Part shown: piece by piece, positions 1 through 64,000 of the stretch
Numbering within the stretch: the first letter of the stretch is position 1
How the letters are laid out: each line of letters starts with the position of its first letter
Assembly (NCBI GenBank): GCA_030789695.1
Contig: CM061134.1
Location: forward strand, 57,915,334 to 57,979,333
Length of the DNA: 64,000 nt
Reading direction: 5' to 3'
DNA from: Scilla litardierei
Lineage: Eukaryota > Streptophyta > Magnoliopsida > Asparagales > Asparagaceae
Notes under the pieces: model-generated
What the model was told of the DNA's origin: nothing
Databases searched by the model: none
The model's input: the letters and a program-made list of their open reading frames with translations, nothing else
Made by a program: the position numbers and the translations under genes

Positions 1-178
1 GCAACGGTTGTAAACCATTGCAACCGTTGCAATTAGCTAATTGCAACGGCCTTAAAGGTAATAGTCTATTAGCAACTGTCCAACCCGTTACTATTACATT
101 AGAAACGGTTTAAACCGTTGCAATTGACTCAATTAGCAATGCTTATAACCATTTCTATTAGGCCCTTTTGTAGTAGTG
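1..178. mobile_element. CACTA (En/Spm) transposon terminus
   Basis: The right edge read on the minus strand begins CACTACTACAAAAG, the typical CACTA terminal inverted repeat, and stops at 178. Inside it are several degenerate copies, in both orientations, of a motif like AACGGTTTAAACCGTTGC (1-120), matching the subterminal repeats that the family's transposase binds. The other end and the transposase lie outside the window. The three bases after the end (aac, 179-181) should be one copy of the 3-bp target duplication. Confidence 0.8.
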
Positions 179-2602
179 AACGTCCCCAAACTCCGATCAG
201 TCTTGCCATTACACCTTCCATTGACCCTCTCTCATCTCTCCAGCCAGCCAGCCACGGACCCTCGATCACCCCGCCTTTCCCATCGAACATAAGCTCACTA
301 TGCCATCAAGCAACTCGACAACAAATGCCATTCGCTGCCTCATCCTACATCCCTCCACCCACCTCGATGCTTCCGACCCCGACCACAAATCGCTCCGGCA
401 AAGCCCACCTCCAAGCACGTCTGCTGCATGTGCCCTCCCCTTCCGATACTCACTGCCCCGCTTCCCTAAAGAGCCCGACCTCCCTTTTTCCTCTCCCCAC
501 AACACCCAGCTAGCCCGCAGCTCTCACCGTCCTCCCCTCGACCACGTAAGCACAGCTCTTCGACCTCCGACCTTGCCCCTTGCCCCTCGACAGCATCGCC
601 CTCTCCCTCCCGTCGACCCCGCTCCAAGCCCAGTTGCACGTCGCTTCCTCGCCAACCCCTGGACTCGCGCCGTCACATCGACCCCCTCTGACGCGTCACC
701 CCCTCGCCGTAGACCACCCTCCACCCTTATGCGAGCCGCTCAGCCTTCCTCAAGCCTTCGACTCCGCACACCAGGCCACTCGCAGGTGACAGCAATTTGG
801 AACGAACCAACCTGTGAGTTCATCATGTCCACGTGAACAGTAAGTTATTTTATAACTAGTAATTATTACATAATGATATATATATATATATATATTATGT
901 TCATTAAATGATAGTATGTATAGGGTTATAACAGTATGTCTATCTGTGTATAAATAAGTGTCACTTAGTATCTACATATCTGGATGTACCTTAGTTTACA
1001 TACTAGTTATATGTATATTAGTTTATATATTTGTGTACAGTAACTATAGTATTAGTATATGGACTGGTTAAACTTGTATCTTTATATTAATAAATCTAAC
1101 CGTGCAGATAAACCGCGTCTCATTGCTACCGTTTGGACACACGAAACCGTCGAATCAGGCAAATGTACATTTTTACATATTTTCTAATCGGTTTTGATTG
1201 TTTAAACGGAGACATCATGATATGCAAGTGTCATTCTTCCCACGTGTTTTAAAGTGTTGTTACATTATTTGTTAAACCAAGACTCGCTATTATTGTATCC
1301 TACCATAATGCATGACGATAACTTAATATGCTCTTATACCCTTGATTGAATGGTTATTGATGGAATATATATATTGATGGAACATATTGATGAAACGGAA
1401 CATTGGGCCTTCAGGCAATTACAGACTATTGGGCCTTTGGGCATTACAGATACTGGGCCCTCAGGGCATTTACGGAATGTTTGCCATACGGCAAACATTG
1501 GACTATACGGATACACTTATGGACACTTTGGGTAGGGTAGTCCAATGTAGTAGAGGTTGGAATGCTGGATTACACTCTATTGGTGAACTTGGCCGACGCC
1601 TGGCCGGGTCGGTGAGTATAGAGCCACGGGTAGCTCCCGTTGGCTTGGGTGTAATGCTAGTCACTTCTCCCTCAGACACTGGGCTTGTCACTAGGCATAC
1701 TTGATTGATTGTCACACTCTTTTCCCCTGTTATTACCATTAAGAATTGTGTACTCTGCTAAGTTACTCCGATCTTGTTCGTGTACTAATACCATGCTTAT
1801 TGCTGTACATACCACACTTGCCATGCTTATTACTGTACACACCCCACTTGCCTGTACACACTACAGTTGTCATGCTTATTGCGGTACACACCCCACTTGC
1901 CATGCTTATTGCTGTATACACCGCACTTGCCATACTTATTGTTGTACACATTGCACCTTGCCATGTTCGTTACTTTGTACATTACACTTCGCCTGCTCAC
2001 TACTTTGCACGCAACACTTGCCAGTGCTCATATGTTCTTACGCTGCCATGCTTTAACTAATGTAAATTATATTTTGTTACTGATATTGCCATGAAAATGT
2101 TTTTGAAAACCTTGCCGAGGGTCTTTTTTACTTAACATTTTAAATCTTGTCGAGCGACCATCGCTGACGTATATTTCCTTGTCTTGTGAAATATACGTCA
2201 GGTATTAGACAGGTTTGCAGAGGAGTATGCTTAGAAACTAAGCAGGTTGATCAGGAGTGCCTGGCCGGTGAGATGTCCCGCTAAGAAGCATGTGCCTTCG
2301 CAGCATCTTTGTACTTAGTGTTTCTTCCAAAATTTGTATGGGCTTTATGACCCTTCTCTTTTCCTTTCATACATTATTGTAATTATCCTGAGACTTGAGA
2401 TTGTAATTAAATAAATTATCTGTTTGTAATTAAATAAATTATCTGTGTTGTTTGAGTTGCATGCAAGAACCTGCAAGTGTTATCACAGACGCTTAGTATG
2501 CTTAAATCAAGGATGAAAAAAATATACTTCCTTCTTGTTTTGAGCACATGCGGACCCGCTCGCGTCTTCGCTCCCAAGTACAATGAGAAGCGGGGCGTGA
2601 CA
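179..2602. mobile_element. Tekay/Del-type Ty3 LTR, solo or truncated
   Basis: The segment ends GGGGCGTGACA, the usual 3' end of Tekay/Del LTRs, and no PBS follows at 2603. Its left edge reads AACGTCCCC immediately after the CACTA end. With a TGT on the far side of the transposon this would restore the family's TGTAACG-CCC start, so the CACTA probably landed three bases into the LTR; this is inference. The 2.4-kb length suits the family. The C-rich first 650 bp gives overlapping open frames but no recognisable domain. GTAAGTT at 841 and GTGCAG at 1107 could bound an intron. Confidence 0.55.
1793..2050. repeat. 30-bp tandem repeat inside the LTR
   Basis: About eight degenerate copies of a 30-bp unit like CATGCTTATTGCTGTACACA plus CCCCACTTGC. 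The copies drift progressively to the right. It explains the overlapping open frames seen here on both strands. Confidence 0.8.
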
Positions 2603-3137
2603 ATAGTACTAGAAATAACCCGTGCACACAGTGTACCATGCACGGAAAAATCCTGACGAACAGGATGAGGTGAACGCGCGCAACCGAAAAGGATCGAGAA
2701 ATGTGGGTGTGTGTGACGGTATCGTCGGGGGTAAAAGGGTAAACCCAAAAACCTTGGGGTTTATAAGAGAAAAAGCCCATAGGCCAAAGATGCAATTATG
2801 TGAGTTTGAGGGTTTTTTAAATAACATGTGACGTGCACGTGGACTGGAAAAAGAACGGGTCGGAAAACGGGGGAAGAAGAAAAAGTGTGTGTGTGTGGAG
2901 GGTTCAGGGGCAAAAATGCAAAAAACCGGGGTTGTATATGCAAAATTCCACATCTCCTCTCTTATCCCTCAAAATCTCCTCTTTTATCTAATTTCTCTTG
3001 TCCAAATTATTTTATCCAAATTCTCTTGATAACATTCCTTTTTTGTATACTCAAAATTTCATCTCTTATCCAAATTCTCTTGATAACATCGCTTTTTAGT
3101 ATAATAGATATTATAGTAGAGTATATTATAGTATATA
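2603..3137. other. Unassigned intergenic DNA, possible small transposon remnant
   Basis: No credible gene. It starts with a CCCGTGC and GCACGG pair of the kind that begins many small non-autonomous plant elements, has a GT-rich purine tract near 2880-2900, and contains two near copies of ATCCAAATTCTCTTGATAAC (about 3015 and 3067). I cannot find paired termini, so no element is named. Confidence 0.3.
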
Positions 3138-3183
3138 CTGACCATCTAAGATAATACCAGGTGTATTTTGACTACATGCCTTA
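3138..3183 (-). other. Pararetrovirus intergenic fragment
   Basis: These 46 bp match the EPRV intergenic sequence repeated at about 4228 and 37311 (core ACCATCTAAGATAAT, then GGTGTATTTTGA). They directly abut the A/T tract, so viral sequence lies on both sides of that tract. Confidence 0.65.
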
Positions 3184-3735
3184 TAATATTTTTAATAATA
3201 TAATATATATTATATTATTCTATAATATATTATACTATATTATTAATTATAATTTAATATTATAATATAATAGTAAATAATAATATTATTTAATAATATT
3301 TAATAATATATTTAATAATAGATTATTATTAAATATATAATAATTATAATAATATTACATATATGAATTATATTATAATATTATAATATATAGTATACAT
3401 ATATTATAATATATTTTATTAGAATATATTATTATTTAGTATACATATAATAAATATTATTATATTATATTATAGTATAAAACATATTATTATATTATAT
3501 ACTAAACATATTATTATAATATATTATAATAATATAATATAACATAATATAATAAAATATAATAATAAATATTATATTATATTATACTATATTATACTAT
3601 ATTATACTATGTAATTTAATATAATTTAGTATAATATAGTATAATATAGTATAATATAATATAATATTTATTATTATATTATATTATATTATATTATATT
3701 ATATTATATATATTATAATATATTATTATAGAAAT
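3184..3735. repeat. A/T-only low-complexity tract
   Basis: About 550 bp almost free of G and C, made of TATAATATT-like words with no fixed period. EPRV sequence lies on both sides. Plant EPRVs are known to be found in TA-rich simple sequence, so this is probably the integration site or a product of it. Confidence 0.85.
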
Positions 3736-4787
3736 ATGTAGTGCTGGTAAAAAAGGTCTGAAAACGGAAAAATTAGTCTCTATACGAAAGGGTAAAGTAA
3801 CGAGTAAGGATCACATACAACCAAAAACAGACAACTGCAACCAAAATCTTTTGGCAACACCCCATACAACCAAAAATCTTTTTGGCAACACCCCCAATTT
3901 CTGTGGCTCTAGTTGCTCCTAACAGCTGACTCGATGCCTAAATGGAGACTTATACTGCTTAATCCCTGTATGTTTTCTCATGGCAGTCAGAATAATGCTG
4001 TTTGACATTACTTAGCATGAAGAAAGCATGTACATAGTCTGATAAGAGGTAAGAAAGAACTCTTCATGGATAAGATTTTGCTTACAAGTTAATTAAATCA
4101 CGTGGCAACATCATGCACCATTAAATTACTTAATGGCAGAGCGGTCGCAGGGCCGCTCTGCCAACGTCATGCACCATTAACTTTTTTTTACCGGCACTAC
4201 ACATTTCGGACTTTTCAGGCCACTAGCTGACCATCTAAGATAATGCCAGGTGTATTTTGATTGCCTGCCTTCTAGGCATTAGGACGCGGCTCTAGTTGCT
4301 TTATTTTAACTCTTTTAAGGGATTTACCGAAAGGGAAAAACCCTAGCAGTAGAGATGTCTGATCTTCCCGAATAAATTAAATTAGCAATTTTTATTTTGT
4401 AAATTCTTGTACATCCTCGTCCATATTGCTTTTGGATTAAGTGAATCCTACGACCGCTCTGCCATTAACTAATTTAATGGTGCATGACGTTGCTTCCTGA
4501 TTCAATTAATTTGTAAGCAAAATCTTTTCTATGAAGAGTTCTTTCGAAACTGTTACCAGACTATGCATATGCTTTCTTCATGCTAACTAAAGTCAAACAG
4601 CATTATTCTCAATGACATGTGAAAACATAGATGGATTAGGCAGTATAAGTCTCCATTTAGGCATCGAGTCAGCCGTTAGGAGCAACTAGAGCCACGTCCT
4701 AATGCCTAGAAGGCAAGCAGTTAAAATACACTTGGTATTATCTTAGCCTAGAAGGCCGACAGTCAAAATACACCTGTCATTATTGCC
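3736..4787. other. EPRV intergenic region, scrambled inverted duplication
   Basis: All of this segment matches parts of the viral intergenic region at 37176-37780. From about 3920 to 4300 it runs in the same direction as that copy; from about 4304 to 4787 it runs in the opposite direction, so the two halves form a long imperfect inverted repeat. A short GGCAACACCCC block is repeated near 3855 and 3890. There is no coding sequence. Such rearranged head-to-head copies are usual for EPRVs, and a transcript through it could fold into a long hairpin. Confidence 0.7.
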
Positions 4788-4935
4788 TGGACCAAAATGT
4801 TGCAGTTAAATTTCCAAGTATAGGAAGTCGGTCAAGTAGTAAACCTGGTGAGTCCAGGGTCGTATTCCATAGGGACAAACTAATCTACAAGTTTTAAAAT
4901 CTGGAACTTGTTTGGAAATGATTTAGTGACGTATG
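4788..4935 (-). repeat. Element A 3' LTR, outer fragment
   Basis: It aligns with 35646-35793 and ends in GTATG (4931-4935), the 5-bp target duplicated by Athila-1. The remainder of this LTR resumes at 31201. Confidence 0.85.
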
Positions 4936-6603
4936 TGACGTGACTTTATATTTCATATATTTACGCACGTCTCCTTTTGTGTTTTTCCGTTATTCTCCGC
5001 CGTCTCGTATTCGTTTTCTCGTATTTTCTTGTTTTCTTTCACTTTTCCGTGTTTTTGTATGTTTGCAGGAGTTTGACAGCATAGGGGACACTTAGCAAAA
5101 ATATCATAAGTCCCCGGAGCAACGGGAGGAATCATGCGTGATCCAGGGGGTCAAACGACAAAGATCTCCATCTTTCAGCCCCCACCCAATCGGTTGGATA
5201 CGCCAACCGATCGGGTGATGCACGTGTGCACGACCCGGTCAGCCGCTGAAGCAACGAATGTGTCAACTGACCGGGTCACCGACCGGTTCAACCCGACTGT
5301 TCTATCTAGAAATTGGAGCTGAAAATCAACCGATCGGATGATCTTCACCAGATCGGTTCACATGTAGCCGTTTCCTCGAAGAGATGACCCGGAGAGCTCA
5401 CCCGACCACCGGCAGACCGTGCCAAAACTTCCGAAGTTACTGTCTTTTGGACGACGATTCCAACCGATCGGTTGATTTATCAACCGATCGGTTCACCCGA
5501 CGACGCCAAGATCCAAACGACGAGCAGCTTCCATCAACCGATCGTGTCGTCTGACCCGGTGAAGTTCTGAAGACCGCTACCGATTAACGAAGCAGGTCAC
5601 CCGATCAGGTGATTCTTCAACCGATTGGTTGATGTCGTTTTCTATAAATACAAACCCTAGGTTTCCAGAAACGGGAGTTGTTATTTTTTTACCGTTTTCT
5701 CTCTTGTGACGGCTGTAATTTCTTTGCTATTTGTAAGTGTTCTGATCTTAACCAAACTTTGATATTATCTTAATTGCATTACTACTACCGCATTTCTATT
5801 GCCCGATTATGTTTTTAACGGTCGATTTTCATTTAGATTGCTTTTTTTGCTTAATATGTGTGAGTAGTTTCCTAATCTGGGATTTTGGTGGAAACCCCTT
5901 CATGGTTCTCCCCAATGCGTCCATAGGATTAGGAAATCGAAAGGGATTAGGAATCTATCGGTTACGTGGGGGTGTTTTATTGTCATCGGCGGGAAAAGAC
6001 CGCTTTTGACCGTTGGGCCAAGGGGGAATAAACTTGGCGGTTGACTCCCTAGCCATAGCTCACGCCCTTAGCGTAGACCCCTAATCTTAGCGCGCGGGAG
6101 CGGCAAGATGAGATGTTGGGAGTTATCGTTGCGAGCTTAGTGCTCCCGGAGTCGGTCAGTGTTAATGGACATGGGAATGCCCACTGACTGAACTTGGGTA
6201 GTCCGGCGTATCATCCTGGGTACCGACCGGAATATCGGGCCCATGGGATACTGGTATCACTCTTAGAGGCAATGTCTCACCATTAGACCCTAATTCCGAT
6301 CGTTATCCCATCTGCCGGTCGTATTGGCGAGAATCGCACGATAGGGTGGAAACCGAAGTCCCGGGTTTCCCTTTATATCGTTTATCCCTTGCATTCTATT
6401 TCCGTGACAACCCATCTATCGATTCGAGCTAACTCACCCATGGGGTAAATCCGGTTCTTTCGGACACAAGCAGAACCACGCCTCCCTGAGTTCGACCCCC
6501 AAGCCACACTACAACACCGTGCGCTTGCGGTTACAAATATTTAAATCTCACGCCCCCAATATCCAATTACACACTTGCATGCCACAAAACGCGGGGGACA
6601 TCA
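4936..6603 (+). repeat. Athila-1 5' LTR
   Basis: Aligned along its length with 29528-31195. U3 carries the palindrome array and TATA box, R/U5 the long leader. Near its end is the CCTCCCTGAGTTCGACCCCC motif that the Athila LTRs in this window share in variant form. Confidence 0.92.
5180..5650 (+). promoter_or_regulatory. Athila-1 LTR promoter: palindrome array plus TATA
   Basis: Many copies of the palindromes TCAACCGATCGGTTGA and TCACCCGATCGGGTGA, perfect or with one or two changes (CAACCGATCGGTTG at 5461-5474 is perfect). The array ends just before TATAAATA (5643-5650). The 3' LTR repeats it (29780-30242), including a perfect TCACCCGATCGGGTGA at 30209-30224. Confidence 0.75.
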
Positions 6604-6610
6604 AGCTTTA

Positions 6611-6628
6611 CGGCGCCGTTGCCGGGGA
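6611..6628 (+). other. Athila-1 primer-binding site
   Basis: GGCGCCGTTGCCGGGGAGG matches the Asp-tRNA-type PBS used by Athila. The first base is C where the related PBS sites at 60857 and 63820 have T. Confidence 0.85.
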
Positions 6629-6676
6629 GGCAACTTGCTTGTTATTTTAGGATCTCATGAACCCTTGAGTGTAGCT

Positions 6677-8351
6677 TGTTGGATCCTGTGGATGGCAAAC
6701 AACACTAGAAGGGGGGTTGAATAGTGTTGTGCAAATAGTAAACTTTTTCGATTGTTAATAAACGTCCTTCTAATGTTGCCTAAGAAACCAAGTAGAGCGA
6801 TCTACGCTTGGTTCTTAATCAACAAAATAATCTTAAAACACACAGAGTAATTTCACAGCAGGTAGTCGACTCCCTATGAATAGTAGTAAACTCCCAGAGT
6901 ATTTATACGCACAGATAAGGTTGCAAGTGATACAAATATTATATTCACAGCGGATAAAAGTAAGTTGATCTTTGCAATAGATAAACAACAATTAGCAAAT
7001 AATAAAGTAAGAGAAAAGATAAACAAACACAGATAAGCAATCGCAGACACAAAGATTTTTATCCTGGTTTCCCACAACTTTTGGGTACGTCCAGTCCCCG
7101 ACCAATCCGGTACGAGATTTTCCACTATCTGCCTTGGCAAATACAAGTGCCTAACTCCACTCTCTAGGATTTCCAACGACCTAGTCTTGACCAGGATTTC
7201 CAACTGGCAACACCTAGACTTGTCTAGTGTTCCAACAACAACACAATAAAAATGATATCCAATTCACCCCAAAAAATTGGTGGAGATTGGTTTTACACCC
7301 AGATTCTATAGCCAAACAATGATAGACAAAATTGTGTGTAGTGGCTTGATAGAATGAAATTATAGATCACACAAAGATACGAATGAATTCTTTGTGATCT
7401 AGATCTATTGTTTTTCAAAAATCCTTTAAAAAAACAAGATAAAAGTAATACGAATTTGAAAAACAGTTTAGCCAATAAAATAGGAATATGATCTTTAAAA
7501 ATAATAACAGGATTTTGCAAGATCACAAATAAAATCGAATTGGCTAGAGAAAGAATGAGAGCTTAGAACTTTTAGAGCGTTTGCACGAGAGATTTTGAAT
7601 TCGATAAGTGTTGTGTTTTTCTCAATGAAAACGGTCCTCTATTTATAGGACAAAACTGAGAATTCGAATTTCAAAAATACTTTGACTTTTGTCCCAAAAA
7701 TTATGGAGAAAATCGCTCAACGATATTTCAAAATTCAAGTTAAAAATGTCAAACTTTGACAGCTGGTAGTCGACTCCCTAGGAGTGGTAGTCGACTCCCA
7801 GTATGTTTCAGGAAATCTTGATTCTCAGCTGGTAGTCGACTCCCTGCCTTTGGTAGTCGACTCCCAGAGGAGTTTTTCCTGCGACACAGCTAGTCAGACA
7901 GGTAGCTAACTCCAGGGTGTGTGGAGTTTCACTACGGAATTTATAAGATGACTAGAGAAAGCTCTCAAAAACATTTTTGAATATTATTTAAAAGATATTC
8001 AAAAATATTTTCACGTTTGTGTGTTTGTTTGTTTATATGATTTGGCTTTAACAATACCCTAAAAAGACACAACACACTCACTATAAACTTAGGACACGTC
8101 TTCAGAAGCTTGATCAGTTTGATGAAGTAGATGTGAGCTTCACTTGAGCTTCTTGTTCTATTTGAGCTTTGAACTTCATTATTTGATCTTAGCCACGTTC
8201 GTCCTAGTCTTTGAGCGTAGATTGCGCTTCTTTGAGTATGAGTAAAGCTTCACATATCCTGCACACTTAATTGTAGTGTAGTTAGTACACTAAGCTTCAT
8301 TTGGTGTGCTCATCATCAAAATCACTTGGGGGTGGAATCCAATTTCCATCA
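6677..8351 (-). repeat. Sirevirus 3' LTR
   Basis: 1675 bp, close to the 5' LTR (1681 bp). The TATA box (minus-strand TATAAAT, 7641-7647) is preceded upstream by four copies of GGTAGTCGACTCCC (7765, 7786, 7831, 7852). A fifth copy sits near the other LTR end at 6861. Confidence 0.92.
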
Positions 8352-8535
8352 CTCTCCCCCTTTTTGATGATGACACCCAAATGAAAAATGAAGTAAGTCT
8401 AAAATTTGAAAGTACATGAAAGTATACTTACTCCCCCTGCTTTGATGCGGTTCTCCCCCTGCATCGAAGCCGTTAGTAAAACAATACAATACATATGATT
8501 TCATTTTTGCATTTCATATCTTTTCTCCCCCTTGT
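8352..8535 (-). other. Sirevirus multiple polypurine tracts
   Basis: On the minus strand GGGGGAG-type tracts occur four times: beside the LTR (8352-8362) and near 8431, 8452 and 8524. Only the first directly primes plus-strand DNA at the LTR. Repeated tracts are a known Sirevirus trait. Confidence 0.7.
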
Positions 8536-8559
8536 CATCAACAAAAAAATGACAAAGTA

Positions 8560-9044
8560 TTATAATTGATCATTATTCAATTCCTTTTCACTAACAATAC
8601 CCAATTCTCTATGAAGTCTAGAGAATGTATCTTTTTGTAGGGGTTTTGTTAGAATATCTGCAACTTGCAATTCAGAGGAGACAAATTTAAGTTCAACATT
8701 CTTTTTAGTACAGTGATCATCGATAAATCTATGTCTGATATCAATATGTTTTGTTCTAGGATGAAGAACGGAGTTTTTAGTTAGATTAATCGTGCTTTTA
8801 TTATCACAATAAATTACACATGTAGATGTATTAACACCATAATCTATGAGAACTTGTTTCATCCAAAGTATTTGGGCACAGGCAATTCCAGCAGCTATGT
8901 ACTCTGCCTCAGTGGTAGATAGTGAGACTGAACTTTGCTTTTTGCTAAACCACGAAACAAGGGAATGTCCAAGAAAATGACATGTTCCACTTTTGCTTTT
9001 TCTTGTGGCTTTACAACCAGCATAGTCTGCGCCACTAAACGAAG
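8560..9044 (-). pseudogene. Sirevirus RNase H region
   Basis: The C-terminal part of the copia polyprotein. In order: a GAD-AG start, KKQSSVSLSTTEAEY near 8900-8950 with the usual acidic residues, then CDNKSTINLTKN, KHIDIRHRF and the ending ADILTKPL. It terminates at 8560. A frameshift or small deletion near 9045-9110 separates it from RT, where the frame diverges after VKYIFRYLR, so RT and RNase H cannot be made as one protein from this copy. The 3' end is otherwise well preserved. Confidence 0.85.
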
Positions 9045-10011
9045 TTAAATTAAATGTGCAGCTTTTGGGATAAAATAGTCCAAAATCAGAAGTGGTCTTA
9101 GATATCTAAATATGTATTTTACCGTTTTCAGATGTGATTCTCTAGGATCACATTGAAATCTAGCACATGCACAAACACTAAACATAATGTCAGGCCGGTT
9201 AGCAGTTAAATAGAGTAAAGATCCGACCATACCTCGATATGTTTTCTGGTCGACCTTTTTACCTGCTTCGTCTTTGTCTAAAGACGTGGATGTTGCCATT
9301 GGTATGTCCTTTCCTGATGCGGTTTCCATCCCGAACCTTTTGATCAGGTCTTTGGCATACTTCGTTTGATGAATAAAGGTTCCTTCTTTTCCTTCTTTGA
9401 TTTGTAAGCTGAGAAAATATGTGAGCTCCCCCATGTGGCTCATTTCAAATTCTTCCTGCATTAGCTTTGCAAATTCTTGACAGAGATCTTCATTAGTAGA
9501 TCCGAAGATAATGTCGTCTACATAAACTTGAATAAGAATAATATCATCATGAATTTTCTTAACAAATAAAGTTGTGTCTATCTTTCCAACAATGTAACTT
9601 GAGTCAATTAAGAATTTTCTTAATCTTTCATACCAAGCTCTTGGAGCTTGTTTTAGACCATACCGAGCTTTATTTAACTTGTAAACAAATCCTGTGTTCT
9701 TATCATGTTCAAATCCAGGAGGTTGCTCAACATAGACTTCCTCCTTTATGAATCCATTTAGGAAAGTGCTTTTTACATCCATTTGGTATAGTTTGAAATT
9801 TTTATATGATGCAAATGCGAGTAACATCCTAATAGATTCTAATCTAGCAACAGGAGCAAAAGTTTCATCGAAATCTATACCTTCTTCTTGTGAGTATCCT
9901 TTCGCTACTAACCTTGCTTTATTTCTTACCACATTTCCATCTTCGTCTAGTTTGTTCCGATATACCCATTTAGTGCCGATAACTGGACGGTCTTCTGGTT
10001 TAGGTACTAAC
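9045..10011 (-). pseudogene. Sirevirus reverse transcriptase
   Basis: Ty1/copia RT, which copies element RNA into DNA in the virus-like particle. It starts directly at the inner copia's TSD (CTAAC, 10007-10011), so its N-terminal linker lies beyond the insertion at 17502. Motifs in order: [60 protein letters not shown], the catalytic YVDDIIFGS and RPDIMFSV. Catalytic aspartates are intact. The frame breaks near the C-terminus. Together with the insertion this makes the copy incapable of giving a full pol. Confidence 0.92.
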
Positions 10012-10617
10012 TGTAGGAACCTGTCAAAACAGCGTTAGGATCGATAAATGAAGTTGAGACTTACGCTTGCGTATGCGGCACGGTAGTCTCGGAACTTCAC
10101 CTTCGGATTCGCCACGACGGATCGAGTCTTCTCACGAACGGAGTAAGGCTACTAAATCCACAATCTAAATCTCTACTTTTAGATTAAGAACTTGGATAAA
10201 GAGAGAGGAAGGATTTCGGCATAACTTCGCTAGAATGAAATGCAAGGTAAGAATACCATGCAAAAGTGTAAGGAAATGGCTAAGCCTTGGGTCTTATTTA
10301 TAGCCCCCAAGGTAGTTATTTTAGGAGTAATTGTTCCTTTGGAACAATTTAACTAAAGTGTACCATCATACAAGGTACAACATAAGCTTAAGTTGTACCA
10401 TATGCTTGGTACAATATAAGCTTAAGATATTCCCCCTTTATTAGCCATATGTCGCATGCACTTATGCACATATAATGCGACTTTCCCACTAATCTAGAGA
10501 TCCTCTCCGCAAGGGAACAGATTCCCTTTGCACACGACTTCGTGTAGAAGACGTTCGAGGTCCGTATTCCCTCGTACATCCCCTACAAGGGTGTACAAAC
10601 GTCATCCATATCCAACA
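10012..10617 (-). repeat. Nested copia 3' LTR
   Basis: On the minus strand the TATA box is TATAAATAA (about 10294-10302). Upstream of it are a perfect inverted repeat AATTGTTCC-TTT-GGAACAATT (10329-10349) and a near-perfect 26-bp palindrome (10374-10399, arms GGTACAAC and GTTGTACC around TAAGCTTA). The 5' LTR keeps both. Confidence 0.93.
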
Positions 10618-11652
10618 TCTTTCACTCACACTTGAGGGGATTGTAAGAGAACGTCTTTCTCTTAGTTCTTTCATCTATCATACCGAGAAATAGACCGTGC
10701 GACCGTCATGCGCGTAGAGTCTGTTGTTGTGCACTTGTTAGAGATACACAACGACCTCGAAGGTGCAAAGTTGAGTAGTTCAACGCATGCTTTACCCTAG
10801 ATTATTTCTTCACATTTCTTATACTTTATATTCAACAATTGAATCCCAGCTGGATCACAATTGGCTGGCCAGCTTTGAATCATTAAAGTCCAAATGCGAA
10901 TATGAAATCAATCTTCCTCTTCTTGCGAACCTTCTGATCTTGACTTGATTCGCTTTTCTAACGTGCCCCGCCGAGCTGAATTATCATAGCCCATTAGCAA
11001 CACGCTAAGATAGCGATCATCTCGTCAAATCTAAAGGAACCAATTGGAGTCCTTGAGGGTAAGAGTTAAGACCCATATGGCCTTTGAGTCTCACATAATA
11101 GCAAACTCTATTGCTACTAACTCAGTGGTCGAAATGCATACGTGGTATGAACACGTATTACAACATCACTCCTTTCCCAGGGAGAGTATGTCTTAATGAT
11201 GTTGTACGGATGAAAGATCAGACACCACAGTGCCTATCTTTTGAGTCCCCTTACTACCCATGAAATATTCCCGGACTCTCATCCTGCATAAGACAGATAG
11301 GATTTAATAAATCCTATGAGATCTCTTTTAAATATCCTTGTGATACAGATCTCAGATCTTTTGTAATCATCCATATTATGCAGATCTTTCATTCGACTAT
11401 CTTGTTTAAGTCACAACTCTAAATCATTTGTCTAATGATTTTGACTTTAAACTAGTCTCATCTCTATCTTATCCATCTGATAAGATAAGGCGGTTGCTCA
11501 TGTGAGAGAGTCAACCTTAATCTGTCCGACATACACACAATAAAATAGCTGAGACTTAAACACAAATGTATATAAAATCATTTGTAAGAAACTTGTATGC
11601 AAAACTTAAACTTTGATCTTCTATAGACATGGGAAATATTACATGATACAGC
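10618..11652 (-). other. Nested copia 3' spacer
   Basis: About 1 kb between the 3' LTR and the RNase H end. I see no gene, tandem repeat or known motif in it. Confidence 0.6.
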
Positions 11653-12504
11653 TCAGCACCTACGCATTCCCATAGATGATAAGTGTTTGAAGAACACATC
11701 TCTGGGGATCGCCTTAGTAAGGGGATCCGCTATCATCTTATGCGTGGATATGTATCCTATGTCTACTTCCTTCCGTTTGTCATAGTCCTTCGCAAACTTG
11801 AATCGAATATCAATGTTTTTGGTCTTACAATGAAATTTAGGATCTTTGACATAGGCAATCGAAGCTTGACTATCACTGTATATAGGAACAGTGCTCGAGT
11901 CAGTGGCATCCGTCAGCCTGTCTAAGAATTTCCTAAGCCAAACAGCTTCTTGGACCGCCATGCTGAATGCTACAAATTCGGCTTCCATGGTTGATAGGGT
12001 GATGCAGGTTTGCTTCTTGCTGCTCCAGGATATTGCACCATTCCTGAGCAAGAAAACAAAGCCTGAGGTAGATCTTCGCTCGTCGAGATCACCTGCCCAA
12101 TCAGCATCGGTATAGCATTCGAGTCTCAAGGTATTGCCTTGATAGCACAACGCATAGTCCGCAGTCCCTTTGAGGTACCTTAATATCCTCTTCACCGCTT
12201 TCCAGTGTGCATGTCCTGGGTTGGATTGGTAACGGCCTACCATACCAACAGCATAGTAAATGTCCGGTCTGGTACACAGCATGGCGTACATCAAACTCCC
12301 GACAGCACTGGAGTATGGAACCTTTTCCATAGCTTTCTTTTCTTTTGGATCTTTGGGACACATTTCCAAACATAGACCCTCGCCTTTGCTTATTGGAGCA
12401 ACAAGGCGAGCTTTATATTTCTTGATGGAGCCATCAGCCTTATGCTTGATTTTGAGAACCCACTTGTTCCCAATGGCTCTACGTCCCTTAGGTAAATCAA
12501 CCAA
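11653..12504 (-). pseudogene. Nested copia RT/RNase H with RT core deleted
   Basis: The frame opens with the RT N-terminus (NKWVLKIKHKADGS, YKARLVA) and jumps at about 12398 straight to PISKGEG, which normally follows the RT core. The catalytic motifs, including the YVDD box, are missing; about 250 residues were lost in frame by comparison with the usual length. Downstream is an intact-looking RNase H: LMYAMLCTRPDI, YTDADWAGD, SWSSKKQT, STMEAEF, YSDSQASI and ADPLTKA. A TGG-to-TAG stop at about 12508 and a frameshift near 12676 further separate it from integrase. Confidence 0.9.
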
Positions 12505-12671
12505 GTCCTAGACTTGGTTTGTTTTCATGGATTGAAGTTCTTCTTCCATCGCCGCTATCCATTTATCTTTATTAGGGCATGCGACGGCCTGTTTGAAATT
12601 TACAGGTTCGTCATCATCTTGTAGTAATGTCATGAATGTTTGAGGAAATTCATCCTCAAATCTCAGAGGTG

Positions 12672-15137
12672 TTACCTCGTTCGCTTACTACGTCTTGCTT
12701 GAGTTTGATCACTCCCACTTGGAATGACATCACTCCCACTTGGAATGACATCACTCCCACTCGGAATAGGATTGGTATCGTTCGTATCATCCATAGGTGA
12801 AGTATGAGGGTCATTTTCCTCTTCACCAAGAATTCTCCCACTCGAACGTTCCGATCCTTTTTGATCCCAAGTCTCAAACAAGGATAAGTCTTGACTTATC
12901 TCACCCTGTCTTGGAAACTCATTTTCCAAGAAGACAACATTCCTCGATTCGAATTCTATTAGACCCCCATTGTCCTCTTGACCGACGAAAACATATCCTT
13001 TGGAGTTTTCAGCGTATCGGATGAAGATACACTTCCTCCCACGTGGCCCAAGTTTGCCATATTTGTGAGAGGATAAATGTGCGTAAGAGGCACAACCCCA
13101 AGGTTTTAAAATGCTTAAGTCTGGAGTTCTATTGTTCCACAACTCATAAGGAGTAGAACTTACCGACTTCGAGGGTGCACGGTTTAAGATGAATGCTGCC
13201 GTCAATAATGCATCACCCCAAAAGGTGATGGGCAAATTTGCCTGAGACACCATTGATCGGACCATTTCCATCAATGTCCTATTTCTTCTTTCCGCAACAC
13301 CGTTTTGTTGCGGAGTATAAGGCATAGTTATTTGATGAACTATGCCTTTTTCATCACAGAGTTCCTTAAAACTCGTTGATTGATATTCTCCACCCCGATC
13401 GGTTCGCAAGACCTTTATCTTGCGATCTAGTTGATTTTCCACTAAACTCATATAGTTTTTGAAGCAAGATAAAGCTTCATGTTTGTGGGAAATCAAATAA
13501 ATGTGACCGAAACGGGTGAAGTCATCAATGAAGGTGATGAAATAGGATTTCCTGCGTCTTGTCTTAACATTCATTGGACCGCAAATTTCCGAATGGATAA
13601 GCTGTAATGGAACTTCGGCCCTTGTGCCAGTTCCAAACAGCTTGCTACAAGTTTTCCCTACAAGACAATGTTCACAAGTTGACATTTCAACTTTTGAAAC
13701 ATTAGATAGCAAGCCACTTTTGGAAAGTTTATCCATTCTAGTTGGTCCAATGTGACCAAGTCTTGCATGCCAACAAATGATCTCAGATTCAGAATTAGAA
13801 GCATTTGTCAAATGGAAACTTTCATTAATAGAAGAAGAATCAACATACATAGTGTTTAAAACAATCAATCCATTACAAACATTACCCGACCCAACTAAAG
13901 AACTATTACAAACAAGGTTAACATTTTGTTCATAGAACCTCCATTCATAACCTAAAGACATTAACATGACCACAGATACGATATTCCTTCGAATATCTGG
14001 AGCAAAGAGGACGTCGTGCAATAATAGAGTCCGGCCGTTGTCGAGAACTAGCTTGCATGTTCCGACGCCCTTGACTTCAACACGAGTGTTGTTGCCGACG
14101 TATATCCACTTTGTTCCTTGAGTTATCCTCCGATACTCTACGAAGAACCTTCTGTCCTTCGCTACGTGGTCTGTGACCCCTGAATCAATCAACCAAAAAT
14201 AGTTAGATTCAGCAAGAAACATGGAACTAGAAACACATATGTAACTAGCACTACAAGTTACCATATCACTTCCATCCGTACACGTACGGGCGAAGTGACC
14301 GTACTTGTTGCACTTAAAGCACTTGATCTTCTTCGAGTTTTTCTTCTTTGAGTGCACATTCTTTTGCCACTTTTTGTTCTTAGTCTTCTTTGAGGTTTTC
14401 GGTTCTTGCTTTCGTTCGTTCATAAACCTTAAGCGTTTATCTTTCCGCTTCTTTCCTCCATGTGAGGAACTAGCGGCCATGTGCACTTCGGCACTAGGTT
14501 TTGCGGCTTGAATCCGCTCTTCCTCGAGTTCGAGGTGTTTGGATACATCGCTTAAGGTTTTAATGCACTCATTATGAGTGAGGTGCATTTTCATGTTATC
14601 CCAGCTATCTGGGAGTGATTTAATGACTGCTTGGATCTGCTGTTCGTCAGACAGCGTAAGACCCGCATCCTTCAATTCAGCTATGAGATTCGCCATGTGG
14701 CGGAGATGCTTTTTCATAGATTGATCTCGCCACATTTTGTACGAATCAAATTGAATATTTAAGGAGCGGAGTTTGGTGACCGAAGTTCCACCAAACTTTA
14801 TTTCTAGCCCAGACCATATGTCTTTGGCTAGGTCGAATTCCCGAAATAGACGCATTATGTCATTGTCCATTGCGGATAATAACGTAATACGTGCTATTTT
14901 GTTCTTTCGAGTCCAAGTCTCATAAGCTTCTCGGTCCCTCTTGTGTTGGGCCGTATTGCCCAACTCAGGTTCTTCCAATACGTTTTGGAGTGTTTCAAGC
15001 ACATCTTGCTCCTCCAAAACATATTGGATTTTTATTGACCAAAGTTTATAATTGTCGCCGTTGAGCTTCTCACCTTTGTTAAGCTCGGCGACAATGTTCT
15101 TAGAAGCGGTAGACATATTCGAATCAAAAAACTGCAA
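12672..15137 (-). CDS. Nested copia gag-protease-integrase
   Basis: An 821-residue open frame. The likely start is the second Met (MSTASK, 15116), because gag proteins of this type begin there. In order: the UBN2-like gag (LNGDNYKLW), a lysine-rich stretch, a CCHC knuckle CFKCNKYGHFARTC, protease WLIDSGVTDHV (the usual A after DSG is V), the integrase zinc site (HARLGHIG, CEHCLVGK), the integrase core (LRTDRGGEY, QQNGVAERRNRT) and an acidic C-terminus. The first catalytic Asp seems replaced: IHSEICGP stands where family members usually have HSDICGP. A three-copy run of SGSDVIPSG-type repeat lies near the end. Confidence 0.93.
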   Translation of the reverse strand: MQFFDSNMSTASKNIVAELNKGEKLNGDNYKLWSIKIQYVLEEQDVLETLQNVLEEPELGNTAQHKRDREAYETWTRKNKIARITLLSAMDNDIMRLFREFDLAKDIWSGLEIKFGGTSVTKLRSLNIQFDSYKMWRDQSMKKHLRHMANLIAELKDAGLTLSDEQQIQAVIKSLPDSWDNMKMHLTHNECIKTLSDVSKHLELEEERIQAAKPSAEVHMAASSSHGGKKRKDKRLRFMNERKQEPKTSKKTKNKKWQKNVHSKKKNSKKIKCFKCNKYGHFARTCTDGSDMVTCSASYICVSSSMFLAESNYFWLIDSGVTDHVAKDRRFFVEYRRITQGTKWIYVGNNTRVEVKGVGTCKLVLDNGRTLLLHDVLFAPDIRRNIVSVVMLMSLGYEWRFYEQNVNLVCNSSLVGSGNVCNGLIVLNTMYVDSSSINESFHLTNASNSESEIICWHARLGHIGPTRMDKLSKSGLLSNVSKVEMSTCEHCLVGKTCSKLFGTGTRAEVPLQLIHSEICGPMNVKTRRRKSYFITFIDDFTRFGHIYLISHKHEALSCFKNYMSLVENQLDRKIKVLRTDRGGEYQSTSFKELCDEKGIVHQITMPYTPQQNGVAERRNRTLMEMVRSMVSQANLPITFWGDALLTAAFILNRAPSKSVSSTPYELWNNRTPDLSILKPWGCASYAHLSSHKYGKLGPRGRKCIFIRYAENSKGYVFVGQEDNGGLIEFESRNVVFLENEFPRQGEISQDLSLFETWDQKGSERSSGRILGEEENDPHTSPMDDTNDTNPIPSGSDVIPSGSDVIPSGSDQTQARRSKRTR

Positions 15138-16881
15138 AGAAAATGAAAAACACGATCAAAATTCTATGCATAAAGTTTTGATTCTTTAAACACTTGATAA
15201 GTTCCTTGGATAAGCTGAAATGTTACTCAAGAATCGAGAAGTTCACTACGTTCCCAACTACCATCTAGAAGTAACTTTCAAAGTATCCCTCTTACTTATC
15301 TCATGTAAAAAGAAATCAGAAATGATACCCGTATGGTACCAGCAGCGGAAAAATACTTTTGAAAAACATATCTTTCAAAATGGAATAGGTGAGAGTTTGC
15401 GCAAAGAATTTTAGCGCAACAATTACCAAGCCACGAGACCTGTTCTACACACCCATGGGTTAGATAACCATGGCCGGATCGTGGTAGGACTTGGAATTCT
15501 AAATTGCGCTATCCCGATTAAGGACGGGACATAACCTATTTGAAAACATCTTTTTCAAAAAATTTGAAATACATTGGCTAATCTCCGTAGAGTAGAGCAC
15601 AATGTCATAAGTACATTGGCTAATCTCCGTAGAGTAGAGCACAATGACATGGCTAATCTCGCATGAAGTAGAGCACTATGGCTAATCTTCAAGGAGTAGA
15701 TCCCAAGAAAAAAAACTTTATAAAATAAGAGCAGACGACTATCGTTAGCCCCGTATGGGCTAGTCGGCACATTCGTGTTTGACCAAGGCCTTTTGACACC
15801 CCGTATGGGCTAGTCGGCAAGTTCGTGATCGACCAAGACCTTTTGCCGGATTGGTCGACCAAAAATTGGTCTACATCACTCCCGACCAGGGCCCCTGCCC
15901 TGGCCGAGGCTGGCCAAGGGCTGGCCAAGGGCCTCTACCCTGGCCGGCCAGGGGCGGCCTGCGGCAGCCCTGGCCACTGCCAGGGCCGGCCAGGCCACTG
16001 GCCTGGCCTCAGCCAGAGGCAGGCCTGGCCTCGGCCAGAGGTCGGCCAGGCCTCTGCCTGGCCTGGCCTAGGCCAGAGGCCAACCAGGCCTCTGCCTGAG
16101 GCCGGCCAGGCCACTCTGGCCTGGCCTGGCCTCGGCCAGAGGCCGGCCTGGCCATGGCCAGAGGCCGGCCAGGCCACTCTGCCTAGCCTGGCCTCGGCCA
16201 GAGGCCGGCCAGGCCCCCTGGCCTGGCCTGGCCTTAGCCAGAGGTCGGCCATGGTCGGCCATGGTCCGGCCATGGCCATTTTGGCCTTGGCCGGCCATGA
16301 CCCATTGGTCATGGCCGGCCTCCCCCATTCACGGGGTTGGCCGCACACCCCCACCGGAGGGGGTGGCCGTGGTGGTGTTCGTCGTCATTGGCCGTAGCCA
16401 ACCCCCTCCGCATGGGGAGGGGGAGTGCATTGCCTCCATTGCCCATTTGGCTATATATTTCATGCACCAAAATTCATCTTCACCGATGGGAATAACCACC
16501 ATCTTCTTCTCCGGTGAAGCACCCGTTCGTCGAGGAAGTAGTTATCCTCCAATGGCCGTGTGCCAAAAAAATAACCCACTTCAAAAATTCGTAAACTATG
16601 CGCTCCACATGAAGAGAGCGCCCATTCCCTATGAATGGAGACTCAGCATCCATGAAGAGAGCGAGTTTGACGATATGAACGGTCGGTTCTTCCCGTCACG
16701 GAGAGTTCCTGCCATATCCGTAATGACAGAAGACCCTAACGTGAAAAGAACAACCGCTACGTTCTCTCCGTCACGAAGCATTCCTACCATATCCGTAATG
16801 GTAGGATACCCATTCGTGAAAAAGACAACGCCTCATTCATTGGTTCGACGGGGCGGCGGTTTGACCGGGGCGAACCCGTAT
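15138..16881 (-). other. Nested copia long 5' leader
   Basis: 1.7 kb between PBS and gag without a credible gene. On the plus strand it holds two near-identical copies of GGCTAATCTCCGTAGAGTAG (about 15578-15650) and a shorter one, two copies of a block with the hairpin TAGCCC-CGTAT-GGGCTA or its remnant (about 15748 and 15800), the GGCC-rich array at 15885-16275, and a roughly 75-bp direct duplication (about 16686-16760 and 16761-16835). Confidence 0.65.
15885..16275. repeat. GGCC-rich tandem array in the copia leader
   Basis: Degenerate units of about 60 bp built from GGCCTCGGCCAGAGGCCGGC and CTGGCCTGGCC. It is extremely rich in CpG, CHG and self-complementary GGCC. All open frames across it are low-complexity by-products. 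Confidence 0.85.
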
Positions 16882-16894
16882 GGCTCTGATACCA
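16882..16894 (-). other. Nested copia primer-binding site
   Basis: On the minus strand it reads TGGTATCAGAGCC, the initiator-Met tRNA PBS, one base from the 5' LTR. Confidence 0.93.
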
Positions 16895-16895
16895 A

Positions 16896-17501
16896 TGTAG
16901 GAACCTGTCAAAACAGCGTTAGGATCGATAAATGAAGTTGAGAATTACGCTTGCGTATGCGGCACGGTAGTCTCGGAACTTCGCCTTCGGATTCGCCACG
17001 ACGGATCGAGTCTTCTCACGAACGGAGTAAGGCTAATAAATCCACAATCTAAATCTCTAATTTTAGACTAAGAACTTGGATAAAGAGAGAGGAAGGATTT
17101 CGACAGAGCTTCGCTAGAATGAAATGCAAGGCAAGAATACCATGCAAAAGTGTAAGGAAATGGCTAAGCCTTGGGTCTTATTTATAGCCCCCAAGGTAGT
17201 TATTTTAGGAGTAATTGTTCCTTTGGAACAATTTAACTAAAGTGTACCATCATACATGGTACAACATAAGCTTAAGTTGTACCATATGCATGGTACAACA
17301 TAAGCTTAAGATATTCCCCCTTTATTAGCCATATGTCGCATGCACTTATTCACATATAATGCGACTTTCCCACTAATCTAGAGATCCTCTCCACAAGGGA
17401 ACAGATTCCCTTTGCACACGACTTCGTGTACAAGACGTTCGAGGTCCGTATTCCCTCGTACATCCCCTACAAGGGTGTACAAACGTCATCCATATCCAAC
17501 A
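16896..17501 (-). repeat. Nested copia 5' LTR
   Basis: 606 bp, the same length as its partner, followed by the CTAAC duplication at 17502-17506. Confidence 0.95.
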
Positions 17502-19065
17502 CTAACTCCCATACTTGATTGCGTTCAAATTGCAGAAGTTCTTCTTGCATAGCTTCAATCCATGCTTCATCTGCAAAAGCTTCTTCTACTTTTTTCGGCT
17601 CAACGTTAGAAACAAATGCAACATGTGTCAAGTGTTCTATTTCAGATCTAGTTCTAATTCCTGCATCAATATCACCTATGACTTGTGTGTGTGGGTGATA
17701 TGTAACTTCAGGAAATGATTTAGGCAAGGAACTAGAGATGTCATTAGCAGTGATAGATTCATTATTGGGAGTAGATGCAATGATTATGCTATCATCATCA
17801 TTATGAGCTTTATTATGAGGTAGAGATTCATCAAATGTTACGTGTAGAGTTTCAACAATAGTTTCGAAACTTTTATTGTAAACTCTATATGCTTTACTAC
17901 GTAAAGAGTAACCGATAAATATTCCTTCATCCGCTTTGGAGTCAAATTTATCTAAGTTATCTTTAGTGTTCAGAATATAGCACTTACAACCAAAAACTCT
18001 GAAGTAAGATACTTTCGGAATTCGTTGGAGAAATAACTTATAAGGGGTCTTTTCAAAAGGTTTTCTTATTAAAACTTTGTTTTGAATATAGCACGTGGTT
18101 GCTACAGCTTCCGCCCAAAATCCTTTTGGAAGGTTGCTTTCACACAACATTGTTCGTGCACACTCTTGGAGTGTTCTATTCTTCCTTTCAACTACCCCAT
18201 TTTGAGGAGCAGCTCTAGGAAAAGCAAAAGTATGAGAAATGCCTCGTTCTTCACAAAACAGTTTAAAGTGTTCATTTTCAAATTCACCACCGTGATCACT
18301 TCTTAAAGAAATAATTTTCAAAGAGTATAAACGTTCGATTCTTTTGAAAAATATTTCGAATTCACGGAAGGCATCATTCTTATGAGTTAAGAATAATACC
18401 CACGTATATCGAGTAAAATCATCAACTATGACAAATACGTATCTAGAGTTACATAAGGATGGAGTTCTAGTTGGGCCAAACAAGTCCATATGGAGTAGTT
18501 CAAGTGCCCCATTAGAACTAAGAGCTCCAATATTCTTAAATGAACACTTATGCATTTTGCCAAATTGACATGAATTGCATATTTTATCCAATTTAAAATT
18601 TATTTTGGGAAGTCCTTGCACCAACTCTTTCCTAGAAATCTTATCCATGTTTTTGATGTTCACATGACCAAATCGTCTATGCCAGAGCAAAGGATCATTT
18701 GTTGAAACAATTAAACATACATTTGATTCATATTCATTTAATCTAAGTACATAAATATTTTCTACTCGCTTGCCCTTAACAAGAATATTTTTCATATCCT
18801 TGTCATAGACTAAGCAGGAGTCAAGAGTAAATAGAACTTTCATACCTTTGTTGCACAGTTGACTTATGCTTATCAGATTATGCTTTAATCCTTTCACCAA
18901 GCTTACATCTTTGATGAGCAATTTTGAAGGACTACCGATATTACCTATTCCGACAATTTTACCTTTCTTGTTGTCACCAAATGTCATGGTTCCGCCATCA
19001 TACATTTTTAGATTGCTATGTAGTTTTGCGTTCCATGTCATGTGTGCGGAGCATCCGCTATCCAT
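17502..19065 (-). pseudogene. Sirevirus protease-integrase
   Basis: First part of the Sirevirus pol frame, cut at 17502 by the nested copia and continuing at 10011. It opens with the aspartic protease motif MDSGCSAHMTW. Then follow the integrase zinc site (LWHRRFGHVN, CNSCQFGK), catalytic core residues in LLHMDLFGP, LRSDHGGEFEN and PQNGVVERKNRT, the C-terminal GCKCYILN-type fold and EAWIEAMQEELLQFERNQVWELV. All three catalytic acidic residues are visible. An in-frame stop lies just upstream of MDSG, so protease is not obviously fused to gag. Confidence 0.92.
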
Positions 19066-19239
19066 TATCTATATGTCCTGAAAGAAAATAATTTTGACAC
19101 GTTTGGTACCCACTTATAATTGGGTTCGATTTGTTAGAGAGAAGACAATTTTATTGTTATGTGCGATCTTGAATGTTGGGTATCAGAAGAATATACATGA
19201 AGCATGTGGATACCCTGATGCTTGTACAAAATGAAAGAA

Positions 19240-20331
19240 TTACTTATTAGGAACCCAAATTCGATTTGAATTTGATTTCCTATGAACAAATGAATCATTA
19301 TAAAATCCATGCATACTTCTAGTCAAATTATGAACATAAACATTTTTATCATGTAGACATAAGTGTTTAGGTACCCATATCATGTTAGGTCTAATATTGT
19401 GTACATTGTGAGGTTTGTGTATAAAATGTGATTTTAGATACGCATTGTGTATAGCATGTGGTTTATGTGACATGTGGGATGTATTGTGTCCAACATTTTT
19501 ATACACAAGAGTATGCTTTCTAACATTTGTATGCACAACATTTTTACAATTGTTACTAGAGGTAGAAGCATAAGCATTCTTATTATGTGATGTGGATACA
19601 TGCTTTTGTGAATGAGTAGCTTTTGCACTTGGATTTGTCTTAAACTCATCAAGCTTAAGAACTAATTCTTCATGTTTAAGCTTACTCGTGCTCAAAACGT
19701 TTTCAAGCATCTCAATTCTATCATTTAAACTGGAAACATAAATAGCATGTTCAGTTTTCAGTGCATCGTGATCACATACTAATTTGTCATGTTCTTTGTG
19801 CAGAGTCTTGTGTTTCTTGTCTAGAACCTTGTGTTTCTTTGACAAACGTTCATATTCTCTATAGAGATTTTCATATGCGCTTGCAATGTCAAATTCATTT
19901 TCTTCATCAGAACTAGAATCACTTATCTCGTTTTTGTCGTTTTGATGTGCCATCATGCATAGTTCTTCATTGTTGACTTGAGGTATCTTCATGGGTGTTT
20001 GGATCTCATTTGATCTTGATCCGAATCTTTCGTCTAATAGGTTTAAGATTTGATGTGCGGTTTCCGCCTTTTCTACAAGATCTAATATTTGATCAGTTAA
20101 TCCAGTGTAAATTAAATGCATTACCTTGAGGTTGTTGAAGTAGGCTTCCTCTTGATCAGGACTCCATTGAGTTTGTGGTATGGTTGGAATCTCGTACGGT
20201 TCTCTGAGAGATCTCATGTATTTCAGATCTTGTGCCTCTAAGAAGATTTCCATTCTTCTTTTCCATTGAGAATAGAGATTGTCGTTGAAGATCGGAGGAG
20301 TGTGAGTGTTGCAGATGTTTGTTGATGCCAT
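19240..20331 (-). CDS. Sirevirus gag
   Basis: 363 residues from MASTNIC at 20331, just inside the PBS; the open frame upstream of that Met only reads through the PBS. The N-terminal half is copia gag (LYSQWKRRMEIFLEAQ, YFNNLKVMHLIYTGL, TAHQILNLLDERFGS). Then come an acidic stretch SSSDEENEFDIASAYENLY, a coiled coil of KKHK and HKEHDK heptads at about residues 150-230, and a His- and Asn-rich C-terminus with IWVPKH and RIWVPNK. No CCHC zinc knuckle is present, which is unusual for gag. Confidence 0.88.
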   Translation of the reverse strand: MASTNICNTHTPPIFNDNLYSQWKRRMEIFLEAQDLKYMRSLREPYEIPTIPQTQWSPDQEEAYFNNLKVMHLIYTGLTDQILDLVEKAETAHQILNLLDERFGSRSNEIQTPMKIPQVNNEELCMMAHQNDKNEISDSSSDEENEFDIASAYENLYREYERLSKKHKVLDKKHKTLHKEHDKLVCDHDALKTEHAIYVSSLNDRIEMLENVLSTSKLKHEELVLKLDEFKTNPSAKATHSQKHVSTSHNKNAYASTSSNNCKNVVHTNVRKHTLVYKNVGHNTSHMSHKPHAIHNAYLKSHFIHKPHNVHNIRPNMIWVPKHLCLHDKNVYVHNLTRSMHGFYNDSFVHRKSNSNRIWVPNK

Positions 20332-20339
20332 CGCTTTAA

Positions 20340-20355
20340 CCTTACTCTGATACCA
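20340..20355 (-). other. Sirevirus primer-binding site
   Basis: The minus strand reads TGGTATCAGAGTAAGG, initiator-Met type, two bases inside the 5' LTR. Confidence 0.92.
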
Positions 20356-20357
20356 AG

Positions 20358-22038
20358 TGTTGGATCCTGTGGATGGCAAACAACACTAGAAGGGGGGGTT
20401 GAATAGTGTTGTGCAAATAGTAAACTTTTTCGATTGTTAATAAACGTCCTTCTAATGTTGCCTAAGAAACCAAGTAGAGCGATCTACGCTTGGTTCTTAA
20501 TCAACAAAATAATCTTAAAACACACAGAGTAATTTCACAGCAGGTAGTCGACTCCCTATGAACATTGGTCGACTCCCAGAGTATTTATACGCACAGATAA
20601 GATTGCAAGTGATACAAATATTATATTCATAGCGGATAAAAGTAAGTTGATCTTTGCAATAGATAAACAACAATTAGCAAATAATAAAGTAAGAGCAAAG
20701 ATAAACAAACACAGATAAGCAATTACAGACACAAAGATTTTTATCCTGGTTCCCCACAACTTTTGGGTACGTCCAGTCCCCGACCAATCGGGTACGAGAT
20801 TTTCCACTATCTGCCTTGGCAAATACAAGTATCTAACTCCACACGTTAGGATTTCCAACGACCTAGTCTTGACCAGGATTTCCAACTGGCAACACCTAGA
20901 CTTGTCTAGTGTTCCAACAACACAATAAAAATGATATCCAATTCACCACAATAAATTGGTGGAGATTGGTTTTACACCCAGATTCTATAGCCAAACAATG
21001 ATAGACAAAATTGTGTGTAGTGGCTTGATAGAATGAGATTCTAAATCACACAAAGATACGAATGAATTCTTTGTGATCTAGATCTAATGTTTTTCAAAAA
21101 TCCTTTAAACAAAAAAATAAGAGAAAAGTAATACGGATTTGAAAAACAGTTTAGCCAATAAAATAAGAATATGATCTTTAAAAATAATAACAGGATTTTG
21201 CAAGATCACAAATAAAATCGAATTGGCTAGAGAAAGAATGAGAGCTTAGAACTTTTAGAGCGTTTGCACGAGAGATTTTGAATTGGATAAGTGTTGTGTT
21301 TTTCTCAATGAAAACAGTCCTCTATTTATAGGACAAAACTGAGAATTCGAATTTCAAAAATACTTTGACTTTTGTCCCAAAAATTATGGAGAAAATCGCT
21401 CAACGATATTTCAAAATTCAAGTTAAAACGTCAAACTTTGACAGCTGGTAGTCGACTCCCTAGGAGTGGTAGTCGACTCCCAGTGTGTTTCAGGAAATCT
21501 TGATTCTCAGCTGGTAGTCGACTCCCTGCCTTTGGTAGTCGACTCCCAGAGGAGTTTTTCCTGTGACACAGCTAGTCAGACAGGTAGCTAACTCCAGGGT
21601 GTGTGGAGTTTCACTACGGAATTTATAAGATGACTAGAGAAAGCTCTCAAAAACATTTTTGAAGATTATTTAAAAGATATTCAAAAATATTTTCAAATTG
21701 TTTTGTGTGTGTGTGTTTGTCTATATGATTTGGCTTTAACAATACCCTAAAAAGACACAACACACTCACTATAGACTTAGGACACGTCTTCGGAAGCTTG
21801 ATCAGTTTGATGAAGTAGATGTGAGCTTCACTTGAGCTTCTTGTTCTATTTGATCTTTGAACTTCATTATTTGATCTTAGACACGTTCGTCCTAGTCTTT
21901 GAGCGTAAATTGCGCTTCTTTGAGTATGAGTAAAGCTTCGCATATCCCACACACTTAATTGTAGTGTAGTTAGTAAACTAAGCTTCATTTGGTGTGCTCA
22001 TCATCAAAATCACTTGGGGTGGAATTCAATTTCCATCA
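20358..22038 (-). repeat. Sirevirus 5' LTR
   Basis: 1681 bp. Palindromes of the GGTAGTCGACTCCC type cluster at 21446-21546, just upstream of the minus-strand TATA box (21324-21330), with another pair near 20542-20577. Confidence 0.93.
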
Positions 22039-22163
22039 TAGGTCACATCCCTATCTCGCGATAATTTTCGCTTTCTTCTTTTTCATTTTTATTTTCTTAT
22101 TCTTATTTTCTATCTTTGTCTGTTTCTATCCCACTTTTACTTCACGAGTGTTTGTTGCTTTTC

Positions 22164-23611
22164 ATGCGCAGGAGTTCAAGGAGTGTAGACGACATGATTC
22201 CTGTTGATCCAGAGATAAACGCCACCCTGAGGCGTCTTGCCACAGAAAAGAGAAGAAGAGAAGAGCTTGAAACCATGGGGGAGAATACCCCATCTCACAA
22301 GTCCCTGCTGGAATACTCGATGCCATCCATTGGGTCCACCTCCGCCATCCGACCTCATGTTATCACAGCGCAGAGCTTCGAGCTCAAGCCGTCCTTAGTG
22401 ACGTGGATCCGACAGGATCAATTCTCTGGGGCACCCATAGAGAGCCCTATCAAACATCTGGACTCCTTCCTCGAGAAATGTGACACCTTCCGGATAAATG
22501 GTGTCACAGCTGAAGCTATCCGTCTGAAGTTATTCCCCTTCTCTCTGCAGGATAAGGCCAAGCTGTGGCTTAGGAGAAGGACCCGAATAAGTTCAACACT
22601 TGGGAGAAGCTTTCAAACGCTTTTCTGAAGAAGTTCTTTCCTCTGGGGAAGACCATGAAGCTGAGGAGTGAGATCTCCTCCTTCTTCCAATCCAGCCACG
22701 AGTCCCTGCATGAAGCTTGGACAAGATTTAAAGAGATGCAGCGAAGATGACCTCATCACGACCTTCCCAAGTGGCAGATAATTAATCTATTCTACAACGG
22801 ATTGAGGGATGATTTAAAATCTTCGAAGGACGCCGCGGCTGGGGGTCCTTCATGTCCAGGAGTGAAGAAGATGCCGGGAACATACTAGAAAATATGGCGT
22901 CGAACAATGAGCGGTGGTGTAACGAGAGAGCCACACCTAGATCTGGGGGCATCCACAGGGTCGAGGACGTCGACAAACTATCCAGCAAGTTTGACTTGCT
23001 GTCGACCCAGATCTTAGCACTGATGGTAGGAGTCGATGGTGCTGGTACGCAACATATTGCGGCGGTGGAAGCAGAAGTCATGGGGGACTTCGAGGGCGGT
23101 GACATCTCACATCCGTTGGACCAAGCGAGCGTACTATTCTACAATCCTACTGGGAATGCGCCGTACCCACCGCGGACTAGCTCCAACCCGGCCTACTCTC
23201 CAAACAACCGGAATCATCCCAACCTTAGCTACCGGGCACCGTATCAGCTGCCGCCGCCTCAGCAGCAGCAACAACATATATATCAGCCGGCTAGGCCTCA
23301 GCAACATCAGTTTTAGCCACAGCAGCAATTTCAACAGCAGCAGCTTCCACAACAGTATCAGCATTACCCCCCAAGGAACCAGCAACCCATTCAGCAGCAG
23401 CAGCAATATGGCCAGCAGAGGACCATCTCTCCGGTTGAGTCCCTCTTGACTCAATACATTACCAACCAGGAGAAGATAAATTCGAAGCTGGAAATGGGGC
23501 AGAGGGCTCCCACGGACCAAGTAACCTAGCTGAGGTTACAAGTGGCGAACCTTCAAAGGTCGCAAAACATATTTCCGCCACAACCGGAAGTGAATCCGAG
23601 GGGAGCAAACT
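22164..23611 (+). pseudogene. Athila-1 gag
   Basis: Start ATG at 22164 (MRRSSRSVDDMIPVDPE), matching intact Athila-2 gag at 61049. The retroviral-type capsid region is clear: AQSFELKPSLVTWI, HLDSFLEKCDTF, AIRLKLFPFSLQDKAKLWL. A frameshift near 22570, a TGA near 22747 and further frame changes near 22840 break it. The Q/P-rich C-terminus is interrupted by TAG at about 23313, 23527 and 23611. Each of those three stops sits where CAG (Gln) fits the surrounding frame, so all look like C-to-T changes in a CHG context. Confidence 0.88.
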
Positions 23612-24912
23612 AGACGTTGGCACTCACGCACGAGCATGCGAATGTGTCTGCTATCGTTTTGAGAAGCGGAACACAAATCCCCACTAGGATGACCCCCAAG
23701 GAACCGGAAGCACCGTTGGTCGTAGAGCGACCAATTGAAAAATTGAATGATGGCGGTGCTTCGTCGCCAAAACCAACGACTCCGGAGGGAGTCCCTAAAG
23801 AGGAGAAGAAGAAAAATGAGGAAGGGAGCCTCAAAGTGTTCAAGCCCGTTGTGCCTTTTTCACAACGGCTAGCCCAAGCCAAGATAGACGAAAAGTATGG
23901 CAAATTCTTTGCCATGGTCAAGGATCTAAGCTTGCAAATCCCTTTCCTCGAAGCTATCGACACGACTCCCTCCTACGCCAAATTTCTAAAGGATTTAATG
24001 ACAAGAGGATCCAGAAAGGAGAAGGTCGTATTAACGGCGGAATCCAGTGCTCTCATTCAGAGAGCAAATCCGCCTAAGCTTAAAGACCCGGGGAGCTTCT
24101 CTATCCCTTGTGTGATCGGGGAGGTAAAGATCCATCGTGCGCTCGTCGATCTTAGAGCGAGCGTCAGTTTAATGCCCTTGTCGCTGTATAAGAGGATATG
24201 GATGGGCGACTTGGAGCCCACCGGTATGACCCTGCAGCTTGTAGACTGTTCGGTTAAATATCCGGTGGGGGTTGTGGATGACCTCCCTGTCAACGTAAGT
24301 GGGGTGCATGTGCCAGTGGACTTCGTCGTCATGGACATGCCTGAAGATGCGTACACCCCCATCATCCTTGGACGGCCTTTCATGGCCACTGCTGGCGTTT
24401 TAATAGATGTGAAGAATGGAAAGCTTTCCATTAACGTCGGCAATGAAAAAGTCGAGTTTGACTTGGGGTTGTCAATGAAGCACCCCAATCCCCCGGATGA
24501 TCCAAGATGCAATGTGCTGGAGTTAGAAGAGGAGAGAGTTGTGGAAGCAAGCTCCTGCGAAATTCTTTCAAGAAATCCCCCTGATATCTTGGGGGACTTA
24601 GAAGAACCAGTCGGCCTGAAGAAAGATGATGTCTCTGGGAAATCGGATGCGGCACATACGGTCCCTTTCGGATTTCAAAAAGTTCCTCCGACGATGAGGA
24701 AAGGGAAAGAGCCCATGGGGCTCACCGAAGACGAGATCCGAATCCTGAAAAGAGTGGCTGTAGACGCCACTATAAGGGAGAAGGCTTCGGATTCCGTCAA
24801 CGGAGGGAGAGTCGTCAAGCAAGTTTTCTTGTCACCGTCGACGACACCGAAGGCCTCCAACTCTGAATCTAAAGCGATGCCGATCTTAGGGCATCACCCC
24901 CGTCCCCCTTGA
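23612..24912 (+). pseudogene. Athila-1 protease-like region
   Basis: Open in the same frame as the gag C-terminus. It has LTHEHANVSAIVLRSG, typical of the gag-protease junction, and a retropepsin-like fold: FSIPCVIGEV, LVDLRASVSLMPLSLYKR, VDFVVMDM, PIILGRPFMATAGVLIDV. The active site, usually DLGAS in Athila, reads DLRAS, so catalysis is probably lost. The frame ends with a stop at 24910-24912 and is followed not by RT but by the short sequence (GGGAGGCAACCCATGC) that normally comes after pol. The whole RT-RNase H-integrase block is therefore deleted. Confidence 0.85.
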
Positions 24913-25106
24913 ATATCATCTACGGGGGTCGAGCAAACGACGTTAAACAAAAGTGCTTCATGGGAGGCAACCCATGCTCTGAACTTTTATCTTCATTTTT
25001 AGGATTTTTGTTATCTTTATTTTTTCTATTTTAATAATTAAATCTAGCCGCGGGATCATCGGTCGAGAAACTTAGGCCATTCGTAAATTTTTGCAGGAAA
25101 TAAGCT

Positions 25107-25471
25107 CTCACCCGATCGGGTGAGTAATCAACCGATCGGGTGAGACGTATCAGACAATGGCCGTATCTGAGCTCCAACAAACCGGTCGGGTGAAGCAAGC
25201 TGAGACCGGATGGCAGACCGTGTGAGCTGAGCAAAAGTCTCGGAAAATTTTGGAAATTGATCAACCAATCGGTTGATACAAAGCATGGTCGGGTGACTGA
25301 CCGAGTGGGCTGTACTAAACTTTCGGAAAAAACTGTGACGCGGCCAACCGATCGGGTGAGTTATCACTCGATTGGTTCGCCTGTAGCAAATTTTTAGCAA
25401 TATTTTCAACCTAATTATCAACCGATCGGGTGAAAAATCACCCGATCGGTTCGACTTAAAACTTATATATA
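25107..25471 (+). promoter_or_regulatory. Internal palindrome array plus TATA box before the env-like ORF
   Basis: The LTR-type palindromes reappear inside the element: CTCACCCGATCGGGTGAG at 25107-25124 is a perfect 18-bp palindrome, with variants to about 25455. TATATATA follows at 25464-25471, then a C/T-rich leader and the env-like ATG at 25905. The layout copies the LTR promoter, which suggests a separate promoter for the downstream gene. Confidence 0.6.
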
Positions 25472-25904
25472 CCACATCACCACACCCGTTCATCTCAGTC
25501 GCCCGATCTCGATTTCTCTCTCACCGTTTCGACTTCCTCTCCCTCCAACCGGCCTCGTTTCTCCCTTAACCGACCACGCAACCCTCTAAATCGATCTCTC
25601 CTCTCTCTCTTTCCATCTTCCCATCGATCTCTCTCTCTTTCTCTTCGATTTCAACCCATAAAAAACCCTAATTTCCGCCCAAACCCCCCCATTTTCAAAA
25701 TTTACTGAAAAGAGTTGCCGCGGCTTCACACTTCTCCCCATTGCGTTGCATTGGGACATCTACGAGCGAGGATCATCATCTCGATTGGGTAACTTCACTC
25801 CTTATCTCAATTTTATATTTTGCCCTAGAAATTTCTATTCGCTCGATTTCCTCTGTGTGTGTACATGCATCACATTTTGCATACACTCACTCACACACGC
25901 TCAC

Positions 25905-27881
25905 ATGGCCAAAGATAAAGAGAAGGGTAAGGGTGTCATGCGAGAGGAGGGGTTGTCTCGCAAGAGACGCAAGACCACACGCCCACCACACTCACGTCCT
26001 CCTCCCGCACAGCCGTCACAACCCCAACCCCAACCTATCGTCCCAGTTGAGGACCCACTGATGGGCCCGCTTGGCTACCACTTTAGGAACCAGGAGCATA
26101 AGGATTTCTATCATAGACTTGATGCTCGGGGGCATCTATCGACCAAATTTTCCCACACCCAAATGCTTATCGATCTCGGTGTATTCACCGAGATCGAGAC
26201 TCTCTTCGTAAATTTAGGTTGGTTGTCTTTCCTAAACGCCTCGGCGGTGTCCTACCCCTCCACCCTTGAATTTTTATCCACACTTGTCTGTGAGTCGGGG
26301 TTGGTCGTCATATTTCAGGTCCGTAACCGAACCATTCGCACCCACCTAGATATCATTAATAACATCTTTGGTTTCCCCATCTTTGGGAACGGCGCTATCC
26401 GTTCCTACGGGTATCCCCCCGAATTTGACGTCGATCAGTTTTGGTTCCGCCTCACACTGCACCCTCACTATCCCTAAGGTAAGTCCAAGGCCTCCTCCAT
26501 CATCCACCCCATCTTCCATCTGGCCCATCGAATCATATCTTGCACGTTTTTCCCCAGGGATGAGTCAGGTACCATGACCATCCCTGATCTCTTTATTCTG
26601 TGGGCCATGACCTTTCCCTTTGTCCACGGGGATGACAGGATTTCTTTTAGGGCCCCTACCGTTCCCATCCATGCCGGCGATTGGCTTATTCAAAAGCTTC
26701 TTGAGATTAGCCGCACCAGCAAGGGCAAGTTTTGTTGCGGGGGCCTTATAACGATCATTGCTTCTGCTCCCCAGTTCAACATTATCATCCCCCGAGGTCT
26801 TCCTTCTGCAGCATGACCTTCACATCTAGATCTAGATGTCCTGCGGCATATTCACATGATTAAGCCCCGCCCCGATGGCCGCTTTACCTTCCATTACGGG
26901 CACCCCCAGCTCCCTATACCATTCTGCTTAACCCCGCTCACATGACCATCCATTTGGTGGCAGACTGGACTTTCCCACATGATCCTGAGTTTCTTGGGGG
27001 GTTGCGCCTTCCATTCATCCCGGGCACACCTAGACCACCTTCCCCTGCCGACCACTTAGGCGAGCAGGACATTCCTGCATCACGAAGAGACTTCGGGGAT
27101 GGTCCTAGTCATGTCATCCCAGCTTCTGTCCCGATCACCACTGTCGTTACCGCTCCGGTCCGCACTACCACCACCTCCTCCTTTCGTCGAGCCACTTCCG
27201 CTTGTCTCGCTCTCGAGACTGAGTTGGCCTCGCTTCGCACTGTCGTTGCTTCCTCCACCCCCTTGGACCCACCCCTTCGATTTTTTCTCACCCACGCTTC
27301 CTCGCACTTGAGAGGAACGTGGCCGCCATCCTCCGCCTTCTCACTCACGTCCACGGACCACCCCCACCCACACCACACCCCTCACCCCCACCTTCACCGC
27401 CTCGACGATTTGCACCTCCCCCATCACATTCTTCACCTCCACCATCACCCCCTAGGCGACCATCCCCTCATATCACTACTTCCATCCCCATTACCTCATC
27501 TACTCCCACCTTTTCCATTCCCTCCACTGTCGCCCCCACAGCTCCACTACCCTCCACTTCTGTCACTCCATATGTGCACCTCAAGAAATTGCAGGTGCGT
27601 TCTCGATCACTTCCCCACCATCCTCACCTACCCCCATCCCCCCTTTATCCTCACCTACCCCCGTACCTCCACCACCCACCACCACATTGGTCGCCATTTC
27701 ACTCCCACTCACCGTCATCACCTCCACACCACCCATCATCCACACTTCCTCCACACCCACCAATCCATCACCTCGACCACTTTCTCCACTTCTCCGCACA
27801 CCAGTCACCTCATCCACCCACACCGCATCCCCCACTTCTTCCACCGAGGAGGACGAGGATGATTCCTCTCCTGCTTTTTGA
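25905..27881 (+). pseudogene. Athila ORF1/env-like protein
   Basis: ATG at 25905 (MAKDKEKGKG), a basic KRRK stretch, a proline-rich linker, then the Athila ORF1 domain: FRNQEHKDFYHRL, LGVFTEIETLFVNLGW, RTIRTHLDIINNIFGFP, VDQFWFRLT, and after a TAA at 26475, KASSIIHPIFHLAHRI and DLFILWAM. A TGA at about 26814 and later frame changes break it. A long Pro/His/Ser-rich tail ends EEDEDDSSPAF at 27881. The role of this protein is unknown; the term env-like reflects position only. The GTAAGT after the TAA could be read as an intron donor, but family-like coding continues through it. Confidence 0.75.
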
Positions 27882-29527
27882 TTTTATTTTGTTTTCTAAC
27901 CTCCCCCTTGCATATCTCTGCATTTTCATGATCCCATCATATCACTAGCATTATCACGTCTAGCTTGGGGGAAGTCAATTTTTCTGTGTGCCGTCGTGTG
28001 ATGTTTTCCTATGTGTGTTTGTTTATTTGTCGTAGTGTGATTTTCTATTTTTATTTTCCGTTTATATGTCGTATGGTGTGATCTTTATTTTTATTTTTAT
28101 TTTTCAGTTTCGTATGTGTGTTTCTCTTGTTTTTCGTGTCTTTTTGTGTCGTTGCGTATTCCCCCCCCATTTTCATTGCCCTCCTGTATTCACTTTTATT
28201 GCATTGAGGGCAATGCAAGTTTTAGCCTGGGGGAGTCGCACTTTGTGCGTCATTTGCGTCTTTTTCTTCGTTTTGTGAGTCGTTTTTCTCCGTCTTGTTC
28301 TTTTCTTCTTTTCATCTCTTTCTCCTAGAGATGAACCCTATGATGAATTGCTACAAAAATCACACACCCACCTAGCACGGCTTCGATAATCACGTTCACT
28401 AACCCTAGGAAGCCGAGTCCTCTTGCATTTCATGCTTCGTGGGTCCACTTAGTTTTTTTTGTGAGTCGTGTGTCATGACTAGCGTTTGGTGTGCTTCTAC
28501 TTTATGATTTTGCTTTATATCCCTATCCAGGAATGACCCCTAGATTATCATGCTTCGATTTGAATATGCGGTATTTGCTTCTCCTATCTGCTTCTGTATG
28601 GATGAATATATATATCGTATGCTTCATTCGCAAGTGTCGGGATTCCACAGTTAGGACTAGGATAACCCATTTTAGCATATGATCTAATTAGCAAAATATC
28701 TCCCTTGCCCAAGTGTTTAGAATCCGATTTCTTTTTTATTTTACTTGGTGCAAATCCCCTCGTCGTGTACCGTTCTCTTACTTGGGAGAGTACACATGTA
28801 TATATCCCAAAATCCAAAATCCCAAAAAAAGAGAGAAAAGAAAAACCCAAAAAAAAAAGAAAAGAGAAAAGAAAGAAAAAAATATAATACATATGTATAG
28901 CCAAAAAATCCAAAAAATATATACATATATCCAAAACCCAAAAAAAATGTGTGTGAATATTTCCCTACCTACCGAGAATAAAGGGAAGGCGAGAATTTGC
29001 ACCGAGTGTTCTACTCCACATCATCTCATCCCCCATCGCTTTCCAAAACACTTGGAATAGGGAATTTCTAGCTATTATCTAGGTGATAGTGTGGTGATGC
29101 CCGAGTCCTTAGCTGTGGAGTCCCTGACACATGATGCTTTCTATTCTCATACTCTTCTCATGCATGCTTGAGCTATATATTCACCGCTTATTTCGAATCG
29201 AATCGATATTTTGGTCATTTCTTGGATTTGTGTATATGGAGCTTATTGCACGATGTAGATAGCGACACCGACTGCTAGCACACGACCACACTCACTCGCA
29301 CTTCACGGCGTGGGCCCACGGCACTTGTCTGGACTCGTATTTCTCGGTTTAGTGATGTGATTTGGCGTTTGCTTGCTTGGTGTGTCGTTTTTGGTTTTGT
29401 TGGCTCTGACGGGCGATTTAGGATTTAGAGTTCTCTTCTTACTCTCTTTATCCCTATTTTCTCCCCCCGAGCTCCTACTCTCACTCGTCTTCCTCAAGGA
29501 CGAGGAAGGGTTCAGCATGGGGGATTT
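27882..29527 (+). other. Athila-1 3' spacer with hairpin and G-tracts
   Basis: No gene. It contains three GGGGGA tracts (about 27966, 28231 and 29519); the last, CATGGGGGATTTT, abuts the LTR and is the polypurine tract. GCATTG-AGGG-CAATGC (28201-28216) is a hairpin shared in form with element A. A poly-A/purine stretch occupies about 28800-28950. Confidence 0.65.
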
Positions 29528-31195
29528 TGACGTGCGTTTATATTTCATATATTTACGCACGTCTCCTTTTGTGTTTTTTCTTTATTCTCCACCGTCTCGT
29601 ATTCGTTTTCTCGTATTTTCTTGTTTTCTTTCACTTTTTCGTGTTTTTGTATGTTTGCAGGAGTTTGACAGCATAGGGGACACTTAGCGAAAATATCATA
29701 AGTCCCCGGAGCAACGGGAGGAGTCACGCGTGATCCAGGGGGTCAAACGACAAAGATCTCCATCTTTCAGCCCCCACCCAATCGGTTGGATACGCCAACC
29801 GATCGGGTGATGCACGCGTGCATGACCAGGTCAGCCGCTGAAGCAACGAATGTGTCAACCGACCGGGTTGCCGACCGGTTCAACCCGACTGTTCTCTCTG
29901 GAAATTGGAGCTGAAACTCAACCGATCGGGTGATCTTCACCCGATCAGTTCACCTGTAGCCGTTTCCTCGAAGAGATGACCCGAAGAGCTCGCCTGACTG
30001 CCGGCAGATCGTGCCAAAACTTCCGAAGTTACTGTCTTTTGGGCGACGATTCTAACCGATCGGTTGATTTATCAACCGATCGGTTCACCTGACGACACCA
30101 AGATCCAAACGACGAGCAGCTTCCATCAACCGATCGTGTCGTCTGACCGGGTGAAGTTCTGAAGACCGCTGCCGATTAACGAAGCAGGTCATCCGATCGG
30201 GTGATTCTTCACCCGATCGGGTGATGTCATTTTCTATAAATATAAACCCTAGGATTCCAGAAACGGTAGTTGTTATTTTTTTGTTGTTTTTCTCTCTTGT
30301 GACGGCTGTAATTTCTTTGCTATTTGTAAGTGTTCTGATCTTAACCAAACTTTGATATTATCTTAATTGCATTACTACTACCGCATTTCTATTACCCGAT
30401 TATGTTTTAACGGTCGATTTTCATTTAGATTGCTTTTTTGTTTAATATGTATGAGTAGTTCCCAAATCTGGGATTTTGGTGGAAACCCCTTCGTGGGTTC
30501 TCCCTAATGTGTCCATAGGATTAGGAAATCGATAGGGATTAGGAATCTATCGGTTACGCGGGGTGTTTTATTGTCATTGGCGGGAAAAAGACCGCTTTTG
30601 ACCGTTGGGCCAAGGGGGAATAAACTTGGCGGTTGACTCCCTAGCCATAGCTCACGCCCTTAGCGTAGACATCGAATCCTAGCACGCGGGAGCGGCATGA
30701 TGAGATGTTGGGAGTTATCATTGAGAGTTTAGTGCTCCCGGAGTCGGTCAGTGTTAATGGACATGGGAATGGCCACTGACCGAATGCGGGTAGTCTGGCG
30801 TATCATCCTGGGCACCGACCGGAATATCGGGCCCATGGGACGCTGGTATCACTCATAGAGGCACCGTCTCACCATTAGACCCTAATTCCGATCGTTATCC
30901 CATCCGCCGGTCGTATTGGTGAGAATCGCATGATAGTGTGGAAACCGAAGTCCTGGGTTTCCCTTTATATCGTTTATCCCTTGCATTCTATTTCCGTGAC
31001 AACCCATCTACCGATTCGGGCTAGCTCCCCCATGGGGTGAATCCGGTTATTTCTGACACAAGCACAACCACGCCTCCCTGAGTTCAACCCCCAAGCCACA
31101 CTACAACACCGTGCGCTTGCGGTTACAAATATTTAAATCTCACGCCCCCAATATCCAATTGCACACTTGCATGCCACAAAACGCGGGGGACGTCA
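29528..31195 (+). repeat. Athila-1 3' LTR
   Basis: 1668 bp, the same length as the 5' LTR. It opens with the inverted repeat ACGTGCGT...ACGCACGT (29530-29562). TATA is at 30235-30242. The R/U5 hairpin CGGTCAGTG...CACTGACCG is at 30745-30753 and 30774-30782. Confidence 0.93.
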
Positions 31196-31200
31196 GTATG

Positions 31201-32601
31201 AACCACCCTTTGAAGGTGAATTTTTGGTTTGGTTTTTGGTTTATGGTAAAACATGCACTAAAATTTACGAAAATAAATAACGTAAAAATGATACGGTAAA
31301 AAGTGTGTGTGTGTGTGTTGTGTTTTCATTAGTGTTGTAGGAAGTTATGCTATTCATTCTCCATATGTTCTCAATCACACATCCATGCCAAGGTATGTGG
31401 ATCGGATGATTTAGCTTTTAAAAACGACGATTTTTGGTTTAAAACATAACCGTAAAAACGATCATTTTCTTGAACACCAAAGAATAAATAGATGAACCTC
31501 GTGGTTCATCACCCTCCTTGGGCCCCTCTACGGGTTTGTGCACGTAGACAATGCCTCGTGGGATGTCATCCTAAGCAGATTCCTCTATGGATTGTGCACG
31601 ATTCAAAATACGAAGAAAACAACGTTTTTACCGATTTCGATAAGTTCAAAAGCTATGGAGACATGATGGAATCATTCCTAACAACACCAACTACTACACA
31701 ACACACTCACATGATATTCAGCCACTCATGGTTAAAAACAACGATTTTCGTTAGTACAAACATCGTTTAATACAATACTTAATACAAATACAATAAAAAC
31801 AAAGGAAAACTAGAAGGATTTCACCCAAAACGATGCCAAAACACCCCAAGCTTCTCCTACAACTACTCTATCTCCTCTGGAATTTGGGGGAGAAGCCTCC
31901 AAATCAAATTTCGCTCAAATCAGAGCTTGGATGCTAAAGATATGCCCAACACTCTTTAAATAGGCATTTTAGCCTTATTGCGCTTGCGGGTTGCAGACCC
32001 GCAACCCAGTCAGCTGATCAACACTGGCGGGCGGTCAAAAGGGGGCTAGCGGGCGCCCCCGCTTGTTTGGCAGGCGCCTGCCAGCACGTGCTGGAGGGTC
32101 AGCTCCCGCCAGAAATTGCGGGCGCCGCCCGCTGCTTTGAATGCGGGCAGTTGCCGCTTTAAATACGGACCGGGGCGGTCCGGGTCTGACCCACCCTGTG
32201 GAGGGTTAATATTAGCCGCCTACGTTGTGGGCGGCAAATTCTGCCTGCAATGCGAGCGACAGCTGACGCCAGCTGGTTGGCGTCAGCAATTAATTTTTTT
32301 ATTTTTTTAAATTCTTTCTTCTAAACGTCTTTACTGGGCTTTTTTAATCCCCAAAAATTTCTCTGACTTTCGAAAAATATGGAAAAATAGCTGTTGGATT
32401 CGGAAAAGTGCAAGCTTTATCTGAAAAATAAAATGGAGACAAAATTAGGCCATAAAATGGTATTTTACTTATAAACAAGCAATATACTCTAAATTTAAAT
32501 GATCTTTCAATAATATACTTATTAGAGACCAAATAGATATTAAATATACGTAAAATACAATCAAATGAGGGGGTAATAAACGTAATATTCTTCCAGAATC
32601 A
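31201..32601 (-). repeat. Element A 3' LTR, inner fragment
   Basis: Continues 4788-4935 after the second GTATG copy and aligns with 35794-37172. Perfect palindromes CAGGCGCCTG (32071-32080) and CCAGCACGTGCTGG (32081-32094) lie about 120 bp upstream of the minus-strand TATA-like TATTTAAA (31955-31962). Confidence 0.85.
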
Positions 32602-33800
32602 CACCCCCAATTAGGTTTTTGCTAGTCTCTTAGCAAAATAAGCAAAGATTCCAAAAATATGTCAAACACACCAAAATTGAATTAAGAATGATGTTACCCA
32701 ACAAAGTTCAATAACTATCATGGGCTTTCATGGAGTAATGCAAAAATCTACAATTTTATCTCGATCCACACATATTCAGTATCGTACAAATGCAATTGTT
32801 TAATCAAAAGGTAATCATGTCTCCTAGGATATAAATTTCCTAGGATTAGGCCATCACAACATCCAAATCATAAAATCATGATCTTGAATCTACTCAAAAT
32901 ATCTCAACTCATTTTTTTGTTTTTTTGTTTTTTAAACCTTTTAGAGCAATCCATGTAACGAGCGTTAGGTCAATGACTCCCAAACAAGACGGTCTTAGGG
33001 CATTAGGTTTTGAAAAACCCCTCAGACTTAATAACTCAGAATGTATAAAGATTATTATGCACTCCCACATACTTCATTTTCCGACGCCAATCCCTATGCT
33101 TCCTGAGACACGAGGACCCGGCTACTAAAAGAAGCTGGAAGAACGGTGCATTTATTCACTTTTTTTTGCGTTTCTTCGTCTTTTTATTTTTTTTATTTTG
33201 ACATGAGACATGTTTGAGTAAAATTCTCCATCATCTACTAATCAGCAAGTTTGTGTAGCCTTTATCCTGAGAATTTATAACCTTCTTCACATAATTACCA
33301 ATTCATAAACGCATTCGTGACATGAAATTGCCTAAACCAAACAATAGTTTCATGGGATTACAATTGCGGATACATGCACTAATTTACATGAAAGTCATGA
33401 TAATTTAAAATTCTACGCAGGGGTAAAACATTCTTAATCTAATTTTCAATAATGAATATAGGTGTTCAATTAAAGACGATGGAATTTCCACTTCAAAAGG
33501 GACATATAGATGGTTTGGGTGAAAAACACAACACTCTTTTATTTTTATTATGCAAACATATGAAAACGATAGATGCAAACTTAAAATTATGATTTTTTTT
33601 GACATAACAACAAACTATATATAATGTTTATGCAAACTTTTAAATTTCTACTACTGCCTCCCCCCAACTTAAAATGAACATTGTCCTCAATGTTTGAAGG
33701 GTAGCAGAGTAAAATAGTGATATCAATATAGTGAATGCATAAACAAACATGTCCCCCTTCAAATATAGATAACGATGTATAAAGGTAAAAAGGGAAGAGA
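32602..33800 (-). other. Element A 3' internal spacer
   Basis: No gene. A minus-strand polypurine tract (AATTGGGGGTG, 32602-32612) abuts the LTR. ACATTG-TCCT-CAATGT (33678-33693) is the counterpart of the Athila-1 hairpin at 28201, again followed on the minus strand by a GGGGGGAG tract. Confidence 0.6.
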
Positions 33801-34262
33801 TCACCGTAGCCTCCCAAATGGAGGATCACAGATATCAATCGGTGGAGGAATTTGTTCCAGAAGTTCCTTGCGTATATCCTCCATATGTGCTTGAGATGGC
33901 GACGCCAAAGGCAAATGTGCAAAAGTAGACATCCAAAAAGTGCTAGGCGTTGCGTATGGTGAAGGTATTGTCTCCATCACAAAAGGAGGATCCAGAATCT
34001 CTAGCATATGTGGCATCTGCACGATCAGATTCGTGTGCTCCTCAGCCAGCTGCTGCGAAGCTAGGCCTCCACCGGCCTTCTTGGATTCTAGCAATACAAC
34101 TCCCAGACGAGCCGCATCAATCCAAGCGTTATCCTCATGCCCTGTAACAAAAGTGTTCCAAAATGGGTCATCAAAATTAACTAAAGAATATAAATTCAAT
34201 TGACGACATTTTGAATCACAAGTATATGGAATTGAAATTTGTGATTCAATAATATAGGGCAT
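33801..34262 (-). CDS. Unknown ORF in element A
   Basis: 153 codons, not recognised. The sequence includes a Tyr/Ser-rich start, NFDDPFWNTFVTGHEDNAW, a hydrophilic middle and a Pro-rich end IPPPIDICDPPFG. There is no membrane segment or zinc site. It sits downstream of the broken gag and could be a remnant of the gag C-terminus or of an element-specific protein. It may also be a chance open frame in decaying sequence; nothing here establishes expression. Confidence 0.3.
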   Translation of the reverse strand: MPYIIESQISIPYTCDSKCRQLNLYSLVNFDDPFWNTFVTGHEDNAWIDAARLGVVLLESKKAGGGLASQQLAEEHTNLIVQMPHMLEILDPPFVMETIPSPYATPSTFWMSTFAHLPLASPSQAHMEDIRKELLEQIPPPIDICDPPFGRLR

Positions 34263-34443
34263 GAAATTGTGGGAACTCCCATGGTGTGTGTCGCTACGCT
34301 CGATCTGATACTTTGCTTCAGGAGGATGAAGTGTCTACGGAAGTGGATTTGGAGGGTAAAACAGTGCTGGCTCAATGTAGACCATCTCGTAATCTCCATC
34401 AATCTCCTCTTGCGGTGAAGGAAGTGGGAACTGCTGCACTGAA

Positions 34444-34729
34444 TTAGAAATAAGGTATGGCTCGGGCTCTATCTCGGTCTGTTAGCTCGCTCCTCGCATT
34501 TATCCTCCTTGTCATCATCAAATTAAATGCCCTCATGTCAACACGCACCACATCATCCATCTCCTCTTGCTCCTCAAGTGGTGGTCGTTCATCCTCTTTC
34601 TTTTGGCTCCAATGTCCCCCATCAATATGCCCTTCAAGTTTTTCCAGAGGGTCGCATCGGAATGAGCACACTCCCGGAATCTCAGGCCGACTGTCGACCT
34701 GATTGAGTGCAATCTTATACTCAGCAAGA
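34444..34729 (-). pseudogene. Unknown remnant after element A gag
   Basis: An open frame with an acidic, Glu-rich stretch (KKEDERPPLEEQEEMDD). It overlaps the end of gag in another frame upstream. No domain is recognised. It may be the gag C-terminal tail in a shifted frame. Confidence 0.3.
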
Positions 34730-35290
34730 TCATTCAAATACCAACATTCTTCTATCGGTAGAATAAGCAAAGAATTCCCCATTGCAGCTCGTCTGCATAA
34801 AATCCTGCACAGAAGGTAGTAATCCCGTGTAGAAGATCTGTAGGAGATGATCATCGTGGAAGCTGTAGTGTGGACATGCAAACATCAAATCATTGAACCT
34901 CTGCCAAGCTTGATAGTATGCATCTTCGTCAGTTTGAGCAAAACTTGTTATTTGGTGCTTCGTGGCCTGTCGCTCCTGTACCTGCGCAAAGAAGATAGGA
35001 AAAAATACTCAAAGAAATTCAGCCTGAAACGACAACCAAGTAAAATCTGAGTCCAGAATCAATGTTTCAAACCAATGCATAGAAAAATCTCTCAAAGAAT
35101 ATGTGAAGTATCTAAGGAATAAGTGATCAATGCATGTTCTCCCGCTAAATAAAGTGCGGCATATCGTTTCAGATTTTTGTAAATGTAAATGTGGGTTCTC
35201 CTCCTCTGTACCATGGAAAACTGGTAGGATTTGAATCATCCCCGTAATAAATTCAGAAACGATAGCATCACTGTCAATATCACGAGCCAT
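34730..35290 (-). pseudogene. Element A gag (Athila-type)
   Basis: Starts MARDIDSDAIVSEFI at 35290 with capsid-like FHGTEEENPHLHL, YFTYSLRDFSMHWFETL and a stop near 35009. The capsid C-terminal half resumes in another frame from 34984: EDAYYQAWQRFNDLMF, CPHYSFHDDHLLQIFYTGL, ending at TGA 34730. The pattern is the retrotransposon gag core of Athila/Tat elements. The frame break makes it non-functional as it stands. Confidence 0.8.
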
Positions 35291-35615
35291 CTTTATTTTA
35301 AAAAAGAAAATTTTTTATAAAGTTTTAATTTTTTTGTGTGGATTATATAAAGAAAAGTAAAAATATAAAGAAAAGTAAAAATATAAAGAAAACAAAATGA
35401 CTTAAAAGTATAAAATAAAGAAATTTTAAATCTTACACTCAAGATCAAATACTCTAAACAAACATCCAAAACCAAAGAAAACTAGTAATAGAAAACGTAA
35501 TAAAAATGAATAACCAAAGGAAAAAAATGGATATACAAAGAATATATACACAAAAAGTGGACAAATCTCACCAAAATTTCGAAGCTAATTAGAAATCGTA
35601 AAAAATATAAATCGT

Positions 35616-35634
35616 TGTCCCCGGCAACGGCACC
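35616..35634 (-). other. Element A primer-binding site
   Basis: The minus strand reads TGGTGCCGTTGCCGGGGAC, the Asp-tRNA-type PBS with one change (T for C at base 4), about 11 bp from the 5' LTR. Confidence 0.88.
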
Positions 35635-35645
35635 AAAAACTTGAC

Positions 35646-37172
35646 TGGACCAAAATGATGCAATTAAATTCCCAAGTATAGGAAGTCGGTCAAGTAATAA
35701 ACCTGGTGAGTCCAGGGTCGTATTCCACAGGGACAAACTAATCTACAAGTTTTACAATCTGAAACTTGTATGGAAATGATTTAGTGAAGTATGAACCACC
35801 CTTTGAAGGAGAATTTTTGGTTTGGTTTTTGGTTTGTGGAAAAACGTGCACTAAAATTTACGAAAGTAAATAACGTAAAAATGATACGGTAAAAGTGTGT
35901 GCGTGTTGTGTTTTCATTAGTGTTGTAGGATGTTATGCTATTCATTCTCCATAGATTCTCAATCCCACATCCATGCCAAGGTATGTAGATAAGATGATTT
36001 AGCTTTTAAAAACGACGATTTTTAGTTTAAAACATAATCGTAAAAACAATCGTTTTCTTGAACAGCAAAGAATAAATAGATGAACCACGCGGTTCATCAC
36101 CCTCCTTGGGCCCCTCTACGGGTTTGTGCATGTAGACTATGCCTCACGGCATGTCATCCTAAGCGGATTCCTCTACGGATTGCGCATGATTCAAAATACA
36201 AAGAAAACAATGTTTTTACCGATTTCGATAAGTTCAAAAGCTATGGAGACATGATGGAATCATTCCTAACAACACCAACTACTACACAACACACCCACAT
36301 AATATTCAGCCACTCATGGTTTCAAAAACAATGATTTTCATTAGTACAAACATCGTTTAATACAATACTTAATACAAATACAATAAAAACATAGGAAAAC
36401 TGGAAGGATTTCACCCAAAATGATGCCAAAACAGCCACCAAACTTCTCCAACTGCTCCATCTCCTCTGGAATTTGGAGGAGAAGCCCCTAAATCAAATTT
36501 CGCTCAAATCAGAGCTTGGATGCTAAAGATATGCCCAAAACACTCTTTAAATAGGCATTTTAACCTTATTGGGCTTGCGGGTTGCAGACCCGCAACCCAG
36601 TCAGCTGATCAACACTGGCGGGCGGTCAAAAAGGGGTTGGCGGATGCATCCGGCTTGTCTGGCTGGCACCCGCCAGCACGTGCTGGCGGGTCAGCGCCCA
36701 CTGGAAATTGCGGGCGTTGCCTGCTACTTTGAATGTGGGTAGTTGCCCGCTTTGAATGCGGACTGGGGTGGGTCCGGGTCCGATCCACCCCGTGGGGCGT
36801 TAAAATTAGCCGCCCGCATTGCGGGCGACAAATTCAGAGAAAAATAGCCGGTGTCAGCAATTAATTTTTTTTATTTTTTAAATTCTTTCTTCTAAACGTC
36901 TTTACTGGGCCTTTTTAATCCCCAAAAATTGCTCCGACTTTCGAAAAATATGGAAAAATAGCCGTTGAATTTGGAAAATTGCAAGCTTTACCTAAAAAAT
37001 AAAATGTAGACAAAATTAGGCCATAAAATGGTATTTTGCGTATAAACAAGAAATATACTCAAAATTTAAATGATCTTTCAATAATACACTTATTAGAGAC
37101 CAAATAGATATTAAATATACATAAAATACAATCAAATGAGGGGGTTATAAACGCATTATTCTTCCAGAATCA
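35646..37172 (-). repeat. Element A 5' LTR
   Basis: 1527 bp, starting TGGACC and ending AATCA on the plus strand. The palindrome CGCCAGCACGTGCTGGCG (36671-36688) lies about 120 bp upstream of the minus-strand TATA (36546-36553), the same spacing as in the partner LTR. Confidence 0.88.
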
Positions 37173-38416
37173 AATGAGGGTGTTGCCAAAAGATTTTGGT
37201 TGTATGTGATCCTTACTAGGTACTTTACCCTTTCTTAGAGAGAATAATTTTCCCGTTTTGTGACCTTTTTTTTACCGGCACTACACACTTCGGACTTTTC
37301 AGGCCACTGGCTGACCATCTAAGATAATGCCATGTGTATTTTGACTGCCTGCCTTCTAGGCATTAGGATGTGGCTCTAGTTGCTCCTAACGGCTGACTCG
37401 ATGCCTAAATGGAGACTTATACTTCCTAATCCATGTATGTTTTCACATTGCAGTCAGAATAATGCTGTTTGACATTAGGTAGCATGAAGAAAGCATGTGC
37501 ATAGTATGGTAACAGGTAAGAAAGAAGTCTTCATAGACAAGATTTTGCTTACAAGTTAATTGAATCATGGGGCAACATCATGCACCATTAAATTACTTAA
37601 TGGAAGAGCAGTCGCAGGATTCACTTAATCATTAAGCAATATGGACGAGGATGTACAAGAATTTACAAAATAGAATTTGCTAATTTAATTTATTTGGTAA
37701 GATCAGACATCTCTACTACTAGGGGTTTTCCCTTTCGGGAAATCCCTTAAAAAGAGTTAAAATAAAAGAGGGAAGAACTTACAAGAGGTACAGAATTCCA
37801 AAGCTGGATACAAAACTTGTGAACAAAGCTGGATACAAAAACTCTTACACTCTTTATTTTTTACAGACTGGCTCTCATGACTCCCACTTGATTTTTTCTC
37901 TTCTTCTCTGGCGATCATTTCTTTCGTTGCTCTTCTGATCTGCTAAAGCTCTGCTATATATAGCCCTTTGAAAGACTCTGAGTGGCAGACTTGATTCTGC
38001 CTTAAGTCCGTAAAGTAGGTCTGTAGATTTGATCTGTGTTGAAATCCATAAAGTAAGTCGACCAGAAATTTCTAGAGCTGAGACATGGGCAGACATCTGC
38101 AAAAGGTGGCCAACTGGAAAGTAACACAGGATTCTTCGAGAAATGAGACGGCGGAACTGAGGTTGTTTAAAATCCATGGTTGCTTTTTTAAAGTGGTGGA
38201 CAACTGTCATGATTGCTTTTCAGTGTGTTTGTTGATGCTGTTGCTATTCTCTTGTTTCAAGTCCCTGCAAAGTATCGAAATCTAGCGAAGAAGGCCATTA
38301 TGGACTATTTGGTTCTGAGTAGTCGTCTGAAAATGGTTTGATAAGTGGAAGGATTGTATTTTGAACCATTATCACAAAAAATTCTTCTAATTTTTTCTGC
38401 ATATATTGTTCTTGAT
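37173..38416 (-). other. EPRV intergenic region and promoter region
   Basis: The non-coding viral segment downstream of the TAV-like ORF. It carries the promoter and the start of the leader on the minus strand. Parts are repeated in both orientations at 3736-4787. The open frame at 37875-38210 spans the TATA box and is not a credible gene. Confidence 0.75.
37954..37963 (-). promoter_or_regulatory. EPRV pregenomic-RNA TATA box (candidate)
   Basis: The minus strand reads CTATATATAG inside GGGCTATATATAGCAG, between the TAV-like ORF and the leader, where caulimoviruses have their full-length-RNA promoter. GCAGA-CA-TCTGC lies upstream (38091-38102). Confidence 0.6.
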
Positions 38417-39367
38417 CTAATTGGCTTTTGGCAAAGCCACAACCATGACCGGATTTGATGAGTCTTTACCCTCTACCGGTGGAGTGAGACTAGGTGTATA
38501 TTGACCTCTATACTGGTCCGATAGGCTTTTTGGGAAAGCCTCACCCATCACAGGACTTGTCTTGTCTTTACCGTCTGCCTGTATCGACGGGCTAGCTTCG
38601 AGATTTTTGTCTTTGGTACTCGAAGTCACCAACTGCTCTGAGGCTGAAGGGAGAGCAGAAGCCTTTTCTTTACTTAAGTCTGGGGGTCTGTATAGTGGAA
38701 CATTCTGAACATTTTTTTGAAATACCTTCTGTTCAAGTTCAAAGTTGGTCTTTCTCAGAGTTTCTAGGGAGTATTCTAATTTTTGGATCTTCTCATTTAA
38801 TCGATGAATTGTGTCAGCCATTGCTTCACAATGAGTACAAAGGACGAGATGATATGGATCTGGATCTTTAAGGACAGAATAATTTAAAGGCTCTTGGTAG
38901 TTTTGAAGAGATGGGGCGATAAAATAGTTGGGTCCTAATAAGCCTCTAGCAGTGTCTAATGCTTCTTGGAGGTTATTGAAACCTTTAAAGACTGGGGTAG
39001 GAAAATTTGTTATTTGCTCTATTACCTGTCCCCATGTATGATATATTTCAGGGACCTTTCCTTTTGAGACTAGGTAAATTCTGTAATTTTTAAAGCTTCC
39101 TTTGGTAAACTGATAACAGAGGGCATTAAGACATGCTATTAGGTATTTCCTATCTTTCTGCTCTTTATTAGCGACAAACCATAGATTATCTATTAAGCAT
39201 AATTGCTCTGGACTTAGTTTTCCATTGTACTGTACTAAAAGTTTAAAGGCTAGATTACTACCTCGAAGAATCTGTAGTTCTGTACTATCAAACCAAATAC
39301 TTGTCGGTTTGTATGGTCTTTTCTGATTCTGATCTGGTGGCCTGATGGGTCTCATATTTTCCTGCAT
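38417..39367 (-). CDS. EPRV viroplasmin/TAV-like protein
   Basis: A 316-codon intact frame immediately downstream of the RT/RNase H region on the minus strand. Its first half holds a caulimovirus viroplasmin-like (RNase H1 N-terminal-like) motif: YLVSKGKVPEIYHTW, FPTPVFKGFNNLQEA, in which aromatic and Gly/Pro positions match the family. A predicted coiled coil follows (HRLNEKIQKLEYSLETLRKT, about residues 190-215), then a Ser/Pro/Lys tail with two similar SPVMGEAFPK and NPVMVVALPK blocks. In exogenous relatives the TAV protein forms inclusion bodies and promotes reinitiation of translation. Position after RT fits that role; function of this copy is unknown. Confidence 0.7.
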   Translation of the reverse strand: MQENMRPIRPPDQNQKRPYKPTSIWFDSTELQILRGSNLAFKLLVQYNGKLSPEQLCLIDNLWFVANKEQKDRKYLIACLNALCYQFTKGSFKNYRIYLVSKGKVPEIYHTWGQVIEQITNFPTPVFKGFNNLQEALDTARGLLGPNYFIAPSLQNYQEPLNYSVLKDPDPYHLVLCTHCEAMADTIHRLNEKIQKLEYSLETLRKTNFELEQKVFQKNVQNVPLYRPPDLSKEKASALPSASEQLVTSSTKDKNLEASPSIQADGKDKTSPVMGEAFPKSLSDQYRGQYTPSLTPPVEGKDSSNPVMVVALPKAN

Positions 39368-41007
39368 TTTTTAAAGAGGATTTATTAAAAGTCTTGACAA
39401 TATATCTACTGCATTATTGTCTTTATCGTTAATATGTTCAAAAGTAACATGTAGGCCTTGATCTACTATTCTGTCTAAGAAATTTAACCATCTTCGTGTG
39501 CTCGATCTTTTCTTGCATTTTGTTATAGAATATTACTATGGCTTCGCAATCTGTTCTTACTTAGAACTCTGGTGTATTTAAAATGAATAATATTAAATTA
39601 TCACATGCGTATGTAATCGCTAATAGTTCTGCGTCTATACAAGAAATATTCCTTTTTCTCTGAATTTTCCGCTAGCATAACGACAGATTTTTTTTTCAGA
39701 TGCATTTGGACTATATTTATTTGGTTTACTAAGTAATATCGCTCCCCATCCTAGTGAGCTACCATCAGTTTTCTATGATTAAATAATCTGTATCTAATGG
39801 TAAAGCTAATGGATGGAGATTTTTAACTAAAATTTTGGCCCTTTCTATTAGCTTTTATCCTTTATATTGAATGTTCTTTGTCCTGTTGGAGTTGTTTTAG
39901 TGTATAACGGGCCTAAATTCTTCCTATGTCTTTGATGAAGGGTCTTGCATAATTTAGAAGTCCTAAAATTTTTTGGAGAATTTTTATGTCTTTTATGTCT
40001 TCAAATTCTAATATTTTCTGGCTTATATGGGGCTCTAATTGTATCGTTCTTTGTCCTAAAATTGTGCCTAAAAATTCTATTTGTTCTTTGAATAGCTATA
40101 TCTTCTTCTTACTGACTACAAGCCCGTGTTAAGGAACTCAGATAACACTATTTGTAAATGTCCTCTATGTTCTTGCTTATTTTTGAAGAATACTAGAATA
40201 TCATCTACATAAACGGGTACAAATTTTCTATGTTGTAGAAAAATTGTGTCCATTTTTTTTTGGAAGATGGCTGGTGCATTTTTAGCCCAAATGGCATTAC
40301 TAGTCATTCAAAGTGTCCTAAAGGTCATGTGAAAACTATCCATGGTATATTGTCTGGATACATTCTGACTTGCCAAAAGCCTGATTTACAGTTAAATTTA
40401 CTAAATATTTTGCTATTTTGTATTCCATTTATTAGTAGTGATTTGTTAGTTGTGATTTGTCTTGAATTGTGTATGCATCTTCTATTGTATTATCATTCAA
40501 TCGTTTGTAATTTATTACCATTCTACTCTTTCCTCTTACTTGTTCTGCATGATTTCTGACTATAAATGCTGCTGACCTGTGAGGTGATTTTGATTTTCGA
40601 ATTACTTCTAGTTTCAAAAGTTCATTAATGTGCATTTGGAAATCATCAAGGTCATTATTTGTTGCTTCTATCAGAGATGTCTTTATTCTATATTCCAGAT
40701 ATTTAATATCTAATTTACAATAAGTTGTATCTTTTTGCCAGAATTTTATTGGGTTTGCACCTATTATTTATTCTTTTTGTAGCTTGCTTATTAATTGGTC
40801 TAATTGCTCTTGAGTGGTCTGGGAGATTATGTTATATATATTTGTTACGTTGATAAAATTGATAGGATATTCTTCTATTCTATCACTAAAGACCCCTAAA
40901 TCACTATAATAATCAGATCCTAGTTTGAAGTCTTTAAAATTCTCCGTACATAGAAGTCCATTATTTTCTGGCCCAGTTTCTATCCATTCATTTTCATCTA
41001 TTAGATC
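39368..41007 (-). pseudogene. EPRV polyprotein: RT and RNase H, broken
   Basis: Caulimoviridae-type pol on the minus strand, broken by several frameshifts and stops. From upstream: an acidic linker (40768-41007), RT motifs KSRMVINYKRLND (near 40480) and VYVDDILVFFKNKQEH (near 40190), then RNase H near 39690-39770 (DGSSLGWGA, CRYASGKF) and the C-terminal DKDNNAVDILSRL near 39400. It ends just before the TAV-like start. The upstream side is cut at 41007 by the Tat-type element and resumes at 48848. Confidence 0.85.
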
Positions 41008-41908
41008 TGTTACGGCTAATATGGACCAGCCCGATTTACAACGGCCCACGGCCCGACCTCAAAGGAGGAGCCTACTAGAGAAGACGGGCCCGCCCGAAAT
41101 GGGTCCACGGACGGGGCTAAAGGCCCAGCCACTTCGCCCTCGGGGGCACCCGACGGGCCCCCATTCAGCCGGATTAACCGCTCCTTTGAATCTGCGATCC
41201 CATGACGGCCATTAACGGACCCGTTAATGGGCCACCCCTCCACTACTCATGAGTGAGCGGAGGCGGAGGCGGATCGTGGGGACGTGAGAGGAGGCAGGAC
41301 GTGGGGGCAATCCTGAAAGACCCTATAAGGGGAAGGCCAGGACGACGAAGAAAGGGATCGAGACTCAGGTAATGAACAGAGAGAGGTACTCCATCAACGA
41401 CCTAGGCATTTGCCACTCCATTTCCTCCTTCCCCCAAACTCGCGCCGCCTGGGTTGACGCTCCGGCTTCCTAACAAGCCGGATCTCCACCGTCGAGTATC
41501 CTTTCAGGCCCTGATCTGACTTAGGCATCGGAGGGGATTTGGCCGGAACCTAGGTCCGGCCTCCCTGACGAGTTTTCCTCATCTGTCCAGGTAGAAGATA
41601 TCCGATGCACCGAGGCCACCCCTCAGCGTCGGTCGGCTACCCCCATCGCAGTCGTCAGGTGGACGGCAGCACATGCATCAACCCACTTGCAAGGCGCCGA
41701 GGCTACCCCTCGGCGCGGATCCGACCGAGGCCGAGCACGACCCAGCCGAGGCCGAGCTCGACCCAACGAGCCGAGGCTTCCCCTCAGCTCTCTCACGCTG
41801 AGAACAAGTGGGCTCGACGATCCCAAGGGACCCCCAAGTCGGCCCCTTGACCACGTTGACCACACAGCCGACGGTCAACGAACTGTGGTGAGAAAACACC
41901 CGTAAACA
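41008..41908 (+). repeat. Tat-type 5' LTR
   Basis: The inverted repeat CCATTAACGG-AC-CCGTTAATGG (41209-41230) lies about 95 bp upstream of CTATAAGG (41323-41330). The 3' LTR copy has lost it partly (CG to CA). GAGGCCGAG-type repeats occur at about 41698-41775. Confidence 0.93.
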
Positions 41909-41910
41909 TC

Positions 41911-41929
41911 TGGCGCCGTCTGTGGGAAC
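41911..41929 (+). other. Tat-type primer-binding site
   Basis: TGGCGCCGTCTGTGGGAAC, two bases after the LTR, as in Tat elements. I do not assign the tRNA. Confidence 0.85.
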
Positions 41930-41957
41930 GAACTAACACCCACGTCAAACCACCAAG

Positions 41958-43557
41958 ATGGAACCCATCAGCAATGGCCTGGGGCGCATGCCACCCATCC
42001 TGGAGGAGGGCGCGTATCACGCCCCCGTCGAGAACCCGAACGGCAGCGCTGCTAGAGAAACCGACAACGCCCGGCTGGCCACGCCGGGGCAACTCCGAGC
42101 CGACGCGTAGGAGACCAACAACAACATCCAAACTTTAGTCGCGACGATTCAACAGCTCGTTAGCAGCACTCCCACCCCCGAGGGTGGGGAGGGACGGGCC
42201 TACCTCCAGGAAGAGGATCGCCGACCTCTTCGCTCCGCCGTGGTTGCCGACCACGGAAAAGGAGTGCAGAACACGGAAAGGAGGTTCACCATGCCCGGGT
42301 TTTCCCCGGCGTGGTCTCCCACTCCCACCTCATTCAGAGAGGGAAATGGGGGGGGACTCGGAGCGGACGGGCGACGTCTCAAGGACTGCTTCGTCCGCAT
42401 GCCCGGGATCGTACAAACGCAGGCGGGATGATTGCCGATCGACGAGCGCTCGGTCTTCCCAGAGCGGAGGTAGCCGACGAGCGAAGGCCCACCACCAAAA
42501 GAGCCGAAAAGAATGTTCACGCCGATCGAGTCCGGCACCCAAGCTGGCGAAGACCCAAGAGGAGGTCAAGCTCCCGTCGACCCCCTCGTTACAGCCGAAC
42601 GGCAAGGAGGCGGGTGAAGGGGAGCGACCCGGGTGCATCAACGGAGAACGATGCCCCCTGACTCGGAGGATAACCGAGGTGTGGATACCCTCAAACTTCA
42701 AGGTACCAACGCTGGAGAAATACAACGGCGTCAGCGACCCCGCAGATCATATGATGGACTACGAGGGGGTCATGGCGTTCCAGGGGGCCGATGACACCTT
42801 GCTCTGCAGGGGCTTCTACTCCACCCTACGGGGGGCCGCCCGGACCTGGTACCTCAGCCTACCCGGTCGGTCGATAGACAGCTTCGAGGAGCTCACCCAG
42901 TTGTTCTGCAAACAATTTATGGCTGGGCGGCAGGTAAAACCTGATTCGGAACACTTGTTCAATGTGATACAGGGATCGGCCGAATCTCTGAGACACTTCA
43001 TGCGTTGCTTCAACGTGGAGCGATTGAGCGTGGATAGCTGCCCCGAGCTAGTTGTGAAGGCGGCCCTAAAAAAGGGCTTATGACATAGGGGCTTGAAGAA
43101 ATCTCTACACAGCGACCTGCCGAAGGACCTCGCCAGAATTATGGCCCGAGCCGAACGCTTCATGCTGACGGAAGAGGCCCTGGCCGTGGATGAGGGCAAG
43201 ACCAGGCGTGGGACCAAGCACGATGAGAATGAGCGTCGCGGCACGGAGGAGCATCGACAAGAGAAGAGGACCAGAGGAAGACCACGGAGGGAAGAGCTCC
43301 GGCACTCCTCGGTGAACACCGCCCCGGACGTGATCCTAGCGCAAGCCCAGAAGGAGGGACATGTGAGCCGACCTCCCCGAAGGACGAGGAGAGGCGGGAT
43401 GGATGAAGAGAAGTACTGCAAGTACCACAAAGACAACGGCCATGATACCGACGACTGTTGGCACATGAAGAAAGACATCGAGAAGCTTGTGAGCCGTGGG
43501 CACCAGAAGAACTCTGCCAACGACCCCGCCTCGGGAGAAGGAACGTCTCAGCAGTAG
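41958..43557 (+). pseudogene. Tat-type gag
   Basis: Start ATG at 41958 (MEPISNGLGR), 29 bp after the PBS. A TAG at 42108 (probably CAG before), a frame change near the eight-G run at 42348-42356, and a TGA at 43081 (probably CGA before) break it. The core gag domain lies at about 42700-43080: YNGVSDPADHMMDYEGVM, GAARTWYLSLPGRSI, FEELTQLFCKQF, SLRHFMRCFN. After the TGA it continues with LARIMARAERFM and the CKYHKDNGHDTDDCWHMK zinc-binding segment typical of Tat, ending with TAG at 43555. Protease and everything downstream in pol are absent. Confidence 0.88.
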
Positions 43558-43879
43558 GACAAAGGAAAAATGGTGAACGCGGTCCAGACCGTTACGCGTG
43601 TCATCGAGTGAGGGGATAGAGTAAACAGCCGTCGCTTCGCCGGGGGAGGGCTAGCCTGCCAGAACCTCCCCTGCCGTTTGTCTTCTTTTCCTTTTTTCAT
43701 TACTCCAAATGTACTGTCTCATGGAAATGAAGGCATACAATGTCAGTTCATATTCAATCACCTGTTTTGAGCAGACGATTCGGGACACATATGAGGACTC
43801 AATCAAGGCAGCCACGGTTAACCATTAAGTGGAAGGAATGTCGCCCCCCAGAGAATTTGCCAGTCGAGCCCGAGGACCG

Positions 43880-45010
43880 AAGCAGACCGCCCGTTGGTAA
43901 GGCTGGGGGCAACTCCCCCAGTAGACTGGCACGAAGGCCGGTCATAAGCCGAGGGGTACTCACCCCCACAGACCGAACGAACCGCCCACTCATAAGGCTG
44001 GGGGCAACTCCCCCAGCCAACGAGTGTGACTGCCGGTTACAAGCCAAGGGGTACTCACCCCCGCAGACCGAGCAAACCGCCCACTCATAAGGCTGGGGGC
44101 AACTCCCCCAGCCGACGAGCGTGACTGTCGGTCACAAGCCGAGGGGTACTCACCCCCGCAGACCGAGCGAACCGCCCGCTCGTAAGGCTGTGGGCAACTC
44201 CCCCAGCCGATGAGCGCGACTGTCGGTCACAAGCCGAGGGGTACTCATCCCCGCAGACCGAGCGAACCGCCCACTCATAAGGCTGGGGCAACTCCCCCAG
44301 CCGACGAGCGCGACTATCGGTCATAAGCCGAGGGGTACTCATCCCCACAGACCGAGCAAACCACCCGCTTGTAAGACTGGGGGCAACTCCCCCAGCCGAC
44401 GAGCACGACTGCCGGTCACAAGCCGAGGGGTACTCACCCCCGCAGACCGAGCAAACCGCCCACTCATAAGGCTGGGGCAACTCCCCCAGCCGACGAGCGC
44501 GACTGCCGGTCATAAGCCGAGGGGTACTCACCCCCGCAGACCGAGTGAACCACCCACTCATAAGGCTGGGGCAACTCCCCCAGCCGACGAGCGCGACTGT
44601 CGGTCACAAGCCGATGGGTACTCACCCCCGCAGACCGAGAAAACCGTCCGCTCGTAAGGCTAGGGGCAACTCCCCCAGCCGACGAGCGCGACTGCCGGTC
44701 ACAAGCCGAGGGGTACTCACTCCCGCAGACCGAGCAAACCGCCCACTTGTAAGGCTGGGGAAACTCCACCAGCCGACGAGCACGACGCCCGGTCATAAGC
44801 CGAGGGGTACTCACCCCCGCAGACCGAGCGAATCGCCCACTCCTAAGGCTGGGGCAACTCCCCCAGCCGACGGGCACGACGGCCGGTCATAAGCCGAGGG
44901 GTACTCTCCCCCATGGACCGAGCAATGCGCCCGCTCATAAGGCTAGGGGAAACTCCCCCCAGCCGACGAGCATGACAGCCGGCCGCAAGCCAAGGGATGA
45001 CCTCCCTCGT
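43880..45010. repeat. About 95-bp satellite array inside the Tat-type element
   Basis: About twelve copies of a 94-95-bp unit between gag and the antisense gene. Each unit has CTGGGGG-CAA-CTCCCCCAG and GGGG-TACTCA-CCCC, plus a weaker pair around AACCGCC. Copies differ by a few substitutions and one-base indels in the G runs. Long antisense open frames here are by-products. Confidence 0.92.
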
Positions 45011-45438
45011 GGATCGAGTGACCCACCCGCTCGCCTGGCTGAGGACAATCACCCCGACGGACAGACTCGGTGGGAAGAACGACATCCCAAGCCAGACGAG
45101 CCCGGGACAACACCCCTAGACGAGGGCGACGACGCCCGTCCGGTCTAGGAACATTGAAGGATATTCCAAAGGGGAGAACCCCCGAAAAAGAGACCAGTGG
45201 CGCAAGAAGAACTGACTAGAAGATATCATTTTCATTAATGGTATGGGTTACATATCACTCAGCAACGTCCTCTCGAGCACTGTTGTTGACAACAAAATTT
45301 GTCACCCAAGAAAGGGGACATGATACAAGGGCTCTTCAGGGGTCCGGAGCGCGAGAGACAGCGTCGCCCGGGGTCCGGAGCACTGTTGTTGACAACAAAA
45401 TTTGTCACCCAAGAAAGGGGACAGGATACAAGGGCTCT

Positions 45439-47578
45439 TCAGGGGTCCGGAGCGCGAGAGACAGCATCGTCCGGGGCCTCGCCTTGCTCCAAACAGTGGG
45501 GATCGGCGTGTCCCGGTGGAGGGAGGATCGGCGCCCGGGCGAGCTCCGTAAACTGCCGGAATGACTCCTTGACGACCTCCACTATGCGGGGGGCAATGAG
45601 GTCCTCATAAGTCCCGAAGACCTCCCTCAAGACTGACGCAATCTTCGGCCTTATGGCCGTGTCGACGCCCTTCTCAGCCTCCTCGGCAAAACGGAGCCTC
45701 CAACGCAGCTCGGCGAGTTGGCCCCAGAGATCCTCCCTCTCCCACCAGAACTTCTCTTCCGCTTCTCGGCTCAAGTCATGGACATCCACAAGATTTTGCT
45801 TGAGATCATGTACTTGAGACTCGAGTTCGTCGACACGACGGCGTTGCTGCCAAGCTTCCATGCGGGCACCTTGAAGGGCTACGTCAGCCTCCCCAGCCCG
45901 GGCGCGCTCCCGAGTTAGGGAATCCTCGAGGCTTCTCAATTGGGTCGCCCGGCGCTGCGCCTCAACGGCCATTGCGGTGGCCTGCAAACGAAAGGGAGGT
46001 GGATTATACCAAGGAAGGTCGAAGGGCTAGACAACTGTCTGAAAATGGCAGGAATTCGAACCTGTCGGATGTGACCGACCAGAGAATCCGACAGTATGTC
46101 CATGGGGGACAACTCCAAGAAGGAACGGTCCCCCGGAAGGACGGAGTCCGCCGCCGGCCGCCTCGCCAAGGCCATATCAAGGGGCACCGTACCCCCGGGG
46201 GGATCAGCGAGGCCCGCTGAGGTGCTCGACAGGACGCAGACAGCCCCCGAGATCGAAGGGGTGGCCGAGGGAGTATCGACGACATGGGCGGCAGGGTCGA
46301 CCGCGACGGTCGGCACGATCACCTTGTCGGGATCCGTCGGCGCGACGGCAGGAGCCGGAGAAGTGGCGCGCCCGCCTTTCTTCCGTGACTTCTTCCCGTT
46401 GGGGTCAGCGGTAACCGGGGGAGAGCGTTTGTGACTCCCGCCCGCGGAAGGCCGAGGAGCCAATCCGGAACCCTCAACAAGGAGGGGGTCGACCCCAGTG
46501 ACTTCTCCTCCGGGGGGACTCGACGCGACCCGTGGGAGAGACTTGGCCTCAATCCTCCCCGAAGGAGGGTCGGACCGGCGCAACTCTTCATCAACAGAGC
46601 GACGAGGCACCCGTCTGGAAGAGCTCCCACGGCCCCGGTGAGATCCTAACCGAATGAGCTCGTCAACATCGTGGGTGAATTCGCGACCCGGCCATCCCTG
46701 CGTGAGGAAGCGAAATCAGGGTGAGCCAGGGGTTAAACAAAAGGAAGGGAGACAACATACCGGGGGGACCACAGAGTACACTTAAGAAGAAGGTCGTCTA
46801 GCAAATCCCAGACTGACCTCTCCTCAAGAGAAAGTGACGATAGGAGGCGGACCGCGGCCCGCTCGGCCTCGGATAGGGTTACCGCCCTGTCGGTTTGTTG
46901 CGAACTCCCCCATCCTGTCAAGATCACCGAGACCCGGGGAAAGAAAACGAAAACAAAGCTAGAGTCCCAGTTCCCCAACCAAGGGGGCAGACTGAGCATA
47001 CACACCTGCCCCGCGTAGGCTCGGAGGTGCAGCCAAGATCCGAGCCCGACCGACTGGATCCGGTAAAAGTGAAAGAGGAGGGGGAGAGATGGCTCCAGGC
47101 CGTGAGTGGTACAAAGCGTAATGAACCCGGTCAGCACCGCGACAGAGGATGGCGTTAGCTGGCACATGGTGACTTTCAAGGAATCCGTGAATTGAATGAT
47201 AAAAGTGTGGAGGGGGAAGCGGAGCCCCAGATGGAACATCTCGATGTAGACGCCGACCTCGTTACTCCGCGGGAAACAGATCCGCTCATCTCCAAAGGGA
47301 ATCCGGACGTCATAAGGATGACATAGGTACCTCTCTCATATTTCTCTAGTGACTAAGAAAGGGGCCATAGATGACGACCGGAGGATCGATGGAGGGATGC
47401 CTAATCGCTCGGAAGACGAGGCCACATCGTCCACAACGGGATCCGAAAAAAGCTTTCCTTTCCCTTTATCCGGGACCCCCGGGGACGGCGAAGGAGCTTT
47501 GAGCCCCGAAGGATGGGCACGATCGGGACCAGGCGTCGGTCCGCCAGGACGTGTATCACCTATTCTAAGCATAGCCAT
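45439..47578 (-). CDS. Antisense ORF, Transposase_28 / gypsy-type transposon domain
   Basis: Start ATG at 47578 (MAMLRIGDTRPGG). Proposed exons: 47578-46761, 46697-46062, 45981-45439. Exon 1 has a Pro/Ser-rich head, an in-frame TGA at 47336 (CGA before?), then the domain (CHPYDVRIPFGDERI, MFHLGLRFPLHTFI, LTGFITLC, LPLLFHFYRIQ). Exon 2 is basic, Pro/Ser-rich (KKSRKKGG). Exon 3 is a coiled coil (RRATQLRSLEDSLTRERARA) ending at 45439. Intron 2 (CAG|GTTCGA to TTTGCAG|GCC) keeps phase exactly. Intron 1 (GTATGT to CACGCAG, 63 bp) shifts phase by one, so a site or an indel is wrong. Function unknown. Confidence 0.7.
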
Positions 47579-47710
47579 AGTCCGAGTTAAAGAATGGAAG
47601 AATTACCTTGATAAGAGCTGGAAAGAAGAAAAATGTCGGGAAGAAGAAGCTGGCAGAACGGAGATCAAGAAGGAATGAGCGCGAAAGAGTTGAAGCCCGA
47701 GGGATTGGAA

Positions 47711-47722
47711 CGTATATATAGA
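47711..47722 (-). promoter_or_regulatory. TATA box for the antisense gene (candidate)
   Basis: The minus strand reads CTCTATATATACG, about 135 bp upstream of the antisense ATG and 220 bp from the 3' LTR. It would drive the antisense gene independently of the LTR. Confidence 0.5.
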
Positions 47723-47941
47723 GGACGATGGTGGGATCTGAACCGTCAAGGGAGAGCGCGTGGCGACATCAAAACGGCGGCGATGCTTCGAAAACTGCAC
47801 CAACGGAAGTTCAAACGGAGCGGTAATAATGACATTCATTTAATAGCGGAACCTCGACTGACACACCCGTCGGATCATGAAAGAGTCACATCACCCAAAC
47901 CGAACCGACGGAAGCCGAATGGTCCAGGCGATGGGGGCAAT

Positions 47942-48842
47942 TGTTACGACTAATATGGACCAGCCCGAATTACAACGGCCCACGGCCCGACCTCAAAGGA
48001 GGAGCCCACTAGAGAAGACGAGCCCGCCCGAAGGGGGTCCACGGACGGGGCTGAAGGCCCAGCCACTTCGCCCTCGGGGGCACCCGACTGGCCCCCATTC
48101 GGCCGGATTAACCGCCCCTCTGAATCTGTGATCCCATGACGGCCATTAACAGACCCGTTAATGTGCCACCCCTCCACTACGCGCGAGTGGGAGGAGGCGG
48201 AGGCGGATCGTGGGGACGTGAGAGGAGGCAGGACGTGGGGGCAATCCCGAAATACCCTATAAGGGGAAGGCCAGGACGACGAAGAAAGGGATCGAGACTC
48301 AGGTAATGAACAGAGAGAGGTACTCCATCAACGACCTAGGCATTCGCCACTCCATTTCCTCCCTCCCCCAAACTCGCGCCGCCTGGGTTGACGCTCTGGC
48401 TTTCTAACAAGCCGGATCTCCCCCTCCGAGTATCCTTTCAGACCTTGATCTGCCTTAGGCATCGGAGGGGATTTGGCCAGAACCTAGGTCCGGCCTCCCT
48501 GACGAGTTTTCCTCATCTGTCCAGGTAGAAGATATCCGAGGCACCGAGGCCACCCCTCAGCATCGGTCGGCTACCCCCATCGCAGTCGTCAGGTGGACGG
48601 CAGCACAGGCATCAATCCACTTGCAAGGCGCCGAGGCTACCCCTCGGCGTGGATCCGACCGAGGCCGAGCGCGACCCAGCCGAGGCCGAGCGCGACCCAA
48701 CGAGCCGAGGCTTCCCCTCAGCTCTCTCACGCCGAGAACAAGTGGGCTCGACGATCCCAAGGGACCCCCAAGTCGGCCCCTTGACCACATTGACCACACA
48801 GCCGACGGTCAACGAACTGTGGTGAGAAAACACCCGTAAACA
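47942..48842 (+). repeat. Tat-type 3' LTR
   Basis: 901 bp, aligned end to end with the 5' LTR, followed by AGATC at 48843-48847. Confidence 0.94.
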
Positions 48843-49064
48843 AGATCAATTAGACTCTTATTGTTACAGGAGCCTTTAAGAGGGCATTTACAAACTTCTG
48901 AGGGATTAGCTAATTTGATTTTTTTCTGTGATTCTAGTAGTGTTATAGGCGACGATGGGAGTTCTAATTGCTTGAGCTTGGGTTGAACTGTAGGCATTAT
49001 TTGTTGAACTGGTTGAACTGGTTTCCCACCACGCTTTCGGGGGAACTCTGAGGGAGGAAATAGT
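48843..49064 (-). pseudogene. EPRV polyprotein fragment upstream of RT
   Basis: Resumes the viral reading frame beyond the Tat-type insertion. The residues (PVQPVQQIMPTVQPKLKQLE, CKCPLKGSC) are not assigned to a domain; the region lies before RT. It is cut at 49064 by the second Sirevirus, whose TSD ATAGT occupies 49060-49064. Confidence 0.65.
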
Positions 49065-51033
49065 TGTAGTGACCCGGTGCTATGAGGAATAAACACTAGA
49101 GGGGGGTGAATAGTGTTTTATAGAATTATAAGGAATTTACGCCAAATAAAACCCTAATTAACCAACAAATGCGGAATGAAAGAAGTGATCAACAACGCAA
49201 GGAAGAATGCAATGCAAACATGCAATCTATCCTGGTTCAGTGCCACCCAAGTCTCTCCGACTTGTTCCCGGTGCCCTAATCCAGCAACACCCGGATCCCC
49301 TTCGGATACTCTAGTTAAACCACTAGAGCTTTCCTTTAGCCCACTTGCGGAAACCCCACAAGTGCAATCGACCTACAATCGATGTCCGTGTATCCCACAA
49401 CTTGGGAACACGCAAATACCTTAATCCCACAACTTGGGACTAAGCACACTCTCACAAACCGAGAGCAAAACCTAATCTTGACTCCCACAACTTGGGATCA
49501 AGCCAACCCTCTCAACAACCGAGAGTATACAACAATTTATATGTATAGAGAATGAAATGTAAAGCTCTTACCACAAAATCCTATGCCTTGAGAAATACTT
49601 ACCAATTTAGGGTAAGAATGTTTTTTGAGGAAGTAGTTAGCACCAAACCCTAGCTCCACCAAGATGGACAGCAATAAATGGCTAGGGTGAAGTTGGTGAC
49701 TTGGATTCAAGCTCTTAGCTTGAGTAGCTCACAAAGAATGAGAATCTCTCTTGAGGAATTGGGGCTCAAAGAGTAAGGGAGAGATTCTTGTGAGATGAGA
49801 GAGCTAAGAAATGGAGTTGAATGGCGCTTCTCTTGGATGTGAAAATGTCTCTAAAATCAGCCTTGGTTCTCTGGTTTGAAGAAACTCAAACTTATATAGG
49901 AAGAGACAAAATGGTCATAAAAATCGTGGCAATAAATGCCGAACGGCTCTTTTTCTGAATCTACTTAATCGGTTTAAGAAGGATCACTGACCGATTAGTT
50001 TTGCAACTAGTCGGTCGGTGAACCTTCTTGGACCGATTAGATGGTTGACAGAGAAGATGATGAAATCATGGGTAAGCACTAGTCGATCTAAGCAGGATCA
50101 CTGACCGATTAGTTTTGAAACTAGTCGGTCTAAGAAGGATCATCAACTGACTAGATTGACAACTAGTCGGTCGGTGAACCTTCTTGGACCGACTAGATTG
50201 ACTTTTAATCGATTAACCATCCTTCTTGAACCAACTAACTGGTCAACAGTACAAAGGTTGAATTAACAAGTATGGCTAGTCGGTTCAAGAAGGATTTCCA
50301 ACCGACTAGATCGTCATCTAGTCGGTTGGTTCTTCTACTTGAACCAACTAAGATGCATATGAAGCCATGAAAAGAAGCGATAAGCTACGGAAAACTTTCT
50401 AATGGCTTCTAAGGCAATCCAAGAGATAAGATATGATAGTTATGAAGATTTCTAGGCAAGTACTACTCAAGGCTTAACATTCTATGGGATGAAGCTAGAA
50501 GACAATATAAATAACATGACGACCCGTCTTCAAAGCTTCAACATGGAGAATCCGAATCCCTTGACTTCAAGAATAACTCCTTGAGCTTCAACGAAGCTCC
50601 AGGCACAACGATCACGCGTTCTGAGGTAGTCTTGAGACGTCGCTTGAGATGTACAAAGTAATTTGGCGACGATCTCCATAATTCTTCATGGTCTTGAGTC
50701 TTTTAGTTGAATGTCTCCAACATCATAGTCTTTGATCCTCAAGGTGTCTTTGACCCTTTTGAATTATCCATTCCTTTGTTCTCTTTGGATAGAATCTCCA
50801 TGCATTTGTTGATGCCATTGGCTTGAGGTTAAAGGTAGACTTTGAGTTCTTCAAGCCAATGCTTCACCTTTGTTGATCTACCAAGTCCTCCACTTAAATC
50901 AACACGTGTAGTCACTTTTGATCTTCTTGAATCTAATTGGTGACTTTTTAGCTAACTGTAAACACATGAGTTAATCACAATGATTTGTGTTTAATCATCA
51001 TCAAAATCAAGGTGGAGAGTCCAATACTCAACA
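49065..51033 (-). repeat. Second Sirevirus 3' LTR
   Basis: TATA on the minus strand at about 49891-49899 (CTATATAAG). Upstream, at 49965-50345, lies an array of ACTAGTCGGT and ACCGACTAGT motifs, including a 14-bp-arm inverted repeat (50298-50311 and 50316-50329, spacer CGTC). Downstream is a string of hairpins. Confidence 0.93.
49248..49525 (-). other. String of consecutive hairpins in the LTR leader
   Basis: Ten or eleven adjacent short inverted repeats in 278 bp, in R/U5 of the minus-strand transcript. Clearest: CAAGTC-TCTCC-GACTTG (49248), CTCTAGT-TAAACC-ACTAGAG (49309), CACTTG...CAAGTG (49342), ATCGA...TCGAT (49367). Three share loop ACAACTT inside TCCC/GGGA with different outer stems (49387, 49420, 49477), and two are CTCTC/GAGAG (49449, 49509). 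The 5' LTR repeats the string at about 57359-57640. Confidence 0.75.
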
Positions 51034-51277
51034 TTCTCCCCCTTTTTGATGATGACAAACCAAATATAAACAAAATAAATAATTGTGTATTAAATATACT
51101 TACTCCCCCTGCAATGATGCCATTCAAGTTAATATCAATAATCAATAGCATCATTCTGCAGTTAATAGTGTGTGTATCACATGAGGTTGTGTACATATCG
51201 CATGAATGACCAGAAATAATATGCGTACACAATACAAATCATATAGGTGATACATATCATAAACATGGGCATAATTA

Positions 51278-51347
<70 letters not shown>

Positions 51348-54300
51348 ATCAATATAAACCAAGGTAATCACCAATGTTCCCCCTGAATCATATACATGAA
51401 CGATCATACATAAAGTCTATATGATTCAAGTTATTGTTTAACACTCAACATTTAATAAGCACATCCTTTATTTATTTCTCTCCCCCTTTGGCATTATCCA
51501 AAAGACATGGGGGTATAGAAACAACAAAAGCAAAAATAGAGTGGAAAACTAAAAGGTATATCTAATGTAAACTAGATAAGCTACCAATTTAAAACAAGAT
51601 ATCAAAATAAAGATATCAATTGCAAGAGAAAATATCCAACAACAACTCAACTACCCTCAATTATCATAAGAAGATAATCAATAAGTATATGTGATAAAAG
51701 ATTACAATAGATACTAATTGTAAAGAGTAGTGTGAGCAGTGTTAGAAAAATGACAATAGCATAATTAGCAGTAGCTACTAGCTATAAATATGATAAAGAA
51801 TACGGATAACACTGCAAAAATCATGACATCACTTGTGAAAGAAAAACAAGTGATCAAATAGTGTCAAGTACACAAACAAACTCAATTATCACAAAATTTA
51901 TAACATTAAGCATAATGTGATAGACTGTCCTTGAGCAAGGACATGACATATGACATGAACATGATTAAATACATAATGGTGGAATCAAAATCATCACAAT
52001 GACATAGATCAACAAATAATATCAATAAACTGAGATCTAAGTCAAACATAAAAAATGCAACAAACATGACTATGGAAATTTTTAACCATGTGTACAAAAT
52101 TATGTTATGAAATAATAACACAAATTAAGTATAATGACATGTGATACCAATTGTAGGCATACCAAATCATCTCCAAAAGTATCTCCAGCTAAACTCCATA
52201 AAGCATCTCCAAAAGTAAGCACACCAAATCTAAGTGAAGTGTGCGATGTGGGCATACACAAATATCTATATCATGCAAAAGTATTATGCCAAATAGAGAT
52301 AGAAACATCATAAATCGTATGGCATACACAATTCTAGCACACTAGGATACTAATTGAAACAATGTTCAAAAGAACCATAGTACAAGCATGCATTCCAGAA
52401 GAGATACTCACAGAATGAGTCAATGATAAGCATGTAATGCCATGAGCATAAAGAAGATAAGTACTATATCATAAGCTCAAAACTAGCATTAAGCAAGATC
52501 ATGTAAAGATGATATCCAATATAAATAGTCTTACACAGTATGCAAAGCAGGCAAATAATGTCAAGATCATGACATCACTTGAGAAGGAAACCAAGTGAAC
52601 AAATAGAGACATGATCTCATCCTAGCTCAATTATCACAAAGGATTCAACATAATGTGACGAAACATCTTTTGAGCAAAGGCATGAAAATAGTCTACGTTC
52701 AAAGTCACAAGGTAGGACATAAACGAATAAAGTTACCATAAACATCGCATGCATGCATACCAATTGTGCGAATAGAAAAAAAAGCTTGTGTAAGCACAAT
52801 ATAATCGGAGGTAGCATCAAATAAGTCATAGTGCATCAAGATATATTCATGGAAGAATATCTATGATAGAATATACATATCATCAAACACAATATAAAGC
52901 TTATATGATCGTGTATAGCACAAGTTATCTCTAACATCTCATAAAAATAGCATAAAATATGAGCATGTGATGAGAGATGACATAGTGAGAAATATAGCTT
53001 GAAGATCACTAACTAATATGAATGAGTGTTATGTCACTTGTGAAAATATCATACATGAAAGATTTAGCTATAGACATGAAAGATCTCTTGAATAAAATTA
53101 TAGCTAAACATCAGTCATGAAGTAATTAAAATGACAAGTAACATACATTAGTCATCCCAAATCATATCAATACGTCTCATAAAGATAATCATACAAACTA
53201 TAAGAAACATATGAGATGTGTGGTGATACAATGAACAAATATGAATAAAGATCCTAAATCATTAATCTTATTCATGGCATGAAAAAGATATGAATATCAA
53301 TAAGCAACTAACCAATTCATTATATGAATATTATAGCTACCATGGTACGTGAGTCGTAATAAGACATATATGACATACATGAACAAGGTAGTCACATAAA
53401 CAAACAATCTTCATGAGGGTGTGACAAGAATGAGCTAATGAAGAAGTATGCTATATTACACAAATCGAATATATTAAAATACCAATTGTAAACATGGTAG
53501 TCAAAACCAATATATTAAAATAACAATTGTACAAAACACATACTTACAACCATTTAGCTCTCCCTATATGTGTGCATCTCCAATGCACCATCCTTTCCAT
53601 TGAATTGATCCATCATTTGTAAACCAAGGAGTGTGTAGGGTAGGCATCTTGCACAACAATCTGACAATTCAACAATTGGTGGTATCTAAAATTTTTTGGA
53701 TCTAATAGGTTAAGGAACAAAATCAAGTAATCCAATAACCAATCATTTACCAATTGTAAATAACACTTATCAATAGAAATGCATAACATGCATTAATATG
53801 AGTTATTATGATCATGAAAATCATACATATCAGGAATTAACAATTCTCAATCATTAGAAGTTACATACACCTAGACTAATAATTCCTATGCATATGACTT
53901 AATCACAATACATTATACAAGCAATCATCATTATGAATACACACATCTAATACAATAGTGTGTGCTAGAAAGATATCACGTTCAATATGCACATGTGCAC
54001 AAAATAAACATTCACGGCACATACATATTGAGGGATGGCATGAAAAGTAATACCACGAAGAGTGTGCATGAAAGCATAAAGTATTAATTTTCATAACCAA
54101 ATTTCTCTTTCTCTTTGGCATATCAACAAGATAGGAAGGTGCAAATTGATAATAAATCACCAAGGGCTAAAGAAATCAACTACTCTATATGCACAACATA
54201 ATATGAATGAAATGTAATGACATATAAATGAAAATGCCATACTCCCACACATGTCATACAAACTATGCAAACTTGGGAGTAGTGGACGAACTCAAATATA

Positions 54301-55469
54301 TATGGGTACAAAAAGTAATCATACAAGCATGGTACCCAAGCAATGAAGTGCAATATGAGTGAATAAGCAAGATGGAAATCAAATAAAGACTGAGTTTGAT
54401 TTTTATATATAGTCACATGAGAATATGTCAATCCTAATATACGATTCTATATGTGTATTCATACCATGCCTAGAAACAATCTTAGGAATCCAAAAGATAG
54501 TGATTTGGGATTCTTAAGTAGAGGTTGTGTAGTGGCATGAGTAGGAAGTTGGGATGCACGCTTATGAAGTGGAACATAAATATTAGCGTGTCCCGTGCAT
54601 GAAACATGCAAATGAGCATTAATTCTAACATGAAAATTTTTAAGCCACATGTTATAAATAATCCTTGAATAAACATATGAGTATGGATTATGAATACACA
54701 ATGCACATCAGTCAAGAATTTTACACAAATGAAATACATAGACATGAATGACATACAAGACACATAATATGCAACATAGGATATGAATGAGATAGTCTCA
54801 AACACAAAGTGACATCTACATGCATCCAACACACATGGATACCAAATGTAAGAATATACTTACAACATTAAGCTCCCCCTACTTTGGTGCATCACTTAAG
54901 CACCATCAACTCCATTTGAATAAAAATCTTTGCAAATCAAGGAGTTGGTAGAGTTGGTATCCCAAAGTAGATTGAACCTAGAAAACATAAGTTTGGTATC
55001 CAAAAACCTTTTTGGATCCTATGGGTTAGGCAACAAATTTAAAGTACTAAATTCAAATTATTGTAACCCGTATCCTAATGTAATCATACACAATATTAAT
55101 GAAATATGTAATCATGTTACTAGATAAATATATAACCATATACATGCATGTACCAAATGCACCAAATGTAAATATGTATATTAATCCAAAAGCATGACAT
55201 GCATCACATGCAACAAAACATAAATATGAACCAAAGCATGTGTTGCATAAAAATATTAAATATTTTAGACATGAAAATCATAAACACAATGATTTACTAA
55301 TAAACATGCAATGGAAATCAAATTCAATATGAATTTACGTTTCTAACAAACATGAGCATCTAAGACCAAAATGCAAACAAAAGAGTAAATCAATTCTTGA
55401 CACAAATGCTTTGGTACCCATAAAATGAATATAAACTTATGGTGCCAAGCAATGAAGGGTTAACGGAAA
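51034..55469 (-). other. Non-coding internal region of second Sirevirus
   Basis: A-rich on the plus strand, without a credible gene. Polypurine-like GGGGGAG tracts recur on the minus strand (51036, 51104, 51379, 51482, 54870). A (TA)32 run occupies 51280-51344. At least two diverged long repeats are visible: about 51820-51950 against 52565-52690, and about 53540-53760 against 54850-55080. Confidence 0.65.
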
Positions 55470-57155
55470 CTAACCCTTTGGAAACCAAGTCCAAGAGGAC
55501 CGTGATTTCCCAACATAGTCATCATTCATAATAATATCATTAATATAAGATTGCACATACATATCCTTAGCATGAATGCTAGTGTTTTTAGGACCCCAAA
55601 TAGTGTATGATTTGGGTATCCTCTTCCTAGTGGTTGCATGCACAAAAGGTTGATCTCTACGTGGTGCATGTGGCCTAGGAACATGAGATCTAGCAAGAGC
55701 ATGAGGAAATGTGTATGGAACATTGTGTTGTGCTAAAGCATGATAATGGGCATATGGTCCATGGTGTGGTGTTGCATACATACGTGGATGAATATGAGGT
55801 GTGTATGCATGAGGATGATCATGAGAATAAGCATGCATATGTGGATGTGATGTGTGATCATAAGCATGTGAAGGTGCAAGAGCATGAGTACGTGCATGAG
55901 AGTGTCTCAAATGAGTGTTTGCACGTGCTCGTGGGTGTGGAGCATAAAAACTCTCATTTGTAGGAATGTCAGGAGTGGAGGCATTCCTACGTGTATTGGT
56001 GTACATGAAAGCATGTCCCTTCCTTTGATGTCCACCCTTGGTGGGTTTCTTTGCAAAGAAGGGAGGAATAGGAGTGGTGGTTTCCTTAGTAGTAGAACTA
56101 CCCAAGTTGTTATAGACACCACTCGAGGATGCACCGGAGGATGGCCTCACAAAATCTATAGTTACTTCACACTCGGAGGTACGTGCATTGGATGCACTTG
56201 CCTTAGAATACCAAGGGCAACACGATGGTTTGCCGATAGTTGATTCTTTAGCAAATCATCCAAATTGTCCTTTCCCTTATTGAATCTCTCAACAATGGAG
56301 GACATGAGCTCATATTTCTTCGAAATTAAATTAATAATGGCATCAAGGTGGATGCATGTGTGGTGAGCTCGTGCACTTGGGAATTGAGATCCTCATTCTC
56401 AATGCCCAAACTAGTGTTTTGAGATTGAAGATTTTCAATCTCAAGATCGTTACTATCCATAATGGAAACACGATCAAGTTGAGATTTGAGGGACTCCACC
56501 TCATTTCTCAACATGCCATTTTGAGTAAGCAAACTTGCTTTCTCAATAGCGAGCGTCTCAACATGGTGTCATTGTTTGAGGTGCTACATGTAGATGTGTT
56601 AGTGAGACTAGCAATCTTATTCTTAGCATCACAATATTTCTGTATAAGCTTTTGATGTTTATCAAATAATTGTCGAAATGCAATTTCAAGATCTTCCATT
56701 GTTACCTCTCCATTGTCACTATCACTTCCACTTGAATCGCTTGATTCGTCCCTAGAGTCACCCATAGTGGCATCCTCTCGTGCCATCAAACCCATGAGTG
56801 AATCCCTTTCATCATTGGAGGAAGAACACTCCGAGGTGGAATCTTCTTGCTCCGCTAGCATGAGTCATATTTGATATGCCGTTGTTGCCTTGGACACACA
56901 CATAAGAATGTTATAAGATGAATACTCAAGCAAGATATCCATTACCTCTTGATGTTTCTCCACCAATTCTTTTTGCTCATTTGTCCATTCATGTTTGGAA
57001 GTGGTAGGTGCACGAAGGGGCTTCTCCACAAGCTTCCAATAATCATCGTCAATGGATTGAATATAAGCCTTCATCTTTACACACCAAATTTGATAGTTGG
57101 GTCCAATGAGATATGGTGGAAAAGGACTTCGTGTGATGTTGTTGTTGGTTGCCAT
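55470..57155 (-). pseudogene. Second Sirevirus gag, His-rich C-terminus
   Basis: Start ATG 57155 (MATNNNITRSPFPPYLIG), just inside the PBS. N-terminal copia gag (YQIWCVKMKAYIQSID, EWTNEQKELVEKHQEVMD) runs to about 56865; then the Ser/Asp-rich acidic part (SSDSSGSDSDNGEV), a coiled-coil part (MLRNEVESLKSQLDRVSI) and, from about 56200, the C-terminal part. Frameshifts near 56865, 56560 and 56250 break it. The last 226 codons contain about 24 His in roughly 100 residues (HPHMHAYSHDHPHAY) and end SRSSWTWFPKG. No CCHC knuckle is seen. Confidence 0.8.
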
Positions 57156-57161
57156 AGCTAT

Positions 57162-57179
57162 TACCTCGCTTTGATACCA
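57162..57179 (-). other. Second Sirevirus primer-binding site
   Basis: The minus strand reads TGGTATCAAAGCGAGGTA, initiator-Met type with G-to-A at base 9, two bases from the LTR. Confidence 0.9.
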
Positions 57180-57181
57180 AT

Positions 57182-59151
57182 TGTAGTGACCCTGTGCTAT
57201 GAGGAATAAACACTAGAGGGGTGTGAATAGTGTTTTATAGAATTATAAGGAATTTACGCCAAATAAAACCCTAATTAACCAACAAATGCGGAATAAAAGA
57301 AGTGATCAACAACGCAAGGAAGAATGCAATGCAAACATGTAATCTATCCTGGTTCGGTGCCACCCAAGTCTCACCGACTTGTTCCCGGTGCCCTAATCCA
57401 GCAACACCTGGATCCCCTCCGGATACTCTAGTAAAACCACTAGAGCTTTCCTTTAGCCCACTTGCAGAAACCCCACAAGTGCAATCGACCTACAATCGAT
57501 GTCCGTGTATCCCACAACCCGGGAACACGTAAATACCTTAATCCCACAACTTGGGACTAAGCATACTCTCACAAACCGAGAGCAAAACCTAATCTTGACT
57601 CTCACAACTTGGGATCAAGCCAACCCTCTCAACAACCGAGAGTATACAACAATTTATTTGTATAGAGAATGCAATGTAAAGCTCTTACCACAAAATCCTA
57701 TGCCTTGAGAAATACTTACCAATTTATGGGAAGAATGTATTTTGAGGAAGTAGTTAGCACCAAACCCTAGCTCCACCAAGATGGACAGCAATAAATGGCT
57801 AGGGTGAAGTTGGTGACTTGGATTCAAGCTCTTAGCTTGAGTAGATCACAAAGAATGAGAATCTCTCTTGAGGAATTAGGGCTCAAAGAGTAAGGGAGAG
57901 ATTCTTGTGAGATGAGAGATCTTAGAAATGGAGTTGAATGGCTCTTCTCTTGGATGTGAAAATGTCTCTAAAATCAGCCTTGGTTCTCTAGTTTGAAGAA
58001 ACTCAAACTTATATAGGAAGAGACAAAATGGTCATAAAAATCGTGGCAATAAATGCCGAACGGCTCTATTTCTGAAGCTGCTTAATCGGTCTAAGAAGGA
58101 TCACTGACCGATTAGTTTTGCAACTAGTCGATCGGTGAACCTTCTTGGACCGACTAGATGGTTGACAGAGAAGATGGTGAAATCATGGGTAAGCACTAGT
58201 CGGTTTAAGCAGGATCACTGACCGATTAGTTTTGAAACTAGTCGGTCTAAGAAGGATCATCAACCGACTAGATTGACAACTAGTCGGTCGGTGAACCTTC
58301 TTGGATCGGCTAGATTCACTTTTAATCGATTAACCATCCTTGTTGAACCAACTAACTGGTCAACAGTACAAAGGATGAATTAACAAGTATGGCTAGTCGG
58401 TTCAAGAAGGATTTCCAACCGACTAGATCGTCATCTAGTCGGTTGGTTCTTCTACTTGAACCAACTAAGATGCATATGAAGCCATGAAAAGAAGCGATAA
58501 GCTACGGGAAAACTTTCTAATGGCTTCTAAGGCAATCCTAGAGATAAGATATGATAGTTATGAAGATTTCTAGGCAAGTACTACTCAAGGCTTAACATTC
58601 TATGGGATGAAGCTAGAAGACAATATAAATAACATGACGACCCGTCTTCAAAGCTTCAACATGGAGAATCCGAATCCCTTGACTTCAAGAATAACTCCTT
58701 GAGCTTCAACGAAGCTCCAGGCACAACGATCACGCATTCTGAGGTAGTCTTGGGACGTCGCTTGAGATGTACAAAGTAATTTGGCGACAATCTCCATAAT
58801 TCTTCATGGTCTTGAGTCTTTTAGTTGAATGTCTCCAACATCATAGTTTTTGATCCTCAAGGTGTCTTTGACGCTTTTGAATCATCCATTCCTTTGTTCT
58901 CTTTGGATTGAATCTCCATTCATTTGTTGATGCCATTGGCTTGAGGTTAAAGGTAGACTTTGAGTTCTTCAAGCCAATGCTTCACCTTTGTTGATCTACC
59001 AAGTCCTCCACTTAAATCAACACGTGTAGTCGCTTTTGATCTTCTTGAATCTAATTGGTGACTTTTTAGCTAACTGTAAACACATGAGTTAATCACAATG
59101 ATTTGTGTTTGATCATCATCAAAATCAAGGTGGAGAGTCCAATACTCAACA
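57182..59151 (-). repeat. Second Sirevirus 5' LTR
   Basis: 1970 bp, close to the 3' LTR over its whole length. The palindrome array is at about 58080-58450 and the TATA box at about 58008-58016. Confidence 0.93.
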
Positions 59152-59238
59152 ATAGTGGGTTGGTAAGGAGTGTTTGGACAAGGGAATGAACATCATGTTT
59201 AAAGATTTGGATGAATTCGAAAGAGATCATAAGGGCTC
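59152..59238 (-). pseudogene. EPRV polyprotein fragment, most upstream piece
   Basis: On the minus strand this 87-bp piece is open in the same frame as 48848-49064 across the second Sirevirus insertion, which supports a single viral copy. It is cut at 59238 by Athila-2. Confidence 0.55.
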
Positions 59239-60850
59239 TGACGTGCGTTTATATTTCATACATTTACGCACGTTTTCTTCTGTGTTTTTCCGTATTTTAC
59301 CGCCGCCTTTTATTCGTTTTCTCGTGTTTTCTTGTGTTTTCTTGTTTTCTTTCACTTTTCCGTGTTTTTCGTGTTTTGTAGGAGTTTGCTGGCATTTGGG
59401 GCGTAAAACGATGAAATCATGTGTCCCCGGAGCAATGGGAGCAGTCACGCGTGATCCAGGGGGTCAAACAACGAAGATTGCACCTTTCAGCCCCTCACCC
59501 GGTCGGTTGGTCATCTCCAACCGATCGGGTGATGCACGCGTGCACCACCCGGACGCAGCTTGGAGCTCACGAGAAGTCACCCGGTCGGTTCAGCGACCGG
59601 GTCAGAAGCTCAATGTCTCTGGAATTCGGAGCTGATTGCCAACCGATCGGGTGACCTTCACCCGATCGGTTCACCTGTAGCTGAATTTCAACAGCCAAGA
59701 CTCGAAGTTTCAACCGGTCTCCTTACCCGGTCTGCACCAAGATCCAACAGGTCGGCACCAAGATCCAACCGACCGCATCCAAGATCCAACCGACCGGTTC
59801 ATACTGACCAGGTGAAACCCCGCTTTGCGCTGTGATTTTATGAAGCGGCTCACCCGACCGGTTGACTTGTCAACCGGTCGGGTGATGTCGTTTTCTATAA
59901 ATAGAACTCTAGGTTTCCCAGATTCGGGAGTTGGTTGTTTTTTACTGTTTTCTTCATTTTGTGACGGCTGTAATTTTCCAGTTTTTGTAAGTTTTCGGAT
60001 CTTTGTGAAACTTTAGTATTATCTTAATTGCTTTACTACCATTGTATTTCTATTGTCTGATTATGATTTTGACGGTCCATTTTCATTTAGATCGCTTTTT
60101 AATGAATATTTGTGAGTAGTTCCCAAATCTGGGATTTTGGCGGAAACCCCTTCGTGGGATCTTCCCGATGCGTCCATAGGGTTAGGAAATCAATAGGGAT
60201 TAGGAATCTAACGGTTACGCGGGGTGTTTTATTGTCATCGGCGGGAAAAAGACCGCCTTTGACCGTTAGGCCAAGGGGGAATAAACTTGGCGGTTGACTC
60301 CCTTGCCATAGCTCACGCCCTTAGCGTAGACGCCGAATCCTAGCGCGCGGGAGCGGCAGGATAAGACGTTGGGAATTATCGTTGCGAGCTTAGTGCTCCC
60401 GGAGTCGATCAGTGTTAATAGACACGGGAGTGCCCACTGATCGAACCCAGGAAGTCCGGCGTATCATCCTGGGCACCGACCGGAATATCGGGCCCATGGG
60501 ATGCCGGTACCACTTTCAGAGGCAACGTCTCATCATTAGACCCTAATTCCGATCGCCATCCTACCCGTAGGCCGTACCGGCGAGAGTCGCTCGTTGGGGT
60601 GGAAACCAAAGTCCCGGATTTTTCCTTCATATTGTATATACCTTGCATTCCTTTACCGTGACAACCCATCATCCGATCCGGGCTAGCTCGCCCACGGGGT
60701 GATTTTGATCCTTTTTGACACAAGCACATCCTCGCCTCCCTGTGTTCGACCCCCAAGCCACACTACAACACCGTACGCTTGCGGTTACAAATATCTAAAC
60801 CTCCACCAGGTCCCCCGGCCATTTGCGGCTTGCAAACCGGGGGCACGTCA
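59239..60850 (+). repeat. Athila-2 5' LTR
   Basis: 1612 bp. Palindromes of the CACCCGATCGGTT type run to about 59885, then TATAAATA (59896-59903). The R/U5 hairpin is CGATCAGTG...CACTGATCG (60406-60414, 60435-60443), a compensated version of the Athila-1 stem. Confidence 0.88.
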
Positions 60851-60856
60851 AGTTTA

Positions 60857-60875
60857 TGGCGCCGTTGCCGGGGAG
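60857..60875 (+). other. Athila-2 primer-binding site
   Basis: TGGCGCCGTTGCCGGGGAG, full match to the Asp-tRNA-type Athila PBS, six bases after the LTR. Confidence 0.92.
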
Positions 60876-61048
60876 GCAACGTGCTTGTTATTTTAGGATC
60901 TCATGAACCATAGTGTCTAGCTCTTATCCCTACCTCGCGATAATTTTCGCATTCTTCTTTTTCCTTTTCATTTTCTTATTTTTATTTTTATTTCTTATCT
61001 TATCTGTTTCTTTCCCACTTGTCGCTTCACGGGTGTTTGTTGTTTTTC

Positions 61049-61993
61049 ATGCGCAGGAGTTCAAGAAGTCTCGACGACTTGATCCCCGTCGATCCTGAGA
61101 TAAACGCCACCCTCAGGCGTTTGGCCGCCGAGAAGCGAAGAAGAGAGAATCCTGAAGCCATGGGGGAGAACACCCCGCCTCACAAGTCCCTGTTGGAGTA
61201 CTCGATGCCTTCCATCGAGTCCACCTCTGCCATCCGTCCTCCAGCTATTACGGCCCAAAGCTTCGAGCTTAAGCCATCCTTGGTGACGTGGATCCAGCAG
61301 GATCAATTTTTGGGTGCACCCATGGAGAGCCCGATTGAGCATCTAGACTCCTTCTTGGAGAAATGTGACACCTTCTGGATAAACGGTGTCACAACTGAGG
61401 CGATCCGACTGAAGCTGTTCCCCTTCTCCTTGCGAGATAAAGCCAAGTTATGGCTTATGGGGAAGGACTCGAATACATTCAACACCTGGGAGAAGCTCTC
61501 AAATGCTTTCCTGACGAAGTTCTTTCCCCCGGGGAAGACCATGAAGCTGAGGAGTGAGATCTCCTCCTTCTCCCAGGCCAGCCACGAGTCCTTGCATGAG
61601 GCTTGGACAAGATACAAGGAGATGCAGAGAAGATGTCCCCACCATGAGCTCCCCAAGTGGCAGATCATAAATCTGTTTTATAATGGGTTGAGGGACGATT
61701 TAAAATCTACCATGGACGCCGTGGCTGGAGGGTCCTTCATGTCAAGAAGCGAAGAAGATGCCTGGAAAATTTTGGAAAATATGGCATCCAACAATGAACG
61801 GTGGTGTGACGAGAGAGCCATACCAAGGTCTGGGGGCATCCATAGAGTGGAAGAAGTCGACAAATTGTCAAGAAAGTTTGACTTGATGTCAACCCAGATC
61901 TCTGCATTGATGGTAGGCGCCGGTGGCGCCGGCTCACAACAGATTGCTGCAGTAGAATCCGAAGTTTTTGGAGAGTTCGACGGTGGTGACATC
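61049..61993 (+). CDS. Athila-2 gag, truncated by insertion
   Basis: 315 intact codons from MRRSSRSLDDLIPVDPE. Capsid motifs: AQSFELKPSLVTWI, HLDSFLEKCDTFWI, IRLKLFPFSLRDKAKLWLMG, FNTWEKLSNAFLTKFFPPGK, ASHESLHEAWTRYKEMQ, QIINLFYNGL. The frame is cut at EFDGGDI, where Athila-1 continues with GDISHPLDQA. The ATG follows TTTTTC with GCAG just inside it, the same context as in Athila-1. It is the best-preserved gag of this type here and a reference for judging the Athila-1 damage. The remainder would lie beyond Athila-3. Confidence 0.93.
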
Positions 61994-62284
61994 TGATCAC
62001 TCCTTATTTTACACCTTTTTTCCGCATGTTTGCATGCCATTTGGATCGCCCAAATCATGTTTTTCACGATATATCGACGATATTGCGATGCTTTTCACGA
62101 TTTGTTGTTTTTGTCGCATTTCAGGTGATTTGGCGCGATTTGGATTGATCATGAGATGCGCTCACGATAGACGGCCACCGACGACCTCCCCGAGGGGTAT
62201 TTTGCTGTTGGAAAGGAGCGGAAGAAGAATGGACGTCGCAGGAGCGACGAGGAGGCCAAAACAATCAGATTGGGCATTTTTTGT

Positions 62285-62760
62285 GTCCCACTCGGCCGAG
62301 TGGAGGAGCCACTCGGCCGACCAGCGAGACACTGCTCGGCCGACCCGTTCAGACACGATTTCCATGTGTGCTTGGCCGAGCAACGGAGACCACATCGGCC
62401 GAGTGACGATACCACGTCCGCCCGAGTGGCGCCCAGACGAAGCCCCTTCAAAATATCGAAGTTTATGTTTTTCGGCCACCTGAGCTTCAGAAGACCCACT
62501 CGGCCGAGTGGTAAATCCCGTCCGCCCGAGTGAAGTGAAGCCATCGGCCGAGTGACGACAACTCACTCGGCCGAGCCGCCCCCGAACTGAAGACCCCTGA
62601 AGCCCACGACTTACTGGAAATTGACAGGGTTTTCACTCGGTCGAGCGACTTTTGTCACTCGGCCGAGTGCGATGCGCTGCCTGTAGCGAAATTTGCGGAA
62701 AACAGGCTGTGCAGGGGCGTTTTGGTCAGGATTTTTAGACGATTTTTGGGGCTATTTAAG
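62285..62760 (+). promoter_or_regulatory. Athila-3 promoter: CGGCCG palindrome array plus TATA
   Basis: About a dozen CACTCGGCCGAGTG motifs, whole or half (perfect at 62289-62302), to about 62668. TATTTAAG (62753-62760) is the likely TATA box. Confidence 0.7.
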
Positions 62761-63150
62761 CTCTGTTTTTACCCTAGTTTGGAGAGCCATCTCTCAGATT
62801 TTTTGCAGCTTTTTGAGTCTACTTTTAAGTTTTATTAATTGTGATTGGAGAAGAGAAAAACTTGGATTTTTGTTGGATTAATTGAAGATCTACATTGGTT
62901 TGCATTTCTCTTCCCCAAAAACTCTATTTTTATTGTTTATATCATTGTTGTGATGAATTCCATTGCCTATTTCATTGATTATTTTTGTGCTATTGCTATG
63001 ATTTGTGAGTAGTCTCCACGTCTCGGGGCGTGGGGATGAACCCTACAAGCCCTATTTCCCATTTGTGTTGAATTGGTAGAAATTGAGCTAGGATTGTTAT
63101 TAGGGATTAGATTGGGATCGAATTACTACGGATAGCTAGGTATTCATATC

Positions 63151-63450
63151 AATTGGGATTTGCAAGAGATTGGATCCCAATTCGGTAGGAAGCCCTAGAA
63201 AGCCGAATTGGGTTGGAGTCGGATTTTCGAAGTATCGGTTTGCAAGAGATTGGACCGATACTAGGACCTCCGGTTGCAATTCCGTGCCGATACCCGTTTG
63301 CAAGAGATTGGACGGGTAGGAACTATCCTAATTTAGATTGTGGACCGAGTTTGCAAGAGATTGGGCTCGGTGCGCAATTGGACGATGATGTTGATCCTAA
63401 TGCTAGCTTCCCTAGGCTAGGGTTTGCAAGAGATTGGACCCAAACCTAGG
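63151..63450 (+). other. Five hairpins with one constant loop
   Basis: The 14-nt sequence TTGCAAGAGATTGG occurs five times (63160, 63240, 63298, 63351, 63424). Each is flanked by its own inverted repeat: AATTGGGAT/ATCCCAATT, AGTATCGGT/ACCGATACT, TACCCGT/ACGGGTA, ACCGAGT/GCTCGGT (one G-U pair), and GGGT/ACCC backed by CCTAGG/CCTAGG across a 3x3 internal loop. It lies 400-700 bp downstream of the TATA box, so it should be in the RNA leader. Confidence 0.88.
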
Positions 63451-63819
63451 ATAGCTATAGACCGGCAACAGCGCGAGAGCGTGAGTTTGGTTCTACATTT
63501 AGTTGCAACTAGTTCATCCAAATTCTCATTCTAGCAATTTTGATACCAACGAACCACATTTATGAAATACGGTGAGTAGCGGGGATTCCCCATTCCCTAG
63601 ACGTTCTTTATTTGATTTGATATTTCGCAAATTTGTCTGACGATTGTGACAGGATCGCCCAAGACAATTATCTCTGTTCCTAAATAGCCAGGTTGATCAG
63701 GAGCAAGCACGGTCATTCGTCCTCCCTGTGTTCGATACCCGCTCGCCACCATACCGTGCGCTTGCGGTAAAACTACAACCGTCGCCTCGGGACGTGTATC
63801 CGGGGTGCGATCAAGTTTT

Positions 63820-63838
63820 TGGCGCCGTTGCCGGGGAG
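63820..63838 (+). other. Athila-3 primer-binding site
   Basis: TGGCGCCGTTGCCGGGGAG, Asp-tRNA type, six bases after the LTR. Confidence 0.92.
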
Positions 63839-63971
63839 GCGATTGCGTTTGATTCTTTTTCACCCTAGCTATTCTTTTTCTTTTTATTATTATCATTATT
63901 CTTATTTCTTATTTCTTGCCTAACCCTTCCACGGTATTAATCATTTCTTTGAAACTCTGTTTCCCCTGTGC

Positions 63972-64000
63972 ATGAACACGAGATCTACGGCGGACCTAGA
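63972..64000 (+). CDS. Athila-3 gag start
   Basis: ATG at 63972 opens MNTRSTADL, cut by the window end. Its place after the PBS and T-rich leader fits gag. Too short for a domain call. Confidence 0.5.

What the first reader, a model, noticed from the sequence alone, without database searches (positions are those of the whole stretch)
63151..63450. Five stem-loops with an identical 14-nt loop and different, self-complementary stems
In Athila-3 R/U5 the loop TTGCAAGAGATTGG is unchanged in five places within 300 bp, while the flanks differ completely yet pair each time (9, 9, 7, 7 and 4+6 bp). Simple duplication would copy the flanks too. Constant loop with changing but complementary stems is what selection on RNA structure produces. 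Possible roles: genome packaging or dimerisation, control of translation of the leader, or a protein-binding array. I know of no described equivalent for Athila.
Basis: partly seen in the sequence, partly recalled or inferred. Interest (0 to 1): 0.9.

Follow-up and report, generated by a model that had tools for sequence, protein, structure and literature searches.

The report
Five-hairpin RNA array in plant retrotransposon
A very abundant retrotransposon (jumping gene) in a large plant genome carries, in the front part of its RNA, five hairpins that share one nearly unchanging tip on stems whose letters change but stay paired, which is the mark of an RNA structure kept by selection and probably of a multi-site docking platform for a protein.

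Summary
TTGCAAGAGATTGG occurs exactly at 63160, 63240, 63298, 63351 and 63424, and its differing flanks pair each time, inside the LTR (61994-63813), downstream of a TATA-like box and upstream of the primer site. The genome holds 167,774 exact copies of the 14-mer. The 'loop' is itself structured: its inner pair is A-T 269, C-G 68, other 3 of 340, so the tip is a 3-bp helix with a GAGA (GNRA) cap over a UG bulge. Shared G-U departures outnumber A-C ones, pointing modestly to the sense RNA. Function is inferred: most likely a multivalent Gag-binding (packaging) array; export, translation control or dimerisation are rivals. Nearest analogues are gammaretroviral GACG hairpins and iron-responsive-element arrays. 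No such array for Athila appeared in my searches.

The parts
61994..63813 (+). LTR of the element, TGATC...GATCA, inserted into the gag of another element (candidate 5-bp flank ACATC at 61989-61993; the other flank lies outside the window and was not checked)
   Evidence: boundary seen against the related gag at 22614-23107; 3' end GATCA before the primer site; a GATCA in the expected range in 29 of 31 copies
62753..62759 (+). TATA-like box TATTTAA, 407 nt before the first hairpin tip
   Evidence: TATA-like motif 361-411 nt before the first tip in 30 of 31 copies
63151..63182 (+). hairpin 1: 9-bp stem, tip 63160-63173; lower helices in the alignment fold reach about 63137-63197
63231..63262 (+). 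hairpin 2: 9-bp stem in the window, tip 63240-63253; only the 5 pairs next to the tip are kept throughout the 31 rows
63291..63318 (+). hairpin 3: 7-bp stem, tip 63298-63311; two neighbouring pairs switch between C-G and T-A
63344..63371 (+). hairpin 4: 7-bp stem beginning with T.G, tip 63351-63364; lower helix 63336-63342/63373-63379
63411..63450 (+). hairpin 5: 4-bp stem (63420-63423/63438-63441), tip 63424-63437, plus lower helix
63820..63837 (+). primer-binding site TGGCGCCGTTGCCGGGGA (assignment to tRNA-Asp and to Athila is recalled, not tested)
   Evidence: at +646 to +694 from the first tip in 16 of 31 copies
63972..64000 (+). ATG opening the first long frame after the leader; it runs on in L058:406-825; a gag domain (part) and an aspartic protease domain follow in L058:953-3181

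Best explanation
It is a cis-acting RNA array of five copies of one structural motif in the 5' leader of an LTR retrotransposon of Athila type. Each unit is a hairpin-specific stem, a closing U-A or U-G pair, a U.G pair, a two-nucleotide UG bulge on the 5' side, a 3-bp helix (CAA/UUG or CAC/GUG) and a GAGA tetraloop of the GNRA class. Shown by sequence evidence: five units at nearly constant offsets, compensated stems, a compensated inner helix, a nearly invariant bulge and cap, and a modest sense-strand bias. Inferred: the bulge plus cap is the surface read by a protein, the stem only presents it, and five units give high avidity. The most likely reader is the element's own Gag, so that the array marks full-length RNA for packaging into virus-like particles. 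The existence of the selected RNA structure I hold at about 0.93; the Gag-packaging role at about 0.4.
For: Stems: 3014 of 3059 core cells are standard pairs in 68 rows; 9 of 45 pairs have Watson-Crick changes on both sides, 12 switches by parsimony; none of 2000 swaps that keep the window row paired and none of 500 independent-arm simulations on the tree reach these values. Between the two main clades (14 and 13 of the 31 rows of the first sample; the 4 rows of two small clades left out) 11 core pairs differ in their commonest form: 7 Watson-Crick to Watson-Crick, 4 to G-U, 0 to mismatch. Tip: inner pair A-T 269, C-G 68, other 3 of 340; mean minor-letter frequency of the tip outside that pair 0.012 against 0.132 outside the hairpins. 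Strand: pair types seen in two or more rows G-U 17, A-C 5; types seen once 10 and 10. Number: five tips in 69 of 71 rows. Location: downstream of a TATA-like box in 30 of 31 and with a primer site following in 16 of 31 copies; gag and protease domains follow in this copy. Precedent: GACG tetraloops of alpha- and gammaretroviruses are involved in RNA packaging (PMC516450 and PMC5874298, passages seen).
Against: No experiment; no transcript ends, so R or U5 is unknown. The 45 core pairs were fixed after the first sample had been seen and leave out 10 outer pairs of the 55 used before; four of those left out are poorly kept (45-68% standard in 31 rows). Six of the nine double-change pairs switched only once on the tree, largely at one deep subfamily split, so independent events are few (12). 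The G-U excess is modest as events: one-sided binomial 0.008, Fisher against singletons 0.064, and 10 of 500 simulations reach the G-U minus A-C difference; the 208 G-U cells include hairpin 4's closing T.G pair, which was T.G in 31 of 31 rows of the first sample. The second tip form could have spread between hairpins 4 and 5 by conversion, which would make one event of two. No zinc knuckle was found in this copy's interrupted gag pieces, so Gag binding has no support at the protein level. Three other LTRs of the window with an Athila-like primer site lack the tip, so not all such elements use it. Only one genome could be examined.
Confidence: 0.5

Rival explanations
1. RNA-transport or transactivation array: the tips bind a host export factor or an element-encoded regulator, like the repeated binding loops of constitutive transport elements or repeated TAR hairpins (both recalled). 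It would serve unspliced RNA rather than packaging.
For: Same general anatomy (5' bulge, small upper helix, cap, repeated; the comparison is recalled); lies downstream of the TATA-like box.
Against: No splicing evidence; the donor-like word GTGAGTAG upstream of the array is present in only 19 of 31 copies.
Confidence: 0.2
2. Translation control: the hairpins, with the upstream ATGs, limit scanning or serve internal initiation or shunting on a leader of about 1.2 kb (start assumed about 30 nt after the TATA-like box).
For: Strong structure and 7 upstream ATGs with frames of 4-19 codons in the assumed leader.
Against: A barrier would need stable stems but not a nearly invariant tip: minor-letter frequency 0.012 against 0.132 outside.
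Confidence: 0.15
3. Dimerisation by loop-loop kissing through the six-base palindrome UUGCAA in an open 14-nt loop.
For: UUGCAA is self-complementary; some retroviral dimer sites use palindromes (PMC516450, passages); the fold of the window's leader gives the inner helix a probability of only 0.55-0.68.
Against: The second form TTGCACGAGAGTGG breaks the palindrome but keeps the inner helix; 68 of 340 inner pairs are C-G.
Confidence: 0.1
4. DNA-level palindromes (protein site or cruciform) with no RNA role.
For: The U3 of the same LTR has palindromic units; the antisense strand also folds well (z -5.14).
Against: G-U 208 against A-C 23 cells and shared types 17 against 5, with the limits named above; the array is downstream of the TATA-like box.
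Confidence: 0.03
5. Chance or plain duplication followed by drift, without selection on pairing.
For: Hairpins 2 and 3 share 24 of 28 letters, so some duplication is likely.
Against: Controls; in viral contigs the 7 places with two loosely matching tips at similar spacing have no stems (0-1 pairs).
Confidence: 0.02

Closest known systems
GACG-hairpin pair (SL-C, SL-D) of murine leukaemia virus and related retroviruses
   Same: Hairpins in the 5' leader of a reverse-transcribing element with the same conserved tetraloop; linked to packaging and dimerisation (passages of PMC5874298 and PMC516450). That the stems differ is recalled.
   Different: Two units, GACG cap, animal retrovirus. Here five units, GAGA cap, a UG bulge under a 3-bp helix, plant element.
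Iron-responsive elements of transferrin receptor 1 mRNA
   Same: Five elements in one untranslated region bound by iron regulatory proteins (passages of PMC3416848); conserved loop with 5' bulge on variable stems (recalled).
   Different: Different loop and bulge, 3' UTR of a cellular gene; no sequence relation tested or expected.
Ty1 and BARE packaging and dimer signals
   Same: cis-acting RNA of LTR retrotransposons; BARE2 is said to have conserved dimerisation and packaging signals (passage of PMC3735527); kissing loops in the 5' part of Ty1 RNA (title and abstract opening of PMC5454406).
   Different: Copia-type elements (recalled); no repeated constant-tip array appeared in the parts of these papers that I saw.
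Athila lineage LTR retrotransposons
   Different: Three other LTR leaders of the window with an Athila-like primer site lack the tip and fold less strongly (z 0.74 to -2.84 in four stretches).

Membership tests
Structured RNA kept by selection | stems keep pairing through changes on both sides beyond controls | tested here: met
Structured RNA kept by selection | sense-strand wobble pairs tolerated more than A-C | tested here: met
   cells 208 v 23, shared types 17 v 5; modest as events
Athila-type Ty3/gypsy LTR retrotransposon | Athila-like primer site, gag and protease downstream | tested here: inconclusive
   all present, but that they define Athila is recalled
Athila-type Ty3/gypsy LTR retrotransposon | placement by reverse transcriptase phylogeny | not tested
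   the pol of this element lies outside the window and was not read
Retroviral-type packaging signal | in the 5' leader of full-length RNA | tested here: inconclusive
   downstream of a TATA-like box, upstream of the primer site; no transcript ends
Retroviral-type packaging signal | binds Gag and is needed for encapsidation | not testable with these tools
   needs binding and particle assays
GACG-hairpin pair | GACG tetraloop | tested here: not met
   cap is GAGA
Palindromic kissing-loop dimer site | conserved self-complementary open loop | tested here: not met
   68 of 340 inner pairs are C-G, which breaks UUGCAA
Any Rfam family | match at gathering score | tested here: not met
   62600-64000 searched up to E 5: two matches below threshold, CrcZ and CRISPR-DR36

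The most novel reading that the evidence does not exclude
A previously undescribed class of retrotransposon leader element: a fixed five-valent array of a bulge-plus-GNRA tip on freely covarying stems, used by an element with more than 30,000 LTR copies in a 3.7-Gb plant genome as its genome-recognition code, read by an assembly protein in which no zinc knuckle was detected, so that this plant lineage evolved an avidity-based packaging signal of its own.
Probability: 0.35. Interest if true: 0.88.

Novelty: new variant of a known kind. Interest (0 to 1): 0.77.

Why it matters
How plant LTR retrotransposons select their own RNA for copying is, to my knowledge, little known. This gives a compact, testable RNA motif with five built-in repeats in a family with tens of thousands of LTR copies, where natural variation already separates stem, tip and bulge. 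If it binds Gag, it supplies a defined packaging signal for a plant element of this lineage; if it binds a host protein, it reveals a host factor the element depends on.

Tried and rejected
Literature: the exact 14-mer, 0 papers; searches on Athila, plant or LTR retrotransposons with packaging, stem-loop, hairpin, leader, dimerisation or covariation listed no such array; of most papers only listings and abstract openings were seen. Rfam: nothing at threshold; the weak CRISPR-DR36 match to the tip of hairpin 5 is taken as chance. Viral contigs and prokaryote genomes: exact two-tip pattern 0 hits; the looser pattern gave 7 viral loci without stems. A microRNA reading was set aside because the stems vary and the tip is constant, the reverse of what I recall of microRNAs. 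A splice-donor reading of GTGAGTAG was set aside because it is found in 19 of 31 copies and in 2 of 13 of clade B. A search for tips with a pyrimidine-purine second pair found 2 places, not a new subfamily. Host species was not identified. Neighbouring copies taken as LTR mates are assumed from spacing; L044/L045 both carry the primer site, so that pair is not a mate pair, and I draw nothing from the mates here. Of 71 rows, three were dropped: L098 (0.53 identity, one tip) and two rows identical to others. The Fisher test on column pairs treats pairs as independent, which they are not. The first sample (31 rows) was chosen by an exact tip, so tip conservation is judged on the second sample, chosen by a downstream word. 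That sample comes from the first 7.4 Mb of contig C1; of 100 listed places, 30 came as loci and 40 of the other 70 were fetched. The two loci (L089, L090) were not aligned.

Full report
What is there. The window is G000:C5:57915334-57979333 of an unnamed 3.68-Gb genome; the named relatives of a gag in the window are plant proteins. A TATTTAA box lies at 62753, the primer site at 63820, and the ATG of the first long frame at 63972; a partial gag domain and an aspartic protease domain follow in the adjoining DNA, with the frame interrupted in this copy.

The five units. TTGCAAGAGATTGG occurs at 63160, 63240, 63298, 63351 and 63424 with no mismatch. Flanking runs of pairs are 9, 9, 7, 7 and 4; cross-combinations of arms give 1-4, so hairpin 5 rests on its lower helix and on the other copies. 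In the predicted fold of the assumed leader the stem pairs have probabilities of 0.93-1.0 except the two outer pairs of hairpin 3 (0.37, 0.72), and the inner helix 0.55-0.68. The isolated hairpins all five fold as stem, U.G, two-nucleotide bulge, 3-bp helix, GAGA.

Copies. The exact 14-mer occurs 84,400 times forward and 83,374 times reverse in the genome, against 1 and 4 for the pattern read backwards. A word downstream of the array, which does not include the tip, occurs 30,715 times. In 31 copies including the window, a TATA-like motif lies 361-411 nt before the first tip in 30, and the primer site follows at +646 to +694 in 16, at +1098 in one and is not found in 14; the latter are presumably 3' or solo LTRs. 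Five tips (up to 2 errors) were found in 69 of 71 rows of the second sample; one row has a single tip and one scored six.

Covariation. First sample (31 rows, chosen by an exact tip): 1598 of 1689 cells in 55 pairs are standard; 8 of 21 stem pairs with both columns variable show a Watson-Crick double change with at least 90% pairing, against 934 of 24,815 other column pairs (Fisher 5e-7, pairs not independent). Four of the 55 pairs are poorly kept: hairpin 2 pairs 6 and 7 (68%, 52%) and hairpin 5 pairs 5 and 7 (55%, 45%). Sliding the 3' partner by 1-3 columns gives 13-48% pairing, and 0 of 2000 swaps of 3' columns that leave the window row paired reach the observed value. For the second sample I used 45 core pairs, dropping 10 outer pairs after seeing the first. 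Second sample (68 rows kept of 71, chosen by the downstream word): 3014 of 3059 cells, 9 pairs with double change, 12 switches; swap control mean 0.896, maximum 0.973, 0 of 2000; slides by 1-2 columns 29-49%. With arms evolving independently on the tree and the same number of changes per column, mean pairing is 0.865, maximum 0.929, and 0 of 500 reach the observed 0.985 or the 9 double changes.

The tip is a helix, not a plain loop. The pair formed by tip positions 6 and 11 is A-T 269, C-G 68, A-C 1, G-T 1 and T-G 1 of 340; A-G and C-T are not seen. It is C-G in 54 of 68 rows at hairpin 4 and in 14 of 68 at hairpin 5; among the 23 rows shown the hairpin 5 change is in clade B only, so it arose, or was copied, at least twice. 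The closing U was constant in 31 of 31 rows for all five hairpins; the letters UUG before the inner helix and the GAGA cap are 98-100% constant. The second form destroys the UUGCAA palindrome, which speaks against a simple kissing-loop dimer.

Strand. If only DNA mattered, G-T and A-C departures should be equal. Types shared by two or more rows are G-U 17 and A-C 5; types seen once, presumably mostly mutations after insertion, are 10 and 10. This fits selection on the sense RNA while the element was active and neutral decay afterwards. As a test it is modest (binomial 0.008, Fisher 0.064; 10 of 500 simulations).

How it probably works. A nearly invariant bulge-and-cap on stems whose letters are free as long as they pair is what a protein-binding hairpin looks like; five in a row give avidity. 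The position between promoter and primer site in the copies examined fits genome selection by Gag. Nothing here shows the partner. Rivals are export, translation control and dimerisation. Retroviral GACG hairpins are the nearest precedent (passages seen in PMC516450 and PMC5874298).

Limits. One genome, local sampling (first 7.4 Mb of contig C1), few independent switches, possible conversion between tips, core pairs fixed after the first look, no transcript ends, no protein data. Genome-wide counts of the second tip form were requested but did not complete (and repeats).

Noticed in passing
62290-62670: The U3 of the same LTR carries palindromic units around TCGGYCGA (9 matches); the U3s of the 60-kb and 6-kb LTRs carry different palindromic units such as AACCGATCGG. 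Family-specific palindrome arrays in U3 may be promoter or enhancer sites.
   Followed up: partly
63111-63123 and 63169-63181: An upstream stretch is 92% complementary to the 3' side of hairpin 1, so a competing fold could open hairpin 1.
   Followed up: no
63005-63012: A donor-like word GTGAGTAG lies upstream of the array and similar GAGTAG words lie in two other LTRs of the window; upstream of the array it is present in 19 of 31 copies.
   Followed up: partly
63802-63813: The LTR 3' end GGGGTGCGATCA resembles the start of plant 5S rRNA as I recall it; possibly chance.
   Followed up: no
L058:406-3181: The gag frame of this element is interrupted, and no CCHC zinc knuckle was found in its pieces or in the neighbouring gag 61019-61993.
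   Followed up: partly
L098: A copy with the downstream word but only one recognisable tip (0.53 identity to the window): a possible array-deletion copy.
   Followed up: no
43875-44996: A 95-bp tandem repeat, 11.8 copies.
   Followed up: no
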